This document shows, one piece after another, positions 1 to 28,527 of a DNA stretch of 28,527 nucleotides. The notes under the pieces were generated by a model. That model did no database searches, had not been told where the DNA came from, and saw only the letters and a list, made by a program, of their open reading frames with translations. The DNA lies in IMG/VR virus record IMGVR_UViG_3300003322_000609, positions 1 to 28,527 of that record; one strand, 5' to 3'. The stretch comes from a virus. How positions within the stretch are numbered: the first letter of the stretch is position 1; each line of letters begins with the position of its first letter. Both the position numbers and the translations under genes were made by a program.

Positions 1-112
1 GAAACCGGAACCGAAACCGGAACCGGAACCGAAACCGTCACCGAAACCGTCACCGAAACCGTCACCGAAACCGGAACCGAAACCAGAACCGTCACCGGAA
101 CCGGAACCGGAA
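1..112. repeat. Hexanucleotide tandem repeat array
   Basis: About 18 imperfect 6-bp units built from CCGGAA, CCGAAA and CCGTCA on the + strand. The units differ only in positions that set one codon per hexamer, so in one minus-strand frame they give Gly followed by Ser, Phe or Asp. Such an array can change length by slippage in whole dipeptides without breaking the frame. It reaches the left edge, so its full length is unknown. Confidence 0.85.
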
Positions 113-126
113 CTTATGCTTTCCAT
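1..126 (-). CDS. Gly-X dipeptide-repeat protein, 5' part only
   Basis: This gene starts at ATG 126, inside the last codons of the DUF6948-like gene and in another frame, and stays open to the left edge. The visible 42 residues are MESISS followed by 18 Gly-X pairs in which X is only Ser, Asp or Phe (for example GSGSGDGSGFGSGF). The DNA is an imperfect hexamer array of GGTTCC, GGTTTC and GGTGAC units. AAGGG lies about ten bases before the ATG and could act as a ribosome binding site. Seen: an uninterrupted frame with strictly alternating Gly and overlap with the preceding gene. The function is unknown; low-complexity Gly-rich chains of this sort are usually flexible or self-associating. Alternatively the array is a non-coding minisatellite. 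The C-terminus is outside the window. Confidence 0.55.
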   Translation of the reverse strand, partial: MESISSGSGSGDGSGFGSGFGDGFGDGFGDGFGSGSGFGSGF

Positions 127-479
127 TCTTTTACGCCCTTAATTGATCCATATGCCTTTTGGGTTACTGGCAAAATCTCAATCCATTGCAAAATGACTGA
201 CTTTACTTCAGCAGGAAATTTACAGTTATGCGGTTTAGAGACACCATCTATCGATAATTGCGAAAGTGATGCAGCTCCATCCCAATACCATATCCGGCGA
301 GCATTTGTGAGAGTTATTTCTATTCCCTCCTTTTTGTCTAAGAACCCAGCAAAAACTCCCGCGTCTCTAGTCCTAACAAGAACATAGTTATCCTTGTATT
401 CATGTGTTGATCCAGCCTCCGAACCTTTTGGTACATATGTGATGCCCTTGATCACGATTTCGTCTATTTTAGTTTCCAT
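114..479 (-). CDS. DUF6948-like phage protein
   Basis: A 121-residue soluble protein. The central part (about residues 31-75) reads YVLVRTRDAGVFAGFLDKKE, then LTNARRIWYWDGAASLSQL, and the C-terminal part has CKFPAEVKSV and SIKGVKEW. I recognise this arrangement as the DUF6948 family of small phage and prophage proteins, from memory of the conserved words rather than a search. Function is unknown; the Trp/Tyr-rich core looks like a compact beta domain. The start ATG at 479 lies just before the stop of the previous small gene, so translation is probably coupled. The next gene begins within its last codons. Confidence 0.8.
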   Translation of the reverse strand: METKIDEIVIKGITYVPKGSEAGSTHEYKDNYVLVRTRDAGVFAGFLDKKEGIEITLTNARRIWYWDGAASLSQLSIDGVSKPHNCKFPAEVKSVILQWIEILPVTQKAYGSIKGVKEWKA

Positions 480-645
480 TATCTTTATTTTCCTTTTTGT
501 AAAATTTATTTCTATCTGCTTCCAGCTTTTCTTCCTTTTTTACAGAAGAGGCGAATTTCGCAATAAGGGCTCTAAGTTTCTTAATTTCCTCTTTTGTCAA
601 AGGATGACCTAGATCTCTATATAAACGTTGGATATGCTTCGCCAT
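469..645 (-). CDS. Small basic hypothetical protein (58 aa)
   Basis: An open frame from ATG 645 to TAA 469-471. The protein begins MAKHIQRLYRDLGHPLTKEE and continues as a Lys/Glu-rich helix ending in NKDNGN. GGAG about nine bases before the ATG is a usable ribosome binding site. It overlaps the 3' end of the gene at 617-814 by 29 bases and its stop overlaps the next start at 479. Without it this stretch would be an unexplained gap in a tightly packed operon. It is predicted to be mostly helical and highly charged; no family recognised. Confidence 0.6.
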   Translation of the reverse strand: MAKHIQRLYRDLGHPLTKEEIKKLRALIAKFASSVKKEEKLEADRNKFYKKENKDNGN

Positions 646-814
646 TACTGATTTCTCCGTCTATAATGTGAATCCCGTCTAACATTACGATATTTCCGAT
701 ACGCTTCCGGACCTCTGATCCAATTATTATTTTCACAGGCTTGCTTCCTGAAACCTTTTCATGTACTAGTATTGCTTTCCTGATATTGCTTAAATCTTTT
801 TCGATTGCTTTCAT
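617..814 (-). CDS. Hypothetical protein (65 aa)
   Basis: A small protein beginning MKAIEKDLSNIRKAILVHEK, with an amphipathic N-terminal helix followed by alternating hydrophobic stretches (VKIIIGSEV, IVMLDGIHIID) that suggest a small alpha/beta fold. The start at 814 shares an ATGA overlap with the stop of the membrane-protein gene upstream. No family recognised. The hydrophobic stretches are too short for membrane spans. Confidence 0.6.
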   Translation of the reverse strand: MKAIEKDLSNIRKAILVHEKVSGSKPVKIIIGSEVRKRIGNIVMLDGIHIIDGEISNGEAYPTFI

Positions 815-1623
815 ACAAAAGATAATTCCTCCATGAATGGAAACGGAAGAGAGGGCGAATCATCTTGGTATTTTCTTTTCTTGGATGCTATATGAACAGT
901 TTTGCGCCCAGGTTTGGATTGCTCTATGATTTCAGTCTTAGAATATTCGGATGACATATCGCTGGAATCTGAAGGTGGCTCATCCGAATCGTCAGAATGA
1001 TCTAATTCTATTTTCTCAACGGATTCTCTAAAGGTAAATCCGCTCTTTTTTAATATATCTTGAATCGAATTATCAAAATTAATTTTTCTGTCGTAATTGT
1101 AGAGATCGGAAATCTTGTGAGATACGATATAGTTCAAGATAGGAACACATATTCCTAATACTACAGCGACTAAAATAAGATGCCAAAAATAAAGGGAGAA
1201 TTCTCGCTGGTTTCTTATCTCTGAATTCCTAAGCATGATATTTTCATTTTCGATATCTATTCTCGCAGTCTCTTTTTTCATTAGAGTATCATAAGTTTCT
1301 TTCCCGGTCCATGCCTGACGCCTGTCCCATTTCGGATATTCCAATAATTTCTCTGCCTGGTTCTCAGAATCATGTTTCTTGAATTCGGACTGAAGTGGAG
1401 ATATAAAACTAGCTAGTGAAAGGATAATACAAAGAAGTGTTGCCCACCGACTGGACCATCTATATCCATAAAACGCAAGATAGAATACGATCGAAACACA
1501 AAGAAAGGCGCTTGCCCATGCGGCCCATGAGTTTTTCGTAACGATAACATAAAAATCATGAAGTCGGAAAGATTCGGCGACCGAAAGAGTCAAAAGCACT
1601 ATGATATGGAACGCATATTTCAT
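811..1623 (-). CDS. Multi-pass membrane protein of unknown function
   Basis: A 270-residue protein with about four hydrophobic segments at residues 4-18, 32-54, 60-77 and 142-167. A charged helical stretch (about 80-140, rich in Glu, Lys and Arg) lies between the third and fourth. The C-terminal 90 residues are soluble, with an acidic Ser/Asp-rich part (SDDSDEPPSDSSD) followed by basic KKRK. It resembles no family I know. It lies after two DNA-binding proteins and a palindrome, a position where temperate phages often carry superinfection-exclusion or lysogeny-associated membrane proteins; that role is only an inference from position. Confidence 0.65.
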   Translation of the reverse strand: MKYAFHIIVLLTLSVAESFRLHDFYVIVTKNSWAAWASAFLCVSIVFYLAFYGYRWSSRWATLLCIILSLASFISPLQSEFKKHDSENQAEKLLEYPKWDRRQAWTGKETYDTLMKKETARIDIENENIMLRNSEIRNQREFSLYFWHLILVAVVLGICVPILNYIVSHKISDLYNYDRKINFDNSIQDILKKSGFTFRESVEKIELDHSDDSDEPPSDSSDMSSEYSKTEIIEQSKPGRKTVHIASKKRKYQDDSPSLPFPFMEELSFV

Positions 1624-1637
1624 TCCACAAAACTGCT

Positions 1638-1654
1638 CTAACTCATTAAGTTAG
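1638..1654 (-). promoter_or_regulatory. Perfect palindrome, candidate operator
   Basis: CTAACT-TAATG-AGTTAG: six-base arms around a five-base centre, in the 43-base gap between the winged-helix gene and the membrane-protein gene. The surrounding bases are very AT-rich. There is no long T-run after it on the minus strand, so it is a poor terminator. Its place beside two putative DNA-binding proteins makes an operator plausible. No binding evidence exists here. Confidence 0.35.
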
Positions 1655-1666
1655 TCAAACATTATT

Positions 1667-1906
1667 TTAATATTTTATGCCCTCTATTATTGATAAGCCT
1701 TTATCAGTTAAACTATAGCCATTGCTCTTTTCATTAGGACCATTTAGAAGCCCGTATCGAACGCCAAAATCCAAAGCGTTTATTATCGCAGATTTCGAAA
1801 CTTGACATAATATAAAAAGAGCCGCTCTTGTTGGATTACGGCTCGTATATTCGGATTGATTTTTAATTGTTTGGAAGACGATTATTCTTTGTGGTGTTAG
1901 ATTCAT
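1667..1906 (-). CDS. Winged-helix DNA-binding protein
   Basis: A 79-residue protein beginning MNLTPQRIIVFQTIKNQ. Three helices are followed by a hairpin-like C-terminus (YGLLNGPNEKSNGYSLTDKG), the usual layout of a minimal winged helix; the words YSLTDKGLSIIE resemble the wing and last helix of MarR/PadR-type domains. The start overlaps the stop of the LexA-like gene by ATGA, so the two regulators are made together. It may act as a partner or antagonist of the LexA-like protein. Target unknown. Confidence 0.6.
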   Translation of the reverse strand: MNLTPQRIIVFQTIKNQSEYTSRNPTRAALFILCQVSKSAIINALDFGVRYGLLNGPNEKSNGYSLTDKGLSIIEGIKY

Positions 1907-2115
1907 AGAACGATTATTCCCCGAGCTATTTTTGGGATTCTTTTTATATAACCCTTTTTCTCTATTGCGATTATATGTTCTTGTGCGCCTTTTGGAGTGA
2001 TATTGAAATTATTGGAGATCTCGCGAATCGACGGAGAGTATCCATTTTCCGAAATAAAACCCCTCACGAATTCTAAAATTTCAATCTGTCTATCTGTTAA
2101 AGTTCCTGGAATCAT
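1903..2115 (-). CDS. LexA-type DNA-binding domain protein without peptidase
   Basis: A 70-residue protein that matches the LexA N-terminal winged-helix domain along its whole length: LTDRQIEILEFVRGFISENG, then YSPSIREISNNFNI, then GAQEHIIAIEKKGYIKR and the closing RGIIVL. The protein stops exactly where LexA would continue into its S24 self-cleaving peptidase, so it has no cleavage site and no catalytic Ser/Lys. In the LexA family the lost half also provides dimerisation. GAGGGG seven bases before the ATG is a good ribosome binding site. It could act as a RecA-insensitive regulator or compete with host LexA for SOS boxes; both are inference. Confidence 0.85.
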   Translation of the reverse strand: MIPGTLTDRQIEILEFVRGFISENGYSPSIREISNNFNITPKGAQEHIIAIEKKGYIKRIPKIARGIIVL

Positions 2116-2266
2116 GGAAACACCCCTCGTTATCAGAGCTTATTGTCTCTATCTTACAGAATGTAGCAGTAGAAGGGCGCAGTCTGTTGTCGCTACGTTC
2201 CGCTATTTCCCAGATCCCCCAAGCAGCTAGAAGGAAGAAGATTATAGATAGTATTGTGTCGTTCAT
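2090..2266 (-). CDS. Small single-span membrane protein (58 aa)
   Basis: An open frame from ATG 2266, which overlaps the stop of the MazG-like gene by ATGA, to TAG 2090-2092. The protein begins MNDTILSIIFFLLAAWGIWE, a clear membrane segment, followed by a short polar tail with two Cys residues. It overlaps the start of the LexA-like gene by 26 bases. Without it there would be a 147-base gap. No family recognised; the overlap pattern is the main support. Confidence 0.55.
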   Translation of the reverse strand: MNDTILSIIFFLLAAWGIWEIAERSDNRLRPSTATFCKIETISSDNEGCFHDSRNFNR

Positions 2267-2610
2267 GTCATCGATTCCTTTAATAGTTTTATTTCTTCCT
2301 CCAAATCGCCTAAAGACTTTTCTCCATAAATATACGCTATCGTAGCTTCTAATTCATGCGCCGGAATTTTATGGAGAGCTGATATTGCACAAGCCGCAAC
2401 CTGAATCAATTCAGCAACCCGAGAACTTCTACCCGGCAAAAGAACATTCTTACAATGTGCGTGAATTGCTTCGTCAAGTTCTAATTTAGTAACTAAAAGC
2501 CAATCGCCAATAGTTTTATCTATACGACCCCATTTTTCTTTCTGAAATTCGCGTTCTTTAGTTATACCTTCTAAAATTCGTTCGGATCTTTCTTTTTGGT
2601 ATATTATCAT
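2263..2610 (-). CDS. MazG-like (all-alpha NTP pyrophosphatase-type) phage protein
   Basis: I start this gene at ATG 2610, because GAGGAGGAGAG directly precedes it; a longer in-frame reading to 2787 overlaps the Lar-like gene and is unlikely. The 115-residue product has EREFQKEKWGRIDKT followed by DWLLVTKLELDEAIHAH and VAELIQVAACAISALHK. This is the pattern of the small phage branch of MazG-like proteins, in which an ExxE/D arrangement on helices binds Mg and a nucleoside triphosphate. Here VTKLELDEA supplies the acidic residues. Whether it hydrolyses nucleotides cannot be told from the sequence. Confidence 0.7.
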   Translation of the reverse strand: MIIYQKERSERILEGITKEREFQKEKWGRIDKTIGDWLLVTKLELDEAIHAHCKNVLLPGRSSRVAELIQVAACAISALHKIPAHELEATIAYIYGEKSLGDLEEEIKLLKESMT

Positions 2611-2684
2611 TTCTCTCTCCTCCTCATATAATACAGATAATAGAATATATTCTGTAAGGTGTTGTTGTGGATGGGGTCGGTCAT
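2607..2684 (-). CDS. Very short coupled reading frame (25 aa)
   Basis: ATG 2684 overlaps the stop of the Lar-like gene (ATGA), and its own TGA overlaps the ATG of the MazG-like gene (again ATGA). The product would be MTDPIHNNTLQNIFYYLYYM followed by RRREK. The perfect coupling at both ends suggests ribosomes pass through it, either as a real micropeptide or to keep translation coupled. The composition is unremarkable and no family is known. Confidence 0.4.
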   Translation of the reverse strand: MTDPIHNNTLQNIFYYLYYMRRREK

Positions 2685-2875
2685 GCTCTTTTGTTCCATA
2701 TTTTAATAACTGTAATCTTTCTCTTTCTACAACCCGTCCATGGTAAAACACTGCATCCTTTTTTATTACATTCCACGGAGTATTCAATAGTCTCTGAGCC
2801 GTAAACTTCTACTTTAGGATATTTACCACAAAATGGACACGGCAATAAGCCCTCTTTATTCTTCTTAGCTTTCAT
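2681..2875 (-). CDS. Lar-like restriction alleviation protein
   Basis: The start is taken at ATG 2875, which has AAGGG upstream and an ATGA overlap with the previous stop; a longer reading adds a basic tail encoded within the previous gene. The 64-residue product has LLPCPFCGKYPKVEV near the N-terminus, then VECNKKGC, and ends in VIKIWNKRA. The CPFCG knuckle, a second Cys pair and a terminal WNxR are the signature of the Lar family (named for Rac prophage Lar, which reduces host type I restriction). Many Lar-like proteins have only the zinc fold in common, so anti-restriction activity here is inference. Confidence 0.75.
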   Translation of the reverse strand: MKAKKNKEGLLPCPFCGKYPKVEVYGSETIEYSVECNKKGCSVLPWTGCRKRKITVIKIWNKRA

Positions 2876-3111
2876 TTCCCTTCTGCCTCCAAAATAGCTT
2901 CTGCGATTGCGTAGTTTAAATCGTCTGAGCACCCAAAACCTATCTCATCAAACCTATCATCAATTTTTACAATTTTACAAAACCATGGGCCAGATTTGTA
3001 AACTTTCGGATTCCCAATCTGCGCCGCCTTCTCAAGCAACGGCCCGGTCCATTCTGATTCTTGGAAAGTGGGGAGACTAGGATAAGTCCCATATTCCAGC
3101 GCAATGTTCAA
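2872..3111 (-). CDS. ABA-sandwich-like phage protein, probably 3' part of a frameshifted gene
   Basis: A 79-residue frame whose only available start is TTG 3111, without a ribosome binding site and four codons after an in-frame stop. The body reads ESEWTGPLLEKAAQIGN and ends DDLNYAIAEAILEAEGK. The ending matches SNLNTALIEAYFKIEGEKR of the neighbouring 116-residue protein, and LPTFQESEWTGPLLEKA resembles LPDPYTDDSFTGALVKA there, so the two are paralogues of the small phage ABA-sandwich type. The reading frame at 3077-3163 supplies a well-formed start and N-terminus one frame away, so the true gene probably spans 2872-3163 with a +1 shift. Confidence 0.6.
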   Translation of the reverse strand: MNIALEYGTYPSLPTFQESEWTGPLLEKAAQIGNPKVYKSGPWFCKIVKIDDRFDEIGFGCSDDLNYAIAEAILEAEGK

Positions 3112-3163
3112 AATAGATGTTTACTTTGTCACCTGGTTCTATTCTTTCTTTTGACTTACTCAT
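3077..3163 (-). CDS. N-terminal fragment of ABA-sandwich-like gene (28 aa frame)
   Basis: ATG 3163 overlaps the stop of the preceding gene (ATGA) and has GGAG seven bases upstream. The product MSKSKERIEPGDKVNIYFEH ends at TAG 3077-3079. Skipping one base near the TAG joins it to the frame at 2872-3111 and gives a 96-residue protein in which GIWDLS runs into SLPTFQESEWTG, much as GHWRYLPDP runs into YTDDSFTG in the paralogue. It may be a recent mutation, an assembly error or programmed frameshifting. Confidence 0.5.
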   Translation of the reverse strand: MSKSKERIEPGDKVNIYFEHCAGIWDLS

Positions 3164-3510
3164 CTCTTTTCTCCTTCTATCTTAAAGTATGCTTCTATGA
3201 GAGCGGTGTTGAGATTGGAAGCGGTTAAAAATTCTACCGGGACCCCTCTAGACGTCAATAAGATAAGCCGTATTGTCCCATCATCAAGAATATGTATCTC
3301 TATTTCGTTATCCGCCAACAGTGGGAACACTGCCTTTACAAGTGCGCCTGTGAATGAATCGTCGGTGTAGGGGTCAGGCAAATATCTCCAATGGCCTTCT
3401 TTTTCTTTATGCCGCCACCCACAAAATGAAGGTGAAAGCGGGCTATCATGCCAGTAATAACCGCAAAGTTTATACGCCCTATGTCTATCTTCTTGTGTTG
3501 GTTGAGTCAT
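3160..3510 (-). CDS. ABA-sandwich-like phage protein
   Basis: A 116-residue protein. The N-terminal third is rich in aromatic, His and Cys residues (RAYKLCGYYWHDSP, CGWRHKEKEGHW), followed by DSFTGALVKAVFPLL, a beta-rich stretch and the closing helix SNLNTALIEAYFKIEGEKR. The C-terminal 75 residues match the layout of the phage ABA-sandwich family found in many prophage early regions, whose role is unknown. A paralogue follows immediately. The extra N-terminal part with two Cys and several His may bind metal. Confidence 0.65.
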   Translation of the reverse strand: MTQPTQEDRHRAYKLCGYYWHDSPLSPSFCGWRHKEKEGHWRYLPDPYTDDSFTGALVKAVFPLLADNEIEIHILDDGTIRLILLTSRGVPVEFLTASNLNTALIEAYFKIEGEKR

Positions 3511-3513
3511 GGC

Positions 3514-3795
3514 TTAATTCTCCTTATGCCGAGCTGAGAAAAAATCGTATAGTTTCAATTCTTCCTCCTCGCCTGTAATTTTTAAACCTTCCTTTCCGGC
3601 TACTGCCCTTAAAGCGGCCTTAGCAGTTTCACAATATTCTTTTGAAGGATTCCAATCATCACATTGGCCAGGACGATAATATCTCCAAATTGCTCGCTGT
3701 AATTCTTTCGGGACTTTTCTCCAATGAGAAAGACACATGAACATTTCAGGCTTAGTCTTGATTTTACATCCTATGGCATGGCAAGTATGACTCAT
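3514..3795 (-). CDS. Small zinc-binding phage protein
   Basis: A 93-residue protein starting MSHTCHAIGCKIKTKPEMFM and continuing CLSHWRKVPKELQRAIWRYY. The Cys/His set CHxxGC...MCLSHW predicts one zinc knuckle, followed by a helical part (YCETAKAALRAVAGKEG). I have seen this CHAxGC/MFMCxxHWxxVP pattern in many small phage proteins of unknown function. The start overlaps the previous stop by ATGA. A nucleic-acid or protein-binding role is likely but unproven. Confidence 0.7.
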   Translation of the reverse strand: MSHTCHAIGCKIKTKPEMFMCLSHWRKVPKELQRAIWRYYRPGQCDDWNPSKEYCETAKAALRAVAGKEGLKITGEEEELKLYDFFSARHKEN

Positions 3796-4013
3796 AAAAT
3801 ACCTTTGAGATAATCTCGGATTTCTTCAAGACCAGTCATATAGGTTCCATATTCCCACATTTCATGTCCGTGTTCTGCAATTTCACATTCAATATAACCT
3901 ATTACAAACTCTATTCCAAATCGTTGCCCTTGCTTCATTCCTGCCAAAAACGCCGCTTCTATTGCCGGATTCCCCTTACTAAACTCTTTTGCTAATTGTT
4001 CGATGGGAGTCAT
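3792..4013 (-). CDS. Hypothetical protein (73 aa)
   Basis: A helical, acidic protein beginning MTPIEQLAKEFSKGNPAIEA, with AAFLAGMKQGQRFGIEFVIG in the middle. The AAFLAGxxxG segment resembles helices found in small phage proteins of early regions, but I cannot place it in a named family. ATGA overlaps at both ends (with the zinc-ribbon gene upstream and the zinc-knuckle gene downstream) support it as a real gene. Confidence 0.6.
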   Translation of the reverse strand: MTPIEQLAKEFSKGNPAIEAAFLAGMKQGQRFGIEFVIGYIECEIAEHGHEMWEYGTYMTGLEEIRDYLKGIL

Positions 4014-4171
4014 AGGTATACTATATCAATTTCCTTTCCACAATATGGACAAAATTTAAAGTCAAATACCTCTATAAAAAATGAATCCTCGGATATAATG
4101 AAATAATCTCGGCATTGCGATTGTCGAGGAGCGCATCCTTTAACTTTATACCATTTGCATAACTCTTTCAT
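4010..4171 (-). CDS. Small zinc-ribbon protein (53 aa)
   Basis: ATG 4171 follows GAGAGAGAG and sits eight bases after the previous stop; the TGA at 4010-4012 overlaps the next ATG. The protein begins MKELCKWYKVKGCAPRQSQC and has FCPYCGKEI near its C-terminus. The two Cys groups (CxxxxxxxC and CPYCG) predict a treble-clef or ribbon-type zinc site. The CPYCGKEI word is common in small phage zinc proteins. This gene fills what would otherwise be a 165-base gap. Confidence 0.65.
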   Translation of the reverse strand: MKELCKWYKVKGCAPRQSQCRDYFIISEDSFFIEVFDFKFCPYCGKEIDIVYL

Positions 4172-4178
4172 CTCTCTC

Positions 4179-4370
4179 TCACTCCTCCGGTTCTTCTATA
4201 GGTCCAGCGTATTCGAAACGATGATTGACAGGCCATCTTTCGCCTTCTCTGGTAAAAGATAGTCCATTGCCAAATTTATATAAGTTATAAATCTTCCCAT
4301 TAATTAGGGCGCCTCTGTATCGCACCCAATACCATCCTGGCTTTGTAGGAATTTCTTTAGTGTATTTCAT
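4179..4370 (-). CDS. Small phage protein with PGWYW motif (63 aa)
   Basis: The protein begins MKYTKEIPTKPGWYWVRYRG and ends FEYAGPIEEPEE. The PGWYWVR opening and the AGPIxxP close occur in many short phage proteins that form a single beta domain, thought to be structural or protein-binding, with no proven role. The start at 4370 overlaps the previous stop by ATGA. Confidence 0.65.
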   Translation of the reverse strand: MKYTKEIPTKPGWYWVRYRGALINGKIYNLYKFGNGLSFTREGERWPVNHRFEYAGPIEEPEE

Positions 4371-4621
4371 GGTAGGGCCTGCACTTTTGCTAACATCCTA
4401 TTTATTAATGCTTCTACATACGGAGTTAATCTATCGTGTGGGTAATCGTTTATAAATTTAGTATGACTATTTAAAATTATCTGGATAATCTCTTCCGTTC
4501 TCTTCTTGCGAGAGATTGGGTCTTGATCGAGTGCGCCTTGGACATAACAACCTTTCCAATCCAATCCATATATACGATTTTCGGCTCGTTTTTCTATGTC
4601 TAATTTTTCCTTCTTATCCAT
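4367..4621 (-). CDS. Hypothetical helical protein (84 aa)
   Basis: A charged helical protein beginning MDKKEKLDIEKRAENRIYGL and ending ALINRMLAKVQALP. AAGGAGAGAAGGG before the ATG is one of the strongest ribosome binding sites in this region. No family recognised. It is followed by the PGWYW gene with an ATGA overlap. Confidence 0.6.
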   Translation of the reverse strand: MDKKEKLDIEKRAENRIYGLDWKGCYVQGALDQDPISRKKRTEEIIQIILNSHTKFINDYPHDRLTPYVEALINRMLAKVQALP

Positions 4622-4649
4622 TTTCCCTTCTCTCCTTATGATTGCGATG

Positions 4650-4871
4650 CTAAGATTTCTTTCGATATTCCTGTAAGCTCAAGGCGGTGGCAGCCAACTC
4701 TGGATCTTCTCTTCCGCATACTTCACTTAGCATTGACCCCCGAATCTCTATCTCAATAGATACCCACTGAGAAAATGGCACAAAACCACCTTTCGAGCCG
4801 CTCGGGAGAACACGGTTGGGCTGGGCCTTCTTACAAACGGGACTTAGACCTTCGTCCCCAATATTCCCCAA
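4650..4871 (-). CDS. Hypothetical protein with uncertain start
   Basis: The longest frame uses TTG 4871 with no ribosome binding site; GTG 4781 (after AAAGGTGG) and ATG 4733 (after GGGG) are alternatives. The C-terminal part, SEVCGREDPELAATALSLQE, looks like a real amphipathic helix. The first half (CKKAQPNRVLPSGSKGG) is encoded by visibly more GC-rich DNA than the neighbours. No family recognised. It may be a short gene starting at GTG 4781, with the upstream part non-coding or acquired. Confidence 0.4.
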   Translation of the reverse strand: MGNIGDEGLSPVCKKAQPNRVLPSGSKGGFVPFSQWVSIEIEIRGSMLSEVCGREDPELAATALSLQEYRKKS

Positions 4872-4900
4872 GATTTAACTAAGGGAATCTAAGTGACGGG

Positions 4901-5155
4901 TTATCTTATAGCCAGCCATTTTCCATTCTCATCTTTTATTCTATCAAAATAATTCATATTGAAATGTAGATTAGGACCAATTGCAAACCAGCCAAACAAT
5001 ACTAATTTTGCTGAACAAAAAACTTCGTTGTGAACCCTGACTATATAAAATGTTAAAGATCCTATATCGCCACGAGTCTTAACAATATCTCCTTCTTGAA
5101 TCATATAATTATTTGTTGAGAGCCAATCATCAACAGTATCTATAGAACTATTCAT
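4901..5155 (-). CDS. Hypothetical protein (84 aa)
   Basis: The protein begins MNSSIDTVDDWLSTNNYMIQ and is beta-rich in the middle (GSLTFYIVRVHNEVFCSAKL). EGDIVKTRGDIGSLTFYIVR suggests a small barrel such as an SH3-like or KOW-like fold, but this is only an impression. The start at 5155 follows AAGGAGAAGG and overlaps the last stop of the disrupted gene upstream. Confidence 0.55.
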   Translation of the reverse strand: MNSSIDTVDDWLSTNNYMIQEGDIVKTRGDIGSLTFYIVRVHNEVFCSAKLVLFGWFAIGPNLHFNMNYFDRIKDENGKWLAIR

Positions 5156-5380
5156 TCTTCCTTCTCCTTATCTTCCTCTTCTTCCTCAGGCTCTTCTGTC
5201 TCTCGATAATACTCCCAGACTTGATTTTCAAGCTAGCGGTCGTGTCGAGTGTTGCTGAAACAGCCGCTCATCTAAAAGATACCATAAAAATTGGGCAAGA
5301 GCATTTTCCATATGGTCTATTGCAGCGTAAGCAATGTCTCATCTCACTACCCCTAAATAATATCTCATCCCATTGCTCAT
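5152..5380 (-). pseudogene. Disrupted small gene (in-frame TGA plus +1 shift)
   Basis: The frame opens at ATG 5380 with an ATGA overlap to the coiled-coil gene, gives MSNGMRYYLGVVR, then meets TGA at 5339-5341. The same frame resumes as DIAYAAIDHMENALAQFLWY and on to QQHSTRPLA before another TGA. A +1 shift there leads into LENQVWEYYRETEEPEEEEE and a TGA that overlaps the ATG of the next gene. The interval is 229 bases, one more than a multiple of three. Properly coupled junctions at both ends and protein-like sequence between them indicate a former gene of about 75 residues. A short Cys-rich frame (MRHCLRCNRPYGKCSC) in another phase is probably accidental. Confidence 0.5.
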
Positions 5381-6099
5381 TTTGTCCTACCTTGAATTTG
5401 AGATCCCTTTGTGATCTTTAGTCCTGAAAACGATTCCAATCCATAGGCCGAAACCTGTTGCTTTATAACATTTTTCTTAAATTCGATACATCCGATCGGG
5501 AATCTTCCAGCGGCAATTTCCTTTATCAATGCCAAAGGATCGGATACTTCAACCTCTAATGTCTTTTTGGAGTATACTGTTCCGGATTCAGTTTTTATCT
5601 GTCTCGTCGTCTCCTCTGGAACAATAGAAACTGGCACAATCATAGCGGCATCTTCTCTTAGGGTTTCGGCTTTTTCTAAATCTCCAGAAGCTTCAGCTTT
5701 TTCGATTTTCTTTTCGATCTTAGCTTTCGCTTTTTCTGCCTCTTTTCTGGCTGCTTCGTCTGCCAATCTTATCGCTTCTCTTTTTTCTCTTTCTTTCCTT
5801 TGGTGGTATATATTTAATCCTGAATGAAGCAATGCTACCAATTCTTTAATCGGTCCAGTTTCGGAAGAGATCTCCGCAAGCTTATCTTTCCATTTTTGGT
5901 GAAGAGCCACTCTTTCCGGCTCGTGATCTTCCTCGATCTGTTCGATCAGCTTCTTTCCCTGCTGCCAAATATCTGCGATTATAGCCTGGGCCTCATCGGT
6001 GTTTATTGTTACGAACAGTTTGCCTTTATCATCTTTTGATAAAAATGGGGCGAGCGTTGTCCTGATTGAAACTGCCTTGTTTTCTAACTCTGCATTCAT
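5377..6099 (-). CDS. Coiled-coil protein of the recombination cassette
   Basis: A 240-residue protein. Residues 1-115 are helical, 110-150 form a highly charged Lys/Glu/Ala coiled coil, and the C-terminal 75 residues are a beta/alpha domain with EVSDPLALIKEIAAGRFPIG and a final LKITKG. I recognise the tail pattern (V-x-D-P-x-A-L-hydrophobic...G-x-x-P) from phage proteins encoded next to RecT/exonuclease pairs, but no biochemical role is known to me. A role in recombination or in replication is inferred from position. AAGGAG seven bases upstream of the ATG is a strong ribosome binding site. Confidence 0.6.
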   Translation of the reverse strand: MNAELENKAVSIRTTLAPFLSKDDKGKLFVTINTDEAQAIIADIWQQGKKLIEQIEEDHEPERVALHQKWKDKLAEISSETGPIKELVALLHSGLNIYHQRKEREKREAIRLADEAARKEAEKAKAKIEKKIEKAEASGDLEKAETLREDAAMIVPVSIVPEETTRQIKTESGTVYSKKTLEVEVSDPLALIKEIAAGRFPIGCIEFKKNVIKQQVSAYGLESFSGLKITKGSQIQGRTK

Positions 6100-6102
6100 A
6101 TT

Positions 6103-6351
6103 TCATTCTCCTTTTAGTTGTATATTGCTAAGATTTTTACAATCGCGAGAAGTATCCGCATTAGGACCGCACCAATTGATCTGGCAGGGCATCCCCTCTA
6201 TACACTGAACTTCTTCGCGATTGATTAACTGGAAGTATGTCTTGATCTTTTGATCTCTTTCCCAATCTTCTATATGATCGTTACAGGAGATAAGACTTAT
6301 AATAATAAGCAAAAATGAAATATTAATCTTGATCTTATTATTAACTCTCAT
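6103..6351 (-). CDS. Small lipoprotein
   Basis: An 82-residue protein with a basic N-terminus, a hydrophobic core FLLIIISLIS and Cys23 as likely lipidation site (LISC). Ser before the Cys is allowed in spirochete lipoboxes. The mature part has four further Cys residues (for example QCIEGMPCQINWCG), which could form two disulfides outside the cytoplasm. It lies between the exonuclease and the coiled-coil protein, an odd place for an exported product; a surface or superinfection role is possible but unproven. Confidence 0.65.
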   Translation of the reverse strand: MRVNNKIKINISFLLIIISLISCNDHIEDWERDQKIKTYFQLINREEVQCIEGMPCQINWCGPNADTSRDCKNLSNIQLKGE

Positions 6352-6354
6352 GAT

Positions 6355-6957
6355 CTACCATCCTGTTTTCAAATATTCCTGAATACGCTTATCAATCCAA
6401 TATCTTTGAACCATCTTTAAAAAAATATCCATCGCTGCCGGATTGCTTACAGACTTCAAGGAGTATCCTGTTATTTGTTTTTCGAGAACTAATATATAGT
6501 ATTTATTTTTTAGAGTTTTATAAATTCCTAGATCCCTAGCTGCATAATCATACCCAGCGCACTGGAGAGCGTGAATATAGGGCTTTGCGTAAGTTCGCTT
6601 GAGATCCACTATTCCCTTTTCAAACAATAGATCTAATGTTCCTCCATAGATTGGAGATCGCGAAAATACAGTTAATTCACAATCAACCAATGCACCAAGA
6701 TGGGGAAAACTTTCATCGATGAATAGTTTAAAATTTTCGATATAATGCTCATATCCAGGTTTTATTTTTTTTGTTTTTATATAAAGCTGGACCGCATGAT
6801 GGTTTTCTTGTCCTTCCCTTCTCCATTGTTCCATCATTTCTTCAGTAAAATGAAGAGGGAAGTCCATCGGCAGCAATTCCGTTACAGATGGAATTTTGAT
6901 CCCATCTCTTGTGTATGTATGCTCGTATGGATCGAATTCAAATTTTGGAATATGCAC
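6355..6957 (-). CDS. PD-(D/E)XK exonuclease, partner of RecT
   Basis: A 200-residue protein with the core of the Cas4/RecB/YqaJ-type nuclease fold: Glu94 (CELTVFS), Asp109 in YGGTLDLLFE, then IVDLKR with Asp118 and Lys120, and the QxxxY helix LQCAGYDYA (Gln132). These are the metal-binding and catalytic residues of PD-(D/E)XK nucleases. The gene begins at GTG 6957 (after GAGG) and overlaps the recT-like gene. In such pairs the exonuclease makes 3' single strands on which the annealing protein loads. It is about the length of a minimal phage exonuclease. Confidence 0.85.
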   Translation of the reverse strand: MHIPKFEFDPYEHTYTRDGIKIPSVTELLPMDFPLHFTEEMMEQWRREGQENHHAVQLYIKTKKIKPGYEHYIENFKLFIDESFPHLGALVDCELTVFSRSPIYGGTLDLLFEKGIVDLKRTYAKPYIHALQCAGYDYAARDLGIYKTLKNKYYILVLEKQITGYSLKSVSNPAAMDIFLKMVQRYWIDKRIQEYLKTGW

Positions 6958-7897
6958 TTATGGCCTCTTTCTCAAAGGACTTCAAAATAGACTTTCCGAT
7001 TTCCATGATGTCAGGAGGATGCTTCGCCTTGGTCCACTCCTCTGTTCTTCTTGCGATTTCCTTTTGAATTTCTTCTAAGTTTGTATCTGGAACACCTATC
7101 GGAATGATCTCCAATGCTTTCCTGAGCATTTGCACTCGTTTATCCTCTTCTCCATTAGGATTTTCTGGGAGAGTTTCTATGTCTATGTAAGGACGGACAA
7201 TCTTATATCCGAATTCGTTCGAATCCTCTATCTCGGAGGCTATGTTTACCTCTGGAGAAAGATCTAATGTTTTACATAATTTCTTAAGGACTGTTTTTTG
7301 CCATTGATCAGCTTCCCATTTTATCCAAGGAGAATCATTCGAATCCAAAGATTTCGACATATTTTTGACGGCCAAGACTTCTTCTTGAGTCATTACCTTG
7401 AATAAAGGCTCCGATTTTCCTTTCAATTTCGCAATAGCATATGCTCCTATAAGATCACCTCGATCTCCAGTTAAAGGCTTACGGTGTTTTATATACGGAG
7501 TTGTACCTTCCTCTGATTCGAAAGTATCGTTTTTGCGAATGACCTCCGCCTTGATCGACTCTAATCCATTACGCATAGCTAAATTTATATAGCCCTTGTA
7601 TCCTGGCATGAACTGACATTCTTTTTGCTTTGTTTTAGAATTAAAAAATGGAATAAAGTACGCATGCCCAAGAATTGGATCGGGAGATAGTTTGAGAGAT
7701 GCGCAATCAAGTATAGATATTATAATTGAAGAGCGAGAGCATTCGAGCAGCTTTTCCTTTGTCTGTCGCACTACTAACTGAAAATATTTTTCTACTGGTA
7801 TTTCGGATTTTTTACCCAAAAGATCTTCAATTGCCGGAAGATAAGAACGTATGTCCCTTTCGATTTGATCTGCGATTTCTTTTTTAGATTGTGCCAT
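6938..7897 (-). CDS. recT: RecT-family single-strand annealing protein
   Basis: A 319-residue protein with the characteristic RecT core: DCASLKLSPDPILGHAYFIP, then CQFMPGYKGYINLAMRNG, AEVIRKNDTF and GDLIGAYAIAKLKG, followed by the Trp-rich WEADQWQKTVLKKLCKTLDLSP. RecT proteins bind single strands and promote annealing and strand invasion during phage recombination. The charged C-terminal 80 residues vary in the family. It starts at ATG 7897, after GGAG, and its end overlaps the exonuclease gene. Confidence 0.95.
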   Translation of the reverse strand: MAQSKKEIADQIERDIRSYLPAIEDLLGKKSEIPVEKYFQLVVRQTKEKLLECSRSSIIISILDCASLKLSPDPILGHAYFIPFFNSKTKQKECQFMPGYKGYINLAMRNGLESIKAEVIRKNDTFESEEGTTPYIKHRKPLTGDRGDLIGAYAIAKLKGKSEPLFKVMTQEEVLAVKNMSKSLDSNDSPWIKWEADQWQKTVLKKLCKTLDLSPEVNIASEIEDSNEFGYKIVRPYIDIETLPENPNGEEDKRVQMLRKALEIIPIGVPDTNLEEIQKEIARRTEEWTKAKHPPDIMEIGKSILKSFEKEAISAYSKI

Positions 7898-8240
7898 GAC
7901 TGACTATCTCCAGAAAATATTCCTCAACACATTCGATCGTGCCTTCGATTCTGATATGACCCGCTTCCGTTTCGAAATATTTATGTAGTTCAAAGCGGAG
8001 CCCGTCACCTTCATTATGATCATATATCGTCCCTGCGACAAATGTCCGATGTCCCTTAAAAGAAATCATCGCAAGACTCGTTTCTCCCGTTACGGCATAT
8101 CCCTTTGATTTTCCGCCTTCGAAAACATGTCTCTTTCTTGGGAATTTGGTCAGTATATGAAGCTTGATTTTTAGAAATTCTTTTTTCTGATCATCGATAT
8201 TGAATTTTTCTTTTATATATTTCTGAACTGAATCCATCAT
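7884..8240 (-). CDS. Hypothetical protein (118 aa)
   Basis: A protein with a charged helical N-terminus (about residues 1-35) and a beta-rich remainder, for example KGYAVTGETSLAMISFKGHR and RIEGTIECVEEYFLEIV. No family recognised. The start overlaps the previous stop by ATGA and its 3' end overlaps recT by 14 bases, so it belongs to the recombination transcript. Confidence 0.6.
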   Translation of the reverse strand: MMDSVQKYIKEKFNIDDQKKEFLKIKLHILTKFPRKRHVFEGGKSKGYAVTGETSLAMISFKGHRTFVAGTIYDHNEGDGLRFELHKYFETEAGHIRIEGTIECVEEYFLEIVSHGTI

Positions 8241-8536
8241 TTTGTCCCATGAATTTTCTTATATAGATTTATACCGTAGGTTTTGTCTTCGAGTTCTCGG
8301 GGTTCGATGTAAAGCCATTCAATATCGAAAACCATTGCGATTCGCTTTTGGATAACACGTCCGTCAGCGTCTATATTATTACAAATATCTAATAATTGTA
8401 TAGAATTAAGACGCTCCGGTTTTTGGTCCGGTGATTCGCAAGAATTGCTATAGCCTACCCACCACTGCACATCGTCGATCATTTCGATGGCTTCTTTTGG
8501 GATCTGTTTGATACTTGTGAATTCATCTTGCTTCAT
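8237..8536 (-). CDS. First gene of the early operon, unknown function
   Basis: I start this at ATG 8536 (MKQDEFTSIKQIPKEAIEMI), giving 99 residues. An in-frame start at 8620 would lie inside the terminator hairpin and is unlikely. The protein has DDVQWWVGYSNSC and a beta-rich C-terminal half (KRIAMVFDIEWLYIEP). There is no clear ribosome binding site before ATG 8536. No family recognised. It is the first gene after the late terminator, so an early promoter probably lies at about 8540-8590, but no convincing -35/-10 pair stands out there. Confidence 0.6.
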   Translation of the reverse strand: MKQDEFTSIKQIPKEAIEMIDDVQWWVGYSNSCESPDQKPERLNSIQLLDICNNIDADGRVIQKRIAMVFDIEWLYIEPRELEDKTYGINLYKKIHGTK

Positions 8537-8594
8537 AACATTGCAAGTTATCTGATTAGATATTTTTGACAAGAGATTTTTATTCAACGAGGAC

Positions 8595-8619
8595 AAAAAA
8601 AATGCCGGATAAACCGGCA
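8595..8619 (-). terminator. Rho-independent terminator of the late/lysis operon
   Basis: On the minus strand TGCCGG-TTTAT-CCGGCA forms a six-pair GC-rich stem with a five-base loop, followed directly by eight T residues. It sits 32 bases after the stop of the spanin gene and separates the structural/lysis genes from the recombination genes. Confidence 0.9.
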
Positions 8620-8651
8620 AATGTACGGAGACAATGAATCTTAAGATTCCT

Positions 8652-9104
8652 TTATTTATGAGGAGTGAATCTCCCGATTATGTTTCCTATGGCTCCAAAT
8701 CCAAAATTACGGAAATACCAGCCAATTATCAGAAAAATAACATATCCGACAGTACCTATTCCAACAAATAATTTGAACTTTCGATAAGGTCCAATTTCAT
8801 TTTCAAGATCAGCAATTTCTTTATTCTTTTCGGCTATGATTTTATCTTTCGCCAATGATTCTTTCTCCAGATAATCAGAATAAACCTTCTCTTGTGATGC
8901 TATTGATATTAGATTCTCAATATTATATAAAAGATCTTGAGATCCATTCTTGCTTTTGTCTTTCTTGAAATCATCTATTGCTTTTTCTGCTGCTTTTATT
9001 GCGGGTTCGGATTTTGGCCTAATTGGAATTTGTTCCGAAATACAAGCTATCATTACAAAGGCAATAAATAGAACCGAATAAAAGAGATATTTAATCTTAC
9101 TCAT
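8652..9104 (-). CDS. Candidate unimolecular spanin
   Basis: Start taken at ATG 9104, with AAGGAA upstream and overlap with the holin stop; a longer reading would put 24 polar residues ahead of the signal. The 150-residue product has a lipoprotein signal (LFYSVLFIAFVMIAC, lipidation at Cys21), a charged helical region with coiled-coil potential (about 35-108, including KDKIIAEKNKEIADLENEIG), and a C-terminal membrane span at about 112-131, followed by 19 residues. A lipidated N-terminus plus a C-terminal inner-membrane anchor is the u-spanin architecture (T1 gp11 type), which links and fuses inner and outer membranes at the last step of lysis. Identification rests on architecture and on its place at the end of the lysis cassette. 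Confidence 0.7.
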   Translation of the reverse strand: MSKIKYLFYSVLFIAFVMIACISEQIPIRPKSEPAIKAAEKAIDDFKKDKSKNGSQDLLYNIENLISIASQEKVYSDYLEKESLAKDKIIAEKNKEIADLENEIGPYRKFKLFVGIGTVGYVIFLIIGWYFRNFGFGAIGNIIGRFTPHK

Positions 9105-9339
9105 TTCCTTTTGCCTTTTTAAATTTTCTATAAAATTCAAGCCCCGGTTTAGCAAAGAATATTCCAAATCCGACAAGACTTACCAAGCCAATAAAAGGAA
9201 TATGATAAGAATCTCCGCCCCTAACTATATCAACTCCGGGACTTTTCCCTGCTAATGATAAAGCCGCTTCAAAAAAAACAAAGATAAACCCCATTGCGAG
9301 GCCTATTCTTCTATTTGCATTTATTCGATTGTCTGTCAT
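9097..9339 (-). CDS. Two-span membrane protein, candidate holin
   Basis: An 80-residue protein with hydrophobic segments at about 13-30 (GLAMGFIFVFFEAALSLA) and 47-63 (IPFIGLVSLVGFGIFF), a short loop with GVDIVRGGD between them, and a basic C-terminal tail KKAKGNE. Size, two spans and a charged end match class II holins. It lies directly after the endolysin candidate, preceded by GAGGTGAG. A holin forms inner-membrane holes that time lysis. The call depends on context; other small phage membrane proteins look alike. Confidence 0.6.
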   Translation of the reverse strand: MTDNRINANRRIGLAMGFIFVFFEAALSLAGKSPGVDIVRGGDSYHIPFIGLVSLVGFGIFFAKPGLEFYRKFKKAKGNE

Positions 9340-9343
9340 ATTC

Positions 9344-9931
9344 TCACCTCATTGCCAAATAATATGGTTTTCCTGCTATTTTTGACTTAAGAAAATCCGA
9401 AGGATAAATAATCCCATTCCCATTATGGTCTTTGTATTTAGTAAGTGCATTTCCATAAGGATCTCCTACTTTATATCCATCTCCAATTTTTTCCCAAACA
9501 GGAATATAATGTCCGCCGGTTCCCTTCTTTGGATCCCCAGCTAGATTGGTGTACAACATGACTGGATAGCCCTGTATTAATATCTCATCCAATTCTGTCC
9601 AAGAACCCGGATTTCCGTGCGTTATCTTTAAATTAGGAAATTTTTCCATAGAATATTCAACATACGCCCTCAGATCTGAGCCGATTCTTCTTCCTTCGCT
9701 AAATATTTTTTTTGCCCAGGAGAATCTTTCTACAAGGGTATTTCCAAATCCCCTTGGCCCTAAATATGGTTCAAGATCCGCCACCATTGCGGCGACTGCT
9801 TCTAAACTTCCATATGATGAATCGAAAAATGATGCCATGCTGCACCAAGATGCATTTCCACAATCTGAAGTGCCTGGAATATTCTCTGTAGTTGCAACTT
9901 TTCTTTGATCTAAATATGCGGGTTTATTCAT
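9344..9931 (-). CDS. C39-like cysteine peptidase, candidate endolysin
   Basis: A 195-residue protein with the papain-like C39 triad in order: Cys24 in DCGNASWCSMAS, His141 in GTGGHYIPVW and Asp157 in KVGDPYGNALTKY. Gly-Gly-His-Tyr and VGDPYG are typical of the Peptidase_C39_2 group. There is no signal peptide and no separate wall-binding domain. It sits between two small membrane proteins and just before a spanin-like protein, where the endolysin should be, and no lysozyme, amidase or transglycosylase gene is present. It probably cleaves peptide stems or cross-links of peptidoglycan. The start at 9931 overlaps the previous stop by ATGA. Confidence 0.75.
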   Translation of the reverse strand: MNKPAYLDQRKVATTENIPGTSDCGNASWCSMASFFDSSYGSLEAVAAMVADLEPYLGPRGFGNTLVERFSWAKKIFSEGRRIGSDLRAYVEYSMEKFPNLKITHGNPGSWTELDEILIQGYPVMLYTNLAGDPKKGTGGHYIPVWEKIGDGYKVGDPYGNALTKYKDHNGNGIIYPSDFLKSKIAGKPYYLAMR

Positions 9932-10161
9932 CTGGGATTCCCTTTTGCTTCATGCTCAAGGACAAAAATTCTTCTTTCTTTATCCTTTAAATCATTTCTA
10001 ACCTCTTCCATGAATGCCTTATGATCTGCTTTGAGTTCCGCAAATGAAAGTTTAAAATATTCCATTTCAGTATCCCGTCTAGATTCCCATCTTATCAAAG
10101 TTATGAGAAGAACAAGAATAGATAGAGCCAATGATATCCATGTTGGTATTTTTTCCTTCAT
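9928..10161 (-). CDS. Small membrane protein with coiled-coil tail (77 aa)
   Basis: One N-terminal membrane span (about residues 7-24, WISLALSILVLLITLI), then a charged helical tail such as KADHKAFMEEVRNDLKDKER. This layout resembles the small phage proteins placed beside holins (XhlA-like, but with the span at the other end) or a short Rz-like protein. It is coupled by ATGA overlaps to the 49-residue gene upstream and the endolysin candidate downstream. It may assist lysis; this is inference from position. Confidence 0.6.
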   Translation of the reverse strand: MKEKIPTWISLALSILVLLITLIRWESRRDTEMEYFKLSFAELKADHKAFMEEVRNDLKDKERRIFVLEHEAKGNPR

Positions 10162-10307
10162 GATATTTCTTTATTATTATATTTTATTATTCTTGGATCA
10201 TCATCTTCTACTTGGATGATCTTTTCATTAGCTTCTAACTTTATCCCAGGCTGAGGGCCTGCATAATATCCCATCACTTGCTCATCTTTTAAATGTAAAT
10301 ATCTCAT
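10158..10307 (-). CDS. Small protein between fibre and lysis genes (49 aa)
   Basis: ATG 10307 overlaps the fibre stop (ATGA) and follows GAGG; TGA 10158-10160 overlaps the next ATG. The product begins MRYLHLKDEQVMGYYAGPQP and continues with EANEKIIQVEDDDPRIIKYN. Both coupled ends and the ribosome binding site make it a real gene. It may be a small fibre chaperone or virion accessory; nothing in the sequence decides this. Confidence 0.6.
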   Translation of the reverse strand: MRYLHLKDEQVMGYYAGPQPGIKLEANEKIIQVEDDDPRIIKYNNKEIS

Positions 10308-11638
10308 ATTATCCTCGAAAATCTATAACTCAATAGCATTACTTGTAGAGTTGTGGAAGTCTTGTCTGATCTAGCCCCAAATTGTGCAGAGCCATTTAAT
10401 CTTAAATTCAATACAACATCTGCGCCAAATGTTGATCCAAATCTATGAGTATATAAAGAAGAACTTGGAGCGGAATCGGTTTGATCGAGAGAAGTCAATA
10501 TTGCATAATTAGTACCAGAACTTCCTAAAACCTGGGATAATAATTCAGCAATTATTCCATCATAAGATGGAACATTAGCGCATGGGTATGAAGTCCTGCT
10601 TGTGCCTAAATTGACCACGTTAACTTCATTAACTATGGTAGACATTCTGTATCGAATGCTATCCCCTTCCGCCGAACTTATTACTTGAATATTAGATGCG
10701 GCTCCGGATTGAGTTTTGAAACATCCTATTAATCTTTTGTAATCATAATTGGCAGGCATTGTAGGAGAAGTAGAGGATGCCGAAATTAATATATCTACAA
10801 CCCCGGTATCGCTTCTCAATATTGCCCAAATAAAATAAGAAGTATTTACGGCACTTGATCCGGTATCTAAACCTCCATTTCCGGTTCCTACTGCCCAAGA
10901 GGCGTCTAGTCTTTTTACAATTGAGGCAGACAGATATATTACTTTTGTAAATGTAGCATCCCAGCACCAACCTGGAGATATTGCCCAATCATGTGCTGTA
11001 TCTCCAGAATCAATAGTTGGTACCATTCCATTGACATTCCTACTAAGAGGATAAAACTGTTCCTTAGGAAATGCTGATATGAGAGAATAATCGATTTTTT
11101 TAGGTGCACTCGATAGAGATCTAAGAACTGCATAATCTGAACCTGGAGACAATTGAGATCTTCCAAGTGAATCGGAAGAATCTGCAATTAATAAGGCTCC
11201 GTTTGATCCGACTGCTTGTCTCTGAACTGCGGAACCATCATGTATGCCTATATCACCCTTGGTAGTCAAAGGCCCGGACGATGCCAGCGATTGAAGAGTG
11301 TATAAAGAGGCATTAGATCCTAATCCATCGTAATTACAGATTACATTCTTTCCATCATCCGCTGGATTGGCGAAACAATAGCCCTTCTGAAGATTAACGA
11401 GAATTTGTCCAGCCGCTGGAAAGCTCCCGGAAATAGTTGTAACTATATTGAAGGGGGTTTGCGCTGTATTATCTTCGACAATTTCTAATGTTCCAGCACT
11501 TACACGATCTTGAAGTTGAAATCCATATTGTCCAGGAAATTCTACAAACTCCGCGATGGTATGCGATTCCGGATCCATTGTCCTAGGATATGCTACATTA
11601 TTATTCGGGTTTATTCTGAGATTGCTATAAGCTGTCAT
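10304..11638 (-). CDS. Tail fibre protein, non-glycine-rich paralogue
   Basis: A 444-residue protein. Residues 1-110 share a pattern with the start of the neighbouring fibre (RxxPxxxxxYP, a TIxEF strand, GFxL, YFA and YxGLG), probably a common tail-attachment domain. A short middle segment has LTTKGDIGIHDGSAVQRQAV, of the kind seen in phage fibre shafts. The C-terminal 250 residues contain DWAISPGWCWDATFTKVIYL, KRLDASWAVGTGNGGLDTGS and SPTMPANYDYKRLIG, a domain I recognise from many phage tail fibres. It likely contacts the host surface. It starts just after the stop of the Gly-rich fibre. Confidence 0.8.
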   Translation of the reverse strand: MTAYSNLRINPNNNVAYPRTMDPESHTIAEFVEFPGQYGFQLQDRVSAGTLEIVEDNTAQTPFNIVTTISGSFPAAGQILVNLQKGYCFANPADDGKNVICNYDGLGSNASLYTLQSLASSGPLTTKGDIGIHDGSAVQRQAVGSNGALLIADSSDSLGRSQLSPGSDYAVLRSLSSAPKKIDYSLISAFPKEQFYPLSRNVNGMVPTIDSGDTAHDWAISPGWCWDATFTKVIYLSASIVKRLDASWAVGTGNGGLDTGSSAVNTSYFIWAILRSDTGVVDILISASSTSPTMPANYDYKRLIGCFKTQSGAASNIQVISSAEGDSIRYRMSTIVNEVNVVNLGTSRTSYPCANVPSYDGIIAELLSQVLGSSGTNYAILTSLDQTDSAPSSSLYTHRFGSTFGADVVLNLRLNGSAQFGARSDKTSTTLQVMLLSYRFSRII

Positions 11639-11639
11639 A

Positions 11640-12797
11640 TTAATACCAGATTATTACAGCACCAGCTGCGCCTGCTCCGCCTGCGGATGATCCATTAGAA
11701 CCAGCCAATGCAGACCCAGAGCCACCACCACCACCATAGGGTCTTCCAGTGCCACCACTATTTATTCCACTGGCTCCACCTAGACCGCCTGGGCCTCCAC
11801 CATTGGAGCCTCCTTTGGCCATAGTAGTACTACTAGACGATGTATTTGAGAATGAAAATCCAGGTGAACCAGCACCAAGACCTCCATTCAAGTCGCCACT
11901 ACTGCCTGCTCCACTTGCTCCTCCGGCAAATCCTAAATTTCCTGCGGCCCCACCGCCACCGCCAGAAGCAGAGCAATATGCGCCGAATGAAGAAGTCCCT
12001 CCAGCGCCTCCGCTAGTGGTTCCTGCTGGATTCCCGGCAGTCCCAGCAGCACCAACTGTAATAGAAATATTGTCTCCAGGGGTCAGGCCAGTAATGCGTT
12101 TTTCCGCAATCCCGCCGCCGCCGCCGCCGCCGCCGACCTCAATCGCATCATCCGTAGCAGAACTAGTAGAGCTGCCACCACCACCACCGCCACCTATAAC
12201 TCTTACATAACATTGAGTTACTCCAGCGGGAACTGTCCAAGTTCCTGAGGATGTAAAAAGCTGTATTCTGGGGATAGCATTCAAAATGTTCCCAGATAAA
12301 GTCAGGTCTCCTGAGATATTTATATTCGCCTCAGCATTAATATTTCCAGTTGTATTGATATCGCCTAGGACATTCAAATTTTCTTCTATTGTTAGATCAC
12401 CAGGAATAGTTTCGTCTGCCAATATTCCCGCTATATTGTCAGAATGAATGACTGCACCAAGCCCCCAATAATCAACGATGATGTCTTCGCCAGCTTGCGC
12501 AGAATTACATTCCACAAATCCAGTTGCGAAATAGGTAGGTTCATCATAATCAACTACATATTGAAGAGAAGATGGGGCCTGGTTACGGCTTGTTTCGGTG
12601 AGAAGAGTTTGGGCAGAGTTATTTAATTTAACAATGATAGGAGTCCCAGTCACTCCATTGAATACTGGAGCTTCTTTTAAATAAAATCCCCAGGTATTAT
12701 TATCATCATGAAACTCTATAGTATAGATTTCGGAAAGGATCTGAACTGGATACCGTTGACCGTCCCTAGGCCTAACTCTCCAATTTTTAAACGCCAT
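11640..12797 (-). CDS. Tail fibre with polyglycine receptor-type domain
   Basis: A 385-residue protein. The N-terminal ~115 residues resemble the next fibre. Residues ~130-170 hold beta-helix-like repeats (DINTTGNINAEANINISGDL). Then QLFTSSGTWTVPAGVTQCYV opens a glycine-rich domain with runs of seven and eight Gly and ends with GGAGAAGAVIIWY. This opening and ending are typical of phage glycine-rich tip domains, in which Gly runs form packed polyglycine-II helices and variable loops between them bind receptors. The Gly runs are coded by GGT/GGC triplet repeats that could change length. Complementary-strand frames here (proline-rich) are artefacts of this composition. Confidence 0.85.
   Translation of the reverse strand: MAFKNWRVRPRDGQRYPVQILSEIYTIEFHDDNNTWGFYLKEAPVFNGVTGTPIIVKLNNSAQTLLTETSRNQAPSSLQYVVDYDEPTYFATGFVECNSAQAGEDIIVDYWGLGAVIHSDNIAGILADETIPGDLTIEENLNVLGDINTTGNINAEANINISGDLTLSGNILNAIPRIQLFTSSGTWTVPAGVTQCYVRVIGGGGGGGSSTSSATDDAIEVGGGGGGGGIAEKRITGLTPGDNISITVGAAGTAGNPAGTTSGGAGGTSSFGAYCSASGGGGGAAGNLGFAGGASGAGSSGDLNGGLGAGSPGFSFSNTSSSSTTMAKGGSNGGGPGGLGGASGINSGGTGRPYGGGGGSGSALAGSNGSSAGGAGAAGAVIIWY
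12112..12135. repeat. (CCG)8 trinucleotide repeat inside the fibre gene
   Basis: Eight perfect CCG units on the + strand, read on the minus strand as a run of eight glycines after GluVal. Shorter CCA/CCG runs encode the other Gly tracts of the same domain (around 11722-11736, 12174-12194). Slippage by whole triplets would add or remove glycines without a frameshift. Confidence 0.9.
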
Positions 12798-12798
12798 G

Positions 12799-14547
12799 CT
12801 AAACTATCTCGGCAGTATACTTGGATTGACCAACTTCTGAAAATAGTCCTGCTAGATAATCTTCCATTTTGGGAGGAAGTGTCCCGCATTCTAAATCTAC
12901 TGAAATATCGGAAGGCATTAGTTTATATCTCGATCTCGTAATGGGAAATTCGTAGTGCTTGTGACCTTTTACTAAAACTTCCAACTTGTCAACCCATAGA
13001 GAAGTTGGCTCTAACATGTCCTGATCTATTCTGAATCCAAACTTGCCTATCTTAGAAATCTCCTGTCCTCTCAGATTCCAATCAATGGGATAGAACAATT
13101 CTGTTGCAGGAATATCGATTCCAGTTGTATTCTCATCCCATGAGTTTATTCCAAATCCAAACGTAAGAAATGCGCCTACAACCGTTGATCTAACCCAGAA
13201 CCTAATGGCCAAAATGTTTCCCTCAAATAAATCAATTCCTTGTTCCCATTCGTCACCATCTGCAAGTTCGAAATCGAAACGCATACATCCATCGGCCCAG
13301 ATGAAAATATCCTCATCCTTGAATATTTGAGAATCTCCGGATCCTATCTTTGTGAATTCTGAAGTCTCGTCAATGTCGCTTATGACTTGCTCGTACTCTT
13401 CAGGCTGATTGACTACCCTTATGACTCCTCTTGGGAAATAATCATCTTCATTCCGGATAATTATTCCGGTACAATTGGCGGAAGTTTTAGGATCTTTATT
13501 TTGCGCCAGTAATGCGTTTCCGATTATATCAGCTTCCTCTTGACCAAAGTATCCAGGAATTTGATAGTTAAGCTCTTTACGTCCGTATTTATGAATAGAG
13601 CTTTCATCATTGTAAACCCCTGCTACAACCCATCCAGCACCACCAGAACCCAAAGCTTCCTTGCGTTGGACTGTTATTACATTCTTAACATCATCGACAT
13701 TGCTTTTAGGATCAAATGCTTGCAGATCATACCCGACGAAAAGTGTAGAAACTGGATCAGTATTGATTGGGAGCAAATAGAATTCGCCATCACCATCAAC
13801 TCCATAATTGCATCCAGCCATTTGGGACAGATCATCCAAAACTTTCTTCAGGGAATATTTTCCTAACTGTATGGAATTGCTTGTCACAACCCCAGTGGTC
13901 ATTGAAAATTTTGTTGGATTATACTTTATCGGAGTTTCTGAGAATACATTGTCCTGTAAAATATTGTAGATTATTACTCCTATGTCATTTGCAGAATAGT
14001 TTCCTTCTCCTTTTGCAGTATCGAAAAACCTAGAAAGTCCATTTCCGCGATATTCATAGTACTCTCTTTGCGTGCCAAGGTCATCCGGATATAAAACTTG
14101 TCCCGTATACCATCCGAAATCCGTATCTGCTATCGTGATTGTAATTATAGAACCATAAGGAATAGGAAATGCAGGACGTTTTGATAGCTTAAGGCTAAAA
14201 TCAGCACATCCGCCATCTGCATTTATTGAGAATTCTATGGATTGTACTATGGATTTCTCTATATCTGTCCTTATTTTTCCTATCAATGCGCCTGCAATGG
14301 AGGAAATTTCAATTACTACAGATCCGGTCCCGCCGGTATTCCTTGCAAAAGGACGATATTCATATGGTCTTCCATAGACTCTAGCTCCAAAATATCCGAA
14401 TCCGAATTGCGTTCTATTTCTGATATTCGAATCTGCAATCACATATGAGTTGGTATACTCCGAAAGAGACTCTCCATTGAATTGTATTTCGGAAAATTGA
14501 AATCCTCCGACTTGGGAATATCTCTGCGTGCCAGTTACTGTTGGCAT
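12799..14547 (-). CDS. Tail tip / baseplate hub-like protein
   Basis: A 582-residue protein following the distal tail protein with a one-base TAATG overlap. Residues ~75-300 (EFSINADGGCADFSLKLSKR, YGSIITITIADTDFGWYTGQ, LDDLSQMAGCNYGVDGDGEF) have the strand pattern of phage hub domains, including the typical segment in which a short helix (KKVLDDLSQMAG) precedes a beta hairpin. Residues ~390-535 look like a beta-sandwich (carbohydrate-binding-module-like), then a short C-terminal part. It should close the tail tube and bind fibres. It lacks an obvious enzymatic motif. The sandwich domain could contact surface sugar, which is inference. Confidence 0.7.
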   Translation of the reverse strand: MPTVTGTQRYSQVGGFQFSEIQFNGESLSEYTNSYVIADSNIRNRTQFGFGYFGARVYGRPYEYRPFARNTGGTGSVVIEISSIAGALIGKIRTDIEKSIVQSIEFSINADGGCADFSLKLSKRPAFPIPYGSIITITIADTDFGWYTGQVLYPDDLGTQREYYEYRGNGLSRFFDTAKGEGNYSANDIGVIIYNILQDNVFSETPIKYNPTKFSMTTGVVTSNSIQLGKYSLKKVLDDLSQMAGCNYGVDGDGEFYLLPINTDPVSTLFVGYDLQAFDPKSNVDDVKNVITVQRKEALGSGGAGWVVAGVYNDESSIHKYGRKELNYQIPGYFGQEEADIIGNALLAQNKDPKTSANCTGIIIRNEDDYFPRGVIRVVNQPEEYEQVISDIDETSEFTKIGSGDSQIFKDEDIFIWADGCMRFDFELADGDEWEQGIDLFEGNILAIRFWVRSTVVGAFLTFGFGINSWDENTTGIDIPATELFYPIDWNLRGQEISKIGKFGFRIDQDMLEPTSLWVDKLEVLVKGHKHYEFPITRSRYKLMPSDISVDLECGTLPPKMEDYLAGLFSEVGQSKYTAEIV

Positions 14548-15341
14548 TAGTACGGATACCTACGTCTATACTCTATGGAAATATCGCAATCTCCAAAAGA
14601 AGATTCGTATCTTATGGTATTATCGCCAGTTTTAAGTTTTAAAAATCCTGTTCCTTCAAATAATGAAGAGGATGCTTCTTGGTCAGATACGCCATCATTT
14701 AAAAATATTGTCCCTTCTCTACAATCTATAGTGAACACAGTTCCTAAAACAAAAGAATTAGACCCGAGTTTGCATGAAATTCCTAATTCCTCATGACTCA
14801 ATGTAAATTCGGTTATATTTCCTAATGCTGAAACAGTGATAATCGGATAGCAATCAACAGGGCCGTCGTTATTTATTAATAAAGATTCCCCGTCAGCAGT
14901 CCCACCGGATGGACTGCTGACCTCAGAAACTAAAAGATCTTCCCAATGGGAATCCAGCATCTTAAGTTCAAATTTATTTCCGTTGCTGACTTTGTTCGTG
15001 AGACCAACAGCGGCCGCCTGATCTGCATATGATAGATATCTTACTTCCGTACGAACTTCTCTAGTTGTATCTTCTAGAAAGAATGGTCCGTTTTCTGGCA
15101 AAAAGAACCCTATAAGGGAATTTACTTTGTTTAGGTAATCCGATTCGGAAGTCTCTCCTATATTCATATTGAAAGAGATATCCCTGGCGTCTACCTGTTC
15201 ATCCCCTGCGACGACCCCACCAGATTTTCCTAGTCTCGGCTGAACGCTAACTCTCCTTCTATATGGTGATATGCTATAAGAGTAATCTAATTTATTTAAA
15301 ACGAATGTATTTTCGTTCGCATCTTTGAATTGAAAGGCCAT
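14547..15341 (-). CDS. Distal tail protein (Dit-like)
   Basis: A 264-residue protein immediately after the tape-measure gene. The N-terminal half (KLDYSYSISPYRRRVSVQPR, ARDISFNMNIGE, FFLPENGPFFLEDTTREVRT) has the ring-forming domain pattern of siphovirus Dit proteins, and the C-terminal ~120 residues, ending SIEYRRRYPY, form a beta-rich second domain. A linker SEVSSPSGGTADGES joins them and is encoded by a perfect 11-bp hairpin. Position between tape measure and hub is where Dit belongs. GGAG nine bases before ATG is the ribosome binding site. Confidence 0.7.
   Translation of the reverse strand: MAFQFKDANENTFVLNKLDYSYSISPYRRRVSVQPRLGKSGGVVAGDEQVDARDISFNMNIGETSESDYLNKVNSLIGFFLPENGPFFLEDTTREVRTEVRYLSYADQAAAVGLTNKVSNGNKFELKMLDSHWEDLLVSEVSSPSGGTADGESLLINNDGPVDCYPIITVSALGNITEFTLSHEELGISCKLGSNSFVLGTVFTIDCREGTIFLNDGVSDQEASSSLFEGTGFLKLKTGDNTIRYESSFGDCDISIEYRRRYPY
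14892..14921 (-). repeat. Perfect 11-bp inverted repeat within the Dit gene
   Basis: GTCAGCAGTCC and GGACTGCTGAC are separated by eight bases. The stem is fully paired and GC-rich, and no T-run follows, so it is not a terminator. It lies in the part coding for the linker between the two predicted domains of the distal tail protein. Confidence 0.85.
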
Positions 15342-18134
15342 TTATATCGCTCCGACTCCCCTTCTCTCAAGTCGTTCGGCTACTTTTCTGGAGATTTTAT
15401 CCATTTTGTCCTCTGTCATATCTCCTTCTACGTAGAAAGCCCCTGACTCTATGACAACAGTTATTGCTCCTGATCCTGAAATCATATTATCTGCCGCATC
15501 TATAAATTTAGCGGTACGAAATTTGTCTAAGAATCCTTCGCCACCTTCGACTTCCGCGCTAACTCCACCCTGTGCATGAGATGGTCCTAAAACTACCCCT
15601 CCAGATTCCATGAATAGCTCAGCAGGAGGCAATACGAATTGAGATCTGATCAGAGATACAGACTGCATAGTGGCCCCTAAGATAGCGGCTGATAACGCAA
15701 TCCCCAAAGGAATACCAACAAATGGAATCGCTGCCATAGCTGCAAATCCTTGAGCGGCTCCGGCTACCCCGGCGACTATAGTCTGAGCAGCTTGTATGTT
15801 CTTAGTAGCCTCTAAGGCAAAAACTTGTCCTTGCCATTGAATAAATGCCGATTTTTTGGCGTTCTCTTTTTCTCTTTTAGCCTTTTGTTCCTCTAATTTT
15901 TTAAGATTATTATCTTTTTCTGTTTCGATAGCCTGTACATCTTGTGCATTTTTCTCAGATTGAGTTTCTCTCTGATTCGCATATTGATCTTGAAGAGTGG
16001 ATATGTTTTCCTCATGGTTCTGATTTAGATATTCGAGATATGCTTTCCAGTTTTCCTCCATTGCAGTATCGACAAGAATACGTTGCTCTTTATCGAAGGA
16101 CTTCTCATCTAGTACAGCTTTATCTGCTTCGAACTTAGCTCTTTCCCGAGCTATATATTCCTCGAATTCTTTATCTAGTTTAGCCTTGGCTGCCTGATAT
16201 TCTTGATCAAGAAGCAAAAGTCTTTCATTTCCGGCCTGTTCGGCTATTCGAATCTTCTCATCTTCAGCTTTTGAGAATGCGTCTATTTGTTGTTGCATTC
16301 TCTCGCTTTCTTTTTTTTGCCAAACTGTAGATATTAAATCCATTTTGGCATATTGTCTACGAACTGCTTCGGCATTATTTTCAGCCATCTGTCCGAAAAC
16401 TTGTGTCACCTGCGAAGCCAATGAAGAGGCGGCTCCAACTATTCCAGCTAACCCTTGAGTTAAAAGGGCAGCCCCTTGGGCGCCTCCTTTTTTCATTCCA
16501 AGCTTTATCTGATCTATCGCCTGAGTAAATGGATTAGTTAGTTTTGCTTCTATATCTACAACCTCAGGCTCGATGGTAAGTTTTTCTTTTTTATATTTAT
16601 CTAATACTTTTTTGATATTAGGATCAGAGTTGGATGTATCTATCTGAAGTTCAAATTTTATCTTTCCCGTATCTTTATCTGACTTTACTTTTCGATTTAC
16701 GGCAGCCCCAAGATCTTCTAATTGCTTTTGGAGAGCCATAGCATTCTCAGGGGTATCTAAAGCTATTCCAAATTTTACCCCTTCACCAAATCCAGTCCTA
16801 TTTATCGTCTCCATTAAGGAAATCGCGTCTTGTACCGTTTTTTGTTTATCTACATTAGTTCTTAAGTTAAAAGTAGTAGCTTTTTCTAATTTATGATCAG
16901 ATTTTCTTTTTTCTAACTCAGAAGACAATATTTGAATTTGTCGATCAATCTCTCCTTTATTTATAAATATTCCTACACCTAGTCCTTTCTTGGAGGCATC
17001 TTGTCTAAAGATATTATCTGCCTTTATGCCCAAAGTTTCTAAAGATTTTTTCGCTGAATCGGCTTCTGCTTTTGTGAACTCGAAAAAATCCTTTCCCCTA
17101 TCTTTAATCGTATCTAGATTTCCTATAACTGATTTAATTTGCGCATCGGTTCCTTTTATTACAGCAGATACATTTTCCGCAGAAAGCTTTTTACTCTCTT
17201 CATTGGCTTTATTGATCATGTATATCAGTCCTGCGACAGCGGCAGTAACTCCAGCTACAATCAGGCCTACCGGACCAAAAGCAGCGCTCATAGATATGCC
17301 TACTTTTGCGGCTATCGGAGGAATTACGATCATCGCAGTTTTAACCGCAAGAAATCCAGCAGCTAAGCCAGTCAAAAGAGTAATAGTTTGTATGATTGTC
17401 TTTTGAGTAGTCTTTGATAAACTATTCCATCCGGCCGTTAATGAGGAAATTGCATCTGTCAGATCATTAACTACTCCACTTTCATTGACCATCATGATTA
17501 CAGCATCCCCGAGAGCGTCCGTCGCTCCTATTACGGATTTCTGCATTATGGCTATGTCATCATTAAATTTCTCGGCGGCAGCGGCGGCATCATCATCAAA
17601 TACTACGCCTAATCTCTCAGCCTGATCTGTTAATGCCTTGAGTGCTGGGGTTCCATCCTTAAGCATATTAACCATAGCTGCGCCCTTATCTCCAAATATG
17701 GCAACAGCGGCGGCAGCTTGTTCTGAAGGAGCCTTAAGCTTAGATATACCTCCAGCAAGGTCATACATTAATTGACTGGATGTTTTGGCTTTTCCATTTT
17801 CATCATTAATGCTGATGCCTAATTGCTTGAAAGCATCCTGCGCTTCTTTGGTTGGATCTATTAATTTTCGGGACGCTTTGGCTAATTTTTCTTGTTCGAC
17901 TCCACTCAATTCGGCAGCATACGCGAGCGATGAAAATTCTTTGGCTGTCATCCCAGCCGATCTAGCTAACTTTACGGTAGAGTCTCTGTATTCGGCTGTT
18001 CTCTTGGTTGCTGCAAATACGGCAGCTCCTACAGATAGGGCGGCTGTCGCGATAGTAGTAAGACCTTTATTTATTTCTTCAGTTTTGAATTCCTTAGAAT
18101 CTAAACGAAGTTTTGCAATAATCTCCTTAACCAT
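15342..18134 (-). CDS. Tape-measure protein
   Basis: A 930-residue protein, the longest in the window. The N-terminus (EFKTEEINKGLTTIATAALS) is the usual tape-measure start. Residues ~50-230 contain SAGMTAKEFSSLAYAAELSG, FGDKGAAMVNMLKDGTPALK and LGVVFDDDAAAAAEKFNDDI, which I recognise from many tape measures. Hydrophobic segments lie at ~240-310 and ~790-840, with long Lys/Glu/Gln-rich coiled coils between (about 600-780). Tape-measure length sets tail length: at about 0.15 nm per residue it predicts a tail near 140 nm. The start overlaps the end of the GT frame by eight bases. Confidence 0.93.
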   Translation of the reverse strand: MVKEIIAKLRLDSKEFKTEEINKGLTTIATAALSVGAAVFAATKRTAEYRDSTVKLARSAGMTAKEFSSLAYAAELSGVEQEKLAKASRKLIDPTKEAQDAFKQLGISINDENGKAKTSSQLMYDLAGGISKLKAPSEQAAAAVAIFGDKGAAMVNMLKDGTPALKALTDQAERLGVVFDDDAAAAAEKFNDDIAIMQKSVIGATDALGDAVIMMVNESGVVNDLTDAISSLTAGWNSLSKTTQKTIIQTITLLTGLAAGFLAVKTAMIVIPPIAAKVGISMSAAFGPVGLIVAGVTAAVAGLIYMINKANEESKKLSAENVSAVIKGTDAQIKSVIGNLDTIKDRGKDFFEFTKAEADSAKKSLETLGIKADNIFRQDASKKGLGVGIFINKGEIDRQIQILSSELEKRKSDHKLEKATTFNLRTNVDKQKTVQDAISLMETINRTGFGEGVKFGIALDTPENAMALQKQLEDLGAAVNRKVKSDKDTGKIKFELQIDTSNSDPNIKKVLDKYKKEKLTIEPEVVDIEAKLTNPFTQAIDQIKLGMKKGGAQGAALLTQGLAGIVGAASSLASQVTQVFGQMAENNAEAVRRQYAKMDLISTVWQKKESERMQQQIDAFSKAEDEKIRIAEQAGNERLLLLDQEYQAAKAKLDKEFEEYIARERAKFEADKAVLDEKSFDKEQRILVDTAMEENWKAYLEYLNQNHEENISTLQDQYANQRETQSEKNAQDVQAIETEKDNNLKKLEEQKAKREKENAKKSAFIQWQGQVFALEATKNIQAAQTIVAGVAGAAQGFAAMAAIPFVGIPLGIALSAAILGATMQSVSLIRSQFVLPPAELFMESGGVVLGPSHAQGGVSAEVEGGEGFLDKFRTAKFIDAADNMISGSGAITVVIESGAFYVEGDMTEDKMDKISRKVAERLERRGVGAI

Positions 18135-18821
18135 CGCCTTCCTTTTTCTCCTTCAGCTTATTGGCTCGGTCTTGCATCATCTTTCTAGTTTTACTTATTT
18201 CTTCCTTAGATGGCAGATTCGGATTATTGCCAATAAGTATTAGGAATCTTTCATGTTTTTGGGAAAGTGCTCTTTGTTTCTGTGATAACTTTTCCTTTGT
18301 AGTCGGTTGTGATAATATGAGACAATTTATGAGTCTTAGATCTTCTCTTTCCTCAATGGCATCTATTGCTTGATCCCATTCCTCTAATTCCCAGTATTCT
18401 GCTTTTTCTAATTCTTCTCTTGGGACTCCTGCTCTGATTGCTCTGATGTAGTCGAATCTAGATCGGATGGACTTTTTTTTTCCTCTATATCCGGCCTGTA
18501 TTTTTGTTCTACTAAGCTCTTCAGGGAATCCAGAATCTGAGTCAGTTGTCCTACGGTGAATCCTTTAGACCTTAATTCTTCTGCCTTAGCATCGGATAAA
18601 AGAATTATGGCACTTTCCAAATATTCCGGAATTTCTATCCTCTTTACCTTCGCACCGTTCTTCCCTTTTCCAGTAAGTGCCAAATTTAGAGTATCTAATT
18701 CATTCTGAATTTTTTTAGATTCTGTATATGGAATGCTTCTCAAGGTCAAGATAAGCTGAGATCCATCTTCGCAATCGATCTCAAGCTTCTTGACTTCTTG
18801 CGTCTTAAAATCTAGACGCAT
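18127..18821 (-). CDS. Tail assembly chaperone GT fusion made by -1 frameshift
   Basis: The G frame is read from ATG 18821 to Lys116, then the ribosome slips back one base on a run of nine A residues (18473-18481) and continues in a fully open frame (KSIRSRFDYIRAIRAGVPRE ... QDRANKLKEKKEGDG) to TAA 18127-18129. The total is 231 residues, with 115 from the T part. The T stop overlaps the tape-measure start. Lambda gpG/gpGT works in this way: both products help the tube and tape measure assemble. The slip site reads A-AAA-AAA in the zero frame. Seen: open frame, exact placement and slippery run. The frameshift itself is inferred from the lambda precedent. Confidence 0.85.
18408..18821 (-). CDS. 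Tail assembly chaperone G
   Basis: The 137-residue zero-frame product. ATG 18821 overlaps the tube stop (TGATG) and follows GAGG; a TTG one codon earlier is possible but less likely. The first ~115 residues (LDFKTQEVKKLEIDCEDGSQ, YLESAIILLSDAKAEEL) are the chaperone domain, and after the slip site the chain ends in an acidic Ser/Glu tail of 21 residues (SPSDLDSTTSEQSEQ...). In lambda the ratio of G to GT is critical for tail assembly. It lies in its usual place between tube and tape measure. Confidence 0.8.
   Translation of the reverse strand: MRLDFKTQEVKKLEIDCEDGSQLILTLRSIPYTESKKIQNELDTLNLALTGKGKNGAKVKRIEIPEYLESAIILLSDAKAEELRSKGFTVGQLTQILDSLKSLVEQKYRPDIEEKKSPSDLDSTTSEQSEQESQEKN
18473..18481 (-). 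other. Slippery A9 run, programmed -1 frameshift site
   Basis: Nine consecutive A residues on the minus strand, read as GAA-AAA-AAA-AGT in the zero frame, so tandem Lys-tRNA slippage on A-AAA-AAA is allowed. The -1 frame beyond it stays open for 115 codons to a stop that overlaps the tape-measure start. No strong downstream stem-loop is visible; lambda G/GT does not need one either. Confidence 0.8.
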
Positions 18822-19393
18822 CAAACTACCTCATCAGTGAACCAGTAAGTAGGTTTTCCATCCGGATCCAGATGATCTTCAGACTCGTAAACCTCGAACA
18901 TTACTCCGTAGAATCTTTGAGTAGTTGCATCATAGGTCAACTCTGTGGATTCGGTCATCGGAGCCGCATTCGGGAAATTGACTATTCTTAATGGATCCGT
19001 AGAAGGAACGCCGTCTTCATATTCCTTGAATGTAAGCTGCTTCCATATGCTGGAGTCTCTCTGTCCAACGACCTTGGATCCCCAAATGCGGACAATCTCT
19101 CCTGCGGAATTAGTCTCAATTTTGAATCCTTGTACGATCTTAGCTAAACGTTCCGCTGTTGCTCTGGCTAGGCCAGCACGAACTTGATAGACTTGAGCGG
19201 ATACTGCTCTATCTGCTGGCCTATCTCCGGCCTGAGAAGTTCTAAGTTCGATCTTAGATACGTTTAAGGTTACAACAATCGAATCGGTTTCCCCTAAATC
19301 TATGTTGTCTCCTCCGGAAGCAGTATCCCAATAAATTCGGCCGGGGCCATATGATAAAAGTTTATCACCAAAAGCATGAGGTGTATCTGGCAT
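18821..19393 (-). CDS. Major tail tube protein
   Basis: A 190-residue protein beginning MPDTPHAFGDKLLSYGPGRI, with a beta-rich pattern: LGETDSIVVTLNVSKIELRT, then SAQVYQVRAGLARATAERLA, and a C-terminal half with FYGVMFEVYES. Strand-helix-strand content, length and position directly before the G/GT chaperones identify it as the tube protein (lambda gpV equivalent). GGAG seven bases before the ATG is the ribosome binding site. It is the only tail gene with a promoter-like sequence just upstream, which fits the high number of copies needed. Confidence 0.75.
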   Translation of the reverse strand: MPDTPHAFGDKLLSYGPGRIYWDTASGGDNIDLGETDSIVVTLNVSKIELRTSQAGDRPADRAVSAQVYQVRAGLARATAERLAKIVQGFKIETNSAGEIVRIWGSKVVGQRDSSIWKQLTFKEYEDGVPSTDPLRIVNFPNAAPMTESTELTYDATTQRFYGVMFEVYESEDHLDPDGKPTYWFTDEVV

Positions 19394-19416
19394 TTTAGAA
19401 CTCCAAAAATCAGGCG

Positions 19417-19445
19417 TATCTAAATCAGATAAATCAACTTGTCAA
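19417..19445 (-). promoter_or_regulatory. Promoter-like sequence before the tail tube gene
   Basis: TTGACA (19445-19440), 17 bases, then TAGATA (19422-19417). The -35 is a perfect sigma70 match and the -10 matches at three of six. Predicted start near 19410 leaves a 17-base leader containing GGAG. The first 11 bases, TTGACAAGTTG, are repeated exactly in front of the gpW gene. Confidence 0.35.
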
Positions 19446-20165
19446 TGCTTCACTTTTAAGAATATCTCTATAATTCATTTTTGGGAAATATGGTAATGCC
19501 GAATGCTTAGAAAGATTTATAATTTCTGCCTTACCCGAAAGACAATCGAAGGCCCTTATGGCTCTCTCAAATCTATATTCAAAATCGTCCTTATCTGAAT
19601 AATGATCTACGATTCCACTTGTCGAATGAGCTATCTTAGTCCTACTTGAAAACATATTAACGACTTCGGATATTTGATCATTCGTCGCTCCGTTTTCCTC
19701 GCATACATCCAGCATCTCTTCTCTGCTGAAGAATTTATTGTCCATTCCCAAAAGGAATATTCTTTCCGCTCCGGCTATTATGGCAGCATGGATACCAGAA
19801 ACCCCGGACCATTTGTCGGTTGCCCGCAAGAGTCCTTTCTCAAGATCTAACCTAAATTCATTGGTAAGGGAAAACACTCCCACATTTCCCGAGGGAGATA
19901 GACCAGTGTCTACGGCCGCAAGAACTTTCTGAGGATGCAAATACCAATCATAAGGATATTCTCTCCTGAACTGAGCGTCTATAAACAGAGCTATTTTGTG
20001 AGGGCAAAATCTTGAGGCATGATTGAGAGAAATTACATTCCTGCGATTCAGGAGAGAATAATCAAAATATCTTAACGAAGGACCTGAACCTACGACGAAA
20101 ACATCCTGATCTCTAAAATAACCCGGCAACCAGTCCATATTTCCGGATCGTTTATTTATACTCAT
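19434..20165 (-). CDS. Glycosyltransferase-like protein (GT42/DUF115 fold) inserted in the tail module
   Basis: A 243-residue protein. VFVVGSGPSLRYFDYSLL (residues 22-39) is a nucleotide-binding Rossmann-type start very close in form to GNGPSLKEIDYSRL of the Campylobacter sialyltransferase CstII. Further along, SGIHAAIIAGAERIFLLGMD (123-142) matches SGVYMCAVAIALGYKEIYLS, and VDHYSDKDDF contains the His-Tyr pair that in CstII carries the catalytic His; ALPYFPKMNYRDIL closes the chain. The same fold occurs in DUF115 proteins. It is not a tail component in lambda-like phages. It could add sugar to host surface glycan or virion. The family call is from memory of conserved words; donor and acceptor are unknown. 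Confidence 0.65.
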   Translation of the reverse strand: MSINKRSGNMDWLPGYFRDQDVFVVGSGPSLRYFDYSLLNRRNVISLNHASRFCPHKIALFIDAQFRREYPYDWYLHPQKVLAAVDTGLSPSGNVGVFSLTNEFRLDLEKGLLRATDKWSGVSGIHAAIIAGAERIFLLGMDNKFFSREEMLDVCEENGATNDQISEVVNMFSSRTKIAHSTSGIVDHYSDKDDFEYRFERAIRAFDCLSGKAEIINLSKHSALPYFPKMNYRDILKSEALTS

Positions 20166-20665
20166 GGATAAAGAAGATCTGCCTTATATTCTGCCTGGAA
20201 GTCAAGGACGGCCACTCCGGTCCATTTCTTACCCTCTCCAGAAACGAAATAATTTACGCCTTGATAGATGAACCTAAAAACTATCCCTTTATCGGATGGC
20301 GTTGGTCCTGATAAATTATTCGGAACTTTTACCAAAGCCTTTTCGACCTCGTCGCAGAGTTCATCCAAATAATCGTCTACGTCTTTTGCATTGGTCGGCT
20401 TAAGCTGCTCCTCACTTGTACCATCTCCTCCGGCCGCATAGATCACAACGGAAATGCCAGCGGATAAATTATATCCGGATTGATCTGGCGTAATATCTCC
20501 AGTCTCATCGTAGGAATAAATACAGATAATAGGCATAGCCTTAGGTTCTATGGCAGCATATCTCGAGGTGTATACACGACCTTCGGCCTGAGTGGGATAT
20601 CCGGAGGAATCCTGAAAAGTGAGAATCGTTTTGATTCTCTCCCTGATTTGTTTTCTTTTATTCAT
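20162..20665 (-). CDS. Tail terminator-like (gpU/gpZ position) protein
   Basis: A 167-residue protein beginning MNKRKQIRERIKTILTFQDS, with an N-terminal helix, YAAIEPKAMPIICIYSYDET, a central helix (DVDDYLDELCDEVEKALVKV) and a terminal strand ending WTGVAVLDFQAEYKADLLYP. The order helix, PxxxIxxY strand, second strand (LSAGISVVIYAAGG), helix and final YxxxxxAxY-like strand is that of phage tail terminator proteins, which cap the tube and join it to the head. The start overlaps the previous stop by ATGA and its end overlaps the glycosyltransferase-like gene. Confidence 0.65.
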   Translation of the reverse strand: MNKRKQIRERIKTILTFQDSSGYPTQAEGRVYTSRYAAIEPKAMPIICIYSYDETGDITPDQSGYNLSAGISVVIYAAGGDGTSEEQLKPTNAKDVDDYLDELCDEVEKALVKVPNNLSGPTPSDKGIVFRFIYQGVNYFVSGEGKKWTGVAVLDFQAEYKADLLYP

Positions 20666-21024
20666 GATTCTATTTCGAATAAATAGAGGATCCCAACAGA
20701 AGTTCCGTCAGGTTCGGGCTTCATGATATTGTATTCCTTGGATCCTCTATCGACCAATATTACATACATGGATTGATCTATCTCTTGCCCTATGTCTGTC
20801 TCGATTTTGTCGACCTGGCATGTTATCGATGGAACTTTTTTGATAACCTGAGCGCCTATTTCCGAATCAAACTCACTCGTAAAATTATCAACGATACCTC
20901 TCATGGGATATGTCAATAATTGACCAGCGGAATCCTTTCCGTAAACCAAGGTTATCTCTTCTGAGAATTCTCCCTCAGTCATTAGTAAAGCTTCGGATTT
21001 TAAATCTTCTAAAAAGGAGGACAT
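20662..21024 (-). CDS. Head-tail connector (gpFII-like)
   Basis: I start this at ATG 21024, giving 120 residues (MSSFLEDLKSEALLMTEGEF...). The longer frame starts within the capsid gene and would run through the terminator. The pattern, a short N-terminal helix, then ITLVYG, MRGIVDNF, ITCQVDKI, IDQSMYVILVDRGSKEYNIM and a final ILYLFEIES, matches the beta-barrel connector gpFII in layout and length (117 residues in lambda). No Shine-Dalgarno sequence is present, because the terminator occupies that place; translation may depend on readthrough and coupling. Confidence 0.65.
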   Translation of the reverse strand: MSSFLEDLKSEALLMTEGEFSEEITLVYGKDSAGQLLTYPMRGIVDNFTSEFDSEIGAQVIKKVPSITCQVDKIETDIGQEIDQSMYVILVDRGSKEYNIMKPEPDGTSVGILYLFEIES

Positions 21025-21027
21025 AAT

Positions 21028-21051
21028 AAAAAGCCCGGTTTCCCGGGCCTT
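21028..21051 (-). terminator. Rho-independent terminator after the major capsid gene
   Basis: GCCCGG-GAAA-CCGGGC forms a six-pair all-GC stem with a stable GAAA tetraloop and is followed by TTTTTATTAT. It lies between the capsid stop (21057) and the next ATG (21024). It probably lets only part of the transcription continue into the connector and tail genes, so that capsid protein is made in excess. It may also block RNA decay from the 3' end. Confidence 0.88.
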
Positions 21052-21056
21052 CTTCT

Positions 21057-22112
21057 TTACGCTACGACTTCGCCTACGTAGAAGGCATCGGTTTGATTCG
21101 GAATCACCAAAGGTCTGGAGTAGATTTGAATCCACTGAACATTTGGATCTTTGCTAGTGTATTGGTATGGAGCGTATTGGTTTCGGAATATTCTTCCTTC
21201 CAATACGTTTGCCCCATATGCAACTTGAGTCTGAGCCTTAGAGGATCCAAGTAGAACTTTTTTGGATGGAACCATTGCAACTTGAGTCGATCCAGTTTCA
21301 GTTCCAGGAGTTTTATACCATTCCGCATAGGAACGAATGTAAACGCCCTCTATGAATCCGTAAGTAATAACTCCCATATCTTGAAGACGGAAATCTGCTT
21401 CTACGGCGCCGAGACTAAACCTCCAAAGATCAAGCTGTCTTCTCACTTCCTCATTCGCTAAGAAAGCGTTAAGGGCATCTTGACCGAGAAGCATCTCATC
21501 CGGAACGATTCCACACAGCTTGGATACGGCCAGTTTCTTCTCTCTAATAAACTGGATCGGGTCTGAACCGGATGCATCAAAGGCAAATCCTTCTCCGGAA
21601 ACAGCGGCGTAATTCTGGATCAGAGATGCGTCTCTGCCGAAGGAAATGCTATCAAGAGCGTTCCCTTCATCATCCCAAACAGTTACCGTATCGGTAAACA
21701 ATGCCTGAGAAGCCTGTATTTCAACCGCTCTCTGAATGGCATCAACCAAAGTTTTTTGATCTTTAGCTAAAAGCTGGGCTGCTCTTTGCTCTGGAGAAAT
21801 CGGGTCAAAAACATTTTCTCCCGGCATCCTGATGAACATATCGGCGGAAGTAGTCGGGATCTTAGGCTTTAACTGAGGAGGCGTATACTCTCGAGTAACG
21901 TATCCGGTTCTCGCCATTATCTGCCCTTCTGCCAAAGGCTTCACATAGGCTGCCGTTCTACGCTCTCCGCGAACTATATCAACAGATACAGTCTCCGTTG
22001 GATACGTTTCCGCCCTAGGAAAAAACTTACTAGTCAGGAATGTTCTTGGCTCTAGTAGCTCCATCAAAGGAGCCATGAGCGACTTGACGTTTAAGTAAAA
22101 ATTATCTGCCAT
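21057..22112 (-). CDS. Major capsid protein (gpE-like)
   Basis: A 351-residue protein, close to lambda gpE (341). It has the E-family layout: PLMELLEPRTFLTSKFFPRA, ETVSVDIVRGERRTAAYVKP, then GYVTREYTPPQLKPKIPTTS, followed by the helical spine QLLAKDQKTLVDAIQRAVEI and C-terminal strands with ...WIQIYSRPLVIPNQ. It forms the HK97-fold shell. The gene is preceded by AAGGAA, follows the decoration gene by 12 bases and ends at a terminator. Confidence 0.9.
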   Translation of the reverse strand: MADNFYLNVKSLMAPLMELLEPRTFLTSKFFPRAETYPTETVSVDIVRGERRTAAYVKPLAEGQIMARTGYVTREYTPPQLKPKIPTTSADMFIRMPGENVFDPISPEQRAAQLLAKDQKTLVDAIQRAVEIQASQALFTDTVTVWDDEGNALDSISFGRDASLIQNYAAVSGEGFAFDASGSDPIQFIREKKLAVSKLCGIVPDEMLLGQDALNAFLANEEVRRQLDLWRFSLGAVEADFRLQDMGVITYGFIEGVYIRSYAEWYKTPGTETGSTQVAMVPSKKVLLGSSKAQTQVAYGANVLEGRIFRNQYAPYQYTSKDPNVQWIQIYSRPLVIPNQTDAFYVGEVVA

Positions 22113-22123
22113 TTATTTATTCC

Positions 22124-22516
22124 TTAGGTTGCAGCTTGCTTAGTTTCGGCGCCTTGGATTCCTTTCAAGAGGATTCCGATATCTCGGAAACCAGAATAGA
22201 AGTCTTCCCATGTATCGCCTGATTTGGTGAAAATGATTTCATCTCTATTGAAAGATCCGGTTGTCCAGATTGATACGATGATATCTCCCCCTGACGCATC
22301 CCCATCCTCAAACAGAATTCCGAATGGTGTATCGGTTCCGTTGGAGCCTCCTGACTGAAGAGCAACCAATTTATTCGTAGAAGTATTCAACGCAACTGCG
22401 GTGAATTTTCCTAAGTTCTGTCCGTTTGTCAGAGTGAAATTATCACTTGTAATCGGAAAATCTCCCGAAAGAATATTATCGTAGTTTGTTGCTGCTACTG
22501 GATTCTCTGTAGACAT
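22124..22516 (-). CDS. Head decoration protein (gpD-like)
   Basis: A 130-residue protein with a polar N-terminus and the gpD barrel pattern: ILSGDFPITSDNFTLTNGQN, then GKFTAVALNTSTNKLVALQ, TPFGILFEDGDASGGDIIVS and SFNRDEIIF. Lambda gpD (110 residues) sits on three-fold points of the shell and stabilises it against internal pressure. It has a strong ribosome binding site (AAGGAAGGAA) and a one-base TAATG overlap with the protease gene. The last 30 residues (FRDIGILLKG...) pack against the shell in this family. Confidence 0.85.
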   Translation of the reverse strand: MSTENPVAATNYDNILSGDFPITSDNFTLTNGQNLGKFTAVALNTSTNKLVALQSGGSNGTDTPFGILFEDGDASGGDIIVSIWTTGSFNRDEIIFTKSGDTWEDFYSGFRDIGILLKGIQGAETKQAAT

Positions 22517-23058
22517 TATTTCCTTCCTTTCGGAGTGACCAAATCCTTAGCCGCTTCTCTTGCTAACTTTTGGAAATTCTCCTCTTTGCTCTTCATCTGG
22601 CCCTTATCTTGTGCCGTGTTGTTCAATTCTGGAACCGCTTCCTTATCTTCTGCGAATTGCTTGGAAGTTTCCTCACGTTTACCTGCCTTTGCAGACAGAA
22701 GCGCCTCGGCAAATTCTCCCTTTGATTTCAAGCTGGAATATTTTGAATCATAGCAAAGCTTGGAGTATCCCGGATTTTTTGCAGAAATATCATCGATAGA
22801 TTTGCATCTATCATTTTCTGATTTAGCGCCTTTGGCAATTGCTAGCTTTATTAGGCTTGGATATTTAGCAGAAAGAGAATTCAAGGTTTCTCCTTTCTCC
22901 TTCATTTCCTCATCAGGAGTATCCTCTCCGGCCTCATTATCAACAGGAGTTTCAGGGTCCTGGTTCTCTGTCGCATCATCCGGAGGAGTTTCCCCTGGAG
23001 CGGCATCGTCTGGAGTGGCGTCTTCGGCCCTTCCTCTGAAGAAAGCGGATAGCTTCAT
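22516..23058 (-). CDS. Nested scaffold-like product (Nu3 equivalent)
   Basis: Within the protease gene, ATG 23058 is preceded at seven bases by AAGGA and opens the same frame as the C-terminal part. The product of 180 residues starts MKLSAFFRGRAEDATPDDAA, has an acidic Pro/Glu/Asp-rich linker, then a charged helical region (SAKYPSLIKLAIAKGAKSE, REETSKQFAEDKEAVPELNN) and ends in LVTPKGRK. In lambda the scaffold Nu3 is made from an in-frame internal start in gene C in just this place. Seen: the internal ATG and the ribosome binding site; function by analogy. Confidence 0.55.
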   Translation of the reverse strand: MKLSAFFRGRAEDATPDDAAPGETPPDDATENQDPETPVDNEAGEDTPDEEMKEKGETLNSLSAKYPSLIKLAIAKGAKSENDRCKSIDDISAKNPGYSKLCYDSKYSSLKSKGEFAEALLSAKAGKREETSKQFAEDKEAVPELNNTAQDKGQMKSKEENFQKLAREAAKDLVTPKGRK

Positions 23059-23862
23059 GTCCTCATCCTTTTCCAAAAATTGCAAAGTTTCCTCAAAGTC
23101 AGCCACTGCATCTATCATTCCCGCATCCAGAGATTGGTTTGCTAAGAATGTATTACCTTGTCCGAAATCTGATATAACCTTTTCCGCAGTTGTCCTACGA
23201 TAGATCGCCAACTTATCAATAAAAATTTCTGCCAACTGATCTATGTGGATTTGGATCTGGCTCTTTCCTTCTTCCGTTTTTGGATCCGGATTTTTCTTCG
23301 GAGACTGTGAGGATCGAAATATTAATTCTTGAACGCCTGCATTCTCAAGCATTTTTGAAATATCATAAATACATCCGTAAACTCCGACAGATCCTATACT
23401 AGCGGCTTCTTGAGCAAAGATCATATCGCAAGCGGCCCCAATCCAATATCCGGCCGATGCCATCAGAGAGGACGCGTAAGAATATATCGGCTTAGGATAT
23501 TTATAAATCATATCCGCAAGTTCAGGGGTACCGTCCACTTCTCCGCCTGGAGAGTTTATATAAAGGAGAACTTTCTTGACCGAAATATCATTCGCAGCTT
23601 TATCTAGAAGGGCGGCTATATCCTCACAACAAACGCCTCCACTCCACCACATTTCGAAACAATTGTATCGGAAAATAGGGCCTTCGATCCGTATTACCGC
23701 GATGCTTCCCATTACGGAATAAAGATATGATGCTTCCCATGATTCGGATCTTCCGAGTAATAGCGCTGTCTCGGCTGCGTTTAACTCTTTTTGATTGAGT
23801 AGCGTTTGCATTTCCTCAATCTTAAGAGCGTATGGCTTATTGCTCTTTATTATTGCCGCCAT
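22516..23862 (-). CDS. S49 head maturation protease (gpC-like) with scaffold domain
   Basis: Of three possible ATGs, 23862 is chosen because GGAGGG lies five bases before it. The 448-residue product has the S49/ClpP-crotonase protease core in its first 265 residues: SVMGSIAVIRIEGPIF, LLYINSPGGEVDG and SLMASAGYWIGAACD, with nucleophile Ser136; Lys189 or Lys190 in SPKKNPD is the likely partner. It cleaves the portal, scaffold and itself during head assembly. Residues ~269-448 are acidic and helical and probably act as scaffold, with an internal start of their own. It overlaps the portal gene. Confidence 0.9.
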   Translation of the reverse strand: MAAIIKSNKPYALKIEEMQTLLNQKELNAAETALLLGRSESWEASYLYSVMGSIAVIRIEGPIFRYNCFEMWWSGGVCCEDIAALLDKAANDISVKKVLLYINSPGGEVDGTPELADMIYKYPKPIYSYASSLMASAGYWIGAACDMIFAQEAASIGSVGVYGCIYDISKMLENAGVQELIFRSSQSPKKNPDPKTEEGKSQIQIHIDQLAEIFIDKLAIYRRTTAEKVISDFGQGNTFLANQSLDAGMIDAVADFEETLQFLEKDEDMKLSAFFRGRAEDATPDDAAPGETPPDDATENQDPETPVDNEAGEDTPDEEMKEKGETLNSLSAKYPSLIKLAIAKGAKSENDRCKSIDDISAKNPGYSKLCYDSKYSSLKSKGEFAEALLSAKAGKREETSKQFAEDKEAVPELNNTAQDKGQMKSKEENFQKLAREAAKDLVTPKGRK

Positions 23863-25426
23863 CTTGCCCTCCATCATTAAAATTAAATGTCATTTGATTT
23901 CCCGTCTCGAATCCGGCCTCTCTCATGAGTTGCCTTTCTTTTTTGATCCTTGGATAATTCTTCTCAAAATCTCCTCCAAGTTCGGCTGTCTCTTTTGCCA
24001 ATGTGGATAAGCCATTGTCTATGCGAGCTATTGCGGACGCTGTTTCACGAGCCGGATCTATTTGGCCTTGCGGGTCACCTACCCAAACGGTCTGGCAATA
24101 TGCGTCCCTAATTTCCTCGTCTTCGATAAATCCTGGAAGATCAATCTCTCCACTTAGGACAACCTCTAATAACCATTGTTTAAAAATAGGCTGACAGAAA
24201 CGAGATACGATCCATTCCCTCTCTATCATAAAACTGCGCCATGCTTCTATTCTAGAGGCTTTTGACGCGGTAAAAGATGAATTGAATTTTTTTACCAATA
24301 CTTCGTAAGGGATGCCGGTTGCCATTCCGGCAATAGTCAACTGACTAGATACAAACGATTCAAATGCAGTATAAGGTCTTTTTGGATCAAAGGCTCCGAT
24401 GTCTTCCCCTGGCTCAAGTATATGGATGAGTCCGGGCTCTAACCAGTATTGTTTATCACTTCGATTATCTCGAACATCAACTCCGGCATCAGAGCGATCA
24501 CTTTTTATAAATCCGGTAAATGCGGCAGAAACTACGGCCGCTGTAAGCTCCGCTTTGTCGTATCGATCTAACTGCTTAATGTTTTCGTATATGGTCGCAT
24601 GAAAAGGTACACCTCGGGTTTGCCCTGGCCTCTCCTCTTTAAATAAATGAAGTACGTTAGGAAGTCCTAAGTTTCCCCCGAAGGCAGGGATAAATTCCCA
24701 TTCCGTATTCTGGTATAGATAGATCGCTGATGTTTCCATCCAATATCCAGTCGGAGTTCCATAGTCATCTACGGCTATACCATCTTTCAGATTTTTATCT
24801 GATAGGCCGTAATTCGGAGTAGAACACCTATCGGCCTCATGTAGCTGGATTTTAAGCTTATATTTGGATCCTTTTCTGGATACATGATGCAAGGTAGCGA
24901 AACATTCTCCGGATTGCTTGGCAGTAAGATATGCCAGATTGCAAATCTCGTAAAAGTTTTTTGTTCTGCGTATATCACATTCGGGTGATTCGGAATAGTT
25001 TCTCCATTTTCTTTCGATTGTAGATTGAATGGAATCGGCTTCTTCATCCGATAAACCCAGAAATTCGCGATCAATATTGGACTGCATAACAAGCCCTGAG
25101 CCGACCACGTTATCAACGTAAGTGTTTACAATGCCTCTACCAATTCCGCTATTCCGGTATAGATCCCTTCCTCGTTGACGAAGGGTATCCAAATCCATGA
25201 TTATATCGGAATCTGGATCCTGATTGGATACGTACCAATTCTGAAGACTTGTCGGCCTGGAACTTGCGCCAGTATATCCACCGCCGCCGCCGAATTGATT
25301 AGAGACTCGATTTAAACCCGCTTGGATTTGGGTCTTTTTATATTGTAAAGAGAGAAGTTCGTATTCTTTTCTCTCTTTCTCCAATTTCTTATCTAATCGG
25401 TTTTTCTTATTTTCTAATACCGGCAT
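23837..25426 (-). CDS. Portal protein (gpB-like)
   Basis: A 529-residue protein, nearly the same length as lambda gpB (533). Conserved portal words are LRQRGRDLYRNSGIGRGIVN, TYVDNVVGSGL, LTAKQSGECFATLHHVS, KIQLHEADRCSTPN, HLFKEERPGQTRGVPFHATI and GIPYEVLVKKFNSSFTASKA. It forms the ring through which DNA enters and leaves the head and to which the tail attaches. Its start overlaps the end of gpW; AGGAG before the ATG lies in a small inverted repeat. Confidence 0.94.
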   Translation of the reverse strand: MPVLENKKNRLDKKLEKERKEYELLSLQYKKTQIQAGLNRVSNQFGGGGGYTGASSRPTSLQNWYVSNQDPDSDIIMDLDTLRQRGRDLYRNSGIGRGIVNTYVDNVVGSGLVMQSNIDREFLGLSDEEADSIQSTIERKWRNYSESPECDIRRTKNFYEICNLAYLTAKQSGECFATLHHVSRKGSKYKLKIQLHEADRCSTPNYGLSDKNLKDGIAVDDYGTPTGYWMETSAIYLYQNTEWEFIPAFGGNLGLPNVLHLFKEERPGQTRGVPFHATIYENIKQLDRYDKAELTAAVVSAAFTGFIKSDRSDAGVDVRDNRSDKQYWLEPGLIHILEPGEDIGAFDPKRPYTAFESFVSSQLTIAGMATGIPYEVLVKKFNSSFTASKASRIEAWRSFMIEREWIVSRFCQPIFKQWLLEVVLSGEIDLPGFIEDEEIRDAYCQTVWVGDPQGQIDPARETASAIARIDNGLSTLAKETAELGGDFEKNYPRIKKERQLMREAGFETGNQMTFNFNDGGQDGGNNKEQ

Positions 25427-25656
25427 GTAGGAACTCCTACTCGAACGCGCCGAACCGTTCCTTTGAGAACCTCCAATTCTTTTTCGGCGACGTTGAGAAG
25501 ATCTTTTAGAATCTTAACATCTTGTGCAGTAAATGTCCTGGAGTTGCCTCCGCTGTTTATAGTATAAGATTTCTTTTTAAGCGCTGCTAAATATGCGGCC
25601 CTAAGTTCAGTGACTTCTAATTCTTTAACGGCTATTTCGGCGGGTGTGGCTGCCAT
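25414..25656 (-). CDS. Head-tail joining protein gpW-like
   Basis: An 80-residue protein with two helices and a beta hairpin: VTELRAAYLAALKKKS, then SRTFTAQDVKILKDLLNVAE. This aligns well with lambda gpW ([20 protein letters not shown]). gpW stabilises the packaged head and makes the surface for the connector. There is no Shine-Dalgarno sequence before ATG 25656, and a promoter-like sequence places a transcription start at or next to the A of the ATG, so a leaderless message is possible. Confidence 0.85.
   Translation of the reverse strand: MAATPAEIAVKELEVTELRAAYLAALKKKSYTINSGGNSRTFTAQDVKILKDLLNVAEKELEVLKGTVRRVRVGVPTCRY
25427..25440 (-). promoter_or_regulatory. Small hairpin covering the portal ribosome binding site
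   Basis: GTAGG-AGTT-CCTAC directly before the portal ATG contains the AGGAG of its Shine-Dalgarno sequence. The stem is only five pairs and would be opened by ribosomes finishing gpW, whose last codons overlap it. It could couple portal translation to gpW. Confidence 0.3.
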
Positions 25657-25661
25657 GCCAG

Positions 25662-25690
25662 TTTATTTTCAAAATTGGCCAACTTGTCAA
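25662..25690 (-). promoter_or_regulatory. Promoter-like sequence before gpW
   Basis: TTGACA (25690-25685), 17 bases, then AATAAA (25667-25662); the -35 is perfect and the -10 matches at four of six. The motif TTGACAAGTTG is identical to that before the tail tube gene, although the two lie in different codon frames at the ends of unrelated genes. The predicted start falls at the gpW ATG. Confidence 0.35.
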
Positions 25691-27609
25691 GTGAACGACA
25701 TCCCTCTTCCTGTTGTTCTGCCCCTGTTGCCCCCAGTAGATCCTGGAGCATTCGATGAAACTGTTTGCTTTGGAGCGTTCTCGTTTTTCCATATCTCTTC
25801 CCAAGTTTCATCCGTATATCGGTCTAGCTGTAAATATGCAGCAGCGGCCCAGGCGTAAACGAAGGTATCAAGAGCCTCATTCCGTTGCCTGATCTTTTCC
25901 CAATCATATCTATATACACCTCCCTTCGATCTCGTCCTTTTCAATGCTTCCGAGGTAAGCTGAAGATAATATTCATCACCCATTCCTTTTGGAAAATGAA
26001 TATACCCATAAGGATATTCCGAGCCTTGTGCTTTTGGTATTTTTAATCCAGAATATAATTCAGATTTTATTACATTGGTTCCCACCATCCAAACTTTAAC
26101 GCCCGAATAAATACGTTTACCGGCCCTATTCACCTGAGTCGGTTTAGGGGGTTCTAGGACAGTTTGCATTTTATGAGAAGATCCTTTTACCAATATAATT
26201 CTTGGATTCCTATTTATTTGATACCAATCATAGCAAACCGAAACATCATGTCCCCCGGTATCCACGGCCATGACTTTAATTTTTTGATTCCTACCGGCAA
26301 TGACAAAGCTTTCATCCAATATTTTATTGAGATGGTCGTAACTACCCAGGCTAGTCATATCTGCTGGTATTACCCTATAATCTACGACATACTTTTCTCT
26401 ATTCTTAGTCCATAGCAGAATTTGAACTTCGAAACGATCTCCCTGTCTGTCTACCGAAGCTATTAAATATCCCTTTACTGGACATGTTCCTTTTTCGTAA
26501 TCTTCTTCTTTTGCTGGAAGTTTCTCCCAATCCGGAACTTCCAGGTTATCTTCCCATGGCTCTCCTCGGATTGTATTTATATGTGTTTTATATAAAAGAG
26601 GATCTTTATATGATGCCAAGTAATCGTTTACACATTCTTCCCAGGTGAAGAAACCTACCGGTGCGTAATAAGAAGGGAGAAAAATTCCTAAAGCTTTCTT
26701 GTCAGGGCCAGAGTGAACGAGTCTCCATTCACCCCTTTCGAGCATTTTGGTTTTATCATATTCATAATGTTTATGAGAGCAAACCGAACATTTATAGCCT
26801 ACGTCGATTGCTTCTCCAGAATCAGCTATATCGTAAGAAAATCCGTCCCAAATTAAAGTCTGATATTCTCCACATGATAAACATGGTACAAAATAATGAT
26901 GAAGCTGTGATCTACGCACCTCTCTTTCTATCCTGGACTTCCCTTTGATCGTAGGAGTGGAAACCATGAATAGCTTTTTACGAGAACCTTGGGCGTTCAT
27001 CCTTCTGCGGATCAAAGAAATAGGATCGCCCTCTCCATCTACATCATCAGGAAATCCGTCTACTTCATCCAAAAACACATATGGTGCCGGTATTGATCTA
27101 AGGCCAGCCGCCGAATTTGCACCTGTTAGGACTAAGGCTCCATTCGGATATTCCTTCATCAAAAGAGTATTTTTAGTATCTCTTGATTTCTTATCCGAAA
27201 CTAGTTCCCTCAAAGAAGGGCTATCCTCAAATAAAGTGTCCAGACGAAGCTTTGAGTTCTTTTTGAGAGTATCTACTGTCGGCATCACATAAAGAATATT
27301 TGCCGGATAATGCTGCACTACGGTGCCTACGAAATTGTTGCCTGTCTCTGTTCCGCCTACCTGAGTACCTTTCATTTGGCGAACTTCTTGCCATTCAGAT
27401 CCTGGCGTCAGAGCATCCATGATGAATTTAGTAAATGGAACTTTGGAGGTTTTCCATTTCTGATAGAAGGCTGCGCCCCCTTTCGTGCTAAGCCATCTCT
27501 CCCTATCGGCCCATTCAGAAACAGTTATCTGAGGATTAGGCTCAAAACCCTTAATAATGAAGGATGATATTTGACTTACATCAAATTCTTGGAATAGCTC
27601 TTCTGTCAC
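25687..27609 (-). CDS. Terminase large subunit (GpA family)
   Basis: A 640-residue protein, the length of lambda gpA (641). The ATPase half has the Walker-A-like MKGTQVGGTE (79-88), Walker B PYVFLDEVD (Asp181-Glu182) and motif III FMVSTPT. Cys243/246 (CLSCG) and Cys274/277 (CSVC) form a zinc site. The nuclease half has Asp387 (ASVDRQGD) and Asp450 (AVDTGGHD) as metal ligands. It cuts and packages phage DNA. It starts at GTG 27609, overlapping the small-subunit stop (GTGA). Confidence 0.95.
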   Translation of the reverse strand: MTEELFQEFDVSQISSFIIKGFEPNPQITVSEWADRERWLSTKGGAAFYQKWKTSKVPFTKFIMDALTPGSEWQEVRQMKGTQVGGTETGNNFVGTVVQHYPANILYVMPTVDTLKKNSKLRLDTLFEDSPSLRELVSDKKSRDTKNTLLMKEYPNGALVLTGANSAAGLRSIPAPYVFLDEVDGFPDDVDGEGDPISLIRRRMNAQGSRKKLFMVSTPTIKGKSRIEREVRRSQLHHYFVPCLSCGEYQTLIWDGFSYDIADSGEAIDVGYKCSVCSHKHYEYDKTKMLERGEWRLVHSGPDKKALGIFLPSYYAPVGFFTWEECVNDYLASYKDPLLYKTHINTIRGEPWEDNLEVPDWEKLPAKEEDYEKGTCPVKGYLIASVDRQGDRFEVQILLWTKNREKYVVDYRVIPADMTSLGSYDHLNKILDESFVIAGRNQKIKVMAVDTGGHDVSVCYDWYQINRNPRIILVKGSSHKMQTVLEPPKPTQVNRAGKRIYSGVKVWMVGTNVIKSELYSGLKIPKAQGSEYPYGYIHFPKGMGDEYYLQLTSEALKRTRSKGGVYRYDWEKIRQRNEALDTFVYAWAAAAYLQLDRYTDETWEEIWKNENAPKQTVSSNAPGSTGGNRGRTTGRGMSFT

Positions 27610-28169
27610 TTGAAGTCAGGAGGTTGGATATTTGAAAGAACCTTATCAATTTCAGTTCGCAATATACTTCTTATTTCTTTTTGTTTTTTAGATTCCAGTG
27701 AATATGAAAGATCTTCTATTGAACTATAAAGCTGGTCTCTTAGACCCCTAGCTATTGAGAATAAAATCGATTCGGCTAGTTTCTTAGAAACGGTTTCCCC
27801 CCGCTTCTCCTTATATTTTAGAATCTCGGTCCGTGCTTCAAATAGATCTTTTACGTATTTAGATTCGAGCGGGCTGGCGGTTCCGTTCTCCACCTTTGCA
27901 AGACATTTCTTTATAAAATCAGGATCTTCGAATTTATCTGGTTTGGGTCCATTGCTCAGATTGTCTTTATGTTTTTGATAAGCAGCCTTTTTGTTTTGAT
28001 CCCCATTCTGCTCCCATGATATCTTTTGGGATTCGTAATCGATCGATTTATCCTCAAGAGTCTGTATTCTCCCGGTGAGTATTGCCGATGAAATAGCGGC
28101 TGATGATACTCCTAATCTCTTAGCGAACTCTCGCTGACTAATTCCTTTTCTGTTTTTAAAATTTGCCAC
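27606..28169 (-). CDS. Terminase small subunit-like DNA-binding protein
   Basis: A 187-residue protein from GTG 28169. The N-terminus ISQREFAKRLGVSSAAISSA is a helix-turn-helix, followed by a helical middle (KYVKDLFEARTEILKYKEKR) and a C-terminal helix ending in IQPPDFK that should bind the large subunit. This is the design of Nu1-type small terminase subunits. The ribosome binding site is weak. It lies directly before the large subunit with a GTGA overlap, as in lambda. Confidence 0.75.
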   Translation of the reverse strand: MANFKNRKGISQREFAKRLGVSSAAISSAILTGRIQTLEDKSIDYESQKISWEQNGDQNKKAAYQKHKDNLSNGPKPDKFEDPDFIKKCLAKVENGTASPLESKYVKDLFEARTEILKYKEKRGETVSKKLAESILFSIARGLRDQLYSSIEDLSYSLESKKQKEIRSILRTEIDKVLSNIQPPDFK

Positions 28170-28180
28170 ACAGCTTTTCT

Positions 28181-28480
28181 TTATCTATTTTTCCAGGCTT
28201 TACGCATGATCAATTTTTTATCTTCCGGAATAACATATACAGTAAGAAGCCTATTCGCTGGTGAAAAAATATAAACATGCTCTCCATATAAAACAGGAAT
28301 ACCGGATGCCCCATATTTAGGATCATTATGCAACGCGCTGAAATACGCTAACGCCTGTCCGGATAAATCTTTTTCACGCAAACCTAGTTCCAGTGCTTTT
28401 CCGACGAGTTTTTCGAACGCTTGCTTTTTGGAAACGACTCGCTCCCTTCCCCTTCGCCTTGCATGCTCCCCGATTCTCAT
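28181..28480 (-). CDS. Hypothetical protein upstream of terminase (99 aa)
   Basis: A basic protein beginning MRIGEHARRRGRERVVSKKQ, with a helical middle (KLVGKALELGLREKDLSGQA) and a C-terminal strand pair VLYGEHVYIFSPANRLLTVY. A similar ending (hydrophobic VYxF...LLTVYxxP) occurs in small proteins found beside phage packaging genes, but I cannot name the family. ATG 28480 has no clear ribosome binding site. The 47 bases before it are AT-rich with a TTGGCA that might serve as -35, without a clear -10. It ends 12 bases before the terminase start. Confidence 0.6.
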   Translation of the reverse strand: MRIGEHARRRGRERVVSKKQAFEKLVGKALELGLREKDLSGQALAYFSALHNDPKYGASGIPVLYGEHVYIFSPANRLLTVYVIPEDKKLIMRKAWKNR

Positions 28481-28527
28481 AAAATACTTATTGATAATGC
28501 CAAATCAGTAATTCTTGGCCTCTAAAG

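Follow-up and report, generated by a model that had tools for sequence, protein, structure and literature searches.

Phages of very different bacteria carry a two-gene cassette in which a small protein of the DUF6948 family, predicted to adopt an Sm-like fold, is followed by an overlapping gene for a peptide with glycine at every second residue (Gly-X). The pair was recognised at the edge of a virus record of 28,527 bases, the whole of which is called the window here. The explanation that we favour, tentatively and at somewhat less than even confidence, is a coupled early cassette of an Sm-like protein and a hypervariable, flexible and multivalent Gly-X partner, whose function we infer. If this is right, a cassette common to tailed phages of very different bacteria has gone without a name, and in it an Sm-like protein is joined to an extremely variable coding repeat with the variation limited to two bases in six. 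It would also mean that recombination can diversify a protein while the silent bases are kept uniform.

The Gly-X gene at the edge of the record

The 5' part of a (Gly-X)n gene with X = Ser, Phe or Asp, identified as an open reading frame and by its homologous genes, occupies positions 1..126 on the minus strand and runs off the record. It starts with ATG at 126-124 and encodes 42 amino acids, namely MESISS and then GSGSGDGSGFGSGFGDGFGDGFGDGFGSGSGFGSGF, i.e. 18 Gly-[Ser/Phe/Asp] pairs, the frame being still open at the record's end. The underlying hexamer array GGT-NN-Y (3..113, minus strand; 18 units, or 18.5 copies of a 6-mer at positions 3-113 according to Tandem Repeats Finder) uses GGT for glycine in 18/18 units and TCC, TCT, GAC or TTC as partner codon. 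It is the sole long GGYNNY run in the window, the next one, situated in a glycine-rich gene, having 4 units. The frame is out of phase with the DUF6948 gene (114..479, minus strand, 121 aa; Pfam PF22253, structural model and fold matches) and its start codon overlaps the DUF6948 stop by 13 nt (114..126, minus strand), which is the commonest arrangement in the family. A Shine-Dalgarno-like AAGGG (136..140, minus strand) 9 nt before the ATG lies within the DUF6948 coding sequence and is thus not independent evidence. The N-terminus MESISSG resembles that of the short forms described below, so that the window gene is probably a short form of which the record holds only 18 units.

The original prediction had described an overlooked frame which starts at 126 inside the DUF6948 gene, out of phase with it, and in which an unchanged GGT alternates strictly with variable codons for Ser, Asp or Phe from a 6-bp repeat; all of this was borne out. 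Its extent of 1-126 is correct for the gene but not for the repeat, which covers about 3-113, and nothing in the evidence indicates that the window's phage is a prophage, as its wording had implied. It missed the predicted Sm-like fold of the partner, the wide recurrence of the pair and the scrambling of the variable positions between near-identical phages.

The head genes of the window's phage are of lambda type (GpA terminase, lambda-family portal, S49 peptidase); they and a RecT gene share the minus strand. The RecT annealase gene (6938..7897, minus strand; Pfam PF03837) belongs to the early region on the same strand as the pair and would be a candidate driver of array recombination. A predicted 270-aa protein (811-1623, minus strand) matches phrog_9586 (unknown function, E=1.5e-65), its match to a mucolipin domain being weak and sub-threshold. 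A long ORF at 11749-12210 (plus strand) opposite the glycine-rich gene (11640-12797, minus strand) is probably a shadow frame. No close relatives of the phage were found via the 270-aa neighbour, nor by comparison of 8 kb of its DNA with phage records.

Distribution of the gene pair

DUF6948 relatives were sampled from 72 loci of viral contigs and 12 of genomes (84 in all). A strict array, defined by glycine at every second residue, X from a fixed set, the same strand and a position close downstream, follows DUF6948 directly in 72/84 loci. Among the 12 that fail this filter five have arrays with unusual X residues (L018, L019, L042, L066, L082) and six have short or degenerate Gly-alternating tracts (L031, L033, L057, L069, L079, L080); just one DUF6948 locus (L051; 1/84) is without any array. 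The original prediction had proposed to look for the same gene after other DUF6948 genes, and the Gly-X frame is supported by this outcome. A scan for the array pattern only yielded at least 120 loci, and in 69 of the 120 listed DUF6948 lies just upstream. Many of those without DUF6948 are truncated at a contig edge or at the end of the fetched piece, or are poly-Gly-Ser or poly-Gly-Ala stretches of other kinds. In six others (L104, L118, L122, L135, L141, L156) the upstream gene is DUF6948-like (RAVVVVDRGWIFAGD...VFKWES) with weak profile support, and mixed arrays without a DUF6948-like partner also exist (L139, L147, L179). Chance or artefact as the source of the observation was rejected on the recurrence in DUF6948 loci and on the reading-frame evidence given below.

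The number of genes per locus varies. Five consecutive Gly-X genes, each with the tail PNLTSAGATVVEE, follow one DUF6948 gene in L127:1719-2929; two Gly-X genes are present in L002, L021, L034, L041 and L073, and the DUF6948 gene is doubled in L002. Since contigs often stop within an array (among others at window position 1 and in L113, L119, L129, L142 and L161), assemblies probably under-report Gly-X genes. Apart from early recombination and replication genes, which adjoin Gly-X genes in several phages, no other recurrent neighbour gene was found in the fetched loci. Both the window and several cultured phages have genes for RecT/Erf-type annealases close to the cassette. A search of the open-access literature for DUF6948 found nothing, and no description of the gene pair as a system was found there either (subscription papers lay outside the scope).

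Evidence for translation and for selection on the protein

Three features of the Gly-X genes show selection on translation: the position of the start, the in-frame stops and the C-terminal domain of the long forms. ATG is the start codon in 130/139 genes, and by far the commonest start among the 139 pairs, shared by the window gene, precedes the end of the DUF6948 stop codon by exactly 13 nt. An in-frame stop occurs no more than 3 codons after the array in 68/102 short forms, vs 15/102 for each of the other frames. In the long forms (about 210-280 aa), whose N-terminus is usually a motif of the kind MEALESEIKRFLAIS, unlike the short-form N-terminus of the window gene, the frame runs on into a conserved domain of ~155 residues.

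The side chains tell the same story. In the loci selected by DUF6948, X is Ser (39%), Tyr (29%), Asp (21%) or Phe (3%) with little else, Ala, Asn, Thr and Glu being rare, and the X codon is essentially K-M-Y, giving Tyr, Asp or Ser. Tyr and Phe are anticorrelated across arrays (rho -0.34, p 4e-5) while the share of aromatics stays constant (about 0.31 where Phe is abundant, 0.33 in the other loci), and in the window, L035 and L047 Phe has replaced Tyr wholesale. Asp and an aromatic residue are both present in 137/137 arrays; Ser is absent from seven, some of which have Asn instead. This conserved chemistry, i.e. the Tyr/Phe exchange and the three side-chain classes, therefore indicates selection at the protein level, and judged from the genes themselves it is well supported that Gly-X is a selected protein. 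Both options offered by the original prediction have thus gained ground: selection on the peptide through the fixed start, the in-frame stop, the Tyr/Phe exchange and the conserved in-frame domain of the long forms, and expansion of a coding repeat through array lengths which change in multiples of 6 nt. Homologues that lack the frame and show repeats not in multiples of three, which would have spoken against it, did not occur.

Predicted structures

The DUF6948 protein of the window scores 91 bits against Pfam PF22253 (cutoff 27, E=5.5e-26), and its AlphaFold2 model has a pLDDT of 93.3. The matches listed by Foldseek for this model are Sm/LSm chains of spliceosomal and archaeal origin, with a probability of mostly 1.00 and E ~0.01, and VIA-align gave Z up to 6.5, typical matches having 56-68 residues aligned at 1.8-2.7 A; these scores (Foldseek E ~0.01, Z ~6.5) are below the level that is safe alone, and RNA binding does not follow from a common fold. 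An Sm-like fold is hence a prediction from the model, and DUF6948 probably binds nucleic acid as far as the fold is a guide. A profile search of PDB sequences gave no sequence match to solved Sm proteins, which diverge strongly.

The C-terminal domain of the long forms was modelled with a pLDDT of 95. It has no match in Pfam, NCBIfam or PHROG and no confident structural match; dsRBD-like and EF-hand-like structural matches were weak and were not trusted. The same domain is joined to a BspA-type LRR in Riemerella phage CRP6 (L222:1794-2402), where it is annotated as 'ribonuclease inhibitor', and in Dulem virus 31 (L223:1425-2423) it is attached to an 11-copy SG[DY][YS]A[QK]LAS repeat whose copies differ almost exclusively in their D/Y, Y/S and Q/K codons. 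Dulem virus 31 (PP511318.1) is filed under Microviridae, a classification which looks wrong for a record of 35.8 kb with 76 features.

Variation of the arrays

The pair is present in the Ymer genus of cultured Pectobacterium phages, where both products are annotated as hypothetical proteins. Gly-X genes of this genus measure 162, 204, 222, 252, 258 and 270 nt and always differ by multiples of 6. Between Ymer and Amona the flanks have 0/830 nt mismatches upstream and 0/909 nt downstream (over a longer comparison, a 15.8-kb block is 96.7% identical), yet alignment of the interior unit strings is no better than that of shuffled strings, as also holds for the other pairs of the genus. In Sabo and Setonix (L214, L215), compared with L211, the sequence right after the Gly-X gene departs from what the rest of the genus has there, as though recombination had joined different sequences at the array.

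The silent positions behave differently. The Gly codons of the Ymer-genus DUF6948 genes differ in 46/168 pairwise comparisons, whereas the arrays have GGC almost throughout; over all loci the array Gly codon reaches a median purity of 1.0, against the use of all four Gly codons in DUF6948 genes. The majority pattern is GGY-NN-Y in 126/139 arrays, and GGG is the majority codon in ten. Silent deviations cluster at the outermost unit, mainly at the 3' end. Translational codon preference was rejected as the cause of this uniformity, because the array Gly codon is the commonest of its contig in 59/104 loci only and not the favourite in the other 45/104.

L027 and L028 differ by one exact in-frame block, and L191 and L197 agree at the start of the array but not beyond, as a recombination event inside the array would leave them. 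Turnover need not be fast, since L017, L020 and L061 have identical arrays in separate metagenomes. Identical neighbouring units were observed at 0.88 of expectation. Tandem duplication and deletion plus mutation alone (simple slippage) yielded, in simulation, either silent sites that were not pure or an excess of identical neighbours. A simulation of misregistered recombination among the arrays of a population, with selection for all three side-chain classes, reproduced the pattern (median purity 1.0 at a low share of mutation; neighbour ratios 0.8-1.05). Both simulations are simple and demonstrate sufficiency, not proof; the recombination route is plausible because RecT/Erf-type annealases are encoded near the cassette.

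Possible functions of the cassette

In the explanation that we favour, the first gene would provide DUF6948, a small Sm-like protein which probably binds nucleic acid, and the second (Gly-X)n, with X drawn from small polar (Ser, sometimes Asn or Thr), aromatic (Tyr or Phe) and acidic (Asp) residues. The overlap of the genes probably couples the two products. Gly-X would be a flexible multivalent binding partner, with aromatic stickers and Gly/Ser/Asp spacers, that early in infection works together with the Sm-like protein and the nucleic acid bound to it; an interaction of this kind, and any consequence for host or rival phages, are suppositions of ours. Composition would outweigh unit order, and arrays of different phages may recombine out of register, probably aided by the nearby RecT/Erf annealases, whereby the unit order would be reshuffled and the hexamer scaffold kept uniform. 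Two observations speak against this explanation: frozen silent sites beside scrambled X codons could mean a role at the level of the nucleic acid, and a generic disordered linker would not require so narrow a restriction to Ser, Tyr and Asp. Cultured phages carry the cassette (phiPLPE and the Pectobacterium phages of the Ymer genus), which makes its function, expression and rate of turnover open to direct testing.

The scrambled order may instead be the very object of selection, if the succession of Tyr, Ser and Asp formed a variable binding surface, for example of a decoy or inhibitor directed against a varying protein of the host or of a rival phage. Such a recognition protein would accord with a unit order that agrees only as far as chance predicts among Ymer-genus phages whose flanks are identical, with a K-M-Y codon that gives Tyr, Asp and Ser, and with the long-form C-terminal domain being carried also by other repeat modules (the LRR of CRP6, the array of Dulem virus 31). 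The Gly-X side chains moreover parallel the small paratope alphabet of synthetic antibodies, for which Tyr, Ala, Asp and Ser alone suffice (PMC3498902). This alternative is nevertheless rather unlikely, as recombination and selection on composition alone reproduce the pattern, alternating glycine offers no obvious stable surface and the arrays of L017, L020 and L061 are identical in separate metagenomes. That Gly-X forms a silk-like beta sheet or a surface fibre, in line with the surface repeat put forward by the original prediction, appears quite improbable; its strict period-2 glycine is typical of silk-type sheets, but in several phages the genes lie near those for recombination and replication, the listed N-termini show no signal sequence by eye, and many X residues are Asp.

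The array could also act as RNA, i.e. as a noncontiguous guide or ligand of the form GGY-NN-Y which is held by the Sm-like protein in the manner of a VIPR vrRNA, translation being incidental or a second function. The majority pattern of 126/139 arrays recalls the GGY/NN of VIPR (PMC13142463), the silent sites are frozen and the NN scrambled while the DUF6948 Gly codons of the Ymer genus vary (46/168), the array Gly codon is the commonest of its contig in 59/104 loci only, and the predicted fold of the partner is of an RNA-binding type. We regard this as improbable, given that NN is ~90% TC, TA or GA and so not free, that the Phe-for-Tyr exchange and the in-frame stops point to a protein, that ten arrays have majority GGG and that the DUF6948 model is not RRM/RAMP-like. 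Nor was a general structured tail seen: downstream stretches fold with z below -2 in 17/94 cases vs 5/94 controls, with a median of -0.27. Gapped matches to the arrays, scanned for with RNA-guided binding of double-stranded DNA as in VIPR in view, showed no consistent excess over shuffles across the fetched loci (3.9 Mb on both strands), a pool outside which likely targets would lie; 1/12 settings (8 units, skip 5) gave 45 matches vs 30 +- 5. The array might even be read twice, as RNA forming a noncontiguous guide or ligand on an Sm-like ring, with an independently evolved VIPR-like logic, and as protein forming the Gly-X partner; the frozen GGY..Y would then serve the RNA and the three side-chain classes the protein, a combination to which we give little credence. 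Least probable of all, and largely refuted, is a non-coding repeat or an assembly artefact. Arrays are indeed often found at contig ends, and for the phiPLPE repeat (KMGCCG)35 a role as attachment site has been speculated on (PMC3391216), but such a site was rejected on the reading-frame evidence, C-terminal domains continue in frame, and the same gene is present in finished genomes of cultured phages.

Comparison with known systems

In VIPR a phage RAMP protein is paired with a non-coding RNA of GGY/NN pentamers (PMC13142463, preprint 2026). Common to both systems is a phage-encoded array with a conserved GGY and a hypervariable dinucleotide beside a gene for a small protein of nucleic-acid-binding type. 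However, Vipr is a RAMP with RRM core, G-loop and thumb, whereas DUF6948 is predicted to be Sm-like; vrRNA repeats are 5 nt long, non-coding, 9-16 units in number and provided with a structured tail, whereas Gly-X arrays are coding and comprise about 20-45 units of 6 nt. Their dinucleotides are mostly TC, TA and GA (Ser, Tyr and Asp codons ~90%) and not all dinucleotides. Searching for YNNGG-type pentamers, no GGYNN run of at least 5 units was found in the window and none of at least 7 in the other fetched loci scanned. Membership in VIPR was thus rejected on the period of 6, the restricted alphabet, the coding signatures and a DUF6948 model that is not RRM-like. As regards diversity-generating retroelements, which use a reverse transcriptase and a template repeat to vary adenine positions, the variable positions are mostly T/G and then A/C, not any base, and the annotation of 22 kb of either Ymer or Amona lists no reverse transcriptase.

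With the Sm/LSm/Hfq superfamily DUF6948 shares a predicted meander of three strands, an insertion and a long strand, and Sm-type structural neighbours are listed for it; its conserved insertion WYWDGAASLSQL is absent from Sm motifs. Low-complexity domains rich in aromatic residues, Gly and Ser are known from FUS ([G/S]Y[G/S]) and the FG nucleoporins. Gly-X resembles them in its aromatics spaced by Gly, Ser and Asp, but differs in having glycine at every second residue, a homogenised hexamer array and a phage gene as its source. The arrays are similar to minisatellite variant repeats in that few unit types are reshuffled and the outermost units are unlike the interior, but duplication and deletion within the array alone do not fit them.

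The only earlier notice of the array found in the literature searched is the repeat (KMGCCG)35 of Iodobacter phage phiPLPE, which was published as a possible attachment site with no coding frame noted (PMC3391216). It is the same kind of array and directly follows the DUF6948 gene of phiPLPE; an unannotated Gly-X ORF (L207:1161-1409) lies in this repeat between gene 84 and an HNH gene. If the explanation favoured here is right, the published repeat is explained by a Gly-X gene.
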